The position numbers were made by a program, and so were the translations under genes. Below the pieces are notes generated by a model, which saw only the letters and a program-made list of their open reading frames with translations, was not told the origin of the DNA and made no database searches. Positions 1 through 64,000 of a stretch of 64,000 nt of DNA are shown here, piece after piece. How positions within the stretch are numbered: the first letter of the stretch is position 1; every line of letters starts with the position of its first letter. Source of the stretch: Raineyella sp. LH-20 (GTDB lineage: Bacteria; Actinomycetota; Actinomycetes; Propionibacteriales; Propionibacteriaceae); contig NZ_CP137003.1 in the NCBI RefSeq assembly GCF_033110965.1, positions 1,426,001-1,490,000 of the forward strand, written 5' to 3'.

Positions 1-8
1 GTGGAGCG

Positions 9-82
9 CCCGGTGGGCGAGGATGCGGCCCGGTGGGTGAGGGTTCGGCCGGTGGATGAGGGGACGGCCGGTCGGTGAGGGG
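9..82. repeat. Degenerate 20-bp tandem repeat upstream of pgi
   Basis: About four copies of a motif close to CCCGGTGGGTGAGG recur with a period near 20 bases. No reading frame here looks coding. The stretch ends about 35 bases before the pgi -10 element. Confidence 0.5.
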
Positions 83-115
83 GCGGCCCGGCCGGACGGG
101 GCGGGCCTGCGGCCA

Positions 116-121
116 TAGTCT
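116..121 (+). promoter_or_regulatory. Leaderless -10 element of pgi
   Basis: TAGTCT ends six bases before the pgi ATG at 128. This places the likely transcription start on the A of the start codon, and no Shine-Dalgarno sequence is visible. Leaderless mRNAs are common in Actinobacteria. Assigned by spacing only. Confidence 0.55.
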
Positions 122-127
122 TGCCTC

Positions 128-1798
128 ATGCAGTCTCCCGTTGATGCCACCGCCACCGAGGCCTGGGAGCGGCTGAGCTCCCTCGCCCACGACTACCGAC
201 CGAACATGCGTACGTGGTTCGCCGAGGACCCGGGACGCACCGAGCGATTCTCCTTCACCGCCGGCGACCTCTTCGTCGACCTGTCCAAGAACTGGCTCGA
301 CGGGACCGTCCTGTCGGCGCTGGTCGATCTCGCCGACCAGGTGCAGCTGACCGACCGGATCGACGCGATGTTCCGCGGTGACCGGATCAACGTCACCGAG
401 GACCGTTCGGTGCTGCACACCGCGTTGCGCAAGCCGGCCGGCCAGTCGCTGATCGTCGACGGCAAGGACGTGGTGACCGACGTCCACGGCGAGCTGGAGC
501 GGATCTACGCCTTCGCCCGCCGGATCCGTTCCGGGGAGTGGCGCGGCGTCACCGGCAAGACCATCCGGACGATCGTCAACATCGGCATCGGCGGCTCCGA
601 CCTCGGCCCCGTGATGGCGTACGAGGCGCTGAAGCCGTACGGCCAGCTGGGCCTGGAGTGCCGGTTCATCTCCAACATCGACCCGACCGACGCGGCCGAG
701 AAGACCTTCCTGCTCGACCCGGAGACCACGCTGGTCATCGTGGCGTCGAAGACGTTCTCCACGCTGGAGACGCTGACCAACGCCCGGACCGTACGCAACT
801 GGCTGATCTCCAGCCTCAAGGACCGCGGCGCGATCGTCGAGGGCCAGGAGGGTGAGGCGGTCGCGAAGCACTTCGTCGCGGTGTCGACCGCCCTCGACAA
901 GGTCGCCGCCTTCGGCATCGACCCGGCGAATGCCTTCGGCTTCTGGGAATGGGTCGGCGGGCGCTACTCGGTCGACTCGGCCGTCGGCACCGCACTGGCC
1001 GTCTACATCGGCCCGGAGAACTTCGAGGCCTTCCTCGCCGGCTTCCACGCGATGGACGAGCACTTCCGTACGACGCCGATCGAGCGCAACGTCCCGGCGC
1101 TGATGGGCCTGCTGAACATCTGGTACACCAACTTCCACGGCGCCCAGTCGCACGCCGTGCTGCCGTACGCCCAGTACCTGCACCGCTTCCCGGCCTACCT
1201 GCAGCAGCTGACCATGGAGTCGAACGGCAAGCGGGTGCGGTCGGACGGGACCCCGGTGACCTCCGACACCGGCGAGATCTTCTGGGGCGAGCCGGGGACG
1301 AACGGCCAGCACGCCTTCTACCAGCTGATCCACCAGGGCACCCGGCTGATCCCCGCCGACTTCATCGCGGTCGCCAATCCGGCGAACCCGACTCGGGACG
1401 GCGAGAACGACGTGCACGAGATGTTCCTCGGCAACTTCTTCGCCCAGACCAAGGCGCTGGCGTTCGGCAAGACGGCCGACGAGGTGCGGGCCGAGGGCAC
1501 CCGTGAGGAGATCGTGACGGCCCGGGAGTTCCCCGGCAACAAGCCGACCACCTCGATCATGGCGCCCGAGCTGTCTCCGTCGGTGCTGGGCCAGCTGATC
1601 GCGCTGTACGAGCACATCACCTTCACCCAGGGCACCGTCTGGGGCATCGACTCGTTCGATCAGTGGGGCGTCGAACTCGGCAAGGCCATGGCCAAGGAAC
1701 TGACCGGTGCGGTGGCCGGCGACGAGACGGCGATCGAGGCCCAGGATCCGTCGACCCGGGCGCTGATCCGCTACTACCGCGCGGAGCGGCGCCACTGA
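128..1798 (+). CDS. pgi: Glucose-6-phosphate isomerase
   Basis: Interconverts glucose 6-phosphate and fructose 6-phosphate in glycolysis and gluconeogenesis; cytosolic. The 556 residues match the usual length of the family. Visible signatures are the sugar-phosphate binding stretch GIGGSDLGP near residue 153, the MESNGKRV segment holding the catalytic Glu near 364, and [12 protein letters not shown] holding the catalytic His near 395. The ATG at 128 is supported by a leaderless -10 element and by N-terminal length. The gene stands alone. Polyphosphate glucokinase at 18699 would supply its substrate from glucose. Confidence 0.97.
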
Positions 1799-1964
1799 GG
1801 CATCGCCTCGGTCTCTGCGGCCCTCGACTCCCGGTGGCACCCTTCGCCCGCGCGTTTCTGCCTGTTTGCTCGGCGGGAACGTGCGGGCGAGTCCGTCCCG
1901 CGTGCGGCGAGTCCGTCCACGGGGAGTGTCCTGGTGTGCTCGGCGCGTCGCGCGGGGAAGGCAT

Positions 1965-2013
1965 GTGTCCTCCAAACTTCCATAGGCCTGCCCTATGAAA
2001 GTTTGGAGGACAC
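1965..2013. repeat. Long dyad: 22-bp arms, 5-base loop
   Basis: The left arm at 1965-1986 and right arm at 1992-2013 pair over 22 bp with a single mismatch around the loop CCTGC. No T-tract follows, so it is not a classical intrinsic terminator. It sits 167 bases after pgi and about 240 bases before the kdp genes. Possible roles are factor binding, an RNA hairpin or a small mobile-element remnant; nothing in the sequence decides. Confidence 0.75.
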
Positions 2014-2028
2014 CAACCTGGGTGGCGG

Positions 2029-2140
2029 GCCCGCAGAGTCGTCGGCCCGTACGAGTCGGGGCCCGCAGAGTCGTCGGCCTGTACGAGTCGGGGGTCGCAG
2101 AGTCGTCGGCCTGTACGAGTCGGGGCCCGCAGGGTTGTCG
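2029..2140. repeat. 32-bp tandem repeat, 3.5 copies
   Basis: Copies start at 2029, 2061 and 2093, with a partial copy at 2125. The unit begins GCCCGCAGAGTCGTCGGCC and ends TACGAGTCGGG. Because 32 is not a multiple of three it is unlikely to be coding, and no frame through it looks like a gene. It directly follows the long dyad. The rest of 1799-2253 shows nothing further that I recognise. Confidence 0.85.
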
Positions 2141-2253
2141 TATGGGTTCTGTTAGGGGACCGACCGGTGAGGGGCTGACGCGGGTTCCATCGGGGGTGCG
2201 TCCATCGACGCCCGGGTCCTGACCGGGACCCGGCCCTTCGTCAAGGAGCTCCC

Positions 2254-2337
2254 ATGCTCGACGTCATCTTCATCGTGGGGATGATCGTGCTCTTCGCCCT
2301 GTTCGCCCTGCTCGGCAAGGCGGTGGAGCGACTGTGA
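2254..2337 (+). CDS. 27-residue membrane micro-protein upstream of kdpF
   Basis: A single hydrophobic helix, beginning [14 protein letters not shown] and ending in a charged KAVERL tail. AAGGAG sits at a good distance before the ATG. Its stop codon overlaps the GTG of kdpF (2334), so the two are probably translationally coupled. Short membrane peptides ending in a similar ERL tail occur beside kdp genes in other bacteria as far as I recall, but I know of no assigned role. Possible accessory or lipid-like subunit of the Kdp complex. Confidence 0.6.
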
Positions 2338-2423
2338 TCGTCGTCGACCTCGTCGCCGCCGTCCTCGGCGTGGCGGCCCTGGCCTACCTCGTCGTCGCGT
2401 TGCTGAAGCCGGAGTGGTTCTGA
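2334..2423 (+). CDS. kdpF: KdpF, small subunit of the K+-transporting ATPase
   Basis: A 29-residue single-helix protein ending LKPEWF, matching the length and layout of KdpF (a hydrophobic stretch followed by a short polar C-terminus). KdpF stabilises the KdpABC complex in the membrane. The GTG start overlaps the stop of the preceding micro-ORF, and its own TGA overlaps the kdpA ATG by one base. This is expected for a coupled operon. Confidence 0.85.
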
Positions 2424-4096
2424 TGACGGCCCTCTACACCGTCGCGGCACTGCTCACCGTGGTGGTCGTCCTGGCCGTCCTGCACCGCCCGCTGGGCGAC
2501 TACATGGCCTGGATCTTCACCTCGCCGAAGGACTGGCGGGTCGAGACCGCCCTGTACCGGCTGATCGGCGTCGACCCCCGGTCGGAACAGACCTGGCGCG
2601 CTTACCTGCGGGCCCTGCTCGCCTTCTCGCTGGTCGGCCTGCTGCTGCTCTACCTGCTGCAGCGCCTCCAGCAGTGGCTGCCGTACTCGCTGGGGCTGGG
2701 CGCCCCGTCGCCGCACCTGGCGTTCAACACGGCGGCCTCCTTCGTCGGCAACACCAACTGGCAGTCGTACGCCCCGGAGTCGACCCTCGGCTACACCGTG
2801 CAACTGGCCGGCCTGGCGGTGCAGAACTTCGTGTCCGCGGCGGTCGGGATCGCCGTCGCCGTCGCCCTCGTCCGGGGCCTGGCGCGACGTACGTCCACCA
2901 CGATCGGCAACTTCTGGGTCGACCTGCTCCGTTGCACCCTGCGCCTGCTGCTGCCGATCTCGGTGATCGGCGCACTCGTGCTGCTGGTCGGCGGCGTGGT
3001 GCAGAACGTCGACGGGTTCACCGGCATCACCACTCTCGCCGGGGCATCGCAGAGTGTGCCCGGTGGCCCGGTGGCCTCGCAGGAGGTGATCAAGCTGCTG
3101 GGCACCAACGGCGGCGGCTTCTTCAACGCCAACTCCGCCCACCCGTTCGAGAACCCGTCGGCCTGGACCAACGTCCTCGAGGTCCTGTTGATGCTGGTCA
3201 TCCCGTTCTCGCTGCCGCGGACCTTCGGCACGATGGTCGGCGACCGGCGCCAGGGCTACACGATCCTCGCCGCGATGGCCGTCCTCTACGTCGCGTCCTT
3301 CGCGATCCTGACCGCCCTCGAGGCGCATGGGGCAGGGACCGCGCCGCAACTCGCCGGTGCCGCGATGGAGGGCAAGGAACAGCGGTTCGGCATCATCGGC
3401 TCCACGCTGTTCTCCACCACCAGCACCACCACCTCGACCGGCGCCGTCGATGCCATGCACGACTCGTACACCGCGCTCGGCGGGATGCTGACGATGATCA
3501 ACATGATGCTCGGCGAGGTCGCTCCCGGCGGGGTCGGCTCGGGCCTGTACGGCATGCTCGTCGTGGCGGTCATCGCGGTCTTCATCGCCGGCCTGTTGAT
3601 CGGTCGTACGCCGGAATACCTCGGCAAGAAGATCGGGCCGCGGGAGATGAAGCTGGCCAGCCTCTACATCCTCGTCGTGCCCGTGGTGATCCTCGCCGGA
3701 ACGGCGCTCAGCTTCGCGCTGCCCGGCGTCCGGGAGAGCGTCACCGGCACCTCGATCCTCAACCCCGGTCCGCACGGCTTCTCCGAGGTGCTGTACGCCT
3801 TCACCTCGGCCGCCAACAACAACGGCTCGGCCTTCGCCGGGCTGACGGCCAGCACCCCGTGGCTGGACACCTCGCTGGGGCTGGCGATCCTGATCGGCCG
3901 GTTCGTGCCGATCGTCGTCGTGCTGGCCCTGGCCGGCTCGCTGGCGGCCCAGGACAAGGTCCCGGTGACCGCCGGGACGCTGCCCACCCACCGACTCCAG
4001 TTCGTCGGGCTGCTGGTCTTCGTCGTGTTGATCGTGAGCGCCCTGACGTTCTTCCCCGTCCTCACCCTGGGCCCGTTGGCAGAAGGGTTGCTCTGA
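2423..4096 (+). CDS. kdpA: Potassium-transporting ATPase subunit A
   Basis: KdpA is the K+-selective channel-like subunit of the KdpFABC pump. The 557 residues form about ten membrane helices. Selectivity-loop segments typical of the family are visible: [32 protein letters not shown] and [12 protein letters not shown]. The ATG at 2423 overlaps the kdpF stop; an in-frame GTG nine bases upstream lies inside kdpF and is less likely. kdpB follows after four bases. Induced by potassium limitation or osmotic stress in known systems, here presumably through KdpDE encoded downstream. Confidence 0.96.
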
Positions 4097-4100
4097 CACC

Positions 4101-6287
4101 ATGTCCACTCCCACCACCACTCCAACGTCCGCGACACCGGCGGCGTCCGCGACACCGTCCGGCGGACACCCGAAGCACCCCCGTACGCCGCGCGGCGCCT
4201 TCTCCTGGCAGCAGCTGTGGACCTCGCTGCCCGGCGCCGTCGGCAAGCTCGACCCCCGCGTCCAGTGGCGCAACCCGGTGATGTTCCTGGTCTGGATCGG
4301 CGCCGCGCTGACGACCGTCCTGGCCGTCGTCGAACTGTTCCAGGGCGGTCCGGCCGCCTCCGGCGGGTCCGAGGTGCCGCGCTCCTTCACCTGGGCGATC
4401 GCCGGCTGGCTGTGGCTCACCGTGCTCTTCGCCAACCTCGCCGAGGCCGTCGCGGAGGGCCGGGGCAAGGCCCAGGCCGACTCGCTGCGGCGCACCCGCA
4501 CCGACACCACGGCCCACCGGGTGCTGCGGCACGACGAGGCCACCGACCCCGGGGCCGAACGGGCCGGCACCGAGGAGGTGACCTCCTCCGACCTGCGCCA
4601 GCACGACGTCGTCGTGGTCTCCGCCGGGGAGCTGATCCCCGGCGACGGGGACATCATCTGGGGCATCGCCTCGGTCGACGAGTCGGCGATCACCGGCGAG
4701 TCGGCCCCGGTGATCCGCGAGTCGGGCGGCGATCGTTCGGCCGTCACCGGCGGCACCCGGGTGCTGTCCGACCGGATCGTCGTACGGATCACCTCGAAGC
4801 CCGGGGAGACGTTCGTCGACCGGATGATCGCCCTGGTCGAAGGGGCGTCGCGGCAGAAGACCCCGAACGAGATCGCGCTGTCGATCCTGCTGGCGTCGCT
4901 GTCGATCATCTTCGTGGTCGTCATCCTGACCCTCGACCCGGCGGCTTCGTTCGCCGCCAGTCCGGTCAGCGTCACCGTGCTGGTCGCCCTGCTGGTCTGC
5001 CTGATCCCGACCACCATCGGCGCCCTGCTGTCGGCCATCGGCATCGCCGGGATGGATCGGCTGGTGCAACGCAACGTGCTCGCCATGTCCGGCCGCGCGG
5101 TCGAAGCGGCGGGCGATGTCACCACCCTGCTGCTGGACAAGACCGGCACCATCACCCTCGGCAATCGGCGCGCCACCGCCCTGATCCCGCTCGGCGGGGT
5201 GGCGGACACCGAGCTGGTCCGGGCCGCGGCGCTGTCCTCGCTGGCCGACCCCACCCCGGAGGGCACCTCGATCGTCGAGCTCGCCGCCGCGGAGGGGTTC
5301 CGGGCCGATCCCGGCGCCGAGCCGGGTGTCATCGTGCCGTTCACCGCGCAGACCCGGATGTCGGGCCTGGACCTGCCGGACGGGACGATGATCCGCAAGG
5401 GGGCCGCCTCGGCGATCACCCGCTGGTTGCAGGAGGAGGGGAGGATCCCCAGCCGTGCTCTCACCGAGGTGCAGGAACACACCGAGCACATCTCCCGCAG
5501 CGGCGGCACCCCGCTGGTCGTCGCCGAGCGCGACGCCGCCGGACGGGGCCGGGTGCTCGGCCTGGTGCACCTCAAGGACATCGTCAAGGAGGGCCTGACC
5601 GAGCGGTTCGCCGAACTGCGGGCGATGGGGATCCGTACGGTGATGATCACCGGCGACAACCCGCTGACCGCCGCGGCGATCGCCAAGGAAGCCGGGGTCG
5701 ACGACTTCGTCGCCGAGGCGGTGCCCGAGGACAAGCTCGCGCTGATCCGTTCCGAGCAGCAGGGCGGCCGGCTGGTGGCGATGACCGGCGACGGCACCAA
5801 CGACGCGCCGGCGCTCGCCCAGGCCGATGTCGGGGTGGCGATGAACTCCGGCACGTCGGCCGCCAAGGAGGCCGGCAACATGGTCGACCTCGACTCCGAT
5901 CCGACCAAGCTGATCGACATCGTCCGGATCGGCAAGCAGCTGTTGATCACCCGCGGCGCGCTGACGACGTTCTCCATCGCCAACGACATCGCGAAGTACT
6001 TCGCGATCATCCCGGCGATGTTCATGGGCGTCTTCCCCGGGCTGGCGGCGCTGAACGTCATGCAGTTGCACTCGCCGGCCTCGGCCGTGCTGTCCGCGAT
6101 CGTCTTCAACGCGATCATCATCGTGCTGCTGGTGCCGCTGGCGCTGCGCGGCGTACGGTACCGCGCGCTCGGCGCCGCGCAGACCCTCAACCGCAATCTG
6201 CTCGTCTACGGGCTGGGCGGCATCATCGCACCGTTCATCGGGATCTGGCTGATCGACCAGTTGGTCCGCCTGATCCCGGGATTCTGA
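4101..6287 (+). CDS. kdpB: Potassium-transporting ATPase ATP-binding subunit B
   Basis: P-type ATPase (class IA) that energises K+ uptake through KdpA. At 728 residues it is slightly longer than usual because of a Pro/Thr/Ser-rich N-terminal extension of about 40 residues. Motifs seen are TGES in the actuator domain, DKTGT with the phosphorylated Asp at 346, the nucleotide-domain KGA region and [10 protein letters not shown] in the hinge. Membrane helices lie near residues 60-110, 270-320 and in the C-terminal third. It sits between kdpA and kdpC in the operon. Confidence 0.97.
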
Positions 6288-6304
6288 CCGACAGGAGGTC
6301 GGAC

Positions 6305-6922
6305 ATGAACACCACCACTCGCGTCACCGGACGCACCCTCTGGGCGGCGCTGCGCGCCATGCTGCTCCTCACGGTGCTGCTCGGCATCGTCTACCCGCTG
6401 GTCGTCACCGGGGTCGGCCAGGTCGTCGCGCCCGCCCAGGCACACGGCTCGCTGGTCCGCGCCGCGGACGGCCGGCTCGTCGGGTCGGCCCTGATCGGCC
6501 AGTCGTACGCCGACGCCCACGGCGATCCGCTGCCGCAGTACTTCCAGCCGCGGCCCTCGGCGGCGGGGGAGAACGGCTACGACGCCGCCGCCTCCGCCGG
6601 CTCCAACCTCGGCCCGGAGAATCCGACGCTGGCCGAGGAGATCCGCACCCGGATCGACCAGGTGGCGGCCTTCGACCAGGTCGCACCCGACCAGGTGCCG
6701 GCCGACGCGGTCACCGCCTCGGCGTCCGGGCTCGATCCCGACATCAGCCCCGCCAACGCCGCGATCCAGGTCGATCGGGTCGCCAGGGCTCGTGGTCTGG
6801 CCCCGGACGTCGTACGATCCCTGGTCCAACAGCACACCAGGGGCCGTGACCTCGGCTACCTGGGCGAGCCGCGGGTGAACGTCCTGCAGCTCAACCTGGC
6901 CCTGGACACGTGGAAGGGATGA
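6305..6922 (+). CDS. kdpC: Potassium-transporting ATPase subunit C
   Basis: KdpC is the single-pass accessory subunit that raises ATP affinity of KdpB. The 205 residues hold one N-terminal helix (about residues 14-36) and an extracytoplasmic domain with family signatures: LIGQSY near the start, then [22 protein letters not shown] and NVLQLNLAL at the end. AGGAGG precedes the ATG at good distance. The kdpD start follows three bases after the stop, so transporter and sensor genes are probably co-transcribed. Confidence 0.95.
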
Positions 6923-6925
6923 CCG

Positions 6926-9424
6926 ATGACTGATCGGGGGCGGCTGCGGGTCCTGCTCGGGGCCGCCCCCGGCGTGGGCAAGACCTTCTCCATGCTGGAG
7001 GAGGGGCTCCGGCTGCAGGACGAGGGCCGCGACGTCGTGGTGGCCGTGGTGGAGAGCCACGGCCGCGCGGCGACCGCCGCCAAGGCCGCGGGACTGGAGA
7101 CCGTGCCGCGTCGTACGGTGTCCTACCGCGGGGTGGAACTGACCGAGATGGACCTCGACGCGGTGCTCGCCCGGCGTCCCGAGCTGGCGCTGGTCGACGA
7201 GTTGGCCCACACCAACGTGCCGGGATCGGTGCACGAGAAGCGCTGGCAGGACGTGCAGGTGCTGCTCGACGCCGGCATCGACGTCATCTCCACGGTGAAC
7301 ATCCAGCACATCGAGTCACTCAACGACGTCGTCGAGCAGATCACCGGCGTCCCCCAGCGGGAGACCATCCCCGACCACATCCTGCGGGCCGCCGACCAGA
7401 TCGAGGTCGTCGACCTCGCCCCCCAGGCGCTGCGGGACCGGCTGTCCGGCGGGTTCGTCTATCCGGCCGACCGGATCGACGCCGCGCTGTCCAACTACTT
7501 CCGGCTCGGCAACCTGACCGCGCTGCGGGAGCTGGCCCTGCTCTGGCTGGCCGACGAGGTCGACCAGGCGCTGCTGACCTACCGCGAGGAACACGGCATC
7601 AGCAACACCTGGGAGGCCCGGGAGCGGGTGGTGGTCAGTCTGTCGGGCGGGCCCGAGGGGGAGACGCTGCTGCGGCGCGGTGCCCGGATCTCCGCCCGCT
7701 CCGTCGGCGGTGAACTGATCGCCGTCCACGTCACCAGCCAGGACGGCCTGCGCGCCGGACGCCCCGAGGCGTTGGCCCGGCAACGCGCCCTGGTCGAGAA
7801 GCTCGGCGGCAGCTACCACCAGGTGGTCGGCGAGGACATCCCCGAGGCCCTGGTCGAGTTCGCCCGCTCGGTCAACGCCACCCAGTTGGTGATGGGCGTC
7901 AGCCGACGGGGTCGCGTCCAGGCCGCGCTCACCGGGCCCGGCATCGGCGCGACCGTCATCCGTGACGTCGGCAGCATCGACGTGCACATCGTCAACCATG
8001 CCGCCGCCGGCGGCCGGTTCCAGCTGCCGCGGCTGGGCCGGGCGCTCAGCCTGCAGCGTCGGATCGCCGGGTTCGTGTTGGCGCTGCTCGGCGGCCCGGC
8101 GCTCACCGCGCTGTTGGTCAACGTACGCACCCCGGACGCGATCACCGCCGACGTGCTGGCCTACCAGTTGCTGGTCATCCTGGTCGCCCTGCTCGGCGGG
8201 ATCTGGCCGGGGCTGTTCGCCGCGCTGCTGTCCGGTGTCTCGGTGGACTTCTTCTTCATGGAGCCGGTGGGGACCATCACCATCGCCAAGCCGGTGCATC
8301 TGATGGCGGTCGGCCTCTACGTGGTCAACGCGTTGCTGGTCAGTTATCTGGTCGACCGGGCCGCTCGCCGGTCCCGCTCCGCCCGCCGCTCGGGCATCGA
8401 GTCGGAGCTGCTGCAGTCCATCGCCGGCAGCGTGCTGCGCGGTCAGCAGGCGGTGCCCGCGCTGATCACCGAGACCCGGGAGGCCTTCGGGCTGAGCGCG
8501 GTCCGGCTGGTGCAGGACGACAGCGTGGTGGCCGCTGACGGTGACCCGGCGCCGACCGAGGTGCCGACCGCCCTCCCGGTCGGGGACCACGCCGTCCTCG
8601 AGCTCTACGGCGGCGACCTGCAGGCCTCCGAGCGGCGTCTGCTGGCCGTCATCATCGCCCAGCTCGAGGCGGCCCTGGAACACCGCGACCTCGAGGAGGT
8701 GGCCAGCGAGGTCGCCCCGCTGGCGGCCTCCGAGCGGGTCCGCAGTGCCCTGTTGTCGGCGGTCGGCCACGACCTGCGCCGCCCCCTGGCGGCGGCCGTC
8801 GCGGCGGTCAGCGGGTTGCGGGCGGCGTACGACCATCTCAGCGCCGACGACCGCGACGAGCTCCTCTCCACCGCCGACGAGAGCCTGGCGACCCTGTCGT
8901 CGGTGGTCACCGACCTGCTCGACGTCAGCCGGCTGCAGGCCGGGGTGATCGCGGTGTCGCTGAGCCCGACCGACCCCGCGGAGGTGATCGTGCCGGCCCT
9001 CGACGAGGTCGGCGTCGGCCCCGACCGGGTGGAGATCGACCTGGCGCCGGACTGTCCGCCCCTGCTGGCCGATCCGGTGCTGCTGCAGCGGGTGCTGGTC
9101 AACCTGCTGCTGAACGCGACCCGCCATGCCCCGCCCGGGACGCGGGTACGGATCGCGGCGAGCTCGTTCGGCGCCACCGTGCAGATCCGGGTCGTCGATC
9201 ACGGTCCGGGCATCCCGCCGGAACGGCTCGACGACGTCTTCGTCCCCTTCCAGCGGCTGGGCGACACCGACAACACCACCGGCCTCGGGCTGGGACTCGC
9301 ACTGTCCAAGGGCTTCACCGAGGGGATGGGTGGGACACTGACACCGGAAGACACCCCCGGCGGCGGGCTGACCATGGTGGTGTCGTTGCCGGTTGCCGAC
9401 CCGGCACGGCCGGAGGGGGACTGA
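6926..9424 (+). CDS. kdpD: Osmosensitive K+ channel histidine kinase KdpD
   Basis: Membrane sensor kinase of the KdpD/KdpE system. At 832 residues it is of usual length. Order of domains: N-terminal KdpD domain with Walker A GAAPGVGKT (residues 12-20) and DELAHTN; a UspA-like domain (about 230-355) with GGPEGETLLRRGAR; a four-helix DUF4118 region (about 375-475); a GAF-like linker; a HisKA box VGHDLRRPL with phospho-acceptor His near 615; and an ATPase domain with NLLLNATRHA, DHGPGIP and GLGLGLALSKG. The usual T of HDLRTPL is R here, which should not affect phosphorylation. Confidence 0.96.
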   Translation: MTDRGRLRVLLGAAPGVGKTFSMLEEGLRLQDEGRDVVVAVVESHGRAATAAKAAGLETVPRRTVSYRGVELTEMDLDAVLARRPELALVDELAHTNVPGSVHEKRWQDVQVLLDAGIDVISTVNIQHIESLNDVVEQITGVPQRETIPDHILRAADQIEVVDLAPQALRDRLSGGFVYPADRIDAALSNYFRLGNLTALRELALLWLADEVDQALLTYREEHGISNTWEARERVVVSLSGGPEGETLLRRGARISARSVGGELIAVHVTSQDGLRAGRPEALARQRALVEKLGGSYHQVVGEDIPEALVEFARSVNATQLVMGVSRRGRVQAALTGPGIGATVIRDVGSIDVHIVNHAAAGGRFQLPRLGRALSLQRRIAGFVLALLGGPALTALLVNVRTPDAITADVLAYQLLVILVALLGGIWPGLFAALLSGVSVDFFFMEPVGTITIAKPVHLMAVGLYVVNALLVSYLVDRAARRSRSARRSGIESELLQSIAGSVLRGQQAVPALITETREAFGLSAVRLVQDDSVVAADGDPAPTEVPTALPVGDHAVLELYGGDLQASERRLLAVIIAQLEAALEHRDLEEVASEVAPLAASERVRSALLSAVGHDLRRPLAAAVAAVSGLRAAYDHLSADDRDELLSTADESLATLSSVVTDLLDVSRLQAGVIAVSLSPTDPAEVIVPALDEVGVGPDRVEIDLAPDCPPLLADPVLLQRVLVNLLLNATRHAPPGTRVRIAASSFGATVQIRVVDHGPGIPPERLDDVFVPFQRLGDTDNTTGLGLGLALSKGFTEGMGGTLTPEDTPGGGLTMVVSLPVADPARPEGD

Positions 9425-9430
9425 CCGACG

Positions 9431-10147
9431 ATGAAGATCCTGATCGCTGACGACGATCCGCAGCTCGTCCGCGCCCTGCGGATCACCCTCGGCGCGGAGG
9501 GCTACCAGATCGTCGCCGCGCCCGACGGCGCTCGGGCCATCCAGGCCGCGGTCGACCATCAGCCCGATCTCGTCCTGCTCGACCTGGGCATGCCGGGCCT
9601 CGACGGCATCGACGTCATCCATGCCCTGCGCGGCTGGACCCAGATCCCCGTGCTGGTCGTCTCCGGGCGGACCGGGGCGGCGGACAAGGTGGAGGCCCTG
9701 GACGCCGGCGCCGACGACTACGTGACCAAGCCGTTCTCCATCCAGGAGCTGCTCGCCCGGGTGCGCGCCCTGACCCGGCGGGTGCCGAGCGCCGAACCCG
9801 AGCCGATCGTACGGATCGGCGACGTGTCGATCGACCTGACCGCCCGCAGCGTGACCCGGACCGTCCGTGGCGAGACCCACCACGTACGCCTCACGCCGAC
9901 GGAGTGGCGGGTGCTCGAGCTCCTCGTCCGCAACCCCGGCCGGCTGGTGACCCGCCAGACCCTGCTCACCCAGATCTGGGGGTCGGACCACGTCGCCGAC
10001 ACCGGCTACCTGCGCCTCTACATCTCCCAGCTGCGCAAGAAACTCGAGCCCGATCCGCACCTGCCGCGCTACCTGCTCACCGAGGCCGGCATGGGTTATC
10101 GGCTGGAACTGCCCGATCAGCCTCCTCGTCCGGGCAGGAATGCGTAG
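9431..10147 (+). CDS. kdpE: KdpE response regulator
   Basis: OmpR-family regulator of the kdp operon. The receiver domain (1-115) has the acidic pocket DDD at 7-9, phospho-acceptor Asp51 in LVLLDLGMP and Lys in VTKPF. The winged-helix DNA-binding domain fills the C-terminus, including LTPTEWRVLELLVRNPGRLVTR and YLRLYISQLRKKLE. It starts six bases after kdpD. The gene order F-A-B-C-D-E is the standard one. Its operator could lie anywhere in 1965-2250, but none can be named. Confidence 0.95.
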   Translation: MKILIADDDPQLVRALRITLGAEGYQIVAAPDGARAIQAAVDHQPDLVLLDLGMPGLDGIDVIHALRGWTQIPVLVVSGRTGAADKVEALDAGADDYVTKPFSIQELLARVRALTRRVPSAEPEPIVRIGDVSIDLTARSVTRTVRGETHHVRLTPTEWRVLELLVRNPGRLVTRQTLLTQIWGSDHVADTGYLRLYISQLRKKLEPDPHLPRYLLTEAGMGYRLELPDQPPRPGRNA

Positions 10148-10237
10148 CCTGGGGACACGGCCGATCGTCGGCGCCGGCGCGGCCGATCCCATCCGACTTG
10201 AGCAGACATCCCGACTCGAGCACACATCGGAGGCATC

Positions 10238-11371
10238 GTGTCCGTCCACAAGGAGTTGCCCACCCTGGATGACCTGATGGAGCTCGCCGCGCCCCATCAG
10301 CTGGCCGTCACCGTGTACCTGCCGTCGGCTCCCACGGTGATCGGCAGGGCCGAGACCCGTACGGCCGTGCACAGTGCGATCACCGCGGCGATCGGACGGT
10401 TCCGGGAGACCGGCCAGCTGACTCCCGCGCTGGAGAGCGGCCTGCGGGCCCAGCAGGACGAGCTGGAGGCCGACCCGGAGGTGTGGGGGGCGTTGTCCTC
10501 GTCGCTGGCCGTCTTCCTCACCCCGGAGTTCCACACCGAATGGGTGCTGCCGAACAAGCTGGTCAGCCAGTGGCAGGCGTCGAGCTGGTTCGACCTGGGC
10601 CAGCTGGTCCGGGCGTTCGCCGGCGAACAGCACGCGTACGTGCTCACCCTGTCGGTGAACCGCTGGGCGCTGTGGGAGGCGACGCCCACCCGGCGGGCCG
10701 AGAAGCTGACCGTGGCCGGGGCCGAGGCGATCGCCGACGCGGCCGCGGCCACCAACCGCGACTCGCTGCGCGACGCCCGGGAGGACCGCCAGTGGTCCGG
10801 CGACGAGGGGCGTACGCAGCTGCTGGAGACGTACGCCTCGCGGGTCACCGAACTGGTCGATGCGACGCTGCTGAAGGCCGACCCGTCGGCCGACGTGCCG
10901 CTGTTCCTGCTGGCCGCGGAGCCGCTGCTGTCGCGGGTCCGGCCCGCCGACGAGCGTCGTCCGGTGGTCCGGGTCCCCGGGACGCCCGACGAGGCCGGCG
11001 CCGACCAGGTGGATCGTACGGTCCGCGACCGGTTGCCCGACCTGAACGCCCGCCGGATCAGCGACCAGCTCGCCCGGATCGCCGACGACACCGCCCAGGG
11101 ACTGGTCGTCACCGAGCTGGCCGACATCGCCCGGGCGGCGGTGCAGGGGGCGGTCGACGTGCTGGTCTACGAGTTCACCGTCGACGTGCTCGGCACCTTC
11201 GACGAGGCGACCGGCGAGATCACCCTCGACGAGAACGGCTACGACCTGGTCTCCCGGATCGTGGTGGAGGTGGTCCGGCGGGGCGGCCGGATCATCCCGG
11301 TGCGCGACGCCGAGGTGACGTCGCCGGTCTGGAACGGGACGGCGGTGGCCCACCTGCGGTTCGCGGTCTGA
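10238..11371 (+). CDS. baeRF-like protein (bacterial release-factor-1 homologue family)
   Basis: A 377-residue soluble protein that resembles the actinobacterial baeRF domain family, relatives of archaeo-eukaryotic release factor eRF1. Evidence is the overall layout: an N-terminal DLMELAAP start, a central AEPLLSRVRP segment, and the C-terminal RIVVEVVRRGGRIIPVRDAEV followed by NGTAVAHLRF, seen in several baeRF subfamilies. CGGAGG lies four bases before the GTG start. It is 90 bases after kdpE and may share its transcript, but a link to potassium is not shown. Proposed roles in ribosome rescue are predictions. Confidence 0.7.
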   Translation: MSVHKELPTLDDLMELAAPHQLAVTVYLPSAPTVIGRAETRTAVHSAITAAIGRFRETGQLTPALESGLRAQQDELEADPEVWGALSSSLAVFLTPEFHTEWVLPNKLVSQWQASSWFDLGQLVRAFAGEQHAYVLTLSVNRWALWEATPTRRAEKLTVAGAEAIADAAAATNRDSLRDAREDRQWSGDEGRTQLLETYASRVTELVDATLLKADPSADVPLFLLAAEPLLSRVRPADERRPVVRVPGTPDEAGADQVDRTVRDRLPDLNARRISDQLARIADDTAQGLVVTELADIARAAVQGAVDVLVYEFTVDVLGTFDEATGEITLDENGYDLVSRIVVEVVRRGGRIIPVRDAEVTSPVWNGTAVAHLRFAV

Positions 11372-11405
11372 GCGCGGCGGCCCCGGGGCGGGTGGGGGAC
11401 CGGGG

Positions 11406-11465
11406 CCGCGGTCGTCGGCCGGGCCGGGTGGCTGGCCCCGCGGTCGTCGGCCGGGCCGGGTGGCT
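11406..11465. repeat. 28-bp direct repeat with 32-bp period
   Basis: Two identical 28-base copies (11406-11433 and 11438-11465) beginning CCGCGGTCGTCGGCC. The 32-base period and the core GTCGTCGGCC are shared with the tandem repeat at 2029-2140. Confidence 0.75.
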
Positions 11466-11473
11466 CGCATTGA

Positions 11474-11479
11474 TAGCCT
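11474..11479 (+). promoter_or_regulatory. Leaderless -10 element
   Basis: TAGCCT followed by six bases and then GTG at 11486. This favours the GTG over the in-frame TTG at 11480 as the start of the downstream membrane protein. Confidence 0.5.
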
Positions 11480-11485
11480 TTGGCG

Positions 11486-12892
11486 GTGCGCCCCTTCCTC
11501 CGGCGGCTGGCTCCCGAACTGGCTCCCGTCCCGATCCCTGTCCTGCTCGTGGTCATCGCGATCGCGCGCCACGGGGGGATGGGAGCGAGCCCCGACTCGT
11601 TGATGTATCTCCTCGGGGCCCGGTCGCTGACCCGCGGCCAGGGGTTCCTGGATCCGGCCGGCGTACACCAGACGCTCTATCCGCCGGGATACTCGGCCGT
11701 GCTGGCCCTCATCGACCTGCTCACCCCGATCAGCGTCTTCGCCGCCGCGGCGCTGGTCAATGTCCTCTCCGCCGCCGCGATCGCCTGGGCGACGGGAGCC
11801 CTGCTCCGTTCCGTCCCACTGTGGGTCCGGGTGGTCACCGCCGCGCTCGCCGGCGCGGGCCCGGCGCTGATGTTCATCAACGGTTTCATCTGGTCCGAGC
11901 CGCTCGCCATCGCGCTGATCATGGTCGCGCTCGTGCTGCAGGTGTCCGATCGGGAGACCCGGGGTCGATGGTGGCTGCCCGTCCTCGTCGGACTGGTGCT
12001 CGGGGTCGCCGGCCTGGTGCGTACGGCCGGCACCTTCGCCGGGGCGGCGATGATCCTCGGCTACCTGCTGCGTCGGCAGTGGTGGCGCTCCGTCGTGGCC
12101 GCGGTGCCCGCGGTGGCGCTGCCCGTCGGGTGGGCCGTCGTCAACCTGCTGCTCTCCGGCAACGCCGCGGGCGATCGGTCCAAGCCGATGGACGACGTCG
12201 CGAAGATGGTGATGGACGCGGTCCGCGTCGTCGGAGGATGGTTCGCGCCCGTGCGGCTCGCCGATCCGACCGCGCTCAGCGTGGTGCTGGTCGTGCTGGC
12301 GTTGGGCCTGGCCGCCCTCTCGTGCCGGGACAGGACCGGTGTCCTCACCACGGTGTACCTGGCCGGGCTGCTGCTGGGCACGGTGGCGGCGAAGATCTTC
12401 ACCCCGATGGACCAGCTGGACGACCGGCTGCTGTCGCCGGTGGTGCCGCTGCTGGCGGTGGCGCTGGTGCTCGGCTGGGATGCCGTCGGGCGACGGTGGT
12501 GGGCCACCGTGATCGCTGTCCTGCTGGCGATCGGTGCCCTGGTGAACGCGGTGGAATGGCCGTCGCGGGACGACACGATGGTCGGGCCGGCATCGTTCGA
12601 CTGCAGCGTGCTGCCCGGCGGTGTGCTGATGTCGGACTCCGACGGACTGATCGCCCTGCGGTGCGATCGCCTCGTCGAGCACGCACCGCGCCGCATCTAC
12701 TACGACACGGAGATCCCCACCGGGGAGCTCCAGGCCTTGCAGGAGCGCGGGACCCGGGAGTGCGTCCACGTGGTGTACACCGCGGCGTCCCCGGGCTACT
12801 GGGAGAACAAGGCGGCGCTGCTGAGTGCCGGCCTGGTCGAGGTCTCGGTCGCGCCGGGGCTCACCATCCTGGACACGCCGGCCTGCGGCTGA
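11486..12892 (+). CDS. Multi-pass membrane protein, GT-C glycosyltransferase-like
   Basis: A 468-residue integral membrane protein with roughly ten helices. The first lumenal loop has the pattern ASPDSLMYLLGARSL followed by YPPGYSAVLAL. That resembles the dolichyl-phosphate-mannose or ArnT/GT39 type glycosyltransferases, where an acidic residue in the first loop is catalytic; here the Asp of SPDS is the candidate. The C-terminal 100 residues form a soluble domain with several Cys (FDCSVLP, LRCDRL, RECVHV, PACG), perhaps disulfide-linked outside the cell. Neighbours give no substrate clue. Confidence 0.55.
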   Translation: MRPFLRRLAPELAPVPIPVLLVVIAIARHGGMGASPDSLMYLLGARSLTRGQGFLDPAGVHQTLYPPGYSAVLALIDLLTPISVFAAAALVNVLSAAAIAWATGALLRSVPLWVRVVTAALAGAGPALMFINGFIWSEPLAIALIMVALVLQVSDRETRGRWWLPVLVGLVLGVAGLVRTAGTFAGAAMILGYLLRRQWWRSVVAAVPAVALPVGWAVVNLLLSGNAAGDRSKPMDDVAKMVMDAVRVVGGWFAPVRLADPTALSVVLVVLALGLAALSCRDRTGVLTTVYLAGLLLGTVAAKIFTPMDQLDDRLLSPVVPLLAVALVLGWDAVGRRWWATVIAVLLAIGALVNAVEWPSRDDTMVGPASFDCSVLPGGVLMSDSDGLIALRCDRLVEHAPRRIYYDTEIPTGELQALQERGTRECVHVVYTAASPGYWENKAALLSAGLVEVSVAPGLTILDTPACG

Positions 12893-13014
12893 CGGTCCGC
12901 GGCTGACGGTCCGCGCTGACGGCGGCCGCTCCGGCGGCCCGCAACGGCGCCGCAACACCGACCGTTTACGATGGTCCGCGGCGTACGCCGAGTATGCCGT
13001 GGATCGGAGGGACC

Positions 13015-14448
13015 GTGGCCAACACATCCAACACCCCGCAGCCCAACACCCCGCAACCGAAGGCGTCGCGCTCGTTCCTGGGATGGACGGTGCACGGCGA
13101 CGGCTACCGGATCGCTCCGGGCGAGGTGGTCCGGCCGTCCGAGCGGCTGGCCTGGCCGGCGACGATCGGCATCGGCGCACAGCACGTCGTGGCGATGTTC
13201 GGTGCCACCTTCCTGGTGCCGCTGATCACCGGCTTCCCGCCGTCGACCACGCTGTTCTTCTCCGCCGTCGGCACCCTGCTGTTCCTGGTCATCACCGCCG
13301 GCCGGGTGCCCAGCTATCTCGGCTCGAGCTTCGCCCTGATCGCCCCGATCACCGCGGCCACCGCTTCGCACGGCATGGGGTCGGCGCTCGGTGGCGTGAT
13401 CGCCGTCGGCGCGCTGCTCGCCCTGGTCGGCGTGGTCGTCCACTTCGCCGGTGCCCGCTGGATCAACCGGGTGATGCCGCCGACCGTCACCGGGGCGATC
13501 GTCGCGCTGATCGGTTTCAACCTGGCCCCGTCGGCGTGGACCAACGTCCAGACCGCCCCGGTCACCTCCGTCGTGACGATCGTCGCGATCATCCTGGTCA
13601 CCGTGCTCTTCCGCGGCATGCTCGGCCGGTTGTCGATCCTCGTCGGCGTCCTGATCGGCTACCTCACCGCGGTGGTCCGTGGCGAGGTCGACTTCTCCGC
13701 CATCGACAAGGCCGCCTGGATCGGCCTGCCGACCTTCCACGCCCCGACCTGGGAACCGTCGGTGCTGGCGATGTTCCTGCCGGTGGTCGTGGTGCTGATC
13801 GCCGAGAACATCGGCCACGTGAAGTCGGTGTCGGCGATGACCGGCGACGACCTGGACGACGTCACCGGCCGGGCGCTCTTCGCCGACGGCCTGTCGACGG
13901 TGCTGGCCGGCGTCGGCGGCGGCTCCGGCACCACCACGTACGCCGAGAACATCGGCGTGATGGCGGCGACCCGGGTCTACTCGACCGCCGCCTATCTGGT
14001 GGCCGGCCTGTTCGCGCTGCTGCTGTCGATGGTGCCGAAGTTCGGTGCGCTGATCGCCACCATCCCCGCCGGCGTGCTCGGCGGGGCGGCGACGGTGCTC
14101 TACGGCATGATCGGCATGCTGGGCGTACGGATCTGGGTGCAGAATCGGGTCGACTTCTCCGATCCGGTCAACCTCAACACCGCGGCCATCTCCCTGATCG
14201 TCGGCATCGCGAACTACACCTGGACGGTCGGCGGCCAGGTCGTCAACGGCCAGCAGGTCGGCGGCGTGGTGTTCAACGGCATCGCCCTGGGCGCCTTCAG
14301 CGCGATCGCGGTCTACCACGTGATGCGGGGGATCGCCCGGTGGCGCGGGACCAGCCTCGAGTCGGCCTCCCCGGCCTCTGCCCCGGCCGGTGCCGAGTTG
14401 CATCCCGGGGAGCTGCGGCGGACACCGGAGGACGATCCTGTCGAGTAG
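13015..14448 (+). CDS. NCS2 uracil/xanthine permease
   Basis: Nucleobase:cation symporter-2 family membrane transporter, about 14 helices over 477 residues. The N-terminal GIGAQHVVAMFGATFLVPLITG is typical of uracil permeases. The family signature appears as AENIGVMAATRVYS. The GTG at 13015 has GGAGGG just before it; an ATG at 12994 is also in frame. Uracil is the likeliest substrate because the N-terminal motif matches UraA-type proteins, but xanthine or another base cannot be excluded. No pyrimidine genes adjoin it. Confidence 0.88.
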   Translation: MANTSNTPQPNTPQPKASRSFLGWTVHGDGYRIAPGEVVRPSERLAWPATIGIGAQHVVAMFGATFLVPLITGFPPSTTLFFSAVGTLLFLVITAGRVPSYLGSSFALIAPITAATASHGMGSALGGVIAVGALLALVGVVVHFAGARWINRVMPPTVTGAIVALIGFNLAPSAWTNVQTAPVTSVVTIVAIILVTVLFRGMLGRLSILVGVLIGYLTAVVRGEVDFSAIDKAAWIGLPTFHAPTWEPSVLAMFLPVVVVLIAENIGHVKSVSAMTGDDLDDVTGRALFADGLSTVLAGVGGGSGTTTYAENIGVMAATRVYSTAAYLVAGLFALLLSMVPKFGALIATIPAGVLGGAATVLYGMIGMLGVRIWVQNRVDFSDPVNLNTAAISLIVGIANYTWTVGGQVVNGQQVGGVVFNGIALGAFSAIAVYHVMRGIARWRGTSLESASPASAPAGAELHPGELRRTPEDDPVE

Positions 14449-14520
14449 GCCGCCGACGGTGGTCTGGCGGGGTGTGGGCCTTGAGTCATCCGGTGACGTT
14501 GCGGTCGTGAGGTGAGAGCC

Positions 14521-15132
14521 ATGCGGCGCGGACGGTCGGCGAAGAGACTGTGGTTCGTGGTTGTTCTTGCAGGTGTGGCGGTGGTGGCTGGAGTCGACTG
14601 GTGGATGCGGGGGGCCGCGTTCAGAGCGGCTGCGGCTGACGTCCCGGGGGTGGTGGCGTGTGAGGGGCGTCGCGTCCTCGTCCGCGAGGACTTGAGCGCG
14701 CAGCAGCTCCAGACTGTCAGCGACACACTGGTCGCGGAGTCGCGGAGACGGGCGCGCCTGGTCACCGCGCCGCACTTCGAGGTGGCGTACGCGAACTTCG
14801 TGATCGATCCCTCGGCGAGTTTGAGCTGGACTCCGCAGCGTGGCCCTGCCGGGAACCCGCCGGCAGCCTACGCCGCGCTGTTGCGCGGGGTGCGAGGGAC
14901 TCGGTCGGGGACCGTGTACGGGGTGGGATCGACGCCGTACGTGGCGCAGGTGGACGTAGAGGACAGCGTGGATCCTGACCAGTGGGGAGCAGACGCCGCA
15001 GCCAGGGCCGAGGGCGTCCCGGTCGGCGACCCCGACGTCTCCGGTGATGTTCCAGCTGTCGTCGAGCTCAGGCAGGGGTCCTCGCCGCCTGTCCTGATCA
15101 ACCTCTCGGACGGAGGCCGCCGCATGCGGTGA
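14521..15132 (+). CDS. Membrane-anchored protein of unknown function
   Basis: A 203-residue protein with a basic N-terminus and one helix (about residues 10-27), then an extracytoplasmic domain. No domain recognised. A GAGGTGAG sequence precedes the ATG. The region 40-75 (VVACEGRRVLVREDL, then QTVSDTLVAESRRRARLV) and the later YVAQVDVEDSV look like an ordered domain. Base composition is slightly less GC-rich than its neighbours. It may be a lineage-specific secreted or surface protein. Confidence 0.6.
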   Translation: MRRGRSAKRLWFVVVLAGVAVVAGVDWWMRGAAFRAAAADVPGVVACEGRRVLVREDLSAQQLQTVSDTLVAESRRRARLVTAPHFEVAYANFVIDPSASLSWTPQRGPAGNPPAAYAALLRGVRGTRSGTVYGVGSTPYVAQVDVEDSVDPDQWGADAAARAEGVPVGDPDVSGDVPAVVELRQGSSPPVLINLSDGGRRMR

Positions 15133-15150
15133 AGCTCATAGCGGCTGGGG

Positions 15151-15156
15151 TACCGT
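15151..15156 (+). promoter_or_regulatory. Leaderless -10 element
   Basis: TACCGT with a six-base spacer to the ATG at 15163 of the PemK-like gene. Confidence 0.45.
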
Positions 15157-15162
15157 GAGCGC

Positions 15163-15798
15163 ATGGTTGGTGGGGGTGATGGATTCCTACGTGCACTATG
15201 GCGCGTTGTCGGTGATGCCCTGCGGGGCGCGGGCCGGCGTTCGGATGCGACTACGTTGTCAGGGACCGCCGTTGGTGTCACCACCCCGCGGATCATGCCT
15301 CCACAGGTGCGCGAGGGGCGACAGGCCACTGGCGAGCGAGCCGTTCCGGCCGCTGCCTCCGCTGATGCAGCGGCCCGGACCGCGGCGGCCGGCAGTGCGT
15401 ACCCGGGTGACTTCACCGGCCGCCCGGCGATCAGCTACCGCCCCGCCGAGGACGGCCGACCCGACCCGGGCGAGGTGGTGTGGACCTGGGTGCCGTACGA
15501 GGAGGACCCGAGCCGGGGCAAGGACCGGCCGGTGCTGCTGATCGGTGCCGACGGGCAGTGGCTGCTCGGCGTGCAGATGACCTCCAAGGACCACGATCGG
15601 GACGCCGCCCAGGAGGCCTCGGTCGGCCGCTACTGGATGGACATCGGCGCCGGCCCGTGGGACCGGGAGGGACGCCCCAGCGAGGTCCGACTGAACCGGA
15701 TCATCCGGATCGACCCGGCCGCCGTACGCCGCACCGCCGCCCGGCTGGACGAGCGACGCTTCCGCGCCGTGGCCGACGGCGTGCTGGCCCACTGCTGA
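15163..15798 (+). CDS. PemK/MazF-family protein
   Basis: The C-terminal 120 residues resemble the PemK/MazF fold of type II toxins: PGEVVWTWVPYEEDPSRGKDRPVLLIG, split here as an opening beta strand plus the RGKDRPVLLI core, then LGVQMTSKDHDRD and SEVRLNRIIRID. MazF toxins are mRNA endoribonucleases. The roughly 90-residue N-terminal extension is Ala-rich and low in complexity. No antitoxin gene is adjacent on either side. The common actinobacterial form of this protein is likewise solitary, so it may be a housekeeping or regulatory member, not an active toxin-antitoxin pair. Confidence 0.75.
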   Translation: MVGGGDGFLRALWRVVGDALRGAGRRSDATTLSGTAVGVTTPRIMPPQVREGRQATGERAVPAAASADAAARTAAAGSAYPGDFTGRPAISYRPAEDGRPDPGEVVWTWVPYEEDPSRGKDRPVLLIGADGQWLLGVQMTSKDHDRDAAQEASVGRYWMDIGAGPWDREGRPSEVRLNRIIRIDPAAVRRTAARLDERRFRAVADGVLAHC

Positions 15799-15850
15799 GC
15801 GCCGTGGCGGTCAACCGAGCGGCGGGCTACGGGCGGCCACCGCGGCCTCG

Positions 15851-15856
15851 TACGCT
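15851..15856 (+). promoter_or_regulatory. Leaderless -10 element
   Basis: TACGCT with a six-base spacer to the ATG at 15863. The same hexamer and spacing recur before the YigZ-like gene at 24230. Confidence 0.55.
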
Positions 15857-15862
15857 GGGCGC

Positions 15863-16546
15863 ATGAGCGCTGGAATGCCCGACAACATCCGGGCGTCGGA
15901 TATCGACCGAGCCCGCGTCACCGACCTCCTCGATGCGGCGTACGCGGACGGTCGGCTGACTCTGGAGGAGCACCGGGAACGCGTCGCCCACGCGCTCGCG
16001 GCGCGGACGTTCGCCGAGCTGGGTCCGCTGACCGCCGATCTCGGGATGCCCGCGGGAGGGGCGGCCGGCGGACCGGCCGACACATACGGGACGGGGCCGG
16101 CCGGGCTGCCGGCGGTCAGTGACGCCGGCGCGATGCCCATCCCGACCGAGCCGGGCGCGGTGGCCCGTCCCTGGGGTGTGGTGGTCGACCCGTCGACGGA
16201 GAGCCCGCGGGACACGGTCGTCGCGGTGTTCAGCGGCGCCGAACGCAAGGGCGTGCTCCGTGTCCCCCGCGGCACCACCGCGATCGCCCTGTTCGGTGGG
16301 GCGTCGATCGACCTGCGCGAGGCGGTCTTCGAGTCCCGGACGATCACCATCGACGCGTACGCGGTGTTCGGCGGTCTGGAGGTGGTGGTGCCGGACGGCG
16401 TACGCGTCGTCAACCAGGTGTTCCCCATCTTCGGTGGCGCGTCGTCCCAGGCGCGGTGCGCCGACCCGAACGCCCCGACGGTCATCCTGCGCGGTCTCGC
16501 CGCTTTCGGGGGCGTCGCCGTCACGATGAAGCCCTCCGATGAGTGA
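15863..16546 (+). CDS. DUF1707 and LiaF-like C-terminal domain protein
   Basis: Residues 7-60 form a DUF1707 module (NIRASDIDRARVTDLLDAAY, then GRLTLEEHRERV), common in actinobacterial envelope-related proteins. After a Gly/Pro-rich linker, residues 130-225 form repeats of the cell-wall-stress protein C-terminus (LiaF/YvqF type): VVAVFSGAERKG, TAIALFGGASIDL, AYAVFGGLEVVVP and VFPIFGGASS. No membrane helix is visible, so it is probably a cytosolic beta-helical protein. It overlaps the next gene by eight bases, forming an operon with two PH-domain membrane proteins. Confidence 0.85.
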   Translation: MSAGMPDNIRASDIDRARVTDLLDAAYADGRLTLEEHRERVAHALAARTFAELGPLTADLGMPAGGAAGGPADTYGTGPAGLPAVSDAGAMPIPTEPGAVARPWGVVVDPSTESPRDTVVAVFSGAERKGVLRVPRGTTAIALFGGASIDLREAVFESRTITIDAYAVFGGLEVVVPDGVRVVNQVFPIFGGASSQARCADPNAPTVILRGLAAFGGVAVTMKPSDE

Positions 16547-17060
16547 CACCGCGCCGCAGGGGGCCGGTGCTGCCCTCCTCTTCGACGGGCCCGATGTCGA
16601 CTGGCACGGCATCGACCGACGGTGGCGTCAGCTCTCCTGGCTGACGTCCGGGCTGGTCGCGCTCCTCGTCGGGGTGGTGCTCGCGGTCGTGGCGCAATTG
16701 GTGTTCGGCGAGTGGCTCTTCACCGTGATCCCGCTGGTGGTGGTCGCTCTGGTGTGGGGGTGGAACGCCGTGCTGATCGGGCGTCGGTGGCCCCGCTGGG
16801 GGTATGCGGAGACGGCCGACGAGCTGTGGGTGCGTCACGGGGTGATGTTCCGTGCGTTGACCGTGGTGCCGTACGGCCGGCTGCAGGTGATCGACGTGAA
16901 CGCCGGGCCGCTGGAGCGTTCCTTCGGTCTGGCGACCGTCACCCTGGTGACCGCGTCCGCCGACACCGATGCGCGGATCCCCGGGCTGCCCGCGGCCGAG
17001 GCGGCGCGGCTGCGTGACGTCCTGACGTCGCACAGCGATCCGCGGAGGTCGGGTCTGTGA
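16539..17060 (+). CDS. PH-domain membrane protein (YdbS-like)
   Basis: A 173-residue protein with two helices (about 34-56 and 60-80) followed by a bacterial PH domain of the DUF304 type: ELWVRHGVMFRALTVVPYGRLQVIDV, seen as a HGVM strand and the VPYGRLQ core, then LERSFGLATVTLVTA. YdbS/YdbT pairs were linked in Bacillus to bacteriocin resistance and are thought to organise membrane proteins. The start overlaps the upstream gene and its stop overlaps the start of the next, so all three genes are coupled. Confidence 0.85.
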   Translation: MSDTAPQGAGAALLFDGPDVDWHGIDRRWRQLSWLTSGLVALLVGVVLAVVAQLVFGEWLFTVIPLVVVALVWGWNAVLIGRRWPRWGYAETADELWVRHGVMFRALTVVPYGRLQVIDVNAGPLERSFGLATVTLVTASADTDARIPGLPAAEAARLRDVLTSHSDPRRSGL

Positions 17061-18667
17061 GCGATCCGGCGGAGCCCGGCACCGAGCCGAACAGCGGTGT
17101 GGACCGTCCTGGTGGTGTGGACCTGCCGGGCGGTGTGGACCGATCGGGTGGTGTGGCCGAGCCGACCGACGGTCACCCGGTGATGGAGCGGCCGCACCCA
17201 CTCACCCCGATGGTCCGCGGCTGGATCGTCCTCGTCGCGGGTGCCTACGCGGTGCTGCGCGACGGGGTCGACCGGACCGCCGGTGGACAACGCGGCGGCC
17301 TGCCCAACGGCTGGGTGATCGCCGGGATCATCCTCGTCATCGCCCTGATCGCCGCTGTCGCCGGCTGGGCCACCTGGTGGTTCACCCGGTTCGTCATCGA
17401 CGAGCACGAGGTCCGGGTCGAGACGGGCTGGCTGCAGCGCCGGTCCCGCCGGGTCGCGTTCGAACGGATCCAGTCCGTCGACGTCGACCAGCCGCTGATC
17501 GCGCGGCTCTTCGGCCTGGCCGAACTGCGCATCGAGGCCGGCGCCGGTGAGGCGGCGACCCGGCTGCGGTACCTGTCCCGCGGCCGTGCGTACGATCTGC
17601 GCGACTACCTGCTGCGTCGCGCGGTCGGCGAACGGACCAGCGTCGCCGCCGTCGGCCTGCAGCCGCGGCCCGGGGTGATGGTCGACGCCTCGGCGGCGGA
17701 CGAGTTGCTGCTGACGATGGAAGCAGGCCGGATCATCGGCGCCTTCCTGCTGTCCAGCGAGCTGTGGTGGTCGGTGGTGATCAGCTTCGGTCTCGTCGTG
17801 ATCACCTGGGCCGCGGGGGCCGGCGCGTTCTCGCTCGCGGCGCTGCTACCGATGGTGCTGGCGTTCTTCTCGATGCTCTCCCGCCGGTTCAACCAGCAGT
17901 TCAACTTCAAACTGCTCCGTACGCCGTCCGGTGGGCTGCGGGTCACCTCCGGGCTGACCCGGCTGGTCTCCCAGACCCTGCCGATGGACCGCATCCAGGG
18001 CGTACGGATCCGCCAGCCGCTGCTGTGGCGGATCCCGGGCTGGTGGCAGGTCGACATCGACATGGTGGGGCTGGCCCGTGGACGCAACGCCGAGGACAAC
18101 GACCGGCGCGAATCGACCGTCCTGCCCGCCGGGACCGGCGCCGAGCTCGCCTTCATCCTGCGCCAGGTGCTGCCCGGGATCGACCTGGACGCCGTGCCCC
18201 TGCGCGGGGTGCCGCGCCGGGTCCGGCTGATCCGCTGGATCGACTCACACACGCTGCGGTGGGGCGCCAGCCCGCAGGTGGCCATCGCCGACCACGGGGT
18301 CTTCCACCGGCGCGGGGCGATCGTGCCGCTGCGGAAGTTCCAGTCCGTACGCCTCACCCAGGGCCCGCTGCAACGATGGCTGGGCGTGGCCAGCGTGCAC
18401 ATCGACACCACCCCCGGCCCGGTCCATTTCGTGGCCCGCCACCTGCCGGCGGACGAGGCCCGTACGTACGCTCGTACGGTGCTGACCTGGGGAGCGCAGG
18501 CCCGCCAGGCGCAGGACCCCGGTGCTGGGCCCCTCGGTTCGGAGTCCGTCGCGCCGCTGTCGGGGCCGGGTGCGGGGCGGCGACCGGAGCCGATCTCGGA
18601 GCCGACACGTGAGCCGATGTCGGAGCCGACACCGGACACTCCGCAGTCGCCACCACCCGGGTCCTGA
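17057..18667 (+). CDS. PH-domain membrane protein with repeated modules (YdbT-like)
   Basis: A 536-residue protein with three bacterial PH modules, each near a helix pair. Module cores are ETGWLQRRSRRVAFERIQSV, TSGLTRLVSQTLPMDRIQGV and RGAIVPLRKFQSVRL; each ends in a strand such as LARLFGLAEL, LWRIPGWWQVDI or LQRWLGVASVHI. This matches YdbT, the usual partner of YdbS. The first 50 residues are polar, with a short GGVD repeat. The C-terminal 45 residues are Pro/Glu-rich. A promoter for ppgK overlaps its stop codon. Confidence 0.85.
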   Translation: MSDPAEPGTEPNSGVDRPGGVDLPGGVDRSGGVAEPTDGHPVMERPHPLTPMVRGWIVLVAGAYAVLRDGVDRTAGGQRGGLPNGWVIAGIILVIALIAAVAGWATWWFTRFVIDEHEVRVETGWLQRRSRRVAFERIQSVDVDQPLIARLFGLAELRIEAGAGEAATRLRYLSRGRAYDLRDYLLRRAVGERTSVAAVGLQPRPGVMVDASAADELLLTMEAGRIIGAFLLSSELWWSVVISFGLVVITWAAGAGAFSLAALLPMVLAFFSMLSRRFNQQFNFKLLRTPSGGLRVTSGLTRLVSQTLPMDRIQGVRIRQPLLWRIPGWWQVDIDMVGLARGRNAEDNDRRESTVLPAGTGAELAFILRQVLPGIDLDAVPLRGVPRRVRLIRWIDSHTLRWGASPQVAIADHGVFHRRGAIVPLRKFQSVRLTQGPLQRWLGVASVHIDTTPGPVHFVARHLPADEARTYARTVLTWGAQARQAQDPGAGPLGSESVAPLSGPGAGRRPEPISEPTREPMSEPTPDTPQSPPPGS

Positions 18668-18692
18668 CATCCGGAGCCCGGCCTCGTAATCT
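18664..18692 (+). promoter_or_regulatory. ppgK promoter, leaderless
   Basis: CTGACA (18664-18669), a 17-base spacer and TAATCT (18687-18692), followed by six bases and the ppgK ATG. It has the best -35/-10 pair seen among the leaderless promoters of the window. The -35 overlaps the stop codon of the upstream gene. Confidence 0.65.
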
Positions 18693-18698
18693 CGGTAC

Positions 18699-19604
18699 AT
18701 GACAGTGCGACCAGTGCTCGGCATCGACATCGGTGGGTCGGGGATCAAGGGAGCCCCGGTCGATCTGGAGGTCGGCGACTTCGCGACGGATCGGCTGCGG
18801 ATCCCGACGCCGAAGAAGTCCACACCGAAGAAGGTGGGCGCGGCGGTCGCCGAGATCGTGACGCATTTCGCGGACCTGATCGGCGATGGTCCGGTGGGGA
18901 TCACCATCCCGGCGGTGGTCACCCACGGTGTCACCCGATCGGCCGCCAACATCGACAAGTCGTGGATCGGGTTCGAGGCCCAGAAGATGTTCGAGGACCT
19001 GCTCGGCCGCCACGTCCTGGTCGTCAACGACGCCGACGCCGCCGGGCTGGCCGAGGCACACTTCGGAGCCGCCAAGGACCACCCGGGCCTGGTCCTCTTG
19101 GCGACCCTCGGCACCGGCATCGGCACCGCGCTGGTCCACCGCGGCGTGCTGATCCCCAACAGCGAGTTCGGCCACGTCGAGATCGACGGCCACGACGCCG
19201 AGACGCAGGCCTCCTCCGGCGTCAAGGACCGGCTGGGACTGTCCTACAAGGAGTGGATCCCGCGGATCGAGCGCTACTTCCAGGTCGTCGAGGCCCTGCT
19301 GTGGCCCGACCTCATCGTCGTCGGCGGCGGCATCAGCCGCGACGCGGACAAGTTCCTGCCGAAACTGCGCCTCCAGACGGCCATCGTGCCGGCCGAACTG
19401 CGCAACCGCGCCGGCATCATCGGTGCGGCCTGGCTGGCCGCCCACCAGGACGAGGACGGTGTCAGCGACCTGACCGTGGAGGCGGCCACCGAACGCGCAT
19501 TGCGGCACGCCGCGGAGCGTACGACCCTCGTCCGAGTCGCCGACGAATCCGACCAGGTCCTGCCCGACGATCAGGCCGTGCTGGAGTCCGCCGCGGAGGA
19601 GTGA
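18699..19604 (+). CDS. ppgK: Polyphosphate glucokinase
   Basis: ROK-family kinase that phosphorylates glucose using polyphosphate (often also ATP); characteristic of Actinobacteria. The phosphate-1 motif is GIDIGGSGIKGAPVD at residues 8-22, the polyphosphate-type segment RIPTPKKSTPKK follows, then VVNDADAAGLAEA, TLGTGIGTAL and VGGGISRDADK. The 301 residues include a C-terminal extension of about 45 residues beyond the usual end (SDLTVEAATERAL onwards). Its product, glucose 6-phosphate, feeds Pgi (128-1798). Confidence 0.92.
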   Translation: MTVRPVLGIDIGGSGIKGAPVDLEVGDFATDRLRIPTPKKSTPKKVGAAVAEIVTHFADLIGDGPVGITIPAVVTHGVTRSAANIDKSWIGFEAQKMFEDLLGRHVLVVNDADAAGLAEAHFGAAKDHPGLVLLATLGTGIGTALVHRGVLIPNSEFGHVEIDGHDAETQASSGVKDRLGLSYKEWIPRIERYFQVVEALLWPDLIVVGGGISRDADKFLPKLRLQTAIVPAELRNRAGIIGAAWLAAHQDEDGVSDLTVEAATERALRHAAERTTLVRVADESDQVLPDDQAVLESAAEE

Positions 19605-19689
19605 CCGCCCAGGGGGTGGCTGCGACCGGGTGGCCGCGGTCGCAGTGGCGTACGCGGCGGTCGGTGATTCCTGGTGTCGGAGCGGGTGG

Positions 19690-19850
19690 TCCGGCCATCC
19701 GCCGCACCTTCAGCCATCCGCCGCACCTTCAGCCAGATGCCGCACCTTCAGCCAGATGCGGCGCGTCGGCAGGCCGCGGGTGACTGGACCGCGGGCGGCT
19801 GCATGGAAGCGCGGCGGATAGACGGAAGCGCGGCGGATAACGCCGGGGAT
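19690..19850. repeat. Intergenic repeat block, left of AbiEi-like gene
   Basis: Three close copies of CCGCACCTTCAGCC(A) lie at 19700-19755. A 40-base segment (19740-19779) follows that recurs in direct orientation at 21204-21243, past the AbiEi-like gene, with about five mismatches. Copies of GGAAGCGCGGCGGATA follow at 19804 and 19820. The remainder of 19605-20016 holds no gene. Confidence 0.75.
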
Positions 19851-19889
19851 GGCCGTTGTCTGAGGCGGTCTGTCGGGGGAATCGGCGGT

Positions 19890-19973
19890 CCGAGGTGTTG
19901 TCCGCCCGCCCCGAGGTGTTGTCCGTTCGCCCCGGGGTGTTGTCCGTTCGCCCCGAGGTGTTGTCCGTTCTCC
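19890..19973. repeat. 21-bp tandem repeat, four copies
   Basis: Unit close to CCGAGGTGTTGTCCGTTCGCC; copies start at 19890, 19911, 19932 and 19953. It lies just upstream of the AbiEi-like gene and might belong to its 5' region. Confidence 0.85.
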
Positions 19974-20016
19974 TCAGGCGGTTCCGATCCGCCTCGTCCT
20001 TGGGTTTCATGGCTTC

Positions 20017-20994
20017 ATGGACCCCGATTTCACGTTGCCTGTGATCCGTACGCGACAGGCCATCCTGGACACCGGACTCTGCGACAACGAGATCCGTCAC
20101 GCCTTGGCGGCCGGAACCTTGGTCAGGATCCGTCGGGGCTGTTACGGCGATGGGGTGCCGGCCGACGGGGAGGGGACCCAAGCGGGGAAGGCGTCAGGGG
20201 AGCGGGGATCGGAGACCCTTGCGCCAAGGGTTGCCGCCGCCGCGATCCGGCTCGGCGACGGGCACGTCTTCAGCCACGCCACCGCGGCCGCCTTGTGGGG
20301 GCTGCCGTTTCTCGGGGATCCTTCGGAGACGATCCATGTCACGGTGCCCCGCACGGCACATGGATGTCGCCGGGCGATGGTCCATCAGCATCCAGGTGCG
20401 CTTCTGCCGGAGGAGATCGTGGTTCGACAGGGGATCCGGATCACCGGTCTGGCCAGGACCCTGGTGGACGTCGCCCGCACTGAAGGCTTCCGTCCGGGAG
20501 TGGTGATGGCGGATCACGCCCTTCGCCTCAGTCCGGATCCGGAAGGTCTGATGGGCGCCATGAGAGTATCGATCGGCCGACTCAAGGGAGCCTCGGGGAT
20601 CGGTGAGGCACGTCGCATGGCGTTGTTCGCGACCGGCGCGGCCGAGAGTCCCGGCGAGTCACTGAGTCGTATCGTCCTCAGTGAGCAGCATGTGCCGATC
20701 CCGCAGCTGCAGTACCGTCTGACGCTTTCCATGCCCGGCGGAAGACGACAGACCTACCGTACGGACTTCGCCTGGGAACGGCAGAAAGTGATCGGTGAGT
20801 TCGACGGCAGGACCAAGTACGAGCGATATCGACGTCGGGGCGAGACCCCTGGCGACGTGGTCTTCCGGGAGAAGGTCCGGGAGGACGCCATCCGGGCAGC
20901 GGGGTGGCTCGTTGTGCGCTGGACCTGGGAGGACCTGACCCGTCCGGATCAGCTCGGTCGGCGTCTTCGCGACGTGCTGGCCGGCCGAAGCTGA
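20017..20994 (+). CDS. AbiEi-type antitoxin N-domain with DUF559-like nuclease C-domain
   Basis: A 325-residue protein of a type often found as a lone, multi-copy gene in Actinobacteria. The N-terminus has a winged-helix segment (RTRQAILDTGLCDNEIRHAL, split as helices, then GTLVRIRRGCY), like AbiEi antitoxins of type IV systems. The C-terminus resembles the DUF559/Vsr-like nuclease fold: YRTDFAWERQKVIGEFDG, with an acidic residue after the strand, ending LVVRWTWEDL. No AbiEii toxin lies next to it. A direct repeat pair flanks it (19740-19779 and 21204-21243). Function unknown; defence or regulation are possible. Confidence 0.75.
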   Translation: MDPDFTLPVIRTRQAILDTGLCDNEIRHALAAGTLVRIRRGCYGDGVPADGEGTQAGKASGERGSETLAPRVAAAAIRLGDGHVFSHATAAALWGLPFLGDPSETIHVTVPRTAHGCRRAMVHQHPGALLPEEIVVRQGIRITGLARTLVDVARTEGFRPGVVMADHALRLSPDPEGLMGAMRVSIGRLKGASGIGEARRMALFATGAAESPGESLSRIVLSEQHVPIPQLQYRLTLSMPGGRRQTYRTDFAWERQKVIGEFDGRTKYERYRRRGETPGDVVFREKVREDAIRAAGWLVVRWTWEDLTRPDQLGRRLRDVLAGRS

Positions 20995-21133
20995 GGGGCG
21001 GGTCGGGGCGTCCCTGCGGCGCCGGCCGTGGGTCGATCGTGGTCCGGCTACACCATCCCAGGGAGTCGACGACGGTCGACACCGGTCGGGGAGCGGTATC
21101 AACCGCCCGTAGGGGGCTTGTCGCTGCCGGTCG

Positions 21134-21300
21134 AAAATTGGGCCGCCTGGGAGTCCTGGGCCGCCTGGGAGTCTGCGATATCTGCCGCTTGTTCAGACAT
21201 CCGCCGCGCTTTCGGTCAGATGCGGCTCGTCGGCAGGCCGCGGTTGCGTGGAAGTGCGGCGCCTGCGCGGAAAGGCGGCGCCTGCAGGAAGGCGCGGTGA
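21134..21300. repeat. Intergenic repeat block, right of AbiEi-like gene
   Basis: A 15-base unit GGGCCGCCTGGGAGT occurs twice near 21139-21175. The segment 21204-21243 matches 19740-19779. It is followed by GCGTGGAAGTGCGGCG and a GGCGGCGCCTGC repeat, parallel to GGAAGCGCGGCG on the left side. Nothing coding is seen in 20995-21365. Confidence 0.7.
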
Positions 21301-21365
21301 ATGTGGCGGAATGGGCCGGGCGGACACGGCGGCCGGGATGCCCACAGGGAATCCCGGTCCCCGTG

Positions 21366-23006
21366 TCACATCCGCTCGAGCGCCTCGATCCCCAGCATGC
21401 CCAGGCCGGCGGCCAGCACCGTACGTACGGCCCGGCACAGGCCCAGTCGCGAGTCTCGCACCGCGCCCTCGGACTTCAGGATCGGGCACTGCTGGTAGAA
21501 GGCCGAGTAGTGCTGGGCCAGTTCGTACAGGTACGTGCACAGCTTGTGCGGCTGCAGCGTGCTGGCCACCTCGGCCACCACCTCGCCGAAGCCGGACAGC
21601 GCCAGGGCCAGTGCCTGTTCGGTCGGCTCGTCCAACACGCTCACCTCGGTGTCGAGGGCCAGGCCCTTGGCTTCCGCTTCCCGCATCACCGCGCAGGTGC
21701 GGGCGTGGGCGTACTGCAGGTAGGGGCCGGTGTCGCCGGTGGTCTGCACCATCCGCTCGGCGTCGAACACGTAGTCCTTGTTCAGCCCGTTGGACAGGTC
21801 GGCGTACTTGATCGCGGCCAGCGCGATCGGCGGGGCGGCGATCTCCTCGGCCGCGTCGAGCAGTGAGGACAGCGTGACAGCGGATCCGTCGCGGGTCTTG
21901 AACGGTTTGCCGTCGGAGCCGAGCACCATGCCGAAGCCGATGTGCTCGGCGGTCACGGTCTCCGGCAGCCAACCGGCCTTGCGGGCGACGGCGAAGACCA
22001 TCGCGAAGTGCTGGGCCTGGCGGGCGTCGGTGACGTACACGATCCGTTCGGCGCCCAGCTCGTCGACGCGGTGCCGGATGGCGGCCAGGTCGGTGGCGTC
22101 GTAACCGAAGCCGCCGTCGCGCTTCTGCACGATCATCGGCGCCTCGAAGCCCTCGACCCAGACCACCAGGGCGCCGGCGTCCTCGACGGCCAGGCCCATC
22201 GCCGTCAGGTCCTCGACGACCCGGACCAAGCCCTCGTTGTAGGTGGACTCGCCGGCCAGGTCGTCGTCGGTGAGCAGGATGTTCATCCGACGGTAGGTGG
22301 CGTTGAAACCGGCCAGCGACACGTCGATCAGCTGGCGCCAGATCGTACGGGTCTGCTCGTCGCCCGACTGCAGGGCCACCACGCGGCGGCGGGCCCGGTC
22401 GGCGAACTCCTCGTCGGACTTGAAGTGCGCCGCGGCCCGCTTGTAGAGCGCCTCGGCCCCGGCCAGGTCCAGCGTGCTTGCATCGATCCCCTCCTCGAGG
22501 ATCTGCTCGACCAACTGGCCGAACTGGGTGCCCCAGTCGCCGATGTGGTTCTGTCGGATCACCTCCGAGCCGGTCGCCCCGAGCACCCGGGAGAAGCAGT
22601 CGCCGATGATCGTCGAGCGCAGGTGGCCGACGTGCATCTGCTTGGCGACGTTGGGCGAGGAGTAGTCGATGATCGTACGCCGCGGGTGCGGGTCCTGCGG
22701 GACTCCGCGGTGCGGATCGGCCATCAGGGCGTTGGCCTCCGCGGCCAGCACGGAGTTCTTCAGCCGGATGTTGATGAAGCCGGGGCCGGCGATCTCCAGC
22801 GGCTCGCACAGGTCGTCGATCCGGATCTCGTCGACGATCCGCTGGGCGATGTCGCGCGGCTTCGCGCCCTCGTCCTTGGCCAGCCGCATCGCCACATTGC
22901 ACTGGAAGTGGCCGAACCGGGGCTTGGTGGCCGGCCGCAGCTCGGGATCGACGCCGCCGGTCACCGCCGCGAACCGTTCACTCAATGTGGCTACAAGGGA
23001 GGACAT
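21366..23006 (-). CDS. argS: Arginyl-tRNA synthetase
   Basis: Class I synthetase charging tRNA-Arg; 546 residues, normal for ArgS. The N-terminal Add1 domain is followed by the HIGH-like motif HVGHLRS after SSPNVAKQM. The KMSK equivalent is degenerate as usual (GKPFKTRDG). The anticodon-binding domain ends at the conserved terminal ALERM. The ATG at 23006 is chosen; another in-frame ATG at 23015 adds three residues. The open frame continues far upstream but only through low-quality sequence. Divergent from the lipoprotein gene at 23232. Confidence 0.96.
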   Translation of the reverse strand: MSSLVATLSERFAAVTGGVDPELRPATKPRFGHFQCNVAMRLAKDEGAKPRDIAQRIVDEIRIDDLCEPLEIAGPGFINIRLKNSVLAAEANALMADPHRGVPQDPHPRRTIIDYSSPNVAKQMHVGHLRSTIIGDCFSRVLGATGSEVIRQNHIGDWGTQFGQLVEQILEEGIDASTLDLAGAEALYKRAAAHFKSDEEFADRARRRVVALQSGDEQTRTIWRQLIDVSLAGFNATYRRMNILLTDDDLAGESTYNEGLVRVVEDLTAMGLAVEDAGALVVWVEGFEAPMIVQKRDGGFGYDATDLAAIRHRVDELGAERIVYVTDARQAQHFAMVFAVARKAGWLPETVTAEHIGFGMVLGSDGKPFKTRDGSAVTLSSLLDAAEEIAAPPIALAAIKYADLSNGLNKDYVFDAERMVQTTGDTGPYLQYAHARTCAVMREAEAKGLALDTEVSVLDEPTEQALALALSGFGEVVAEVASTLQPHKLCTYLYELAQHYSAFYQQCPILKSEGAVRDSRLGLCRAVRTVLAAGLGMLGIEALERM

Positions 23007-23219
23007 GGCCGCCATTCTCCCATGTCCCGACGGTCCGTCTCCCACCCGCATCGCCAGCCGGGCGGCCGGCTCGAGCACCCCACCGGCGGCCGGCCCGAGC
23101 ATCCCACCGGGCGGCTGGCCCGACCCCGCCGGCCCGAGCACCGCACCGGCCTGAGCATCCCACCGGTCCGGGCTGAGGCTCTCACCACGGACATGTGCGG
23201 CACGTACAGGATGGAGGGA

Positions 23220-23225
23220 CAGAAT
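23220..23225 (+). promoter_or_regulatory. Leaderless -10 element
   Basis: CAGAAT with six bases to the GTG at 23232. It decides the start of the lipoprotein, since an in-frame ATG at 23211 lies upstream of the -10. Confidence 0.5.
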
Positions 23226-23231
23226 CGGCGC

Positions 23232-24125
23232 GTGCGACGATCGCTGATCTTGGCCGGCGGGCTGACCCTCCTCGTCCTCGCCGGCGGATGCTCCGGAGCG
23301 GGCGCCGGTGTCGCGACGGCGCCGGCCCCGGCCCCCACCGCCACTCCGACGCCCACCCCGACTCCGACGCCCACCCCAACGCCCTCGGTCGATCCGGAGG
23401 CGCTGCGGGCGTCGTGGGCCGACCTCGAGAAGGGGCTCAGTGGCACGGCCGGACTGGTGGTGATGCCGGTCGGCGGCGACGGGGACGAGGCGATCGCCCT
23501 CGGTGAGGTGACCACGGCGATGGCGTGGTCGACGATCAAGGTGCCGATCGCGGTGGCCGCCCTGGAGGCCCACCCCGGCTCCTCGCAGACCGGGTCGCTC
23601 GTCCAGCAGGCGATCACCCAGTCGTCGAACGACGCAGCCGAGGATCTGTGGATCGGCCTCGGATCGTCCAACCAGGCCCGCGCCGCGACGGACAAGGTGC
23701 TCACCGCGGCCGGCGACGGGGAGACCCGGGTCGGTCAGAACCGTACGTTGGGGCGTACGACCTTCGGCTACACCACCTGGGACCTGGACGACCAGGCGAC
23801 CTTCCTCGCCGGGCTGGACTGCACTGACGCGGGGGCGCCGGTGATCACCCGGATGGGTCAGGTGGTCGACGACCAGTCCTGGGGCCTCGGCCACCTCGAC
23901 GGAGCGCACTTCAAGGGCGGCTGGGGCCTCTACGAGAGCACCTACACCAGCCGCCAGATGGGCCTGGTCCCGGTCGACGGCAGCCTCGACGACAGCCCGG
24001 CCGTCGTGGTCACCGTGGCGGTGATCAATCCCTCCGGTGACGGCACCGCCGACCTCAACGCGATCTCCGAGTGGCTCGAGGCCCACCTGGACCAGCTGCC
24101 GGCCGGGACCTGCGACCGCGACTGA
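23232..24125 (+). CDS. Beta-lactamase-fold serine hydrolase lipoprotein
   Basis: Secreted lipoprotein: a short basic N-terminus, hydrophobic stretch and lipobox LAGGC put the lipidated Cys near residue 17. A linker of Thr-Pro repeats (about 25 residues) spans the cell wall. The domain resembles class A beta-lactamases or penicillin-binding proteins: STIK (SxxK) near residue 100, SSND (SxN) near 135 and a late KGGWG resembling the KTG box. The 297 residues suit this. It could be a carboxypeptidase-like or regulatory protein; true beta-lactamase activity is not implied. Confidence 0.78.
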   Translation: MRRSLILAGGLTLLVLAGGCSGAGAGVATAPAPAPTATPTPTPTPTPTPTPSVDPEALRASWADLEKGLSGTAGLVVMPVGGDGDEAIALGEVTTAMAWSTIKVPIAVAALEAHPGSSQTGSLVQQAITQSSNDAAEDLWIGLGSSNQARAATDKVLTAAGDGETRVGQNRTLGRTTFGYTTWDLDDQATFLAGLDCTDAGAPVITRMGQVVDDQSWGLGHLDGAHFKGGWGLYESTYTSRQMGLVPVDGSLDDSPAVVVTVAVINPSGDGTADLNAISEWLEAHLDQLPAGTCDRD

Positions 24126-24217
24126 GCAACCCGGCGACTGCGACCGCGACTGAGCCCGGCGACCGAGCGGCCCGGCCGCGGAGGCGGCGACCGAGCGGCC
24201 CGGCGACTGCGGGGCCG

Positions 24218-24223
24218 TACGCT
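24218..24223 (+). promoter_or_regulatory. Leaderless -10 element
   Basis: TACGCT with six bases to the ATG at 24230. It fixes the start of the YigZ-like gene against the longer open frame. Confidence 0.55.
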
Positions 24224-24229
24224 GGGGCC

Positions 24230-24904
24230 ATGTCGACGCAGCCCAGGGTGACCATTCCGCATGGGGTCGACGTCACCACCGAGCTGGAGGTGAAGCGGTC
24301 GCGGTTCATCACCCTGCTGCGCCGGGTCGACGACGAGGCGGCGGCCCGGGCCCTGCTCGCCGAGGCCCGCGACGTCTTCCCGGACGCCCGCCACCACTGC
24401 AGTGCCTGGGTCGTCTCGGTCCCCGACGCGCAGCCGCTGTGGCACTCCTCCGACGACGGCGAGCCCAGCGGCACCGCCGGCCGGCCGATGCTCGACGTCC
24501 TGCTCGGTTCGGGCCTGACCGACGTGGCGGCGGTGGTCGTCCGCTACTTCGGCGGCACGCTGCTGGGCACCGGCGGTCTGGTCCGGGCCTATTCCGACGC
24601 CGTCGCCTCGGCGCTCGACCAGGCGCCCCGGGTGCTCCTGGTCACCTCCGAGCTGTGGTCCTTGCTGCTGCCGCACGCCGAGGCGGGGCGGATCGAGTCG
24701 GAACTGCGCGGTCGCGGCGTCGCGGTCCACGACGTCGCGTACGTCGCCGACGGCGTACGCCTCACCCTGGCGACGCAGGACCGGGCCGGCCTCGGACCAC
24801 TCGTCGCCGCGCTGACCCGCGGCGAGGGGGTGCTCGTACCGGCCGGTCGTACGGTCCTCGAGGAGCCGTGCCCCGGACCGTCGGACGCCGACCCGGAGGC
24901 GTAG
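24230..24904 (+). CDS. YigZ/IMPACT family protein
   Basis: A 224-residue protein of the UPF0029/IMPACT family. The N-terminal domain has ELEVKRSRFITLL, HHCSAWVV, SDDGEPSGTAGRPML and VVVRYFGGTLLGTGGLVRAY, all diagnostic. The C-terminal DUF1949-like domain follows residue 140. In eukaryotes IMPACT regulates the Gcn2 kinase; the bacterial role is unsettled, with RNA-related or proline-peptide-related functions proposed. Confidence 0.92.
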   Translation: MSTQPRVTIPHGVDVTTELEVKRSRFITLLRRVDDEAAARALLAEARDVFPDARHHCSAWVVSVPDAQPLWHSSDDGEPSGTAGRPMLDVLLGSGLTDVAAVVVRYFGGTLLGTGGLVRAYSDAVASALDQAPRVLLVTSELWSLLLPHAEAGRIESELRGRGVAVHDVAYVADGVRLTLATQDRAGLGPLVAALTRGEGVLVPAGRTVLEEPCPGPSDADPEA

Positions 24905-24951
24905 CGGCCGGCGCCGCTGACCGGACCCAGCTGAGTGACAGCGTGGCGGGC

Positions 24952-24957
24952 TAGGCT
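24952..24957 (+). promoter_or_regulatory. Candidate -10 element for surE
   Basis: TAGGCT lies 37 bases before the surE ATG. This predicts a leader of about 30 bases, unlike the leaderless neighbours. Confidence 0.4.
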
Positions 24958-24993
24958 GAAGCTCCGACCGAACGGCGAGCGCAAGGCCTCCGC

Positions 24994-25842
24994 ATGCAGA
25001 TCCTGATCACGAACGACGACGGCATCGACGCTCCGGGGCTGGCGGCGATGGCGCGGGCGGCGGCGCGGCGCGGGCACACGGTGCTCGTGGCGGCGCCGGA
25101 TCACCCGTCCTCCGGAGTCAGCTCCGCCCTGGGCATGCGTACGCCCACCGAGTCGATCGTCGTCCAGGAGGAGCATCCCGAGGGCATGCCGGCGGGGGTG
25201 CGCTGCCTGGTGGCGGAAGCGACGCCCGCCCAGATCGTCTATCTGGCGGTCCAGGGGGAGTACGGCGAGGTGCCCCGGATGGTGCTGAGCGGGATCAACA
25301 GCGGGGCGAACACCGGCCGGGCGATCCTGCATTCCGGCACCGTCGGGGCCGCGCTGACCGCCGCCGTGCTCGGGATCCGGGCGATGGCGGTGTCGCTGGC
25401 CGGCCACGCGCCGCGGCATTGGGATGCGGCCGAGGAGATCACCCTGCGGATGATGGAGTGGCTGGAGTTCCAGGCCTGTGACGGCCGGGTGCTCAACCTC
25501 AACATCCCCGATGTCCCGTTGGACCGGCTGCGGGGGCTGCGGGCGGCGCCGCTGGCCGCGTTCGGGGAGCTGCAGGCGCCCGACATCGCGTTCCCGACCG
25601 CCGGCCGGCCGGACCTGCGCCGCGCGGCCCTGACGTACGAGCCGGCGCTGGCCCGCGACGAGCCGGGCAGCGACCACTACCTGCTGGCCCGGGACTGGGC
25701 GACGGTGACGATGGTGCGCAGCCTCACCGACGACTTCTCCGGGGTCACCCTGCCGCCGCTGGACCAGCTCGACCCCGCCCACGCGCCCGATCGGCGTCGT
25801 ACGGCGGCCTCGCACACCCCTTCGACCCCTTGGAGTGACTGA
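24994..25842 (+). CDS. surE: 5'/3'-nucleotidase SurE
   Basis: Metal-dependent nucleotidase and polyphosphatase of the SurE family; 282 residues. The metal-binding N-terminus reads ITNDDGIDAPG, with Asp8-Asp9 and the downstream Ser of PSSGVS. The conserved GINSGANTGRAILHSGTVGAA (given as INSGANTG plus HSGTVGAA) follows near residue 105. The stop lies one base before the start of the next gene, so the two are co-translated. Confidence 0.94.
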   Translation: MQILITNDDGIDAPGLAAMARAAARRGHTVLVAAPDHPSSGVSSALGMRTPTESIVVQEEHPEGMPAGVRCLVAEATPAQIVYLAVQGEYGEVPRMVLSGINSGANTGRAILHSGTVGAALTAAVLGIRAMAVSLAGHAPRHWDAAEEITLRMMEWLEFQACDGRVLNLNIPDVPLDRLRGLRAAPLAAFGELQAPDIAFPTAGRPDLRRAALTYEPALARDEPGSDHYLLARDWATVTMVRSLTDDFSGVTLPPLDQLDPAHAPDRRRTAASHTPSTPWSD

Positions 25843-25843
25843 C

Positions 25844-26677
25844 ATGACCACCGCCGCAGTGACCGAACTGCACCGCCTCGCCCTCACCGTCGCCGAGGAG
25901 GGGGCCCGGATGGCGAAGGAGATGCGGGACGCCGGGGTGGCCATCGCCGACCGCAAGTCCTCGGTCGCCGACATCGTCACCGAGGCCGACCGGGCGGTCG
26001 AGACCGCGATCCGCGATGCGATCGCCCGGGCCCGGCCCCAGGACGGGTTCCTCGGCGAGGAGACCGACCAGGCCGGGTCGGCCTCCGGACTCACCTGGGT
26101 GGTCGACCCGATCGACGGCACCGTCAACTACGCGTACGCCATCCCGGCCTGGGCGGTGTCGGTCGCCGTCGTCGAGGGAGACCCCGATCCGGCGACCTGG
26201 ACCGGCCTGGCAGGTGTCGTGATCAACCCGGCGGCCGACGAGACCTGGGAGGCGTACGACGGCGGCGGCGCCCGCCTCAACGGTCGTACGCTGCACATCG
26301 CCAAGGACGTCGACCTGCCTCGCACCCTGGTCGGCACCGGGTTCGGCTACCTGCCGGAGCGACGGATAGCGCAGGCCCGGGTGGTCACCCAGCTGTTGGG
26401 GACCGTACGGGACATCCGCCGCGCCGGGGCGGCGAGCCTGGACATCTGCGCGGTCGGCGCCGAGCGCCTCGACGCCTACTACGAGGTGGGCCTGCACCCG
26501 TGGGACCTGGCCGGGGGCACCGTGGTCGCCCGCGAGGCCGGTGCACACGTCAGCGGGCTGCGGGGCGCGGGCCCGGGCGAGTCGTTCTACCTCGCCTGCA
26601 ACCCGGTGATCGCCGGGCCGCTGGAGGAGCTACTGATCGCCGCGGGTGCCGAACCGCTGGCGCCGGCCACCAAGTGA
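25844..26677 (+). CDS. Inositol monophosphatase family protein
   Basis: Mg2+-dependent sugar-phosphate phosphatase of the IMPase/SuhB type; 277 residues. Motifs: FLGEETD for the metal-binding Glu, WVVDPIDGTVNY (DPIDGT), and HPWDLAGGTVVAREAG near the C-terminus. GGAG sits eight bases before the ATG, inside the end of surE. Likely substrates are inositol 1-phosphate, histidinol phosphate or fructose 1,6-bisphosphate; the sequence does not discriminate. Coupling to surE suggests a shared nucleotide or phosphate-salvage role, which is inference. Confidence 0.92.
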   Translation: MTTAAVTELHRLALTVAEEGARMAKEMRDAGVAIADRKSSVADIVTEADRAVETAIRDAIARARPQDGFLGEETDQAGSASGLTWVVDPIDGTVNYAYAIPAWAVSVAVVEGDPDPATWTGLAGVVINPAADETWEAYDGGGARLNGRTLHIAKDVDLPRTLVGTGFGYLPERRIAQARVVTQLLGTVRDIRRAGAASLDICAVGAERLDAYYEVGLHPWDLAGGTVVAREAGAHVSGLRGAGPGESFYLACNPVIAGPLEELLIAAGAEPLAPATK

Positions 26678-26738
26678 CCGGGGACGGCGAGCGACCCACG
26701 GCTGTGACGGGACACGGGGCGTCGGAACGGAGCAGTCC

Positions 26739-26768
26739 CGGATCCTTGACGGCCGGATCCTTGACGGA
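26739..26768. repeat. 15-bp duplication containing TTGACG
   Basis: CGGATCCTTGACGG occurs twice with a 15-base period, TTGACG at 26746 and 26761. It resembles TTGAC elements seen upstream of genes in the copper/redox island. The segment 26678-26879 otherwise holds nothing recognised. Confidence 0.6.
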
Positions 26769-26879
26769 AGTTTGATCCCGTCGCCCCGTGCCACCTGCCA
26801 CGGGAGAGCTGACGTCGGAGGAGACGGGCACCTCAGTGACGAGACGGGCACTCGACCCGACGCCGAAAGGAGCGACGAG

Positions 26880-27065
26880 ATGGCACGCGACCACGTACTC
26901 CCGGAGGACGAAGCCCGCTGTTTCTCGGCCGACGGTGGCCTGCCGGACTACTACGACGGTGGCGGTCCGGCTGACAGGCTGGTCCGCTGTCTCGTCACCG
27001 GCAGAACCGGTCCGCGACGGGATCGTGCCGTGCCAGGGAGGCGAAGAGCCGGGCGACCTCGATGA
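26880..27065 (+). CDS. Possible 61-residue small protein
   Basis: A short frame starting MARDHVLPEDEARCFS with an excellent Shine-Dalgarno (AAAGGAG) seven bases before the ATG. The first 40 residues are acidic and aromatic (LPDYYDGGG), while the last 20 are Arg-rich and read like non-coding DNA. It may be a small genuine gene, a leader peptide, or the intact 5' end of a decayed gene. No homologue recognised. Confidence 0.3.
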   Translation: MARDHVLPEDEARCFSADGGLPDYYDGGGPADRLVRCLVTGRTGPRRDRAVPGRRRAGRPR

Positions 27066-27190
27066 TGAGATCGGCACCGCGATGGGCGAGGTCATCGTGG
27101 GCACCCGTCCTCTCGTCTCGGCGCCAAGCGTTGCGGACGCCGCGGGCGCCGGTGGGACACGCGTGTCCTACCGGTCGCGGGGTGTCACCC

Positions 27191-27248
27191 GTCAGTGATG
27201 ATCCCGTCAGTGATGATCCCGTCAGTGATGATCCCGTCAGTGATGATC
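27191..27248. repeat. 15-bp tandem repeat at the 3' end of the YHS gene
   Basis: GTCAGTGATGATCCC is repeated at 27191, 27206 and 27221, with a 13-base partial copy at 27236 that contains the last His codons and the stop codon of the minus-strand YHS gene. The array looks like an expansion of the gene's own terminal codons. Confidence 0.9.
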
Positions 27249-27449
27249 GTGGTGGTGGTCGCCGCAGTGTCCACAGCCGTGTCCCGACCCGGCCTTCTCC
27301 CCGAGGAAGGATGCCGGATCCTTGACGAACGCTTTGCGGCATCCCGGCGCGCAGAAGTAGTAGGTCCGGGCATCCACCTCCGCGGTGGGGGTCGACGGGG
27401 AGACCTCGACATCCATCCCGCAGACGGGATCGACAGCTGTGGTGGTCAT
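27237..27449 (-). CDS. YHS-domain metal-binding protein
   Basis: A 70-residue protein: YHS domain with DPVCGMDV near the N-terminus, then TYYFCAPGCRKAFVKDP and a His/Cys-rich tail ending HCGDHHHDHH. YHS domains accompany heavy-metal ATPases and bind or deliver Cu or related metals. The ATG at 27449 is preceded by a weak GAGGCTGG. A CsoR-like dyad lies 47 bases upstream. A closely related YHS domain ends the CopA protein at 29590, suggesting domain duplication. Confidence 0.85.
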   Translation of the reverse strand: MTTTAVDPVCGMDVEVSPSTPTAEVDARTYYFCAPGCRKAFVKDPASFLGEKAGSGHGCGHCGDHHHDHH

Positions 27450-27495
27450 GGGATTCCAGCCTCTCGACTCAGGGTGCATCGGACAGCACCTCCAG

Positions 27496-27510
27496 TACCC
27501 CAGGGGGGTA
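27496..27510. promoter_or_regulatory. CsoR-type copper operator upstream of YHS gene
   Basis: TACCCC-N3-GGGGTA dyad, with GGGGTATGCCT on its right edge identical to the dyad at 32634. The G/C-tract dyad flanked by TA matches known CsoR operators. It lies 47 bases before the YHS start, in promoter position for the minus strand. Confidence 0.7.
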
Positions 27511-27591
27511 TGCCTCACGCTAGGGGATTCCTGCTGCGGGACCGTCGGGAGACGGCCAAGATTCGGTCAAGACTCGCTGCCGGCCGGGCCG

Positions 27592-28491
27592 CTACCTTCC
27601 CACGGCCAGGAGGACGGACTCTGGCCGGTTGACCGGCCGGGTGAAGAACAGGTCGCGCTCCGCCCAGACCACGACGGCGGACACGACCAGGAGCAGGCCC
27701 GTCTGGATCACCTTGGTGTCTGGGTGGGTGAGCAGGATCTCGTTGCCGAAGTTGGCGGTGAGGTGGAAGAGGATCGCGAGCAGGACGCTGCGGCCGCCGC
27801 GGTAGTAGAGCCAGTTCATCAGGATCACGAACGGCACCATCGACAGGGCGAAGTTGACCGTGTGGATCGGGCCCTGCTCGACTACCTCGGCCTGGTAGTA
27901 GCCGTTGATGAAGCCGAGCGGGACGTGCCACAGCACCCAGATGACGCCGAACACCAGCGACGTCCACAGGATGTTCATCCGGGCTGCCAGCGCGTCGGTC
28001 CCGTAGGAGTGCCAGGCGAGTTCTTCGAGGACGGGGGCCAGGGCGAGGGTGATCCAGGCCGGGATCAGCCCGGTCGTGAAGGAGAAGCCGGCCCGGAACT
28101 GGAATTGGGATGGGTCGTAGCCGAGCGCGACCGAGACCGCGGTGGCGACCAGCAGGGACGCGGGAAGCAGTCCGACGGCCGCGATCCATACCCATGACCG
28201 GGTGCCGCGCGGGATGAGCAGGCGGCTGAGGGCGTCGCGGATGAGGCCGTCCCGGTGGAGGAACCAAGCTGCCGCGGCGGCCGGCGCGGCCAGTCCGGCA
28301 AGGCCGAGTCCGGCGATCAGGACCAGGGTGGTCGGCGCGGGTTCGGGCTGGCGGGACAGCCAGGCGGCGGTGAACCACAGCGCCCAGGGGATCGCGGTCG
28401 CGAGGACGTAGAAGGCCACCGGGTGGCGATACCGGCTGATCATCGTGTGTGGGCTGGTCGGTGCCGGCGAGGAGAGTGAGGGGGTGCTCAT
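27592..28491 (-). CDS. CPBP family intramembrane protease
   Basis: A 299-residue protein with about eight membrane helices. CPBP/Abi signature: LAPVLEELAWHSYGTDAL (glutamate pair, with WHSYG in place of the usual ExxxR), then WVLWHVPLG and LFHLTANF. These supply the glutamate and histidines of the proposed glutamic protease site. GAGGATG lies seven bases before the ATG at 28491; the longer open frame upstream looks non-coding. Bacterial members act in peptide maturation or bacteriocin self-immunity. No partner peptide gene is visible. Confidence 0.85.
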   Translation of the reverse strand: MSTPSLSSPAPTSPHTMISRYRHPVAFYVLATAIPWALWFTAAWLSRQPEPAPTTLVLIAGLGLAGLAAPAAAAAWFLHRDGLIRDALSRLLIPRGTRSWVWIAAVGLLPASLLVATAVSVALGYDPSQFQFRAGFSFTTGLIPAWITLALAPVLEELAWHSYGTDALAARMNILWTSLVFGVIWVLWHVPLGFINGYYQAEVVEQGPIHTVNFALSMVPFVILMNWLYYRGGRSVLLAILFHLTANFGNEILLTHPDTKVIQTGLLLVVSAVVVWAERDLFFTRPVNRPESVLLAVGR

Positions 28492-28687
28492 GGCCGCATC
28501 CTCGCGGCTCGATCCGGGCCTCGCCACCCCTCCCGCACCGGTTCCGGGAAGGCTCCCAGACGCCCATGGGGTCCACCGCACGGGCTGCATCAGCGACCTC
28601 GGGGCGATCGCCCAGGGTGGCGCTCAGGGCCCCGTAGCCATCCGGCCTCCGGCTGTAGAAGGGGTCGTCATCTGGCGGGTGCGGGAT

Positions 28688-28693
28688 CACACT
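28688..28693 (+). promoter_or_regulatory. Possible leaderless -10 element
   Basis: CACACT seven bases before the ATG at 28701. Weaker match than the TANNCT cases; the same hexamer and spacing occur before the minus-strand AccD/A gene at 47823. Confidence 0.35.
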
Positions 28694-28700
28694 GGTGGCT

Positions 28701-29528
28701 ATGGCCATCCAGCTGAGGCACCTGCTGTGGAGCGTGATCGGCGACCTGCGGGTTCATCCGGTCCGCAAGTGGATCCGGGCCGTCTCCCGGGACCGCACCA
28801 TCGCCGACACCCGGAACGCCCGACTCGTCTGGGAGCCGCGTCGGGTGGTCGGCTCGTACGCCGTTCCCGAGACCGACCTCGACGGCGAGCTCGTTCCGGA
28901 CCGCGGCGAGGCAGCGGCGGAGAATCCGGTGTCGATGGAGGACGGGCCGCCCGTCCTCGACCCGCACACGCCATTCACCGCCCACACCACCCCGGGAACC
29001 TCCCTGACGATCCGGACGCCGGACGGTGACCTGCCGGGAGCCGCGTTCCGCGCCGACGACCCCGACCTGGCCGGCTACGTGATCCTGGACTGGGCCGCCT
29101 TCTCCCAGTGGTACGAGGAGGACGAGCCCGTCATGGGCCACCCCCACGACCCGTTCGACCGGATCGATTGCCTGCGCTCGAGCCGCCACGTCCAGATCTC
29201 GTTCAACGGCGTCACCCTGGCCGACACCACCCGGCCGACGCTGCTGTTCGAGACCCCGCTGCCGACCCGGTTCTACCTTCCGCGCGAGGAGGTGGCCATG
29301 GAACTGCTCGAGCCGACGTCCACCCACACGGTCTGCGCCTACAAGGGCCTGGCGTCCTACTGGACGGCCCGTGCCGGCGAGACCGTCCTGCCCGACATCG
29401 CCTGGTCGTACGAGGATCCGCTGCACGACGCCGCCCCCGTCCGCGGCCTGATCGCGTTCTTCACCGAGCGGCTCGACCTGACCATCGACGGCGAACCCCA
29501 GCCCCGGCCCCGCACGCCCTGGTCGTGA
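28701..29528 (+). CDS. DUF427 family protein
   Basis: A 275-residue soluble protein with two DUF427 modules. The first contains ADTRNARLVWEPRRVV and YAVPETDL. The second contains ISFNGVTLADTTRPTLLFE, PTRFYLPREEVAMELLEP, STHTVCAYKGLASYWT and IAWSYEDPL. DUF427 proteins are widespread in Actinobacteria with no firm biochemical role. An in-frame GTG at 28695 is an alternative start. Confidence 0.85.
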   Translation: MAIQLRHLLWSVIGDLRVHPVRKWIRAVSRDRTIADTRNARLVWEPRRVVGSYAVPETDLDGELVPDRGEAAAENPVSMEDGPPVLDPHTPFTAHTTPGTSLTIRTPDGDLPGAAFRADDPDLAGYVILDWAAFSQWYEEDEPVMGHPHDPFDRIDCLRSSRHVQISFNGVTLADTTRPTLLFETPLPTRFYLPREEVAMELLEPTSTHTVCAYKGLASYWTARAGETVLPDIAWSYEDPLHDAAPVRGLIAFFTERLDLTIDGEPQPRPRTPWS

Positions 29529-29589
29529 CGGGGTGTCAGATAGACGGTGTGTGGGGGCGGCGGACCGTTGGCTCTCGTCTGCGGCAGCG

Positions 29590-32526
29590 TCAGTGGTGAT
29601 GTGCCGCCGTGGCCCCGCCGACGTACTTCTCGGGATCGGCGAGGAACGCCTTGCGGCAGCCCGGCGAGCAGAAGTAGTACGTCTGCCCGTTGTGCTCGGC
29701 GGAGCCGGCGGCGGTCGCGGGGTCGATGGTCATGCCGCAGACTGGATCGGTGGTGGTCATCGGGCGGGGTCCTTCCGTGTCGTGGTCGTGGTGTTGAGTG
29801 TGCTGGTCGTGCTCGTGGTGAACGTGCTCGGGCAGCTCGTGCCCGACGTGCTGCTCGGTCGGGTGCGGCTGCTCATGCGGTGACGCACCGGCGACGGTCT
29901 GGCCGCCGATCTCGACCACCGGGGTGGTCGCCGGGCCGGTCGCGATGGTGGGGCCGGTCGAGGTGGTGGGCTGCGGGGCCCGGTAGCCGCGCAGGCGATT
30001 GGCGTTGGTGACCACCGACAGTGACGACAGGGCCATCGCCGCTGCCGCGATCATCGGGCTCAGCAGGAGTCCGGCGACCGGGTAGAGCACGCCGGCCGCG
30101 ATCGGGATGCCGATGGCGTTGTAGATGAACGCGAAGCCGAGGTTCTGTCGGATGTTGCGCATCGTCGCCCGGGACAGGTCGATCGCCGTCACCAGGCCCG
30201 ACAGCGCACCCGAGATCAGGGTGATGTCGGAGGACTCGATGGCGACGTCGGTGCCGGTGCCGATCGCGGAGCCCACGTCGGCCTGGGCCAGTGCCGGCGC
30301 GTCGTTGATGCCGTCGCCGACCATCCCGACGACCCGTCCCTCCGCCTGCAGCCGGCGGACCTCGCCGGCCTTGTGCTCGGGAAGGACCTCGGCGACCACC
30401 CGGGTGATGCCGACCTGGCTCGCGATCGAGGCCGCGGTGGCGCGGTTGTCGCCGGTCATCATGACCACCTCGAGGCCTCGCTGCCGCAGCGCGGCGATGG
30501 CTTCGGCGGCCCCTTCCTTGACCGTGTCGGCGACGCCGATCACCCCGGCGGGGTGCCCGGCGATGGCGACCAGCATCGGGCTCTTGCCGTCGGCCGCCAG
30601 TCGTTCGGCGTCCGCTGCCAGCGGGCCCGGGTCGATGCCGGCCCCGGCGAGCAGCCGGGCGTTGCCGACCAGCACTTCGGTGCCGGTCACCGGGCTCTCG
30701 GCTCCGCCGATGATGCCGCGGACGCCCTGACCGGTGATCGAGTCGAATCCGGTGACCGGTCGGAGAGCGATCCCGCGGTCCTGCGCACCGGCCACGATGG
30801 CCGCTGCCAGCGGGTGCTCCGAGGAGCGTTCGACGGTGGCGACGGCGGACAGCAGCTCGTCCTCGGCGTACGGTCCGACCGCGACCACGTCGGTCAGGGC
30901 GGGGGTTCCCTCGGTGATGGTGCCGGTCTTGTCCAGCACGACGGTGTCGAGCCGGTGTGCGGTCTCCAGTGCCTCCGCCGACCGGATCAGGATGCCGTGC
31001 TGGGCGGCCTTGCCGGTGCCGGTGGTGATGGAGAGCGGTGTGGCCAGGCCGAGGGCGCAGGGGCAGGCGATGATCAGCACCGAGACCGAGGCGACCAACG
31101 CGAACACCACGGTCGGCGGTGGGCCGACCAGCAGCCAGACCACGAACGTCCAGATCGCGATCAGCACGACGGCCGGCACGAAGTAGCTCGACACCTTGTC
31201 GGCCAGCCGCTGGATCGGCGCCTTGGAGCCCTGGGCCTGGCGGACCATGGTGATGATCTGGGCGAGCAGGGTGTCCGCGCCGACCTTCGTCGCCCGGTAG
31301 GTGAAGCTGCCGGTGCCGTTGATGGTGGCACCGATCACGGTGTCGCCGGTGCGCTTGGTCACCGGGATCGGTTCACCGGTGACCATCGACTCGTCCACCG
31401 CGGAGGACCCGTCGACCACCTCGCCGTCCACCGGGAGCTTCTCTCCGGGACGTACGACGACGATGTCCCCGGCGACCACCTCCTCGATCGGCAGGTCGCG
31501 CTCCACGCGCTCGCGGACCACGTGGGCGGTGTGTGGCTGCAGGCCGATCAGTGCCCGGATCGCCTCGCCGGTGCCGGCCTTGGCGCGGGCCTCGAGCAGA
31601 CGGCCGAGCAGGATCAGGGTCAGGATCACCCCGACCGCTTCGTAGTACACCTGCTGCAGGTCGCCGGGCAGCACGCCGGGGGCGATCGTGACGACCAGGC
31701 TGTAGAGGAAGGCCGCTGTGGTGCCGAGGGTGATCAGGGCGTTCATCTCCGCCGACCGGTGGGCCAGCGAGAGCCAGCCGGTCTTGTGGATCGGCCAGCC
31801 GGTGTAGACCATCACCGGCGCGATCAGGGCGAGCTGGACCCAGTGGTTCATCAGCACCATCGGCACCCAGTCCACCCGGAACAGTTCGGCCGCCATCACC
31901 GCGAAGAGCACCGGGGCGGTGAGCACCGCACCGATGATCACCCGGCGGGTCAGGTCGCGGATCTCGGCCCGGCGCTCGGCCATCTCGGCCTGTTCCGCGG
32001 ACGCGGCGTCCTCCGGGGAGAGCGTGGCGGCGGCCGGCTGTCCGCCGGTCCTCCCGGATCCGATGTCGCGGACCGGTGCCAGCGTCGAGGTGGCCGTGCC
32101 GGCAGGCGCGGTGCCCTCGGCGGTGCGTACCGTGCCCGTCCCGGCGGACGGTTCGTCGAGGACGTCGAGCCGGCCGTGGATCATGTTCATCCCGCAGGCG
32201 AACTCGAACTGTCCGGCCTGCGTCGGGGTGAACTCGACCGCCGTGGTGGCGTACGCCGGCAGTGCCTGGTTGATCCCGAAGTCGGGGAACACCACGTGTG
32301 AGGTGCACTCGCCGGTCTCCCGGCGGTCGAACAGGATGCGGACCGGCAGGTCCTTGCGGACCTGCAGCAGGTCGGGGGAGTAGCCGCCCTGCACCCGGAC
32401 GTCGATCACCTGGACGCCCTCACTGAGGGCAGCCCGTCGGGACGTACGGGGCCCGAAGAAGAACCACAGCGCCCCTGCGGTCAGGGCGAGTGCGGCGAGG
32501 ATCGTGACGATGGCCAGTGCGCTCAT
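29590..32526 (-). CDS. copA: Copper-exporting P1B-type ATPase with cupredoxin and YHS domains
   Basis: A 978-residue fusion protein. An N-terminal helix (1-20) precedes a cupredoxin-like domain (about 35-130) with candidate ligands in [11 protein letters not shown] and [10 protein letters not shown]. The P1B-1 ATPase core follows: TGEP, CPC at 488-490, DKTGT with phospho-Asp near 532, [16 protein letters not shown], and membrane motifs YNAIGIP and [10 protein letters not shown] His-rich linker (about 885-920) leads to a YHS domain (923-978). The classical N-terminal CxxC metal-binding domain is absent. AAGGAGG six bases before the ATG fixes the start. An internal ATG at 29760 could also yield a free YHS protein. 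Confidence 0.93.
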
Positions 32527-32831
32527 CTTCTGCCTCCTTCCAGGCAATCCTCTCTGCCGAGGGTGCCTTCGTGCGGGGGACGCGGTCCCGCAGTGGCGCA
32601 CGCCGACGGGCGCCGTTCCTGCAGTCCTGCACATACCCCCTGGGGGTATGCCTTGAGCGTAGTCGTCCGACGACCGGGACACCAGAGCGGAGGGTCAAGG
32701 TCGGGTCAAGACCGCACCGGTCGGGTCAGGGCCGCACCGGTCGGGTCGTCGTGCCGGGCCTCGTCCAGCGTTCAGGAAACCTTGACGGCGCCTTCGCCGT
32801 TCCGCCGGAATCCGTGCGGCACGCTCGACGC
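32527..32831. other. Divergent control region of the copper island
   Basis: Contains the CopA Shine-Dalgarno and the CsoR-like operator (32634-32648) for the minus strand. Towards the plus strand there are two copies of CCGCACCGGTCGGGTC (near 32712 and 32732) and a TTGACG at 32782. No coding frame looks real here. Confidence 0.6.
32634..32648. promoter_or_regulatory. CsoR-type copper operator upstream of copA
   Basis: Centre of the perfect 19-base palindrome CATACCCCCTGGGGGTATG (32632-32650), containing TACCCC-N3-GGGGTA. It lies about 106 bases before the copA ATG. The right flank GGGGTATGCCT is the same as at the YHS gene operator. No csoR gene is in the window. Confidence 0.75.
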
Positions 32832-33332
32832 ATGGTCACTTCCGCCGGCCCCGCCGAGGCCGCCACCGCCCCCGACGACGCGCCCATCGACGTCCCGGAC
32901 CCTGCCGCCGCCGCGGTGCGGGCGACTGAGTGCCCGAGTCATGCCGTCGCTGCGGCATCGACCCGACCGACGCCGCGGCGCAAGGGCCCGCTGACCGCCC
33001 TCACCGGGGCGCTGGGCGTCGTCTCCGGCGCTGCGCCGCACGTGCTGCACCACGTCACCCCGCTGCTGGGAGCCGCTCTGGTGGCCGGCGCGGGCGGGAC
33101 GATCCTGTTCGCCGCGCTGGGGTTCGCCGCCAGCGTGCCCTTCCTGCTCCGGCTGCGGCGGCGGTTCGGCACCTGGTGGGCGCCCGCCGTTGCCACGGTC
33201 ATCTATGCGGTGATGTTCACCGCGTCCACGCTCTGGGTCGCCCCGCTGATCAACGACGTCATCCGCCCCGACCCCACGCCGCCGGTGCCCGCGATCTCCC
33301 AGGCGGACCATGCCGCCCACCATCCGTCCTGA
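32832..33332 (+). CDS. Small membrane protein of the copper island
   Basis: A 166-residue protein of unknown family. An acidic, Ala-rich N-terminus (about 50 residues, one Cys-Pro-Ser-His) leads to two or three helices: ALTGALGVVSGAAPHVLHHV, AGGTILFAALGFAAS and AVATVIYAVMFTAS. It ends in a His-containing tail (QADHAAHHPS). The His-rich loop and end suggest metal contact. First gene of the plus-strand half of the copper/redox island, divergent from copA. Confidence 0.7.
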   Translation: MVTSAGPAEAATAPDDAPIDVPDPAAAAVRATECPSHAVAAASTRPTPRRKGPLTALTGALGVVSGAAPHVLHHVTPLLGAALVAGAGGTILFAALGFAASVPFLLRLRRRFGTWWAPAVATVIYAVMFTASTLWVAPLINDVIRPDPTPPVPAISQADHAAHHPS

Positions 33333-33432
33333 CCCCTGCCGCCAACTCCGCCGCTTCACCGCCGTCCGATCCACCGCCGTCCGATCCACCGCACCCTCAT
33401 CCCGCTAACCCTCTCACCGCTCAGGAGACCCC

Positions 33433-33780
33433 ATGTCCCACCCTGTCCAGACCTCCGATCGCTCCGACAGCCCGCGCGATCCCGTGACGTACGTGGCTGC
33501 GGACGACCCGGCGCAGCACGACCACTGCGCGCAGCACGACGGGGCGCCGGCCGGCGACCGCCCGGCTCGCGACGGGCACGGTGGGCACGGCGGACACAAG
33601 TGGATGATGATGCTGATGTGCGTGCCGATGGTCGCTGTGGCCGGCTATCTCATCGTCTTCCGGCAGGCCAGCCTCAGCACCCTCCTGCCGGCCCTGATGT
33701 GCGTCGGCATGATGCTGGTGATGCACCTGGGTCTCGGTGGTCACGGCGGGCATGGCGGTCACGGCGGGCAGAGCCGGTAG
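33433..33780 (+). CDS. His-rich DUF2933-like membrane protein
   Basis: A 115-residue protein. The N-terminal half is His-rich (DHCAQHD, then DGHGGHGGHKW). Two helices follow: MMMLMCVPMVAVAGYLIVF and LLPALMCVGMMLVMHLGL. The end is a GHGGHGGHGG repeat. Met- and His-rich short membrane proteins like this commonly accompany copper ATPases and multicopper oxidases. AGGAG lies just before the ATG. Probably binds Cu in or at the membrane (inference). Confidence 0.8.
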   Translation: MSHPVQTSDRSDSPRDPVTYVAADDPAQHDHCAQHDGAPAGDRPARDGHGGHGGHKWMMMLMCVPMVAVAGYLIVFRQASLSTLLPALMCVGMMLVMHLGLGGHGGHGGHGGQSR

Positions 33781-33799
33781 GGCTTGATGCCGCACCCTC

Positions 33800-33813
33800 T
33801 TGACCGGATCTTT
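33800..33813 (+). promoter_or_regulatory. Candidate regulatory box TTGACCGGATCTTT
   Basis: Lies 62 bases before the predicted transcription start of the multicopper oxidase. A near-identical box (TTGATCGGATCTTC) lies 61 bases before the predicted start of the glutaredoxin-like gene at 37085. Too far upstream to be the -35 of the leaderless promoter, so it may be an activator site. Confidence 0.35.
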
Positions 33814-33849
33814 GTGCCATCCTGACCCGTTCGCCGGGGGACCGCCGGT

Positions 33850-33855
33850 CAGACT
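33850..33855 (+). promoter_or_regulatory. Leaderless -10 element of multicopper oxidase
   Basis: CAGACT with six bases to the ATG at 33862. Confidence 0.5.
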
Positions 33856-33861
33856 GGCCGC

Positions 33862-35397
33862 ATGAGCTCACCCCACCTGACCCGCCGTACGCTCCTGCTC
33901 GCCGGCCTCGGCCTGGCGGGGAGCGGCGCCCTCGCAGCCTGCTCCCGGACCGCCACCCCGCTCGGAGGAGCGATCGGCCCGGTCCCGAGCGCCTCACCGG
34001 CCCCCGGTCAGCGGCTGGTGACCGCCGCGCTGACCCCGAAGCCGACGACCCTCGATCTCGCGGGCACGAGCGTGCAGACCTGGGCGTACGGCGATGCGGC
34101 GCCCGGGCAGCTGATCCGGGCGGCCGCCGGCGACTTCCTGCGCGTCACCGTGGACAACCAGTTGCCGGTGGACACGTCGGTGCACTGGCACGGCGTACGC
34201 CTCCGCAACGCCGCCGACGGCGTGCCCGGGGTGACCCAGGATCCGATCAAGCCCGGGACGCAGTACGTCTACGAGTTCACTGTGCCCGATCCGGGCACCT
34301 ACTTCTTCCACCCGCATTCCGGGGTCCAGCTCGACCGTGGCCTCTACGCGCCGCTGATCATCGACGATCCGCAGGAGCCCGGGGCGTACGACGCGGAGTG
34401 GGTCGTCGTGCTGGACGACTGGATCGACGGCACCGGGACGACCCCCGACGAGGTGCTGAAGAAGTTGCTCGCCGACGGCGGATCGATGGGCGGGATGAGT
34501 GGCAACGGCGGCATGGACCACGGGTCGATGGGACACGGCACGACGGGGTCCGGGATGATGGGCGGCGCCTCGACGTCCTCCTCCGGCGCGATGATGATGG
34601 GCCCCTCGCCGTGGGGTGACGGCGGCGACGTCACCTACCCGCACTTCCTGGTCAATGGCAGGGTGCCGGCCGATCCGGAGACGTTCACCGCGAAGCCCGG
34701 CCAGCGGGTCCGGATCCGGGTGATCAACGCCGCCTCCGACACTCTCTTCAGCGTCGCCCTCGGCGGGCACCGGCTGACCGTCACGCACACCGACGGGCAT
34801 CCGGTGCGCCCCACCGACGCCGGCGCGTTCTGGATCGGGATGGGCGAGCGCTACGACGTGGTCGTCACCCTCGGTGACGGCGCCTTCCCGCTGGTCGCGC
34901 AGCCGTACGGCAAGACCGGCCGGGCGATGGCGATCGTCCGCACCGGCGCCGGAGCCGCCCCCACCGCCGACGCGAAGCCGTCCGAACTGGACGGTGACGT
35001 GCTGGTCGGGTCGACGCTGCAGCCCGCCGACGCCGTACGCCTCCCGGAGCGGACCCCCGACACCACGCTCGACCTGACCCTCAACGGCCAGATGCAGCCG
35101 TACGCCTGGGGCATCAACGGCGCACCGTTCGGCAAGAACACGCCACTGACCGCCACAGCGGGCCGGCGGCTGAGGATCCAGGTGGCCAACCAGACGATGA
35201 TGACCCACCCGCTGCACCTGCACGGGCCGGCGTTCGCGCTGGCCGACAGTGGCCTGCGCAAGGACACCGTGCTGCTCGCCCCGATGGAGTCGCGGGCGAT
35301 CGACCTGGATCCCGATGCCGGCGACTGGGCGGTCCACTGTCACAACATCTACCACGCCGAGGCCGGGATGATGACCCTGCTGAAGGCCACCGCCTGA
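33862..35397 (+). CDS. Multicopper oxidase, Tat-exported lipoprotein
   Basis: A 511-residue oxidase, probably oxidising Cu(I) outside the membrane (CueO-like role). Signal: RRTLLLAGLGLAGSGALAAC, with a twin Arg before the hydrophobic stretch and a lipobox Cys near residue 27. Copper ligands: HWHG (108-111), HPHSG (150-154), HPLHLHG near 453 and HCHNIYHAEAGMM near 493, a complete T1/T2/T3 set. A Met/Gly/His-rich loop (about 212-255, GGMSGNGGMDHGSMGH) resembles the Met-rich Cu(I)-binding inserts of cuprous oxidases. Neighbours support copper detoxification. Confidence 0.94.
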   Translation: MSSPHLTRRTLLLAGLGLAGSGALAACSRTATPLGGAIGPVPSASPAPGQRLVTAALTPKPTTLDLAGTSVQTWAYGDAAPGQLIRAAAGDFLRVTVDNQLPVDTSVHWHGVRLRNAADGVPGVTQDPIKPGTQYVYEFTVPDPGTYFFHPHSGVQLDRGLYAPLIIDDPQEPGAYDAEWVVVLDDWIDGTGTTPDEVLKKLLADGGSMGGMSGNGGMDHGSMGHGTTGSGMMGGASTSSSGAMMMGPSPWGDGGDVTYPHFLVNGRVPADPETFTAKPGQRVRIRVINAASDTLFSVALGGHRLTVTHTDGHPVRPTDAGAFWIGMGERYDVVVTLGDGAFPLVAQPYGKTGRAMAIVRTGAGAAPTADAKPSELDGDVLVGSTLQPADAVRLPERTPDTTLDLTLNGQMQPYAWGINGAPFGKNTPLTATAGRRLRIQVANQTMMTHPLHLHGPAFALADSGLRKDTVLLAPMESRAIDLDPDAGDWAVHCHNIYHAEAGMMTLLKATA

Positions 35398-35518
35398 CCG
35401 GCGTCCGGGCGGGCGCACCGCCTCGGATCCTTGTCGACTTCTTGACTCGGTGTCGGTCCGCTCCCGACCGCACCGACGCAGCATGGAGATGCGGGGTGGT
35501 CCGGAGGAGGTGGCCGAG

Positions 35519-37023
<1,505 letters not shown>

Positions 37024-37027
<4 letters not shown>

Positions 37028-37037
37028 TCGGATCTTC
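37024..37037 (+). promoter_or_regulatory. Candidate regulatory box TTGATCGGATCTTC
   Basis: Twelve of 14 bases match the box at 33800. It overlaps the stop codon region of the ligase gene and lies 61 bases before the predicted start of the glutaredoxin-like gene. Confidence 0.35.
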
Positions 37038-37071
37038 ACCGTTCCCGGCGAAGGTCTCGACATCGCCGGGG

Positions 37072-37077
37072 CAGGCT
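37072..37077 (+). promoter_or_regulatory. Leaderless -10 element
   Basis: CAGGCT with seven bases to the GTG at 37085. The alternative in-frame starts are GTG 37079 (too close) and ATG 37088. Confidence 0.45.
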
Positions 37078-37084
37078 CGTGAAC

Positions 37085-37381
37085 GTGATGGAAGACGAGC
37101 AGGAGCCGGCACCCGATGCGGCCGTCGTGACCATGGTGACCGCCGAGGCCTGCCATTTCTGCGCCGAGGCGGAGACCGTCGTCGCCGAGGCGGGCCGCGA
37201 GTTCCCGCTGGTGGTCGAGCGGATCGACGCCCGCTCCGGGGAAGGGCGGGCGTTGCTCCAGGATTTCCGGGCACCGATGACCCCGCTGGTGCTCCTCGAC
37301 GGGGCGTACGTCGGCTCCGGGCGCCTGTCGCGCCGCCGGCTGCGCCGACTGCTGCGCACCCGGGTGCGGAAGGCGGCCTGA
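37085..37381 (+). CDS. Glutaredoxin/thioredoxin-like thiol oxidoreductase
   Basis: A 98-residue thioredoxin-fold protein. The active-site CHFC (near residue 22) follows the first strand VTMVTAEAC; the cis-Pro region reads RAPMTPLVLLDGAYV, and a basic C-terminal helix is SRRRLRRLLRTR. No signal peptide, so it is cytosolic. It precedes the CcdA-like gene by three bases and may pass electrons to it. Confidence 0.82.
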   Translation: MMEDEQEPAPDAAVVTMVTAEACHFCAEAETVVAEAGREFPLVVERIDARSGEGRALLQDFRAPMTPLVLLDGAYVGSGRLSRRRLRRLLRTRVRKAA

Positions 37382-37384
37382 CGG

Positions 37385-38449
37385 ATGGGTGACCTGCTCA
37401 CCACCGGCTCGGTGCTGGCGGCTTTCTTCGCCGGTGGGGTGGCGCTCTTCGCGCCCTGCTGCATCGTCTTCCTGGCCCCCAGTTACCTGGCCGCCGCGGC
37501 CAAGAACCGTCGCTGGCGGCTGCTGCCGCTGACCTTCGTCTTCGCCGCCGGTCTGGCGCTGGTGATGCTGCCGCTGACCTTGGGCATGGGCCTGCTGTCC
37601 GGGGCGATCGCCCACTACCACCGGGTGCTCTACTACGCCGGCGGCCTGCTGATGATCCTGTTGGCCGTCTGGTCGCTGACCGGGCGGATGTGGTCGCTGC
37701 CGTCGATCCTGCGCGCCCCGGACACCCGGCGCGGCGACTCGGCCAGCTTCTTCTCGCTCGGCGTGTTCTCCGGGGTCGCGTCCGCGTGTTGCGCCCCGGT
37801 GCTCGCCGGCGTGATGACCCTGTCGGCGCTGTCCGCCAGCCCCGTCGGCGGGCTGGCCCTCGGCTTGGCGTACGTCTTCGGGATGGTCTTCCCGCTGTTC
37901 GTGATGGCCCTGCTGTGGGACCGGTTGCGGCTGGCGGATCGCCGCTTCCTGCGGGCCCGGCCGGTCACCCTGCGGCTGGGCCGGTGGACCGTCCATACCA
38001 ACGTGGTGAACATCGTGGTGGCGATCGCCTTCGCGGTGATGGGCGGCTTCGTGATCCAGTTGGCCAACAGCGGGACGATGACCGAGGGACCGGGCTTCCA
38101 GGTCGCCATCGGCAAGGGCGTCGCCGCGGTGTTCCGGCAGATCGAGATCTGGACCCGGCCGGTCCCGGAGGCCGTGCTCGGGCTCGTGCTGCTCGCCCTG
38201 GTGGCGGTGTTCGTCGTCGCCACGCTGCGCGATCGGCGTCCCGCGCCGGCCCCCGATGCGTTCGACGGGGACGTTCCCGCGGGAACGTCCGATGGAGAGG
38301 CGGACGACGGAAACAGGTCCGACGGGGACGCGGACGCGGGGGACGCGGCTGGGGACGTTCCCGCGGGAACGTCCGGGGCCGCTCGCCCAACGCCGGAGTC
38401 CGCCGCGGCTGCCTCTGCCGCGCACTCCAACAGGCCCTCCTGCCACTGA
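37385..38449 (+). CDS. CcdA/DsbD-family membrane thiol reductase
   Basis: A 354-residue protein with about seven or eight helices. Two paired-Cys sites, FAPCCIVFLAP near residue 20 and SACCAPVLAGV near 138, sit in homologous helices, as expected of CcdA-type proteins that carry reducing equivalents across the membrane. The C-terminal 70 residues are cytosolic or external and low in complexity (Asp/Gly/Ala), and contain two copies of DVPAGTS encoded by identical 22-base palindromes (38269 and 38353). It lies between a glutaredoxin-like protein and a TlpA-like redoxin. Confidence 0.85.
   Translation: MGDLLTTGSVLAAFFAGGVALFAPCCIVFLAPSYLAAAAKNRRWRLLPLTFVFAAGLALVMLPLTLGMGLLSGAIAHYHRVLYYAGGLLMILLAVWSLTGRMWSLPSILRAPDTRRGDSASFFSLGVFSGVASACCAPVLAGVMTLSALSASPVGGLALGLAYVFGMVFPLFVMALLWDRLRLADRRFLRARPVTLRLGRWTVHTNVVNIVVAIAFAVMGGFVIQLANSGTMTEGPGFQVAIGKGVAAVFRQIEIWTRPVPEAVLGLVLLALVAVFVVATLRDRRPAPAPDAFDGDVPAGTSDGEADDGNRSDGDADAGDAAGDVPAGTSGAARPTPESAAAASAAHSNRPSCH
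38269..38290. repeat. 22-bp perfect palindrome, copy 1
   Basis: Perfect dyad with the central 20 bases GACGTTCCCGCGGGAACGTC. It lies inside the CcdA-like coding sequence and encodes DVPAGTS. Related copies lie at 38353, 48479 and 60579. Confidence 0.95.
38353..38374. repeat. 22-bp perfect palindrome, copy 2
   Basis: Identical to the copy at 38269, in the same reading frame and 84 bases further on. Confidence 0.95.
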
Positions 38450-38503
38450 CGCCCCCGGCCTCCAGGCACGGACCATCCGACTCGTACGACGAGGTGTGAC
38501 CAC

Positions 38504-39142
38504 ATGAGCACGAAGACCCGCACGTCCCCGACACCGACCTCCCACCAGGCGCAGGCGCGACAGAAGCTGGCCGAACTGGAGCGTCGCGACGCCCGGCGGC
38601 ATCGCAATCGGCTGATCGCCTGGGGCATCGGCATCGTGGTGGCCGTCGCCCTGGTGGCGGCGGGCATCGTCACCAGCCTGCCGACCCGATCCGACGGAGC
38701 ACAGCAGGCGCCGGACTTCACCCTGACCGACACTGCCGGGGTGACCCATCGGCTGGCGGACCTGCGCGGCAAGAACGTCGTGCTCTACTTCAGCGAGGGC
38801 GCCGGCTGCCAGATCTGCCTGGTCCAGATGGGCGAGATCGAGAAGCGGAAGGCGGACTTCGACGCCGCCGGCGTGGTCGTGTTGCCGATCGTGATGAACT
38901 CCCGCGACCAGATCATGGCCGACATGGCGGCGAACAACGTGACGACACCGTTCCTGCTGGACGACGGCACCGTCTCCAAGGCGTACGGCACCCTCGGCAA
39001 GGGGATGCACCCTGGGCTGCCCGGCCACAGCTTCGTGCTGATCGACGCGGCGGGGCAACAGCGGTGGTACGGCGAGTACCCGTCGATGTGGCTGGCTCCG
39101 GACGACCTGCTGAGGGAGATCAAGAACCATCTGGCCGGGTGA
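38504..39142 (+). CDS. TlpA/AhpC-like membrane-anchored redoxin
   Basis: A 212-residue protein: a basic cytosolic N-terminus of about 38 residues, one helix (LIAWGIGIVVAVALVAAGIV), then an extracytoplasmic thioredoxin fold. The fold starts APDFTLTDTAGVTHRLADL and has CQIC (near residue 104) after VVLYFSEGAG. It ends with GHSFVLIDAAGQQRWYG. Resembles peroxiredoxin-like or TlpA thiol reductases; probable electron acceptor of the CcdA-like protein, keeping copper-site or other external thiols reduced. Confidence 0.85.
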   Translation: MSTKTRTSPTPTSHQAQARQKLAELERRDARRHRNRLIAWGIGIVVAVALVAAGIVTSLPTRSDGAQQAPDFTLTDTAGVTHRLADLRGKNVVLYFSEGAGCQICLVQMGEIEKRKADFDAAGVVVLPIVMNSRDQIMADMAANNVTTPFLLDDGTVSKAYGTLGKGMHPGLPGHSFVLIDAAGQQRWYGEYPSMWLAPDDLLREIKNHLAG

Positions 39143-39199
39143 GGTGTCGGGGGTGTCGGGGCTGCGGGGGTGTCGGGGCACCGGGTCAGGGTGCGGCGA

Positions 39200-39321
39200 T
39201 GAGCTGAATCTGGCGGCTCAGCTCCGAGATCGTCGATGGGGCGCTGCCCGAACCGCGCCGTTGCGACGATCGAGGTGATCACTCCGAGTGACCACGATGC
39301 TGAGCCGCCAGATTCGGCTCA
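39200..39321. repeat. 122-bp inverted-repeat element
   Basis: Outer arms 39200-39222 and 39299-39321 pair over 23 bp with one mismatch. Each arm can also fold alone: GAGCTGA/TCAGCTC on the left and TGAGCCG/CGGCTCA on the right. Inside, GATCGTCG and CGACGATC form a further dyad. It lies between the redoxin gene and tRNA-Gly; the rest of 39143-39477 holds only short GGTGTCGGGG repeats. Confidence 0.8.
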
Positions 39322-39477
39322 CGCTCGGCCCGGACCCGTGGGCGGTGGCGCCGTGATCGGTCGGTGGGGCGCCGGAATTGGGGCGCGCGCCCGCGAAGCG
39401 GGCGGTGACCCGTCCGTCTCTTCGCCGCCCCGAGATGCAACTCCTGCCGGGGGCTGCTAAGCTGTCCCAGCAGTTTC

Positions 39478-39551
39478 GCGGATGTAGTTTAATGGTAGAA
39501 CATCAGCTTCCCAAGCTGAGAACGCGGGTTCGATTCCCGTCATCCGCTCCA
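39478..39551 (+). tRNA. tRNA-Gly (anticodon CCC)
   Basis: Cloverleaf folded by hand: acceptor GCGGATG/CATCCGC, D-stem GTTT/GAAC, anticodon stem TCAGC/GCTGA with loop TTCCCAA (anticodon CCC), four-base variable region and T-arm GCGGG-TTCGATT-CCCGT. Discriminator T and an encoded CCA follow. It reads codon GGG. Confidence 0.95.
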
Positions 39552-39555
39552 CACA

Positions 39556-39640
39556 AATGGTCTAGTCAGAGCACGATTCAGACGGCCGACCGTTCGATTC
39601 CGGCCAACCGTACCCACCGCGTGCCAGATACGTGCCAGAT
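39556..39640 (+). other. Possible tRNA-like remnant 3' of tRNA-Gly
   Basis: The segment contains a D-arm-like GGTCTAGTCAGAGCA and a T-arm-like GACCGTTCGATTCCGGCC (near 39590-39607), followed by a doubled GTGCCAGATAC/GTGCCAGATC. It does not form a complete cloverleaf. It could be a decayed tRNA or an old integration scar. Nothing else is seen in 39552-39780. Confidence 0.3.
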
Positions 39641-39780
39641 CAGAACCGGTCTTCTTCCACAGCCACCTCGGCTGGTTTGTCCGGGGCGGGCACGACCGCT
39701 GCAAGAACTGGTGGCGATGGCCGCCCCGGGCGTTCCCCTGAGCCGGCGCCCCACCCGCCGTGCTCTCAGGCGATGCCCTC

Positions 39781-41568
39781 TCAGGCGATGCCGGCCACCG
39801 TCAACGCGGTGCGGTAGAACTCACTGTCGGCGCGCAGCGCGGTGGGGGTGTCGAGCGCCGTCATCCGGCCCCCCTCGATCACCATGATCCGGTCGCAGAT
39901 GTCGAGGGTCGACATCCGGTGCGCGATGATCACCACGGTCAGCCGGCCGTGCAGGTCGGCCAGCGTGGTGCGGATCAGCGATTCGCTCATCCCGTCCAGC
40001 GCCGAGGTCGGCTCGTCGAGGATCAGCAGTTCGGGCTTGCCGACCAGTGCGCGGGCGATCGACAGGCGCTGGCGCTGGCCGCCGGAAAGCTGGCTGCCGC
40101 GTTCGCCCAGGTGGGTGTCGAAGCCCTGCGGGAGCGCCTCGATGTCGTCGAGGATGTTGGCCTGGCGGGCGGCGGTGCGCAGCTCGGCCTCACCGATCCC
40201 GTCCCGGAAGAACCGGATGTTCTCGGCGACCGTGCCGGTGAACAGCCGGGCGTCCTGGGCGACGAACGCCACCCGTTCGCTCCACCACCGGCGGTCGATG
40301 TCCTCCAGCGGCACGCCGGCGGCCTGCAGGGTGCCGGTCGTCGGCGGCCGCAGGCCGAGCAGGAGCTGGGCCAGGGTCGACTTGCCGGCACCCGACGGGC
40401 CGATCACGCCAAGCGCCTCGCCCGGCTCCAGCCGGAAAGTGACGTCCGCCAGGGCGGTCCGCTCCGGGGTGTACGCGTACGACACGTCCTCGGCCTCGAA
40501 AGGGACCACGCCGGCGGGGCGTACGTCACCGCCCGGTGCGGGGGAGCCGGCGTAACCCTTGACGACCTCGTCGACCCACTCCAGGAAGGGCAGGAATCCG
40601 GAGATCGAGGCAGAGGCGTTGGACAACTGCTGGCCGTAGCTGAGCGAGCGCAGCATCAGCAGCATCACGGCGCCGATCACCGCCAGGTCCCGGAAGCCGA
40701 CCAGTGACAGCACCGCGAGGCCGGCCAGCACCGCGCCGTACGCCAGGGAGGTGTAGATCTGCGGCTGGGCGCCCTGCAGCACCTGGGTGCGCCGCTGGGT
40801 GATGGTCGATTCCTCGGTCAGCTCGTCGATCCGGCCGGCGAAGGCGTGCTGGGCGCCGTACGTCTGCATCTCCAGGCCCAGCGCACCGAGCTCGGAGACG
40901 GCGTTGGCGAAGTCGAGGCCGGCCCGGGCGTTCTTGGCGGAACGGCGGCGGATGGCGCGGCGCATCGGCGACAGCACGCTGCCGACCAGGCCGAGGGCGA
41001 ACAGGACCGCGGCGGTGGACACCGGGTCGACCGCGACGCCGGCGGCCAGGAACGCCACCAGGCTCAGCCCCGCGGTGATCGCGGTGGCGAGGACGGACAC
41101 CGCCTGGGTGATCCGGCTGACGAACGAGGTGAGCAGCTCCTGAAGTCGTCCGGCGGGCTCGGTCTGCTGCACCGACCAGCTGGTCTGCAGGAACGCATGG
41201 GACAGCCGCTGCCGCTGCTCGGTCGACACGACCGCGGTCAGCGCCGCCGACAGGTGGACGGCGATCAGGCTGAGGACGACCCGCAGGACGAGGCTGCTGG
41301 ACGCGACGACGAGGGCGGTGTCCATCGGCAGATAGCGCCCGAACGCCGGGCCGACGTCGTTCTTCCCGCCGACCAGCGCCATCCCGATCCCGGTCAGCAG
41401 CACGATGAACAGCGCCTCGAGCAGTGCGCTGGCGAAGGAGGCGAGGGACAGCCAGGCGATCCGTGCCTTGTGCGGGGTGAGGAGCGATCGCATCACGCTC
41501 CACCCGCCCCGCTTGGGACTCGTGGCCTTCGCGCCCTGCCCGCCCTGCTTCCGCTCAGAGCGCGTCAT
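39781..41568 (-). CDS. ABC transporter, fused membrane and ATP-binding domains
   Basis: A 595-residue half-transporter of the exporter type. Six membrane helices fill residues 30-320. The ATPase domain starts near 355 with Walker A GPSGAGKST, Q-loop VAQDARLF, signature LSGGQRQRLSIARAL, Walker B LLILDEPTSALD and switch IIAHRMS. Works as a homo- or heterodimer; no second half-transporter is adjacent. Substrate unknown (lipid, peptide or drug). The first 25 residues are basic. The open frame extends upstream, but the ATG at 41568 agrees with where family similarity begins. Confidence 0.9.
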   Translation of the reverse strand: MTRSERKQGGQGAKATSPKRGGWSVMRSLLTPHKARIAWLSLASFASALLEALFIVLLTGIGMALVGGKNDVGPAFGRYLPMDTALVVASSSLVLRVVLSLIAVHLSAALTAVVSTEQRQRLSHAFLQTSWSVQQTEPAGRLQELLTSFVSRITQAVSVLATAITAGLSLVAFLAAGVAVDPVSTAAVLFALGLVGSVLSPMRRAIRRRSAKNARAGLDFANAVSELGALGLEMQTYGAQHAFAGRIDELTEESTITQRRTQVLQGAQPQIYTSLAYGAVLAGLAVLSLVGFRDLAVIGAVMLLMLRSLSYGQQLSNASASISGFLPFLEWVDEVVKGYAGSPAPGGDVRPAGVVPFEAEDVSYAYTPERTALADVTFRLEPGEALGVIGPSGAGKSTLAQLLLGLRPPTTGTLQAAGVPLEDIDRRWWSERVAFVAQDARLFTGTVAENIRFFRDGIGEAELRTAARQANILDDIEALPQGFDTHLGERGSQLSGGQRQRLSIARALVGKPELLILDEPTSALDGMSESLIRTTLADLHGRLTVVIIAHRMSTLDICDRIMVIEGGRMTALDTPTALRADSEFYRTALTVAGIA

Positions 41569-41728
41569 GCGGCCACCGTCCCCGCGACGGCATCGCGACG
41601 GGTGCACCGGCCCTGCCTGAGCGCCGGTGCTCGGCACGGACCGGTCGGAGGGACGCTGAAGATCATGGGGTCGATTCTGCCTCACCGCTCCGACACCACG
41701 AATCCGTGCCCGGCGGCGGTCCCGGGCA

Positions 41729-41734
41729 CAGAAT
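41729..41734 (+). promoter_or_regulatory. Leaderless -10 element
   Basis: CAGAAT with six bases to the ATG at 41741; the same hexamer and spacing as at 23220. Confidence 0.5.
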
Positions 41735-41740
41735 GAGTCC

Positions 41741-42862
41741 ATGTCCCAGCACATGTCCCACCCGGTCCCGACCGAGGCTCCTGTACCTGGAGCCAGCACC
41801 GTCCCCGCCTCCGCTCCGGTATTGCGCGTCGGCCTCGCCGGATATGCCTCGGCCAGTTGGCTGCACGTCGGGCCGATCGTGGCGGCCGGCGGTCAGGTCT
41901 CCGCGGTCGCCACCCGACACCCCGAACGTCGCGCCCAAGCGGCGGCCGACACCCCGGGCGTACGGATCGTCGACGACCTGAACGCCCTGCTGCGGCTGCC
42001 GGACCTCGATCTCGTCGTGTTGAGCACGCCCAGCGGGATGCACCACGCCCACGCCCTCCAGGTGATCGAGGCGGGGGTGCCCGTCGTGGTGGAGAAGCCG
42101 CTCGGGGTCCACGCGGGTGAGGTGCGCGAGGTCGTCGCGGCGTCGCGGGCCGCCGGGGTGCCGTTGACGGTGTTCCTGCAGCGTCGCTGGGATCCGGCCC
42201 ACCTCGTCGTCCGTCGGCTCGCCGCCGAGGGGACGCTCGGCGACCTGTGGCGGCTGGAATACCGCTGGGAGCGCTGGCGCCCGGAGCCGAGGCATCGGTG
42301 GCGCGAGGACACCCCCGCGTCGCGCGGCGGCGGACAACTGCTCGACTTCGGGCCGCACATGGTCGACCTGGCGGTCCAGCTGTTCGGGCCGGTGGCGTCC
42401 GTGTACGCCGAGATGGCCGCGCATCGTCAGGTCTCCGACGACGACACCCACCTGGCCCTGCGGCACACCGACGGGCGGGTGAGCCATCTGGACATCGGTT
42501 CGCTGGTTGCGGCACCGGGGCCGCGGCTGCGGCTGATCGGCAGTGCCGGAACGTACGTCCACAACGACTTCACCGATAACGGCAAGGTGGTGCCGATCTA
42601 CCCCGATCTGGCCGACGCCCCCGGTGCGTGCGGCTGGCTCTACCGTGGGCCGCAGGAGCGCGAGCCGGTCGTACGATCCGCGGGGGACTCGGCCGACTTC
42701 TATCGGCTGCTGTTCGCCGACCTGCGCGGGCCCGACCCGATGGCCCACCTGCCCGTGCCGCCGGACGACGTCGTGCACATCGCCGAGATCCTCGACGCCG
42801 CGCAGCACAGCGCCCAGACCGGCCAGGTCGTGGCGGTGGCCCGGGGCGGAGCCGCGGTCTGA
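41741..42862 (+). CDS. Gfo/Idh/MocA family oxidoreductase
   Basis: A 373-residue NAD(P)-dependent sugar or inositol dehydrogenase-like protein. The Rossmann start VGLAGYASASWLHVGPI replaces the usual GxGxxG with GYASAS. Family motifs follow: LSTPSGMHHAHALQVIEAGVPVVVEKPLG (seen as TPSGMHH and EKPLG) and RGGGQLLDFGPHMVDL, which carries the catalytic His-Met-Val-Asp. The first 30 residues are a Pro/Ala-rich extension. Substrate unknown. Divergent from the ABC transporter. Confidence 0.9.
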   Translation: MSQHMSHPVPTEAPVPGASTVPASAPVLRVGLAGYASASWLHVGPIVAAGGQVSAVATRHPERRAQAAADTPGVRIVDDLNALLRLPDLDLVVLSTPSGMHHAHALQVIEAGVPVVVEKPLGVHAGEVREVVAASRAAGVPLTVFLQRRWDPAHLVVRRLAAEGTLGDLWRLEYRWERWRPEPRHRWREDTPASRGGGQLLDFGPHMVDLAVQLFGPVASVYAEMAAHRQVSDDDTHLALRHTDGRVSHLDIGSLVAAPGPRLRLIGSAGTYVHNDFTDNGKVVPIYPDLADAPGACGWLYRGPQEREPVVRSAGDSADFYRLLFADLRGPDPMAHLPVPPDDVVHIAEILDAAQHSAQTGQVVAVARGGAAV

Positions 42863-42894
42863 GCCGACAGGCACATCGGCCGGGTCATGTCGGT

Positions 42895-43055
42895 GGCATC
42901 GGTCTGTCGCTCGGCATCGGTCTGTCGCTCGGCATCGGTCTGTCGCTCGGCATCGGTCTGTCGCTCGGCATCGGTCTGTCGCTCGGCATCGGTCTGTCGC
43001 TTGACATCGGGGTCTGTCGCTCATCGGGGTCTGTTGCTCGGCATCGGGGTCTGTC
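42895..43055. repeat. 18-bp tandem repeat, six perfect and about three decayed copies
   Basis: Unit GGCATCGGTCTGTCGCTC; perfect copies start at 42895, 42913, 42931, 42949 and 42967, and the sixth at 42985 differs in its last base. Degenerate copies with an extra GG follow to about 43055. There are no spacers, so it is not a CRISPR array. It fills most of the intergenic stretch 42863-43276. Confidence 0.95.
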
Positions 43056-43112
43056 CGGACCTTCGCGGTTCCGCAGGGGCGGTCCGTGATCGCCGCGATC
43101 CGGCGGGGACCG

Positions 43113-43118
43113 TAGGAT
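43113..43118 (+). promoter_or_regulatory. Candidate -10 element for AEC transporter gene
   Basis: TAGGAT followed seven bases later by an out-of-frame ATG at 43126. If used, the AEC gene would have a leader of about 150 bases with a short upstream frame. Assigned by pattern only. Confidence 0.35.
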
Positions 43119-43276
43119 CACGCCGATGGACCGGTGGGGGACGCCCTCCCGTCCGGAGGGACACGCACCGGCCCGTACGCCATCGGGTGCCGTTGCCTCA
43201 CCCGCTCACCCGCTCACCCGCCACCGCGTCCCGCTCATCGCTCACCACTCGCCCCACCATCGTCCAGGAGGTCCCC

Positions 43277-44179
43277 GTGCTCGCCGCTCTGCTCCAGGTG
43301 GTCCTGCCGGTGGCGATCGTGGCCCTGGTCGGCATGGTGCTGGCGCGGAAGTTCGTCCTGGATCCGGACACCATCGGCAAGATCAATCTGTACGGGTTGA
43401 CCGCGCCGCTGGCGTTCGACTCGTTGATGAAGACCAAGGTCACCCTCGGCGAGGGGCTGGTCCTCGGCGGGGCACTGCTGCTGGTGTCGGCACTTGGTGC
43501 CCTGCTCGCCTGGGCTGTGACGTTCCGCTCGCCGCGGAGCACTCAGGCCGGGGTCGTCGGGGCGGTGGTCCTCGGCAACAACGGCAACTTCGGCCTGCCG
43601 ATCGCCCTGCTGGCGCTCGGCCAGGTCGGGATGGACCAGGCGATGATCCTCTTCGTGGTCTCTCTGGTGGTGATGTTCACCGTGGGGCCGATCCTGATGG
43701 GCTCCGGCGGCGGGCTGTTGACCGGTCTGAAGACCTTCGCCGCCCTGCCGGTGACCTGGGCGATGGCACTGGCCGGGGTGCTGCGGCTGCTGCACTGGCA
43801 GCTGCCGATCGGGGTCTCCCGCGGGATCGAACTGCTCGCCGGCGCAGCTGTCCCGATGGTCCTGCTGGCGCTGGGGGTGCAGCTCACCCAGTCTCGTCGG
43901 CTGCACCTCACCCGGCCGGTGCTCGCCGCGGTCGGCCTGCGGGTGGTCGCCTTCCCGCTCCTCGCGTTCGCCGTCGCCGCCCTGCTGCGGATGGACGCCA
44001 TGTCGACCAGCAGCCTGCTGCTGGCGTGTGCCATGCCGACGGCGGTCAATGCGTTCATGCTCGCTCGGGAGTACGGCTCCGACCCGGAGACCGCGGCCAG
44101 TGCCGTCGCGCTCAGCACCCTGCTCAGTGTCGGGACGCTGACCTTCGTGATCTCGGTGTTGCCCGCGTCGATCGTCTGA
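43277..44179 (+). CDS. AEC family transporter
   Basis: Auxin-efflux-carrier/malonate-permease family membrane protein, 300 residues and about ten helices in two five-helix halves. Family features: early LARKFVLDPDTIGKINLYGL, VLGNNGNFGLPIALLALG, and late PTAVNAFMLAREYG. AGGAGG five bases before the GTG at 43277 fixes the start. Substrates of bacterial members are organic acids or amino acids. The 3' end overlaps the convergent glycosyltransferase gene by 56 bases. Confidence 0.88.
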   Translation: MLAALLQVVLPVAIVALVGMVLARKFVLDPDTIGKINLYGLTAPLAFDSLMKTKVTLGEGLVLGGALLLVSALGALLAWAVTFRSPRSTQAGVVGAVVLGNNGNFGLPIALLALGQVGMDQAMILFVVSLVVMFTVGPILMGSGGGLLTGLKTFAALPVTWAMALAGVLRLLHWQLPIGVSRGIELLAGAAVPMVLLALGVQLTQSRRLHLTRPVLAAVGLRVVAFPLLAFAVAALLRMDAMSTSSLLLACAMPTAVNAFMLAREYGSDPETAASAVALSTLLSVGTLTFVISVLPASIV

Positions 44180-46172
44180 GCGTACGGGAGGACCGCGTAC
44201 GGGACGACGGCGTACGCCCCCGCCGCCGCGCTGTCAGTGCGCCGGCGAACTCCACCGGCAGCAGCGCCAGATCCAGCAGTTGCACCCACAGCAGGTCAAC
44301 CGCCTGATGGCCGACCCGACGCAGGTCCGCCGCCCGCGCGACGAGGAACGGCGCCGTCGCGAGCACCGCCAGGGGACTCACCGGCGTGCCCACGGCGATC
44401 AGCACCAGCGGCAGGATCACCGCCGGGCAGGTCCAGGCGGGCGCCGCGAGTCGGTCCACCTGCAGCAGCACGCCGACCCGGTCCACCCGCTGCCCACGCA
44501 CCCGGCGAGCCACGACGACGTCGCGGATCCGCGGCACCAGGGCCGACCCGCCGCGGGCCCGTCGCCGCCGCTGGGTCACCAGTGCGCCGATGTCGGAGGG
44601 GGCCTGCCGGTAGCTGAGGCGTTCCGGGTAGTTCGCCACCCGCCAGCCCCGCGCCGCGAGGTCCATGCTGGTCTCGGTGTCCGCGGTCGCCGTACGGTCC
44701 TGGAGATAGGCCCGCACCCGGAAGCCGCGTTCGGGGCGCTCGGTGGCCACTTCGTCGAGAGCGGGCCGGCGGATCACGGCGCTCCCGCCGTTCCACAGGG
44801 CGGCGTCGAGGGCGGTCCGGCCCAGGTCATCGAGGTGGCGCAGGTCGGTGGTGGCGCCGGCGACCTGACCGACCGTCGTGGTGGCGCCGGGGATCGCGCA
44901 GGACGGGGCCTGGATCAGCGCGACGTCCGTGTTGCCCGGCTGCTCCATCTCGTGTGCCAGTCGCAGGCAGTGATCGCGCACCAGCAGCGAGCCGACCTCG
45001 AGCGGCAGCACATAGTCGGCGTCGGGGACGACGCGGTCCGCCGCCTCGCCCTCGGCGGCCGGCACCAGCACCTCCGCCGTACGGGTCCGGACGATCCGCC
45101 AGGCTCGGCCCATCAGGGACAGGTAGCAGTTGAGGTTCGTCGCCATGCCCGGCACCTGCGAGAGCGACGCGTAGCGCCGCCGTTCGAAGGAGTCGGTCTC
45201 GACCGAGAAGAGCCGGACCAGCCGCCGGTGCCGGTCGAGCATCTCGACCGCACCGGGCCGCGTCCCCCGCGCGAGACCCTCCCGGAGACTTTCGGCGTCT
45301 CCCAGCAGGTCCTCGGCCAGCCCGAGGAACACCTGGTCGACGAGGAAGGTGCCGGTGGGGTCGTCCGTCGCCTCGTCGGCGGCCAGATCACGCAGCCACA
45401 GTGCGGCCTGTTCGTACGCGTCGACCAGTCGGCGGACCTCCCCGACGGTCACCTCGGGCCCGGGCGCGGCCCGGAACCGTTCCAGCGCCGCGGTGCAGAA
45501 CCGTCGCGGTTCCTCCAACTGCAGGGCGATCTCGCCCGGGAGCCGGCGCATCGCCTGCAGCCGGGCGCGGGCGGCCGGTGCGGCCGGGAACGGCTGGTCG
45601 TCGATGAGCAGGACCAGCCGGAGACGCGGGAACTCCTGCAGGGCCGCCGACCACAGCGTCGCTCGGATCGCCGCCAACCCCTCGGCGTACGTCGGCACCA
45701 GCACCGTCAGCGCGGCATGCGAGAACCGGAAGTGCCGGTCCAGTTCCGTCCGCGCCGTCCGGCGGTGCGTACGCAGCGCCCGCAGCGTCGCGGCCCGACC
45801 CACCTGGTGGAGCACGGCGGAGACGCACAGGCCGGTCACGGCGAGCAGGAGCACCGCGACCGAGGTCAGCCGCAGCGTCGACGGGTGGGGGCCCATCAGC
45901 CGCAGGGTGTCGAGGACGACCGCAAGCCACAGCGCCGCGGTGAGCCCGGCGGCGAACCGGGCCGTGGTCACCGCGTGCGCCGACGGCGCGGCGTGGGTGA
46001 ACGACGGGTAGTAGCTCGCCGAGGCCGCTGCCCAGCGGCTGTCGGGGCGGGGGCTGCCCGGGCGGGGTCGCGCGTCGGCCGCCGGGTCGCCGCGCCCCGG
46101 TTCGTCCTCGGCCGCCTGTTCGCCCGGCCTCGGGTACGTCGGATCGAGAGGCGGCGACTGGAGGTCGGGCAC
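44124..46172 (-). CDS. GT2-type membrane glycosyltransferase
   Basis: A 682-residue protein: a polar N-terminus (about 65 residues), two helices (about 75-125), a GT2 catalytic domain and C-terminal helices near 610-660. The GT2 start is LTVLVPTYAEGLAAIR with LIDDQ; the later VPDADYVLPLE gives a D-x-D type motif. The region TADTETSMDLAARGWRVANYP stands where processive GT2 enzymes have TED, and VTQRRRRARG takes the place of QxxRW. The GTG at 46172 is chosen because upstream sequence is repetitive. Possibly cell-wall or exopolysaccharide synthesis. The basic tail overlaps the convergent AEC gene. Confidence 0.72.
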   Translation of the reverse strand: MPDLQSPPLDPTYPRPGEQAAEDEPGRGDPAADARPRPGSPRPDSRWAAASASYYPSFTHAAPSAHAVTTARFAAGLTAALWLAVVLDTLRLMGPHPSTLRLTSVAVLLLAVTGLCVSAVLHQVGRAATLRALRTHRRTARTELDRHFRFSHAALTVLVPTYAEGLAAIRATLWSAALQEFPRLRLVLLIDDQPFPAAPAARARLQAMRRLPGEIALQLEEPRRFCTAALERFRAAPGPEVTVGEVRRLVDAYEQAALWLRDLAADEATDDPTGTFLVDQVFLGLAEDLLGDAESLREGLARGTRPGAVEMLDRHRRLVRLFSVETDSFERRRYASLSQVPGMATNLNCYLSLMGRAWRIVRTRTAEVLVPAAEGEAADRVVPDADYVLPLEVGSLLVRDHCLRLAHEMEQPGNTDVALIQAPSCAIPGATTTVGQVAGATTDLRHLDDLGRTALDAALWNGGSAVIRRPALDEVATERPERGFRVRAYLQDRTATADTETSMDLAARGWRVANYPERLSYRQAPSDIGALVTQRRRRARGGSALVPRIRDVVVARRVRGQRVDRVGVLLQVDRLAAPAWTCPAVILPLVLIAVGTPVSPLAVLATAPFLVARAADLRRVGHQAVDLLWVQLLDLALLPVEFAGALTARRRGRTPSSRTRSSRTLRRSTRATPRSRRSASRH

Positions 46173-46197
46173 GCGACGTGCACTCCGTTCGAGTGGT

Positions 46198-46256
46198 GAG
46201 GAAGCGAATGCTGGGGAACGAATGCTGGGCAGACGAAGGCTGGGCAGACGAAGGCG
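46198..46256. repeat. Short tandem repeat between glycosyltransferase and carboxyltransferase
   Basis: GAATGCTGGGGAAC and GAATGCTGGGCAGACGAAG, followed by GCTGGGCAGACGAAGG, form a degenerate repeat of about 15 bases. Nothing coding is seen in 46173-46356. Confidence 0.5.
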
Positions 46257-46356
46257 TGGAAAAGAACGGTGGGGAAGACGTGGAGAGGGACGGCGTCGGG
46301 GGCCGGCTCCGGCCGGGCCGCGCCCCGGCCGGAGCTCAGTGTAGGGGGACGAGAGT

Positions 46357-47823
46357 CTAGGGGCGCAGGCCGGCGCGCCAGTGGGCCTTCTGGGCGGCCA
46401 CCTCGCGCAGTTCCTCGGTGATCGCCGCGACCGCGCGGCGGGCGAACTCCCGGGGATTCGCCGCCGGATCGGCCGGTTCGGGGACGATGCGGTGGATGAT
46501 GCCGTCCTCCAGCAGCTCCTCGGCCCCGACCCGCTGCAGCTCGGACAGCTCCCGGGCATGGTCGCCGTCCTTGTAGACGATCGCGCTGGCGCCCTCGGGC
46601 GGCAGCGGGGAGAGCCAGCCGTGCTCCATGGCGATCATCCGGTCCGCCGGCAGCATCGCCAGCGCACCGCCGCCGGTGCCCTGCCCGAGGATCATCGACA
46701 CCGAGGGGACGGTGGTGCGGGCCAGCCAGGCGAGCGTACGGGAGATCTCGCCGGCCAAGCCGCCCTCCTCCGCCTCCGGGGACAGGTCCGCGCCGGGGGT
46801 GTCGACGACGGTGACCAGTGGCAGGCCCAGCATCTCGGCCAGACGGATGCCGCGCTGGGCGGCCCGCAGACCCGCCGGGCCGAGCGGGCCACCGGTCATC
46901 TGGATCCGCCGGTCCTGCCCGACGACGACACACGGCAGGCCGTCCAGCCGGGCCAGTGCCAGCAGCATGCCGGGGCCGTGCTCTGCACCGGTGCCGGACA
47001 GCGACAGCACATCGGTCGCGCCGTACCGCAACAGCTCGCGGATGCCCGGTCGGTCACCGCGGCGGGTGAGTTCGATGGAGTCCCAGACCGATCCCTCCCG
47101 GGCCGGCAGCGGTTCGGGAGCGTCCTTCTCGCAGGGCGCGCCGAGGTCGACCGGGGTGAGGAGACGCAGGGTGGTCGCGGCGAGCGTACGCAGGTCCTCC
47201 GGCGCGACGATGGCGTCGATGATGCCGTGGTCGACGAGGTTCTCGGCGACCTGGACACCCTCGGGGAACGGCCGGTCGTTGAGCACCTCGTAGACACGCG
47301 GGCCGAGGAAGCCGAGCATCGCCTCCGGCTCGGCCACCGTGATGTGCCCGAGCGATCCCCAGGAGGCGAACACTCCGCCGGTCGTGGGGTGGCGCTGGTA
47401 GACGATGTACGGCAGGCCGGCGTCCTTGTGGGCGATCACCGCTCGGGAGATCGACACCATCCGGACGAAGGCCGGCGTACCCTCCTGCATCCGGGTGCCA
47501 CCCGACGAGGTCGAGGCGATCAGCGGGAGTTTCTCGGCCGTCGCCCGACGGATGGCGGCTTCGATCCGGATCGAGGTGTCGCGGCCGATGGAGCCGCCGA
47601 GGAACCGGAAGTCACCGACGATGTAGGCCATTGGCCGGCCCTCGATGGTGGCGCGGCCGGTGATCACCGCCTCATCCAGGCCCGACTTCTCCCGGGCGGC
47701 GAGGATCTGGTCGCGATAGTCCGGCGGGTAGCCACTGATGTCGATCGGCTCGTCCCAGGACTGCTGAGACCCCGGATCCACCACGAGATCGACCAGTTCC
47801 TGGGCACGCCATCGTTTCGCCAT
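46357..47823 (-). CDS. Fused acetyl-CoA carboxylase carboxyltransferase (beta-alpha)
   Basis: A 488-residue fusion of AccD- and AccA-like halves, transferring CO2 from carboxybiotin to an acyl-CoA. The beta half has SSGGTRMQEGTPAFVRM, AHKDAGLPYIVYQRHPTTGGVFASW (split here by its GGV core) and GFLGPRVYE. The alpha half has GRQDRRIQ-type sequence DRRIQMTGGPLGP, LPLVTVVDTPGADLSPEAEEGG and LSPLPPEGASAIVYKD. The AccD zinc finger is absent. No biotin carboxylase or carrier gene is adjacent. A CACACT element lies seven bases before the ATG. Confidence 0.85.
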   Translation of the reverse strand: MAKRWRAQELVDLVVDPGSQQSWDEPIDISGYPPDYRDQILAAREKSGLDEAVITGRATIEGRPMAYIVGDFRFLGGSIGRDTSIRIEAAIRRATAEKLPLIASTSSGGTRMQEGTPAFVRMVSISRAVIAHKDAGLPYIVYQRHPTTGGVFASWGSLGHITVAEPEAMLGFLGPRVYEVLNDRPFPEGVQVAENLVDHGIIDAIVAPEDLRTLAATTLRLLTPVDLGAPCEKDAPEPLPAREGSVWDSIELTRRGDRPGIRELLRYGATDVLSLSGTGAEHGPGMLLALARLDGLPCVVVGQDRRIQMTGGPLGPAGLRAAQRGIRLAEMLGLPLVTVVDTPGADLSPEAEEGGLAGEISRTLAWLARTTVPSVSMILGQGTGGGALAMLPADRMIAMEHGWLSPLPPEGASAIVYKDGDHARELSELQRVGAEELLEDGIIHRIVPEPADPAANPREFARRAVAAITEELREVAAQKAHWRAGLRP

Positions 47824-47830
47824 GGCGCAC

Positions 47831-47836
47831 AGTGTG
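47831..47836 (-). promoter_or_regulatory. Possible leaderless -10 element
   Basis: CACACT on the minus strand, seven bases before the ATG at 47823 of the carboxyltransferase gene. Confidence 0.35.
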
Positions 47837-47848
47837 GCAGAGGCCGGT

Positions 47849-49486
47849 TCAGGCCGCAGTCGGCAACTCGATAGCGAACAGCCGTGCGGCACACTCATTG
47901 AGCCGGAAGCCCTCGCCCGCTCCGGCGGGGAAGATCTGATCCGGGCAGATCGCCGCGGTCTCCGCCGCCCGGCGGACGATCTCGTCGATCCGGTCGGGTG
48001 AGGGTTCGGGACAAACGGAGCTGACCGTCGTGCCGTCCGGCAGGACGAACCGCCACGCTCCGGGTCGGCCGGTGAGGCGTACGCCTCCTTCATGAACGTA
48101 CGTGTGGTGGGTCTGGCACAGCAGGATCAGGTTCGTCAGGTCGGTCGCGCCGCCCTGGGCCCAGGCCACGACGTGGTGGGCCTTGAGACGTCGATGCTGG
48201 GCGCAGCCGGGGAACTGACAGGATCCGTCGCGTACGCGGAGTGCGCGACGTTGGGCCGGACTGGCGAGGCGTCGGGTGCGGCCCATGGCCAGGATGTCGC
48301 CGTGTCGGTCGATGATCATCCCGACGATGGTGGCGTCGCAGGCGTGCCGGGCGGCGGTGGCGGCCTCGATCGGGCCACCGCGTTCGATCCAGGCGTGGGC
48401 GGTGCGCGGCCGGTCAGGGTGGGGCCCATCCTGAAGCCTCCTGTCGTACGGCGGGGGGACGACGTCGGGCTGTACGAGCGTTCCCGCGGGAACGTCCGGG
48501 ATGTCAGGAACCCGGCCGACGCCGGGACCCATGGGCGGGTCGAGCACCTCGGGCAGGTCGGCCACCTCGGGCAGGTCGGACAGTTCGGACAGTTCGGACC
48601 CCTCGGACATGTCGGGGAGGTTGGGAACCTTGGGCGCTGTCCGGCCCGGGGCAGGTCTGTCGGTGGCCGCGGTGCCGGCGAGGAGTTCGGCGTCGACGTG
48701 GACGACGACGAGATGGGGATCGTCGGTGAAGCTGGCCGGGCTGGAGGCCAGGTACCCACGAGCTACCTCGCACAGTCCGGTGACCGGGTCGATCGTCGCC
48801 TCCCTGGGCACCGCGTCCCCGGAAACTGCCTCGGTGGGCACTGCTTCGGTGGGCACTCCCTCGTGGGGACCCGGGGCGCTGGGCTCCATCCCCTGGGTGC
48901 CGAGGGTGTCGAGCTGCCGGTCGACGGCGGCGTCGACGGCCCCGCGGAGGACGGCTGCCTCCTCGGGGAGAAGGGTGACGCTGAGCCGTACCATTCCGTC
49001 GTCGGTGTCGTGCCACGACAGTCTCCGACGCGCGACCTGCGCGAGGTGGGTGCCGTCCTGGGCGCGGTAGCTGCGGACGGTGCGGGCCAGTTGTGAGGCC
49101 GTCTGCAGGCTCGCGAGGTCGCACAGTTCGACCTCGTCGACCCGGCCCGCCAGCCGGGTCAGCTCCCGTACCTTCGAGTAGGTGAACTCGCCGTTGGCGA
49201 AGCGTGCAGCCAGGGTGGGCATGGAACGCAGCGCCCGGGCGACGCGGAGGTGTTCCCTGGCGGTGCCGGGACTCATCGAGCAGGCCCAGGCGAGCCAGTG
49301 TGCGCAGGAGAGGATCCCGTTGAACCAGGCCCATCCGGTCCCGGCGTCGAACTCACCGATCAACTCCAGCAGACGGGCGTCGCAGCATGCCTGGGCGGTG
49401 GCCGCGCCCTGGATGCCGAGGCCGACGTCCTCGGCCCGGTCCTGCGGCATCTGCTCGGTGCTGTCGCTCTGCGGTCGGTCCCCCAT
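47849..49486 (-). CDS. DUF222 and HNH endonuclease domain protein
   Basis: A 545-residue protein of the large actinobacterial DUF222-HNH group. The N-terminal DUF222 helical domain includes ELIGEFDAGTGW, LSCAHWLAWACSMSPGTARE and VARALRSMPTLAARFANGE. The C-terminal HNH nuclease reads CQFPGCAQHRRLKAHHVVAW, ATDLTNLILLCQTHHTYVHEGG. The middle (about 225-390) is low in complexity and includes DVPAGTL from a palindromic repeat at 48479, and LSELSDLPEVADLPEVLD repeats. These genes occur in many copies per genome; a mobile or defence role is suspected but unproven. Confidence 0.88.
   Translation of the reverse strand: MGDRPQSDSTEQMPQDRAEDVGLGIQGAATAQACCDARLLELIGEFDAGTGWAWFNGILSCAHWLAWACSMSPGTAREHLRVARALRSMPTLAARFANGEFTYSKVRELTRLAGRVDEVELCDLASLQTASQLARTVRSYRAQDGTHLAQVARRRLSWHDTDDGMVRLSVTLLPEEAAVLRGAVDAAVDRQLDTLGTQGMEPSAPGPHEGVPTEAVPTEAVSGDAVPREATIDPVTGLCEVARGYLASSPASFTDDPHLVVVHVDAELLAGTAATDRPAPGRTAPKVPNLPDMSEGSELSELSDLPEVADLPEVLDPPMGPGVGRVPDIPDVPAGTLVQPDVVPPPYDRRLQDGPHPDRPRTAHAWIERGGPIEAATAARHACDATIVGMIIDRHGDILAMGRTRRLASPAQRRALRVRDGSCQFPGCAQHRRLKAHHVVAWAQGGATDLTNLILLCQTHHTYVHEGGVRLTGRPGAWRFVLPDGTTVSSVCPEPSPDRIDEIVRRAAETAAICPDQIFPAGAGEGFRLNECAARLFAIELPTAA
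48479..48494. repeat. 16-bp palindrome CGTTCCCGCGGGAACG, copy 3
   Basis: Core of the same palindrome as at 38269, inside the low-complexity part of the HNH gene. One flank keeps the full arm (GTCC), the other has diverged. Confidence 0.9.
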
Positions 49487-49532
49487 GATCCCCCCATGTG
49501 GACAGGTGTTCGATATTGGACGTTTCCATGGT

Positions 49533-49586
49533 CGCTCAGGGGTCTGACATCGCTCAGGGGTCTGACATCGCTCAGGGGTCTGACAT
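49533..49586. repeat. 18-bp tandem repeat, three copies
   Basis: Unit CGCTCAGGGGTCTGACAT at 49533, 49551 and 49569, followed by a decayed copy. It lies in the divergent region between the HNH gene and modA. Confidence 0.9.
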
Positions 49587-49732
49587 CCCGGGCCCGACAT
49601 CCCAGGGACCCAGCCTCGGACCGGGCATCCGGTCTCGCCCAGGGTCGGCCGCTGCGGCCGCTGCGGCCGCTCCGACTGCCGGACGCTCTCGGGCGACCGA
49701 CATCGCCCTGGGAGCGGCCGAAGCCCCAGCTC

Positions 49733-49738
49733 TAAGCT
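49733..49738 (+). promoter_or_regulatory. Leaderless -10 element of modA
   Basis: TAAGCT with seven bases to the modA ATG. No ModE-type dyad was noticed nearby. Confidence 0.5.
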
Positions 49739-49745
49739 GTGGGCC

Positions 49746-50576
49746 ATGAGGCATCCGCGACCAATCGCATCCGTGATCGGCATCGTGCTGGTCCTGGCCG
49801 CCCTGCTCGGGCTCGGTGGCTGCGGGTCCGCAGCGCGTTCGACGTCCGGGCCGTCGGGCGTTACGTCGGCCGCGCAGGGTGGTTCGACACCGCGGGTCAC
49901 CCTCACCGTCTTCGCCGCCGCGTCGTTGGCCGGCCCGTTCGACGAGATCGGCACCGCTTTCGGCGCCGCGCACCCCGGGGTCACCGTCCGCTACAGCTAC
50001 GGCGGTTCGTCCGATCTGGTCAGTCAGCTCGCGGCCGGGGCGCCGGCCGACGTGCTGGCCACCGCTGACGAGCGGACCATGCAGCAGGCCCGGGACAAGG
50101 CGTTGGTGCCGCAGTCGACACTGTTCGCCACCAACCAGCTGGCCATCCTGGTCGCCCCGCACAACCCCCTGGGCATCACCGGAGCCAAGGACCTCGCCCG
50201 TTCCGGACTGAAGGTCGTCGTGTGTGCCCCCCAGGTGCCCTGCGGTGCGGCCACCGAGCGCGCCCTGCAGGCCGCCGGGATCCCCATCACGCCGGTGAGC
50301 GAGGAAGCCAACGTCACCGACACCGCCGGCAAGGTCACCTCCGGCCAGGCCGACGCCGCAGTCGTCTACGCCACCGACGTCGCCAAGGCCGAGGCCGCCG
50401 GCACCGGCACCGGGGTCCCGTTGGGCGTCGAGCAGACACCCAACCGCTACCCGATCGGCGTGACCGCGGGCGGTGCATCCGGTGCGAACGCCGACGTCGC
50501 CCGGGCGTACGTGGCGTACGTGACCGGTGCGGAGGGGCAGGCGATCCTGGCCAGGGCGGGTTTCGGCAAGCCGTGA
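49746..50576 (+). CDS. modA: Molybdate ABC transporter substrate-binding lipoprotein
   Basis: Binds molybdate or tungstate outside the membrane. 276 residues: signal with lipobox LGLGGC (lipidated Cys near residue 26), then a periplasmic-binding fold opening [17 protein letters not shown]. It continues with [26 protein letters not shown] and [17 protein letters not shown], typical of ModA. Oxyanion contacts are expected at the Ser of AAASL and the Ser of GGSSD. First gene of modABC. Confidence 0.94.
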
Positions 50577-50583
50577 ACCGTCC

Positions 50584-51498
50584 ATGAGTTCCGCTGAGGA
50601 GGCCCGTCGGGGTCGTACGTCTGACGGGGGTCGTACGTCTGACGGGGGTCGTACGTCTGACGGGGGTCGTACGTCGAACGGGGATCGCGGGCGCCGGCCG
50701 GAGCACCCCGTCGACCGGTACGCGGTCCCCGGCTGGCTGTGGGTCCCTGCGGTGGTCGGCCTGCTCTTCCTCGCGCTGCCGCTCGCGGCGATGGTGCTCG
50801 GCACCGACTGGCGCCACTTCGGCGTCCTGGTCACCTCGCCGTCGGCTCGGATCGCGCTGTGGTTGTCCTTGCGCACCGCCGCGGCGGCCACCGTGCTCAG
50901 CATGGTCTTCGGCACCCCGCTGGCGGTCGTGCTGGCCCGCGCCCGGCCGCGCGGCCACCGCCAACTGCGCGCACTGGTGATGCTGCCGCTCGTCCTTCCG
51001 CCGGTCGTCGGCGGTCTGGCCCTGCTGCTCACGTACGGCCGCACCGGTCTGCTCGGCCGGTGGCTGGAGGTCGCCGGCATCCACATCGCGTTCAGCACCA
51101 CTGCGGTGGTGCTCGCCCAGACGTTCGTCGCGATGCCGTTCCTGGTGATCTCGCTGGAGGGGGCGCTGCGCTCCGGCACCGAGGCGTACGAACGGGTCGC
51201 GGCCACCCTCGGCGCCCGGCCCGGCCTGGTGCTGCGGCGGATCACCCTGCCGCTCGTCGCGCCGGGACTGGCCTCCGGGGCGGTGTTGGCGTTCGCCCGG
51301 GCGCTGGGGGAGTTCGGCGCCACACTGACTTTCGCCGGTTCGCTGCAGGGCACCACCCGGACCCTGCCGTTGGAGGTCTATCTGCAGCGCGAGGTCGACC
51401 CGGCTGCGGCGGTGGCCCTGTCGTTGGTGCTCGTCGCCGTCGGGGCGCTCGTCGTGCTGACCGTCGGGGCGCGGGCCCTCGGGGGTGACCGTGGCTGA
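50584..51498 (+). CDS. modB: Molybdate ABC transporter permease
   Basis: A 304-residue permease with about six helices. The ABC permease loop reads [25 protein letters not shown], seen as AATLGA and RRITLP, followed by [14 protein letters not shown], typical of ModB/CysT. The ATG at 50584 lies seven bases after modA. Residues 10-34 are four copies of GRTSDG encoded by an 18-base tandem repeat (50611-50682), an unusual cytosolic extension. The 3' end overlaps modC by 14 bases. Confidence 0.93.
50611..50682 (+). repeat. 18-bp tandem repeat inside modB
   Basis: Unit GGTCGTACGTCTGACGGG, four copies from 50611, the last variant. In frame, encoding GRTSDG repeats at the ModB N-terminus. Confidence 0.95.
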
Positions 51499-52651
51499 CG
51501 TACGACTCGACGTGACGCTGGCGGCCCGGCAGGTGGCGGTGGACCTCGAGGTGGCCGAGGGCGAGGCGGTCGCCGTCCTCGGCCCGAACGGCGCCGGCAA
51601 GTCCACCCTGCTGGGACTGCTCGCCGGCACCCTGGCGCCGACCTCCGGCCGGGTGCTGATCGGCGGCAGGGACGTCACCCGGCTGCCGCCGTACCGCCGC
51701 AGGGTGGCGCTGCTCGCCCAGCAGCCGCTGCTCTTCCCGCACCTGAGCGTGCTGGAGAACGTCGCCTTCGCCCCGCGCGCCGCCGGACTCGGCCGGGCCG
51801 CCGCCCGCGCTCTGGCCGGGGAACGGCTGGAGACCGTCGGCATGTCCGGCTACGCCGACCGGCGGCCGGGGCAGCTGTCCGGCGGCCAGGCCCAGCGGGT
51901 GGCGATCGCCCGGGCGCTGGCCGCCGACCCCCAGGTGCTGCTGCTCGACGAGCCCCTCGCAGCCCTCGATGTGGCGGTCGCCCCGCAGCTGCGCGGGGTG
52001 TTGCGGGAGGTGGTCGAGGGACGTACGACGCTGGTCGTCACCCACGACCTGGTCGACGTGGTCACGCTGGCGGAGCGCACGGTGGTGCTGGGGGCCGGCC
52101 GGGTCGTCGAGGATCGCAGTGTCCGCGATCTGGTGGAGCGCCCGCACAGCCGGTTCGCCGCGGAGCTGGCCGGCCGGGTGCTGTTGGCGGGGACCGTGGC
52201 GCCCGGTGACGGGACGGCGGGGCGCGGTGACGGGGTGGTGCTGCAGACGGCGTTGGGCCCGGTCGCCGGCCTGTGGGAGGACGACACCGCCGCCGGCCCC
52301 GGGGCCCGTGCAGTGGCCCTGGTGGATCCGGCGGCGGTGAGCCTCCATCGCGAGGCCCCGGAGGGGAGCCCCCGCAACTGCTGGCCGGTCGAGGTCGAAG
52401 GGATGGAACCTCGGGGCGGGCAGCTGCGGGTGGTGGCCCGGGGTGTGACGTCCGATGGGCCTCCTCTGGGCCCTGTGGGCCCTCGCGATGGCGGGATCCG
52501 CGGTCTGTCGGACGTCTCGGAAAGGGGACCGGACGTACGCCTCGCCGCGGACATCACCCCCGCGGCGGCCGCCGAGCTGGCGGTCGCGCCGGGGCGACAC
52601 CTGTGGTTCGTGGTCAAGGCCCAACAGGTACGGGTGTACCGCGGGCACTGA
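51485..52651 (+). CDS. modC: Molybdate ABC transporter ATP-binding protein
   Basis: A 388-residue ATPase energising ModB. Walker [10 protein letters not shown] near residue 35, Q-loop [14 protein letters not shown], signature [15 protein letters not shown], Walker [12 protein letters not shown] and switch VTHDL. The C-terminal 110 residues resemble a TOBE molybdate-binding domain but carry an inserted segment (about 318-355). A second GTG at 51491 is possible. The overlap with modB implies translational coupling. Confidence 0.92.
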
Positions 52652-52694
52652 CCGGTGGACGGGGGGGACGGGAACGGGGAACGGCGGGCCCGGA

Positions 52695-53630
52695 TCAGCT
52701 GGCCTTGGGCAGCCGGTCGCCGACCCAGGAGGTCGACCAGGCGGTGTCCGCCGGCGCCGGATCCACCACGTACGCCCGGCAGCCGCGCTCGCCGGCCGCC
52801 CAGATCGCACCGTCGCGGCCGGCGACGATGAGGGCGGTGGACAGGATCTCGGCCAGGCCGGCGTTGAGCGCGACGACTGTGGCGGACCGGGCGCCGTGGG
52901 CCGGGCGGTGGGTGCGCGGGTCGACGATGTGGTCGCCGCGTTCGTACGCCCCGGAGGTGGCGATCGCCGCGTCCTCCAGCTCCTCGACCCGGACGATCGC
53001 CTCCGGGTCGTCGGGGTGGCGGATGCCGATCCGCCACGGCTGGCCGGGGACGGGGTGGCCGCGGGTGACGATGTCGCCGCCGGCGTTGACGCAGACGTTG
53101 TCGAGGCCGCGCTCGACGAGCAGATCGGCGACCAGTTCGGCCGCCCAGCCCTTGACATAGCCGGACGGGTCGAAGCCGCCGGGCACCGCCCACGGGTCGA
53201 AGCGGCCGCCGGTGACCTCGCGGCCCCAGCGGCAGGCGGCGATCACCTCCATCATCGCGGCGTGGTCGGGATCGGCGGCCCGCAGGTCCGTCTCGGCGAG
53301 CCGGCCGGCGCGCAGGGCGCTGACCAGGGACGTCTCACGGAAGGGGGAGAACACGGCGTCGACCCAGTGCATCAGGTCGACCGCCTCGTGGATCGTCGCC
53401 GCCAGCTCCTCGTCGGACGGCCACGGCCGGGTGCCCTCGACCAGGTCGATCACCACGACCGTGCCCCACATCTCCTGCAGATGGGTGTAGTGGCGGGCGT
53501 CTGGGCGGCGGCGGGTCACCTCGGGGCGGGCGGAGGCCTGCGAGCCGGGGCTGTCGGGGACGGCGCTGTCGGGGACGGCGCTGCTGGGGACTGGGGTGCC
53601 GGGGGCGGGAGTGGGGACGGCGTCGGACAT
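52695..53630 (-). CDS. apbE: FAD:protein FMN transferase
   Basis: ApbE-family enzyme attaching FMN through a phosphoester bond to a Thr of FMN-binding proteins; acts outside the membrane in many bacteria. 311 residues. Motifs: HWVDAVFSPFRETS, GGFDPSGYVKGWAAE (the DPSGxxKGWA core), NAGGDIVTRG and ATSGAYERGDHIVDPRTHRP. The first 40 residues are a Pro/Ser-rich extension without clear signal sequence. The ATG overlaps the stop of the FMN-binding gene by one base, so enzyme and probable substrate are co-translated. Confidence 0.92.
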   Translation of the reverse strand: MSDAVPTPAPGTPVPSSAVPDSAVPDSPGSQASARPEVTRRRPDARHYTHLQEMWGTVVVIDLVEGTRPWPSDEELAATIHEAVDLMHWVDAVFSPFRETSLVSALRAGRLAETDLRAADPDHAAMMEVIAACRWGREVTGGRFDPWAVPGGFDPSGYVKGWAAELVADLLVERGLDNVCVNAGGDIVTRGHPVPGQPWRIGIRHPDDPEAIVRVEELEDAAIATSGAYERGDHIVDPRTHRPAHGARSATVVALNAGLAEILSTALIVAGRDGAIWAAGERGCRAYVVDPAPADTAWSTSWVGDRLPKAS

Positions 53631-54349
53631 CACAGACCTGCCTTCTGGATCGCTGAGGCGAGGGACGTACGGAAGCCCTCGGTGGTGTAGGTGGCGCCGG
53701 AGACGCCGTCGACGGTGGCGGACTGCGCGGCCATTGCCTGGTCGACGAGCAGCGGCGCGGCATAGCTGTTGATCCGGTTCGAGTGGCCGGCGCTCATCGG
53801 GAGCTGGGTCCACTGGATGCCGGTGATGGTGGTGCCGGAGACGGTGATGGTGACCTGCATCGGGCCGTACGGCGACTGGTAGGTCGTCCCGGCGTACCCG
53901 GTGCCCGTTGCCGTGCCGCCGGACCCGGACCCGGTGGACCCGGACCCGGCCGTGCCCGATCCCGTCGTGCCCGATCCCGTCGTGCCCGATCCCGTCGTGC
54001 CCGATCCCGTCGATCCGGAGCCAGTGCTTCCGGGGCCGGTCGACCCGAGGCCGGTCTGTCCGCCGAGGCGCCGGCCGTCGTGTTCGTCGTCGCCGTGGCG
54101 GTCGCCGTGGTCGTACGCCTCGTCCTCCCCCTCGTCGTCGCCCCGGAACAGTTCGGGGACGGCCAGTGGGCCGGACTGCCGGGTGGACGCCGACGCGCCG
54201 CCGGACGGACTGGCGCCGGGGAGCTGGCCGGTGCCGGGGAGCTGCCCGGTGCCGGTCAGGGTGGCGCGGGCGGGGTTGAGGACCAGCACGCCGGCCACCC
54301 CGGCGACGGTGGCCCCGAGGACGAGGGCGGTGGTGATCGCAGGCTTCAT
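53630..54349 (-). CDS. FMN-binding domain protein
   Basis: A 239-residue protein: N-terminal helix or signal (ITTALVLGATVAGVAGVLVL), then an acidic and His-rich linker and a Ser/Gly/Thr repeat (about 100-145), then an FMN_bind domain ending near the C-terminus. The flavinylation motif is DGVSGATYTTEGF, whose Thr in SGATYT is the likely FMN acceptor for ApbE. The domain lies outside the membrane, so it can accept electrons from the adjacent ferric-reductase-like protein. Confidence 0.9.
   Translation of the reverse strand: MKPAITTALVLGATVAGVAGVLVLNPARATLTGTGQLPGTGQLPGASPSGGASASTRQSGPLAVPELFRGDDEGEDEAYDHGDRHGDDEHDGRRLGGQTGLGSTGPGSTGSGSTGSGTTGSGTTGSGTTGSGTAGSGSTGSGSGGTATGTGYAGTTYQSPYGPMQVTITVSGTTITGIQWTQLPMSAGHSNRINSYAAPLLVDQAMAAQSATVDGVSGATYTTEGFRTSLASAIQKAGL
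53952..54011. repeat. 15-bp tandem repeat inside FMN-binding gene
   Basis: GTGCCCGATCCCGTC in four perfect copies from 53952, in frame, encoding the SGTTG repeats of the linker on the minus strand. Confidence 0.95.
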
Positions 54350-54356
54350 CGCTGCC

Positions 54357-55799
54357 TCACAGGTCGAAGATCTCGTGATGGATGTTCTCGGGGCGGGCCC
54401 CCAGGGCCCGGGCGGAGCGGACCACTTGGCGGTTGAGCGCCGCCGGCCCGCAGACGTAGACCTGGGCGTCGTCGAGCCGGCCGACGGTGGCCCGCAGGTG
54501 CTCGGGACTCAGCGGGTAGGCCCGTCGGTGGCCGGGCATCAGGTGCACCCGGACCCGCGGCCGGGCCTGCAGACGCCACAGCTCGTCGCGGTGCGCCATG
54601 TGGTCCATCGACTGGGACCGGTAGATGATGTCCAGCGGTGCCTCGCCGGCCACCCGGTCGGCCAGGGCGGCCACCGGGCCGACCCCGACGCCGCCGGCGA
54701 CGAGCACCGTACGACGGGTCCGGTCCGCCGGATCGGGGGCCACCCGGCCGGGGGTGATCGCCCCGTACGGCCCCTCCACCAGCACCCGGGTGCCGACCCG
54801 CAGGCCGGCCATCGCTGCCGACGCGTCGCCGAGCGCCTTGACGGTGAGCCGCATCATGTCGCCGCGGATCGCCGAGATCGAGTACGGGTGCGCCTCGTAG
54901 CCGAGCCCGGGGTGCAGGAAGCGCCAGTTGAAGAACTGTCCCTCCCGGGCGCCGAGCCTCGGCAGATCCCGGCCGCGCACCCAGATGCTGGTCACGCCGG
55001 GTGCCTCGGGGACGACCGCCGCCACCCGCAGACCGTGGCGCAGCGAGCGGACCAGCGGCAGCAGCACCCGGTAACCGACGATCGCGCCGAACACGACGAG
55101 GTAGAGGCCGACCCACAGGGCCCGCGACCAACCGGAGAGGAACGGTCCGCCGGCGGTGATCTGGTGCGCGAAGGCCAACGCGACGCCGAGATAGGTGTAC
55201 AGGTGGACCGTCCACCACGTCTCGTGCTTGATCGTGCGTCGGACCCGCTTCCACGAGGTGGCCCCGGCGGCGAGGAGCGCCAGCGTCCCGGCCAGCGCCG
55301 GCAGGATCCACGGGGTGGTGCGGGTGAGGTCCCACAGTTCGGCGAACCAGTTGGTCCGCGCGTCCATCCCGTAGCTGGCCACCACCAGCACGAGGTGGAC
55401 CAGCACCAGCGACATCGCCCAGGGGGCGATCCGCTTGTGCCAGCTGACCAGGTGGTCCTGACCGATCGCCCGCTCCAGCACCGGCAGTCGGGAGATCAGC
55501 AGCAACAGCAGGAGGACGCCGTACGTGCCGATCGAGGCGGCCAGCACGGAGACGACGTACAGCACGTTGGACAGCGTCCCGGTGAGCGGGAGCACGGCCT
55601 GGATGGTCAGGCCCAGCACCACGCCGCCGAGCGCACCGACCGCGGCGAGGAACCAGCTCGCCACCCGGCCGTTCGCGTTGTCCTGTGCGGCCTCGACCGT
55701 CAGCGGCGTACGCCGTGGTCGGCGCGCGGTCTCGGCGGTCGGGGTGTGCGGGGCGGTCGGGGCGGTCATCGGGCCCGGTGCGTACGTGGGCTGCTGCAT
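54357..55799 (-). CDS. Ferric-reductase-like transmembrane flavoprotein
   Basis: A 480-residue protein. The N-terminal half has about six helices of the ferric reductase type, with haem-ligand candidates SWHKRIAPW, LVLVHLVLVV, ETWWTVHLYTYL and ALAFAHQI. The C-terminal half is a ferredoxin-reductase module: FAD site EAHPYSIS (the usual Arg is His), GPYGAITPG, VAGGVGVGPVAALA and NAD site VYVCGPAALNRQ. It probably moves electrons from NAD(P)H across the membrane to the flavinylated protein encoded next to it. The ATG at 55799 has GGAG close by. Confidence 0.9.
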   Translation of the reverse strand: MQQPTYAPGPMTAPTAPHTPTAETARRPRRTPLTVEAAQDNANGRVASWFLAAVGALGGVVLGLTIQAVLPLTGTLSNVLYVVSVLAASIGTYGVLLLLLLISRLPVLERAIGQDHLVSWHKRIAPWAMSLVLVHLVLVVASYGMDARTNWFAELWDLTRTTPWILPALAGTLALLAAGATSWKRVRRTIKHETWWTVHLYTYLGVALAFAHQITAGGPFLSGWSRALWVGLYLVVFGAIVGYRVLLPLVRSLRHGLRVAAVVPEAPGVTSIWVRGRDLPRLGAREGQFFNWRFLHPGLGYEAHPYSISAIRGDMMRLTVKALGDASAAMAGLRVGTRVLVEGPYGAITPGRVAPDPADRTRRTVLVAGGVGVGPVAALADRVAGEAPLDIIYRSQSMDHMAHRDELWRLQARPRVRVHLMPGHRRAYPLSPEHLRATVGRLDDAQVYVCGPAALNRQVVRSARALGARPENIHHEIFDL

Positions 55800-55984
55800 G
55801 ACTCCACAGGACCGCCGGATCCTGTGCCCGATCTGTGTCGGCTCCCCTCGGTTTCTTGTGAACGGCCGCGGTATCTGGTGAACGCCCGTGAGGGTCCCCG
55901 AGCGGGGTCGGGGGGCATCCCTGAACGGTCCCCCGAGAGCCCGGCGCCGCGCCGCGAACGCTCGATCGGTGCCACCGACGAACC

Positions 55985-55990
55985 TAGACT
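55985..55990 (+). promoter_or_regulatory. Candidate -10 element of the kinase-GTPase operon
   Basis: TAGACT in the divergent region 55800-56063, predicting a leader of about 67 bases before the ATG at 56064. A repeated TGTGAACGGC/GGTGAACGCC pair lies at about 55857-55883. Confidence 0.4.
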
Positions 55991-56063
55991 GGCCCCACCC
56001 GCGTGGCGGGGACGGGACCCGCCGGGGTCCCGGGAGCCGTACCAGGGGGAGGAGACGGGGCGC

Positions 56064-57527
56064 ATGGTCGCCGGACAGACCACCACGGTCGAGGCCACCG
56101 GGGTGCTCTTCGAGCCCCGCCCGGACGATCCGGGCGCGCTGGTCGACGCCGCCGGACGCCAGCCGGTGATCGACCTGACCCGCCGGCTGCGACCGGCCTC
56201 GACCCCGATCGACGAGAAGAAGCTCACCCCGTTCCTCGGCTACTGGGGCCAGCTGCGGCCGGGCCAGAGTCCCGAGGCGTACGTCATCAAGGTGATCCTG
56301 GCCGGCACCACGCCGCCCGGCCGGCCCGACGCCGGCGCCCCGATGGTCGGCCCGCAGGCCGCCCGGCTGCTGGCGAATGAGGAGGAGGCGGCCCGGCGCA
56401 ACGGGCTGCTGCCCGACGGTGTGCCGGCCACCGGGGTCGGCGGCGGGTACGCCTGGGTGGTGCGGCGCTACATCCACGGTCTCACCCTCACCCAGACCCG
56501 CACTCAGGGCGGCCTGGAGGGCAACCGGGCGGTGCTGGCCCGGCTGATGCTGGAGCGGATCGTCGAGCTGCACACCCGCACCTACAACGGCCACCCGCTC
56601 TACCACGGCGACATCAAGCCGGCGAACGTCATCGTCCAGGTCTCCGGCCGGGAGATCACCGGGGTGGAGCTGATCGACTACGAGTCGGGCGGCGCGACGG
56701 GTGACGAGGGCCCGGCGTGGCGGCACGCGACGTTCCAGTTCGCCAGTCCGGAGCACTTCCTCTCGCCGCGGATCGACCAGGCCTCCGACGTCTTCTCCTG
56801 GGGGCTGACCGTCCTCGACATGTACGCCCCCAACCGCCACCCGTTCGTCGGCGGGCTGGACGATCCGCGGGAGTACGAGGACGCGTACGGCACCGGACGC
56901 AGCGCCGACGAGGCGGTGCTCGCCGCGATCACCGACCCGGTGGTGCGTGAGTGCGTCCGTCTCGCGCTGACCGTACGGTCCGACAACCGGCCCAGCGCCC
57001 GCGCCCTCTACAGCCGGCTCACCTCGGGCAGCACCGCCCGCCCGGCCGGCCCGGTGCAGGCGCCGACGACGACCTTCGAGCTGCCCCGCCGCGATCCGGA
57101 GGACCCGGATGCGACCGCCCTGCGGTCCTACGCCCTGCCGCCCGCCGCCCCGTCGGCCGGCGGGACGACGGCCCCGTACCCCGGCGTGACCGCGCCGCAG
57201 GCCGGCGTGACCGCTGCGTACGACGACGGGACCCGGGTGGCGCCCACCCGGGCGGTCTACCTGCCGCTGGCGGCGGAGGAACCGCCTCCACCGGTGGCCT
57301 GGCCCCGCGCGGGGCTGTTGGCCGACACGGCCGATCCGGACTCGGTGCCGGCCCAGCTCGGCGCGTGGTGGCGGCAAGTGTTCGCCGTCGAGGGCTATCT
57401 CGGCGCGGAGCGGTTCGGCCCCGGTCACTGGGTCGGCTATCTGGTCGCGGCGGTGTTCGCCGGCGGCGTGGTGGGCGTGCTGGTGGGCGTGGTCCTGCTG
57501 GCCCTCGGAAGGGTGGTGGTCCCGTGA
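56064..57527 (+). CDS. Protein kinase-like membrane protein of a GTPase system
   Basis: A 487-residue protein with a eukaryotic-type kinase fold. Candidate ATP-binding Lys76 lies in AYVIKVIL. The catalytic loop is HGDIKPANVIVQ (His181, Asp183, Lys185) with HGD for HRD. The metal motif is DYE (Asp205) for DFG, and ASPEHF stands for APE. Key catalytic residues are present, so activity is plausible. A Pro/Ala linker (about 330-410) leads to one helix near the C-terminus (YLVAAVFAGGVVGVLVGVVL). AGGAG lies about ten bases before the ATG. The stop overlaps the next start. First gene of a four-gene coupled operon. Confidence 0.85.
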   Translation: MVAGQTTTVEATGVLFEPRPDDPGALVDAAGRQPVIDLTRRLRPASTPIDEKKLTPFLGYWGQLRPGQSPEAYVIKVILAGTTPPGRPDAGAPMVGPQAARLLANEEEAARRNGLLPDGVPATGVGGGYAWVVRRYIHGLTLTQTRTQGGLEGNRAVLARLMLERIVELHTRTYNGHPLYHGDIKPANVIVQVSGREITGVELIDYESGGATGDEGPAWRHATFQFASPEHFLSPRIDQASDVFSWGLTVLDMYAPNRHPFVGGLDDPREYEDAYGTGRSADEAVLAAITDPVVRECVRLALTVRSDNRPSARALYSRLTSGSTARPAGPVQAPTTTFELPRRDPEDPDATALRSYALPPAAPSAGGTTAPYPGVTAPQAGVTAAYDDGTRVAPTRAVYLPLAAEEPPPPVAWPRAGLLADTADPDSVPAQLGAWWRQVFAVEGYLGAERFGPGHWVGYLVAAVFAGGVVGVLVGVVLLALGRVVVP

Positions 57528-57679
57528 GCGTGTCCTCCTTCGACGAGGCCGAGCGGCGCCGGCTGGCGCGGCTTGCCCGGCATGCTGCCCTGCTCCGCTA
57601 CACCCGTCGGGTGCGGATCCTGCGATCGGTCGGGCTGGTCGTCGCGGTGCTGGTCGCCCTGTTCGTGGTGATCCACTGA
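57524..57679 (+). CDS. 51-residue single-helix membrane peptide
   Basis: A strongly basic N-terminal half (ERRRLARLARHAALLRYTRR) and one helix (ILRSVGLVVAVLVALFVVIH) running to the C-terminus. The GTG overlaps the kinase stop and the TGA overlaps the GTPase ATG by one base, which argues that it is a true gene. No family recognised. It may anchor or signal to the GTPase. Confidence 0.75.
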   Translation: MSVSSFDEAERRRLARLARHAALLRYTRRVRILRSVGLVVAVLVALFVVIH

Positions 57680-58824
57680 TGACCCGCTATCTGTGTCCCC
57701 AGTGCGCGGTGCACTACCGGGCGAACGAGTTCACCACCTACACCGCGCAGAGTGAGCGGTGGGCCCCGCCGCATCGCGACGCGATGAGCACTCTGGTCCG
57801 TGGGGTGCGGACCCTGCTCGGCGTCACCGTCGCGGACCACGACCGGGCGCGGGCCGAGCACCTGGAGATGCTGCGCCTCGGCGTGCACCACCGGTGTCCG
57901 CGCGGCCATGTGATGCCGGCCGAGTTCCTCCGCCGGGAGACCCTGCCGATCGGCCTGATCGGGCCGTCCTCGGTGTCGAAGTCGACCTATCTGGCGGTGT
58001 TGCTGCAGCGGATCGTCGGGATGACCGACCTCGCCCCGATGGGCCTCACCTTCACCGTCGAGGAGCGTTCCAAGGGCATCTACCAGCGCGACTACGTCAC
58101 CCCGCTGGCGATGCGCCGCCCGCCCGAGCAGACCCGGCTGGAACGTACGTCGCCGCTGGTGGTCCGGATGCACCGGGACTGGGCCGCCGACGAGGACGTC
58201 AACTTGCTGTTCTTCGACGCCGCGGGGGAGGGATATCGCGACGCCCGGTCCAGCGCCGACCTCAACCCGTACCTGTCGGTGATGGCCGGCGCTCTGGTGT
58301 TCTGCTCGCCGGTCAACCTGGCCTTCGGCCCGGAGACCGGGTTCGCGCTCGCACCCGGGATCGAGGGGGCGACCGCGCCGGGAGCGGGCACGGTGGTCGC
58401 GGCGTTGCAGTCGGCCCGTACGGTCGCGGACGGTCGACGCGACCCGGTGCCGACCGGCGTCGTGGTCGCCAAGTGCGACGAGCTCGCCCCGCTGGAGGCC
58501 CGCCAGCCGCACCCGGGCCAGGCGATCCCGCTGGACGCCCGGCTGTTCTACGGACACGAGGACGCCTACCTGCGCCGGCAGTCCCGCTGGCCGTACGAAC
58601 TGCTGGCCGCGCACGGACAGGCGATCCTGGCCGAGGCCGAGCGGTTCTCGCTGCTGACCCGCTACCACGCGGTGTCGGCGACCGGCAGCCCGGTGAACAA
58701 CCTGGGGATGTTCGACACCATCGCGCCGGTCCGGGTGCACGAACCGCTGCTCGGGCTGCTGCACGACATGGGTCTGCTGGTCGGGGCGACCGCGCTGTAC
58801 GGGCCGGAGCGGGTCCATGGCTGA
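57679..58824 (+). CDS. P-loop GTPase with N-terminal zinc ribbon (DO-GTPase-like)
   Basis: A 381-residue protein. Cys6 and Cys9 (CPQC) with Cys73 and His77 (CPRGH) suggest a split zinc-binding site around an insert. The P-loop is GPSSVSKST (95-103), with Ser100 where nearly all P-loop proteins have Gly. The Walker B/G3 motif is DAAGEGY (Asp180), and G4 is AKCDEL (Lys265, Asp267), giving guanine specificity. This matches TRAFAC-like GTPases paired with GAP1 proteins in predicted conflict systems. It overlaps the GAP1-like gene by eight bases. Confidence 0.8.
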   Translation: MTRYLCPQCAVHYRANEFTTYTAQSERWAPPHRDAMSTLVRGVRTLLGVTVADHDRARAEHLEMLRLGVHHRCPRGHVMPAEFLRRETLPIGLIGPSSVSKSTYLAVLLQRIVGMTDLAPMGLTFTVEERSKGIYQRDYVTPLAMRRPPEQTRLERTSPLVVRMHRDWAADEDVNLLFFDAAGEGYRDARSSADLNPYLSVMAGALVFCSPVNLAFGPETGFALAPGIEGATAPGAGTVVAALQSARTVADGRRDPVPTGVVVAKCDELAPLEARQPHPGQAIPLDARLFYGHEDAYLRRQSRWPYELLAAHGQAILAEAERFSLLTRYHAVSATGSPVNNLGMFDTIAPVRVHEPLLGLLHDMGLLVGATALYGPERVHG

Positions 58825-60544
58825 GATCCAGCAGGCCGTCATCGGCTGGGGCCCGACCAGCAACGGGCTGGGGGTGCTCGGCGCCTCGGTCGGGTGGCCG
58901 ACGATCGACGGTCTGCCGTGGCTGCCGGACGCCGCGCGGACGTTCCTGCCCCGCGGTTCCGACGCCGAGGTGATGCGCGGCACCGAACCGCCCTGCGGGC
59001 TCGAGGCCCGGCCCACCGAGCACGGCACCCTGCTGGTCTCCAAGGTCTACCTCGGCCGGGTCGGCCGGCCGGGCACCTTCACCGCGCACTGCCTGCTCGA
59101 CCCGACCGGCCGGCAGTGCGCCCACGACCTGTTGGAGCTGGCCCGCGACGGCGTGTTGCTGCGCCGCGAGGAACAGCCCGTCGGCGGCACCCTCGAGGTG
59201 CTCGGCCTGCCCGCCCGCCGCACCCGGCCCGAGCCGGGCGGCGTCCCGGCCGACCTGCTCGCCCTGCTGTTGGCGCACCTCGCGGACCGTACGCCGCTGC
59301 TGCTGCGGACGGCCGACCGGGGCGGCGGGGTGGAGACCCTGTCGGCACTGGCCCACGCGCTGCCGCGGAAGGTCGCGGCGGACCTGTGGTGGTCCACCTT
59401 CGTCGCCCAGCCGGACGACCCGGCGGAGGTCGGTGGGCCGGGTGTGGGGCTGGTGGTGCCGCCGTTCTCGGCGACCGGGGCAGCGGAGCCGGACGCCTTC
59501 GGCGCGCCGGTCCGGCTGGACCTGGCCGGGCGGGCCGATCCGCTGGGCCGGGCCGATCCGCCGGGGCGGGCCGGCCTGCCGGAATCGACCGGGGAGGTCA
59601 TCGATCTCGACCGCGGGCCGGTGCCGACCGACGACCGTGCCCGTGCTCTGCTCCGCAGCTACCTGGACCAGCCGGAGCGGGCGGCGGAGGCGGACGGGGC
59701 CGACGCGTTCAGCGCCGGACTGGACGCCCTGGTCGTCGACCCGGCGCTCCCGCTCGACGAGCGCGGCATGGACCTGCTGGCCGCGGAGGTGGGCCCGTCG
59801 ATCTTCGCCCGGCTGCTCGCCGGCCCGCACGCGATGGCCCGGCTCGCCGAGATCGTCCGGGCCCGTCGCCGGCTGCCGTACCGCACCCTGTGGACCGCCG
59901 TCCCTGCGCTGACCGACGCGATGTTCGCCTGGTTCGGGCCGGTGCAGGCCGACCCGGAGACCCAGGCCCGGGCCCAGCGGGTGATCTGCACCACGATGGA
60001 CTCCCGCAATCTCGTCCGCCTCGTCGCCCGGCCGCTGGGCCGTGACGCGGCGGACTACCGGCCGGTGGTCGCGGACCGCAGGCTGGCCTCCGCGTTGGCC
60101 GGGCTGGCTGGCCCGCTCGAGGCGTACGAGTGGCGGGTGCTGACCGAGGAGTGGAGCCCGGTCGTCGACGCCGCCGTGGTGTCCTGGCTCACCGGCTGGA
60201 CCGACGCCCCGGCAGACCTCGCCCGGCTCGCCGCGGACCATCCGGCATTCGTCGCCGGGCTCGACGCGGCCCTCGCGGAGGTGGCCGCCGACCCCGGCAC
60301 GACCCCGGCGGACGTACGCTCCCGGCTGGCGACCTGGCGGGGACTGCCGGCGGAGGAATGGGCCGACCTGCTGCTCGACTGCCCCTCCGCCCCTGCCGGC
60401 GCTCCCCTCGCGGCACTGGCACGTCTCGACGTCCGTGACGTACGCCAGGTCCTGCGCCGGGCCTGGCCCCGGCTGGCCGCCCAGGCCGGCATCCCGGCGG
60501 CGGTCGCCGACGAACTGCGGGTCCGGGGGCTCGGCGGCTTCTGA
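58817..60544 (+). CDS. GAP1-like GTPase-associated protein
   Basis: A 575-residue soluble protein. The first 150 residues (IQQAVIGWGPTSNGLGVLGAS, split at WGPT; then EPPCGLEARPTEHGTLLVSKVYLGR and RPGTFTAHCLLDP) resemble the N-terminal domain of GTPase-associated protein 1, followed by middle and C-terminal helical regions. GAP1 proteins accompany prokaryotic GTPases in computationally predicted conflict systems; their biochemical role is not established. I assign it by sequence style, position and coupling to the GTPase. A CGTTCCCGCGGGAACG palindrome lies 35 bases after its stop. Confidence 0.75.
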   Translation: MAEIQQAVIGWGPTSNGLGVLGASVGWPTIDGLPWLPDAARTFLPRGSDAEVMRGTEPPCGLEARPTEHGTLLVSKVYLGRVGRPGTFTAHCLLDPTGRQCAHDLLELARDGVLLRREEQPVGGTLEVLGLPARRTRPEPGGVPADLLALLLAHLADRTPLLLRTADRGGGVETLSALAHALPRKVAADLWWSTFVAQPDDPAEVGGPGVGLVVPPFSATGAAEPDAFGAPVRLDLAGRADPLGRADPPGRAGLPESTGEVIDLDRGPVPTDDRARALLRSYLDQPERAAEADGADAFSAGLDALVVDPALPLDERGMDLLAAEVGPSIFARLLAGPHAMARLAEIVRARRRLPYRTLWTAVPALTDAMFAWFGPVQADPETQARAQRVICTTMDSRNLVRLVARPLGRDAADYRPVVADRRLASALAGLAGPLEAYEWRVLTEEWSPVVDAAVVSWLTGWTDAPADLARLAADHPAFVAGLDAALAEVAADPGTTPADVRSRLATWRGLPAEEWADLLLDCPSAPAGAPLAALARLDVRDVRQVLRRAWPRLAAQAGIPAAVADELRVRGLGGF

Positions 60545-60578
60545 GGGCGGAGGTGCTCCCGCAACCACTGAGCCCGGA

Positions 60579-60594
60579 CGTTCCCGCGGGAACG
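60579..60594. repeat. 16-bp palindrome CGTTCCCGCGGGAACG, copy 4
   Basis: The only intergenic copy of this palindrome in the window. It lies between the convergent ends of the GAP1-like gene and the FadR-like gene, where it could also act as a hairpin. Confidence 0.9.
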
Positions 60595-60628
60595 CGGCCC
60601 GGCCGAACATGGCGTGGGGTCGGCCGGA

Positions 60629-61360
60629 TCAGCTCCGTGCGGCAGCCCGCAGCCGCGCGTCGGCGGTGTCCATGTGCTGGTTCATCTGGGCCACTGCGGC
60701 GTCGGCGTCCCCCTGGGCCATCGCGTCGAGGATCTGCCGGTGCTCGAGGAAGGCCGTGCGCATCTGCTCCTTGTCCTGGATGTGGTGTTCCATCCAGATC
60801 CGCAGCAGCGCCCGGATCGTCCCGAGCAGTTCCATCAGGGTGGCGTTCTCGGCGGCGTCGGCCAGGGCGACGTGGAAGCGCAGGTCCGCCTCGACGAACG
60901 CCTCCTCGCCGAGAGTGTGTTCCTGGGCTTCAAGGGCTTGCCGCAGCGCCCGCTCGTGGTCGGGGCTGAACCGGTCCGTCGCCAGGCGTACGGCATGGGT
61001 CTCCAACGCTCGGCGGACCGACAGCAACTCGTCGATCCGGTCGGCGTTGAGCAGGATCCCCCATTGGAGGGTGCGCGGCAGCAGTTCGGAGGTGGTGTCC
61101 CGTAGATAGGTGCCGGAGCCTGGCCGGATCTCGACGATGCCGAGGATCTCCAGCGCGGCCAGGGCCTCCCGTACGGCCGACCGACCTACTCCCAGTTCCT
61201 GCGCGAGGGTCCGCTCGCTGGGCAGCCGCTCGCCGATCGCGAAGTCCGCCGAGGTCAGCCGGGTCAACAGGGCCTGGGCGGTCTGGGCGGCGAAGGAGGC
61301 GCCGCGGATCATCGCCGGTTCGCTCGTCTCCAGGGCGATACGGGGCTCCGGCGTCGACAT
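60629..61360 (-). CDS. FadR/GntR-family transcriptional regulator
   Basis: A 243-residue regulator. The N-terminal winged helix reads GERLPSERTLAQELGVGRSAVREALAALE, seen as LPSERTLAQELGVGRS and VREAL, then GIVEIRPGSGTYL. The C-terminal FCD helical domain has LLSVRRALETHAVRLA, ADLRFHVALADAAENATL and EHRQILDAMAQGD, with metal-site residues Asp and His typical of the family. Divergent from the MFS gene; the palindrome at 61455 between them is its likely operator. Ligand probably the imported sugar acid or a product. Confidence 0.93.
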   Translation of the reverse strand: MSTPEPRIALETSEPAMIRGASFAAQTAQALLTRLTSADFAIGERLPSERTLAQELGVGRSAVREALAALEILGIVEIRPGSGTYLRDTTSELLPRTLQWGILLNADRIDELLSVRRALETHAVRLATDRFSPDHERALRQALEAQEHTLGEEAFVEADLRFHVALADAAENATLMELLGTIRALLRIWMEHHIQDKEQMRTAFLEHRQILDAMAQGDADAAVAQMNQHMDTADARLRAAARS

Positions 61361-61454
61361 GGGCCCATGGTACGAGCCGGAGCGACCGACCTCGCGGCGC
61401 CGGGCCGGGCGGGAGCTCGTGTCGGCGCCGGAGCGTGAATCGGATCACCCAACA

Positions 61455-61470
61455 GGTCAACCGGTTGACC
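61455..61470. promoter_or_regulatory. Palindromic operator GGTCAACCGGTTGACC
   Basis: Perfect 16-base palindrome with the GGTC/GACC ends of FadR-type sites. It lies in the divergent region, 95 bases from each flanking start codon. Likely bound by the adjacent regulator. Confidence 0.75.
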
Positions 61471-61564
61471 AATCTGCTTCGCGTATTCCATGATGGTGCC
61501 GTCGACAGAGTGGTCGGCGACCGGGCCCCCAGCGTCGCGGCCCGGTGTCCCTGAAGGAGTCAAT

Positions 61565-62935
61565 GTGGATTCTGCACAGGCCGCTGCGGCGGCTCATCGG
61601 AGCGAAGCCGATGTCCTGGAGCGATCGGCTGTTCGCAAGGTGTCGTTCCGACTCGTGCCCTTCGTGGCACTGATGTTCTTCATCAACTACCTCGACCGGA
61701 CCGCCATCTCCTTCGCCGCGCCGAACGGGATGCGGACGGATCTGGCGATGACCGCCGCCCAGTTCGGCTTCGCCTCGGGCGTCTTCTTCATCGGCTACAT
61801 CATCCTGGAGATCCCCTCGAACCTGGCCCTGCACCGGTTCGGAGCACGCAAGTGGTTGGCCAGGATCATGGTCTCCTGGGGCGTCGTCGCGGTGCTCTTC
61901 ACCTGGGTGCAGACGACGGGCCAGCTCTACTGGCTGCGGTTCTTCCTCGGCGTCATGGAGGCCGGCTTCTTCCCCGGCGCCATCCTGTTCCTGTCCATGT
62001 GGGTACCGGCCAAGCATCGTCCCCGGGTGCTGATGCTCTTCTATCTCGCCCAGCCACTGACCACCGCGATCGGTGCGCCGCTGGCCGGTGCCCTGATCCA
62101 GCTGCACGGCCTGTGGGGCCTCGAGGGCTGGCGAGTGATGTACCTCTTCGTCGGCGCCCCGGCCATCCTCGTCGGCGTCCTGTGTTGGTTCTACCTCAAG
62201 GACAAGCCGCGGGACGCGGCCTGGCTCACCCCCGCCGAGCAAGACTGGCTGACCGGTGCGCTCGCCTCGGAGGAGCGGGCCAAGGAGGAGACCGAGCGGA
62301 TCGGCGTACGCCAGATGTTCGCCTCCGGTCGGGTGTGGGTGCTCTCCTTCGTCTACTTCGGCTTCATCTACGGCCTCTACGCCCTCGGCTTCTTCCTGCC
62401 GACCATCGTGGCCGGATTCAAGGCGCAGCTGGGCGAGATGACCCCGTCGCTGCAGGGCCTGATCACGGCCGTGCCGTACGTCATCGCCGCGGTCGTGATG
62501 TACCTGTGGTCGCGCGACGTGCAGTCACGCGGTCTGCGGACCTGGCACATCGTCGTCCCGGCGGTGGTCGGTGGCATCAGCATCCCGCTGGCCCTGTTCA
62601 CCTCCCACCCGGTGCTGACCATCGCCATCGTCTCCGTCACCGCCTCCTCGATCTTCGCCGTGCTGCCCAACTTCTGGACCCTGCCGACCAAGTTCCTCAC
62701 CGGTGCCGCCGCAGCCGGCGGCGTGGCGCTGATCAACACGATCGGCAACCTGGCCGGCTTCTCCGCCGGCTACATCACCGGCTGGGTGCACGATCTGACC
62801 AACGGTTACCTCGTGCCGATGATGGTCGTCGGCGGCTTCATGATCCTCTCCGGGATCCTGCTGGTCCTGTTGGCCTCGCGCGGCAGTGTCACCACCACCG
62901 ACGCCGACGCGCCCGCCGGGAAGGTCCTCGCGTGA
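61565..62935 (+). CDS. MFS transporter, anion:cation symporter (ACS) type
   Basis: A 456-residue transporter with 12 helices. ACS features: FINYLDRTAISFAAP in helix 1, GYIILEIPSNLALHRFGARKWLARIM (seen as EIPSNL and RFGARKWLARI), and FFLGVMEAGFFPGAILFLSMW. ACS members import hexuronates, glucarate, tartrate and other organic anions. AAGGAG sits six bases before the GTG at 61565; the open frame reaches 61490 but lacks a site there. The stop overlaps the next GTG. Confidence 0.92.
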   Translation: MDSAQAAAAAHRSEADVLERSAVRKVSFRLVPFVALMFFINYLDRTAISFAAPNGMRTDLAMTAAQFGFASGVFFIGYIILEIPSNLALHRFGARKWLARIMVSWGVVAVLFTWVQTTGQLYWLRFFLGVMEAGFFPGAILFLSMWVPAKHRPRVLMLFYLAQPLTTAIGAPLAGALIQLHGLWGLEGWRVMYLFVGAPAILVGVLCWFYLKDKPRDAAWLTPAEQDWLTGALASEERAKEETERIGVRQMFASGRVWVLSFVYFGFIYGLYALGFFLPTIVAGFKAQLGEMTPSLQGLITAVPYVIAAVVMYLWSRDVQSRGLRTWHIVVPAVVGGISIPLALFTSHPVLTIAIVSVTASSIFAVLPNFWTLPTKFLTGAAAAGGVALINTIGNLAGFSAGYITGWVHDLTNGYLVPMMVVGGFMILSGILLVLLASRGSVTTTDADAPAGKVLA

Positions 62936-63735
62936 GCCTCGGACTCGGCACCTACGCCCTCTTCTGGGAGTGGTCGGACCGTGCCCCCGACCCGATCGAC
63001 CTGCCGGGCATGCTGCGGCGCACCCGCGATCTGGACGCCGACGTCTTCCAGATCTGCGACTATCCGGCGCTCGAGACGTACGGGGACGCGCGGCTGCGCG
63101 ACCTGCGGGCGACCGCCGAGGATCTGGGGGTCGAGCTGGAGCTCGGGACCCGCGGGACGGACCCGGAGCACCTCCGCCGCTATCTGCACCGGTGCGACCT
63201 GCTCGGGGCGCGCGTGCTGCGGTCGATGGTCCAGGTCGGTCCCGGGACGCCGAGCCTCGACCGGGTGGTGACGACGCTGCGGGACCTCCGCGGTGACCTC
63301 GACGCCCTGGGGGTGGACCTGGCTCTGGAGACGTACGAACAGCTGCCGTCGGCCACCCTGGTCGACATCGTCGAGCGGGCGGAGCACCCGCGGATCGGCA
63401 TCGCTCTCGACCCGGCCAACTGTGTCGCCGCGCTCGAGCACCCCGACGACGTGATCGACCGCTGCGCGCCGTACACCCTCGACCTGCACGTCAAGGACTT
63501 CGCCTTCAGCCGGCAGGCCGGCTGGGTCGGGTTCAGCTACGCCGGGGCGCCGATGGGGGAGGGACTCCTCGACTACGCCCACGAGCTCGACGCCGTCCGC
63601 CCGCTCGAGCGCGGCATCAACCAGATCGTCGAGCACTGGCTCGTCTGGCAGGGCGACCCACAGACCACCATCGCCGAGGAACGGCGATGGACCGAACGAA
63701 CACTCACCTACGCAAGGGAACGGATCCAACCATGA
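62932..63735 (+). CDS. TIM-barrel sugar isomerase/epimerase family protein
   Basis: A 267-residue xylose-isomerase-like TIM barrel. Strand ends carry the usual metal and acid residues: VFQICDYPALE, LALETYEQLPS (Glu), GIALDPANCVAAL (Asp) and LDLHVKDFAF (His, Asp). The final GAPMGEGLLDY is typical of sugar-phosphate isomerase/epimerase enzymes. The GTG overlaps the MFS stop and the TGA overlaps the next ATG, so the three genes are coupled. Substrate likely the transported sugar acid. Confidence 0.88.
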   Translation: MSLGLGTYALFWEWSDRAPDPIDLPGMLRRTRDLDADVFQICDYPALETYGDARLRDLRATAEDLGVELELGTRGTDPEHLRRYLHRCDLLGARVLRSMVQVGPGTPSLDRVVTTLRDLRGDLDALGVDLALETYEQLPSATLVDIVERAEHPRIGIALDPANCVAALEHPDDVIDRCAPYTLDLHVKDFAFSRQAGWVGFSYAGAPMGEGLLDYAHELDAVRPLERGINQIVEHWLVWQGDPQTTIAEERRWTERTLTYARERIQP

Positions 63736-64000
63736 CCGAGAACCTGACCATCGCAGTGATCGGCGCCGGCGGCAAGATGGGCCAGCGCGTGTCGAACAAC
63801 CTGCGGCGTACCGATCACACCGTGTACTACTGCGAGACCAGCCCGGCCGGCCAGCAGCGGGTGCGCGACGCCGGCCTGGCGGTGACCCCGAACGAAGAGG
63901 CCGTGCCCGGTGCCGACATCGTCATCTACGCCGTGCCGGACGTCGCTCTGGAGGCCGTCACCACCGCCACCGTGCCGCTGCAGAAGGGCGGGTCCATGGT
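63732..64000 (+). CDS. NAD(P)-binding dehydrogenase, partial (cut by window end)
   Basis: The first 89 residues are present. The Rossmann motif is IAVIGAGGKMGQRV near the N-terminus, followed by VYYCETSPAGQQRVRD and GADIVIYAVPDVALEAV. This style matches phosphogluconate-dehydrogenase-like enzymes; the GAGGKMG start recalls D-apionate oxidoisomerase and its relatives, but the catalytic C-terminal domain lies outside the window. The ATG overlaps the stop of the isomerase gene. Confidence 0.8.
   Translation, partial: MTENLTIAVIGAGGKMGQRVSNNLRRTDHTVYYCETSPAGQQRVRDAGLAVTPNEEAVPGADIVIYAVPDVALEAVTTATVPLQKGGSM

Follow-up and report, generated by a model that had tools for sequence, protein, structure and literature searches.

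A compact four-gene kinase, microprotein, GTPase and GAP1-like operon that looks like a stripped-down predicted bacterial signalling or defence system

The closest described relatives of the locus analysed here are the GAP1-N2 GTPase systems, which were predicted to be conflict systems by Kaur, Burroughs, Iyer and Aravind (2020; PMC7159879) and in which, according to the main text of that paper, pore-forming SLATT effectors with two transmembrane (TM) segments are fused to GAP1. The literature searched gave no experimental study of DO-GTPase/GAP1 systems, and a search for kinase or GTPase papers gave none naming Raineyella among the matches listed. Within the stretch of 64,000 nucleotides that we analysed from a Raineyella-group actinobacterium (the window), four overlapping genes on the + strand (56064-60544) resemble the third, kinase-containing theme of the GAP1-N2 systems as set out in the main text of PMC7159879. 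The shared features are a zinc-ribbon DO-GTPase with a Walker B Glu, a GAP1 gene directly downstream of the GTPase gene (with an 8-base overlap in the window), and an active-looking kinase with a TM segment. On the other hand, the module lacks the FNIII, PP2C and vWA genes and the GAP1-C domain of the systems described there, as well as the second TM-GTPase of the third theme, and it adds a microprotein for which a word search of the main text returned nothing. The operon holds no recognisable FNIII-repeat component or effector gene, and within the window the kinase has neither a PP2C nor a vWA gene as a neighbour. The module has the look of a pared-down form of a predicted signalling or defence system of bacteria. 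Published DO-GTPase/GAP1 versions have many variable parts, and a four-gene natural minimum would be a tractable core for biochemistry.

An earlier note on this DNA had described four consecutive overlapping genes, and the open reading frames bear this out. A kinase-like gene (56064-57527, +, 487 aa), a micro-ORF (57524-57679, +, 51 aa), a GTPase gene (57679-58824, +, 381 aa) and a GAP1-like gene (58817-60544, +, 575 aa) overlap successively by 4, 1 and 8 bases, with the GTG start of the micro-ORF overlapping the kinase stop; translation of the four is probably coupled. A sequence resembling a ribosome-binding site, GGAGGAG, precedes the kinase ATG, and the next gene upstream is divergently oriented. 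The presumed promoter region lies upstream of the kinase (55800-56063, +), where a consensus scan found no sigma-70-like site; the promoter/terminator scan was uninformative. Our own codon-usage gene caller returned the identical four genes, which is a consistency check only because its training set contained three of them. That the arrangement is more than chance is indicated by the recurrence of the order in other genera and by dinucleotide shuffles of the micro-ORF slot, 13 of 1000 of which yielded any small transmembrane ORF.

Judged from its sequence, the product of 56064-57527 is a predicted tail-anchored Hanks-type Ser/Thr kinase. It scored 30.2 bits (E = 3.7e-7) against Pfam Pkinase, under the cut-off of 31.7, and a profile built from seven kinase relatives reached PknB structures at 8.5e-15, the best solved relative being 3f61. 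K76, E106, H181, D183, K185, N188, D205, E230 and D242 are invariant in all seven aligned kinases, and we take their roles to be catalytic. The earlier description of a kinase with one C-terminal helix was borne out by the motif HGDIKPANV and by a single strong hydrophobic segment near residues 460-481 in the hydropathy profile. Since about 6 residues follow this segment, no extracellular sensor domain is visible. The protein is a plausible catalyst with a predicted C-terminal membrane anchor. Its likeness to PknB-type bacterial Ser/Thr kinases lies in the catalytic domain; it differs from them in its tail anchor and in having no visible extracellular sensor, and the module kinases carry DYE or DFE where DFG is expected. 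PADLOC matched the kinase to PD-T4-6 and mad6 (up to 2.5e-10), and we rejected its assignment to either defence protein, judging the similarity to be generic to kinases.

The product of 57679-58824 appears to be a divergent relative of the DO-GTPase2 family. Against PF19993 the window protein scored 18.1 bits (E = 0.0023) and the copy in genome G022 scored 21.1 bits, both under the 27-bit cut-off. All six scanned compact relatives outside Raineyella passed it (L057, 35.9; L019, 29.1; L017, 29.2; L061, 40.0; L056, 37.3; L058, 50.5 bits; L016 was outside the scan), and the assignment to DO-GTPase2 thus stands at the level of the family. The GTPase motifs claimed earlier stood in part: DAAGE and AKCD are present, as is SAT, but in the P-loop GPSSVSKS (G-PSSV-S-K-S) a Ser replaces the Gly before Lys. 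Seven of ten compact GTPases, including that of the window, have lost this Gly, and nucleotide binding is therefore not assured. The Walker B Glu lies in D180-x-x-G183-E184, with E in nine of ten rows and D in L057. C6, C9, C73 and H77, putative zinc ligands of a split ribbon, are invariant in 10/10 aligned GTPases; this is the one ribbon visible, whereas two N-terminal zinc ribbons are usual in the DO-GTPase2 of GAP1-N2 systems. A tree of 66 rows placed all ten compact GTPases on one branch (support 88/82, below the tool's star); at 91/92 this branch joined nine GTPases from two further families, and it stood apart from both kinase-theme GTPase groups. A search for solved relatives of the GTPase or GAP1 family gave nothing below E 0.26, and single-sequence structure predictions were discarded (pLDDT 31.6 for the GTPase and 37.6 for the GAP1-like protein).

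The 575-residue product of 58817-60544 is a putative compact GAP1-like protein, its N-terminal part resembling GAP1-N2/GAP1-M, and would be a divergent relative of the GAP1-N2 family. The window protein alone had no Pfam match at E up to 10, which taken literally contradicts the earlier claim of a GAP1 protein, yet this verdict is overturned by its relatives and by profile-profile comparison. Among nine family members compared with PF20013 (GAP1-N2, 24-bit cut-off), L056 (38.0 bits) and L057 (27.8 bits) were over, L058 (23.9 bits) was just under, and six had no match. Alignment of the family to canonical GAP1 with hhalign gave a probability of 93.4% (E = 2.4e-7), still 93.4% without the rows of genus g19, while the controls gave 0.3% and 0.1%. 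GAP1-C (PF20052) was matched by none of the nine members at E up to 10. In the g19 relatives, a kinase N-terminal extension and a TM segment in GAP1 come close to the description in the main text of PMC7159879.

Our main reading, to which we give a probability of roughly 0.45, is that the module, a homologue of DO-GTPase2/GAP1-N2 systems, works as a compact GTPase switch that is tethered to the membrane and gated by the kinase. Of this, gene order, family homology, TM segments in the hydropathy profiles, conserved catalytic residues and micro-ORF recurrence are shown by the sequences. The tail-anchored kinase and the single-TM microprotein would form a platform at the inner membrane face, where the basic cytosolic tail and TM helix of the microprotein would serve as an adapter holding the soluble GTPase and GAP1 at the kinase. 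The kinase would phosphorylate the GTPase, GAP1 or the microprotein tail, and phosphorylation may set the nucleotide state or the assembly of the GTPase-GAP1 pair, which would then act on a target whose gene lies elsewhere. In Raineyella the module would be a core signalling device rather than a mobile defence island. Complex formation, the phosphorylation targets, the direction of control and the output are what we infer. Against the switch stand the loss of the P-loop Gly, the fast evolution of the microprotein and its absence from five loci of family f91. At these (L130, L131, L133, L135 and L139) a kinase gene lies immediately 5' of the GTPase gene and a GAP1-like protein is encoded 3', a likeness to the module that speaks for the switch, but the kinase-GTPase gap holds no microprotein, the genes overlapping or lying at most 28 bases apart. 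Three of the f91 kinases were over the Pfam cut-off and two under, and the f91 GTPases fall in the tree group nearest the compact ones.

The module might instead be an anti-invader conflict system that senses infection and triggers an effector, which we consider unlikely. Its homology to systems predicted as such (Kaur et al. 2020, PMC7159879) favors this reading, as does its patchy distribution, which is expected of defence systems too and counts against core signalling. Of the 197 family genomes sampled, 11, from five genera, have the order kinase(TM)-microprotein(TM)-GTPase-GAP1, in keeping with the earlier claim of a conserved order that includes the micro-peptide; one of the 11 (G084) is split over two contigs and another (G061) has broken GTPase and GAP frames. 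The GAP1 gene lay directly 3' of the GTPase gene in relatives where one contig carries both. The GAP alignment found 1 of 346 genomes in a phylum sample (the window's own) and 5 of 245 in an order sample, and the GTPase alignment 5 of 346 in the former, absence counts that are weak because the searches scored part of the first-look candidates per genome. From the comparisons we dropped L015 (it covers the same region as L012), L016 from A5 (a contig end cuts GAP) and L014 from A5 and A7 (broken frames); in two of 39 stretches (L137 and L146) our gene caller returned no GTPase or GAP1. G061 also has a separate DO-GTPase2 gene, whose neighbourhood includes a pair of transposase-like genes and a gene of 1132 aa (labels by eye), a setting that suits a conflict role. 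On the other hand, the module occupies the same chromosomal place in 4/4 Raineyella-group genomes and is in this sense core in Raineyella, and a search with the window GTPase at E up to 1e-5 gave no match among 72,556 plasmid and 50,697 phage records. Besides the missing FNIII and effector genes, the operon is flanked by genes for a ferric-reductase-like flavoprotein and a GntR regulator, and PADLOC has no family for the microprotein, GTPase or GAP1-like protein. Two of ten neighbours scanned with PADLOC had matches, both of which we judged generic: the GntR match was weak, and a ModC-like ATPase matched mad3 along part of its length (1.8e-30), plus other families. We rejected the latter as a defence gene on the grounds of generic ATPase similarity.

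The least described part of the module is the 51-aa peptide. It had been noted as a basic single-helix peptide; both points hold, except that the helix is in fact a strong TM segment (residues 32-50, mean hydropathy 2.86) preceded by a basic N-tail and an R-x-R. Its orientation is presumably N-in, by the positive-inside rule. Small TM ORFs filled 21/21 true slots and 4/152 control gaps, the slots having been chosen by regular expressions and the peptides already seen before the controls were designed. As first computed across 64 stretches, the figure was 21/22 against 4/152 (Fisher 4e-22, treating related loci as independent), the 22nd slot, in L062, being false. Of the four control matches, three also adjoin system genes, just 3' of the GTPase in L062 and just 5' of the kinase in L130 and L131; an earlier count (gaps of -40 to 600 bases) gave such an ORF in 0 of 136 control pairs. 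In canonical kinase-type loci of another genus, similar peptides of 39-64 aa held a fixed place in 11/11 loci examined, there between GTPase 2 and vWA, unlike the compact form. These 11, all of one genus, are the places with a vWA/PP2C layout among 23 fetched (20 of 33 matching places, mostly the strongest matches, and three more). Pfam supported the kinase in 4/4 scanned, PP2C in 2/2 and vWA over its cut-off in 1/2, the remaining labels resting on motif or length. The N-tail is net positive in 22/22 peptides, 21/22 carry an R-x-[RK] near the TM segment, and the 22 pooled micro-ORFs have coding-like GC1/2/3 of 0.72/0.52/0.88.

It is improbable, in our estimate, that the micro-ORF is a mere translational-coupling leader with a functionless product. 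It does overlap both neighbouring genes, and constraint on its residues is weak: pairwise dN/dS over the 51 codons is 0.49-1.43, indicating fast evolution, compared with 0.17-0.40 for the kinase, 0.14-0.29 for the GTPase and 0.26-0.39 for GAP, and an 11-row alignment has three invariant columns, the start Met included. However, the TM segment and its basic boundary are kept by the compact form in five genera and by a sixth genus in its canonical loci, and the rarity of small TM ORFs in control gaps is at odds with a leader.

Type I toxins such as TisB and Hok are small, positively charged and span the membrane once, and the microprotein resembles them in size, single TM segment and charge. The SLATT effectors fused to GAP1 (PMC7159879) give a further parallel, but it is very improbable that the microprotein is itself a membrane-active effector, which the other three proteins of the module would keep inert and whose release would depolarise the membrane, since it is constant over the true slots whereas effectors are said to vary.

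Within the kinase-gated switch, it is possible, and we propose it tentatively, that R-x-R single-TM microproteins are an unrecognised core subunit of actinobacterial kinase-type DO-GTPase/GAP1 systems, minimal and canonical alike, acting as a membrane adapter by way of which the kinase would control the GTPase switch. Such a subunit would provide a route for the soluble parts to the membrane, and gene-neighbourhood surveys would have overlooked it at its size of <65 residues. It may also be a phospho-target, a role suggested by the Thr of V-T-P, V-T-R or M-T-P, which, read by eye, is kept in 10 of the 11 canonical peptides.

Four consecutive open reading frames on the forward strand make up the module: genes for a kinase (56064-57527), a 51-residue microprotein (57524-57679), a GTPase (57679-58824) and a GAP1-like protein (58817-60544). 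The run of overlapping genes claimed for 56064-60544 in the earlier note is present, with successive overlaps of 4, 1 and 8 bases, and the same set was returned by a gene caller based on codon usage, whose training set included some of the four. The module is real and conserved, a compact variant of the predicted class of GAP1-N2/DO-GTPase2 systems. Its new element is a recurrent membrane microprotein; its mechanism is something we infer. It lies in a single-contig genome of 3.63 Mb, flanked on one side by a divergent flavoprotein gene of the ferric-reductase-like kind and on the other by a convergent GntR regulator gene. The only named relative found was Raineyella antarctica, with 65% identity in the best segment.

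When the GAP1-like protein of the window was used as the query, it was detected in 8 of 197 genomes of the family, and an alignment of the GTPase gave matches in 20 of 197. The four-gene order, which had been claimed as conserved with the micro-peptide included, recurs in 11 of these 20 (hence 11/197) and in five genera: four genomes of the Raineyella group, one of g2, two of g9, three of g19 and one of g15, where it spans two contigs. It was not seen in the other nine with the genes as called. In the class sample a related GTPase occurred in 21 of 197 genomes; 19 stretches were fetched around these GTPases, and none of the 17 that our own gene caller could read had the compact order with the microprotein. 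In the phylum sample, the GAP alignment matched one of 346 genomes, the window's own. In one genome of the Raineyella group (G061, stretch L014, about 8100-10925) the GTPase and GAP1-like frames are each divided over two reading frames, a case of sequencing error or decay.

The GAP1 identity put forward in the earlier note is supported at the level of the family; the window protein taken by itself had no Pfam match at E up to 10. Its g19 relatives matched GAP1-N2 (2e-9, 2.8e-6 and 4.8e-5), and a family profile built without g19 retrieved one g19 protein at 2.6e-13 in a whole-genome search and, from a small set of proteins, a second at 9.3e-17. Compared profile to profile with canonical GAP1 (seven proteins, five of them Pfam-confirmed), the family gave 93.4% both with and without the g19 rows, against 0.3% and 0.1% in two control comparisons; the aligned region is the later part of GAP1-N2 plus GAP1-M. 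Homology of the N-terminal part to canonical GAP1 is therefore well supported. Pfam found no GAP1-C in the nine compact GAP1-like proteins scanned.

In the GTPase, C6, C9, C73 and H77 are invariant in all ten aligned rows, as are K101, D180, G183, K265 and D267. The P-loop Gly before the Lys is replaced by Ser or Thr in seven of the ten and retained in three, all from g19; the proteins with the replacement may, judging from this motif, be weak nucleotide binders or pseudo-GTPases. The window GTPase (18.1 bits) and the copy in genome G022 (21.1 bits) scored below the DO-GTPase2 cut-off of Pfam, which was exceeded by all six scanned compact relatives outside Raineyella. In the GTPase tree the compact rows (support 88/82 alone) fell beside GTPases of families f91 and f90 (support 91/92) and not beside those of the canonical kinase theme. 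Five f91 loci from three genera (L130, L131, L133, L135 and L139) have, by Pfam, a kinase directly 5' of the GTPase, three scoring over the cut-off and two under. A GAP1-like protein lies 3' of the GTPase in these five (hhalign 82.5% for a set including L140); that set gave 62% against canonical GAP1. The proteins 5' of the GTPase in two f90 loci, L140 and L142, had no Pfam match.

The kinase keeps in all seven aligned rows the residues that we take to be catalytic. It scored 30.2 bits against Pfam Pkinase, slightly below the cut-off of 31.7, and its family profile matched PknB structures at 8.5e-15. Its strongest hydrophobic window is C-terminal and is followed by about six residues, which leaves no visible sensor domain outside the cell. 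The g19 kinases (L056-L058) are extended at the N-terminus by a long region whose W-containing repeats resemble a beta-propeller by eye; no clear Pfam family was found for it in the two scanned.

The window microprotein has a transmembrane (TM) segment at 32-50 and a net charge of +6 ahead of it. All 10 of the compact loci that were counted, as well as G061, have a micro-ORF between the kinase and GTPase genes. By comparison, small TM ORFs occurred in 4 of 152 other same-strand gaps of 105-500 bases (64 stretches), and three of these four adjoin system genes. GC content by codon position (0.72/0.52/0.88, 22 micro-ORFs pooled) is coding-like. The dN/dS within Raineyella, 0.49-1.43 over 51 codons, counts against strong constraint; GC bias probably makes the synonymous distances too small.

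The third theme of Kaur et al. 2020 (PMC7159879) comprises an active kinase, PP2C and vWA, and a word search of its main text found no term for a small membrane microprotein, though the supplementary data may list a small TM gene. In genus g42, each of 11 canonical loci of the kinase type (L054, L147-L156) encodes a peptide of 39-64 residues that has a single TM segment with a basic boundary; its slot separates the vWA gene from that of the second GTPase. Pfam confirmed the kinase in 4/4 scanned and PP2C in 2/2, and vWA scored 24.5 and 23.3 bits in two loci against a cut-off of 23.8. The likeness established between compact and canonical peptides is one of architecture. Single-TM ORFs of 62-70 residues also lie just past the second, membrane-type gene in three loci of Hsp70 type or near it (L128, 12810-12998; L136, 12585-12797; L145, 10622-10831), so the micro-gene may not be confined to kinase-type systems. 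In L147-L156 an opposite-strand gene of 106-114 aa follows the kinase in 10/10, and a further gene of 477-496 aa with 1-2 TM segments in 8/10, the other two reaching the stretch end; these are perhaps further system parts.

A defence role is possible for the module, whose family-wide distribution is patchy. A core signalling role is favoured in the Raineyella group, since the module occupies the same chromosomal place in all four genomes and a PADLOC scan of ten neighbours gave only matches judged generic, whereas other DO-GTPase2 genes are patchy in the genus (an Hsp70-type locus in G044 and one near transposase-like genes in G061, labelled by eye). None was reported for G000 or G022, blanks that count weakly because the same search missed the window's own divergent GTPase. 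The DO-GTPase2 locus of G044 (L171, 9201-18818), not reported for the window's genome, is flanked by two genes that are Hsp70-like by eye. In the four genomes the module is preceded by the same genes, while those that follow it are of two kinds. Upstream, the stretch 49746-54349 contains genes for a ModABC-like transporter, followed by ApbE-like and FMN-binding-like ones, all labelled by eye; they lie next to the flavoprotein gene, and this neighbourhood is found again in the four Raineyella-group genomes.
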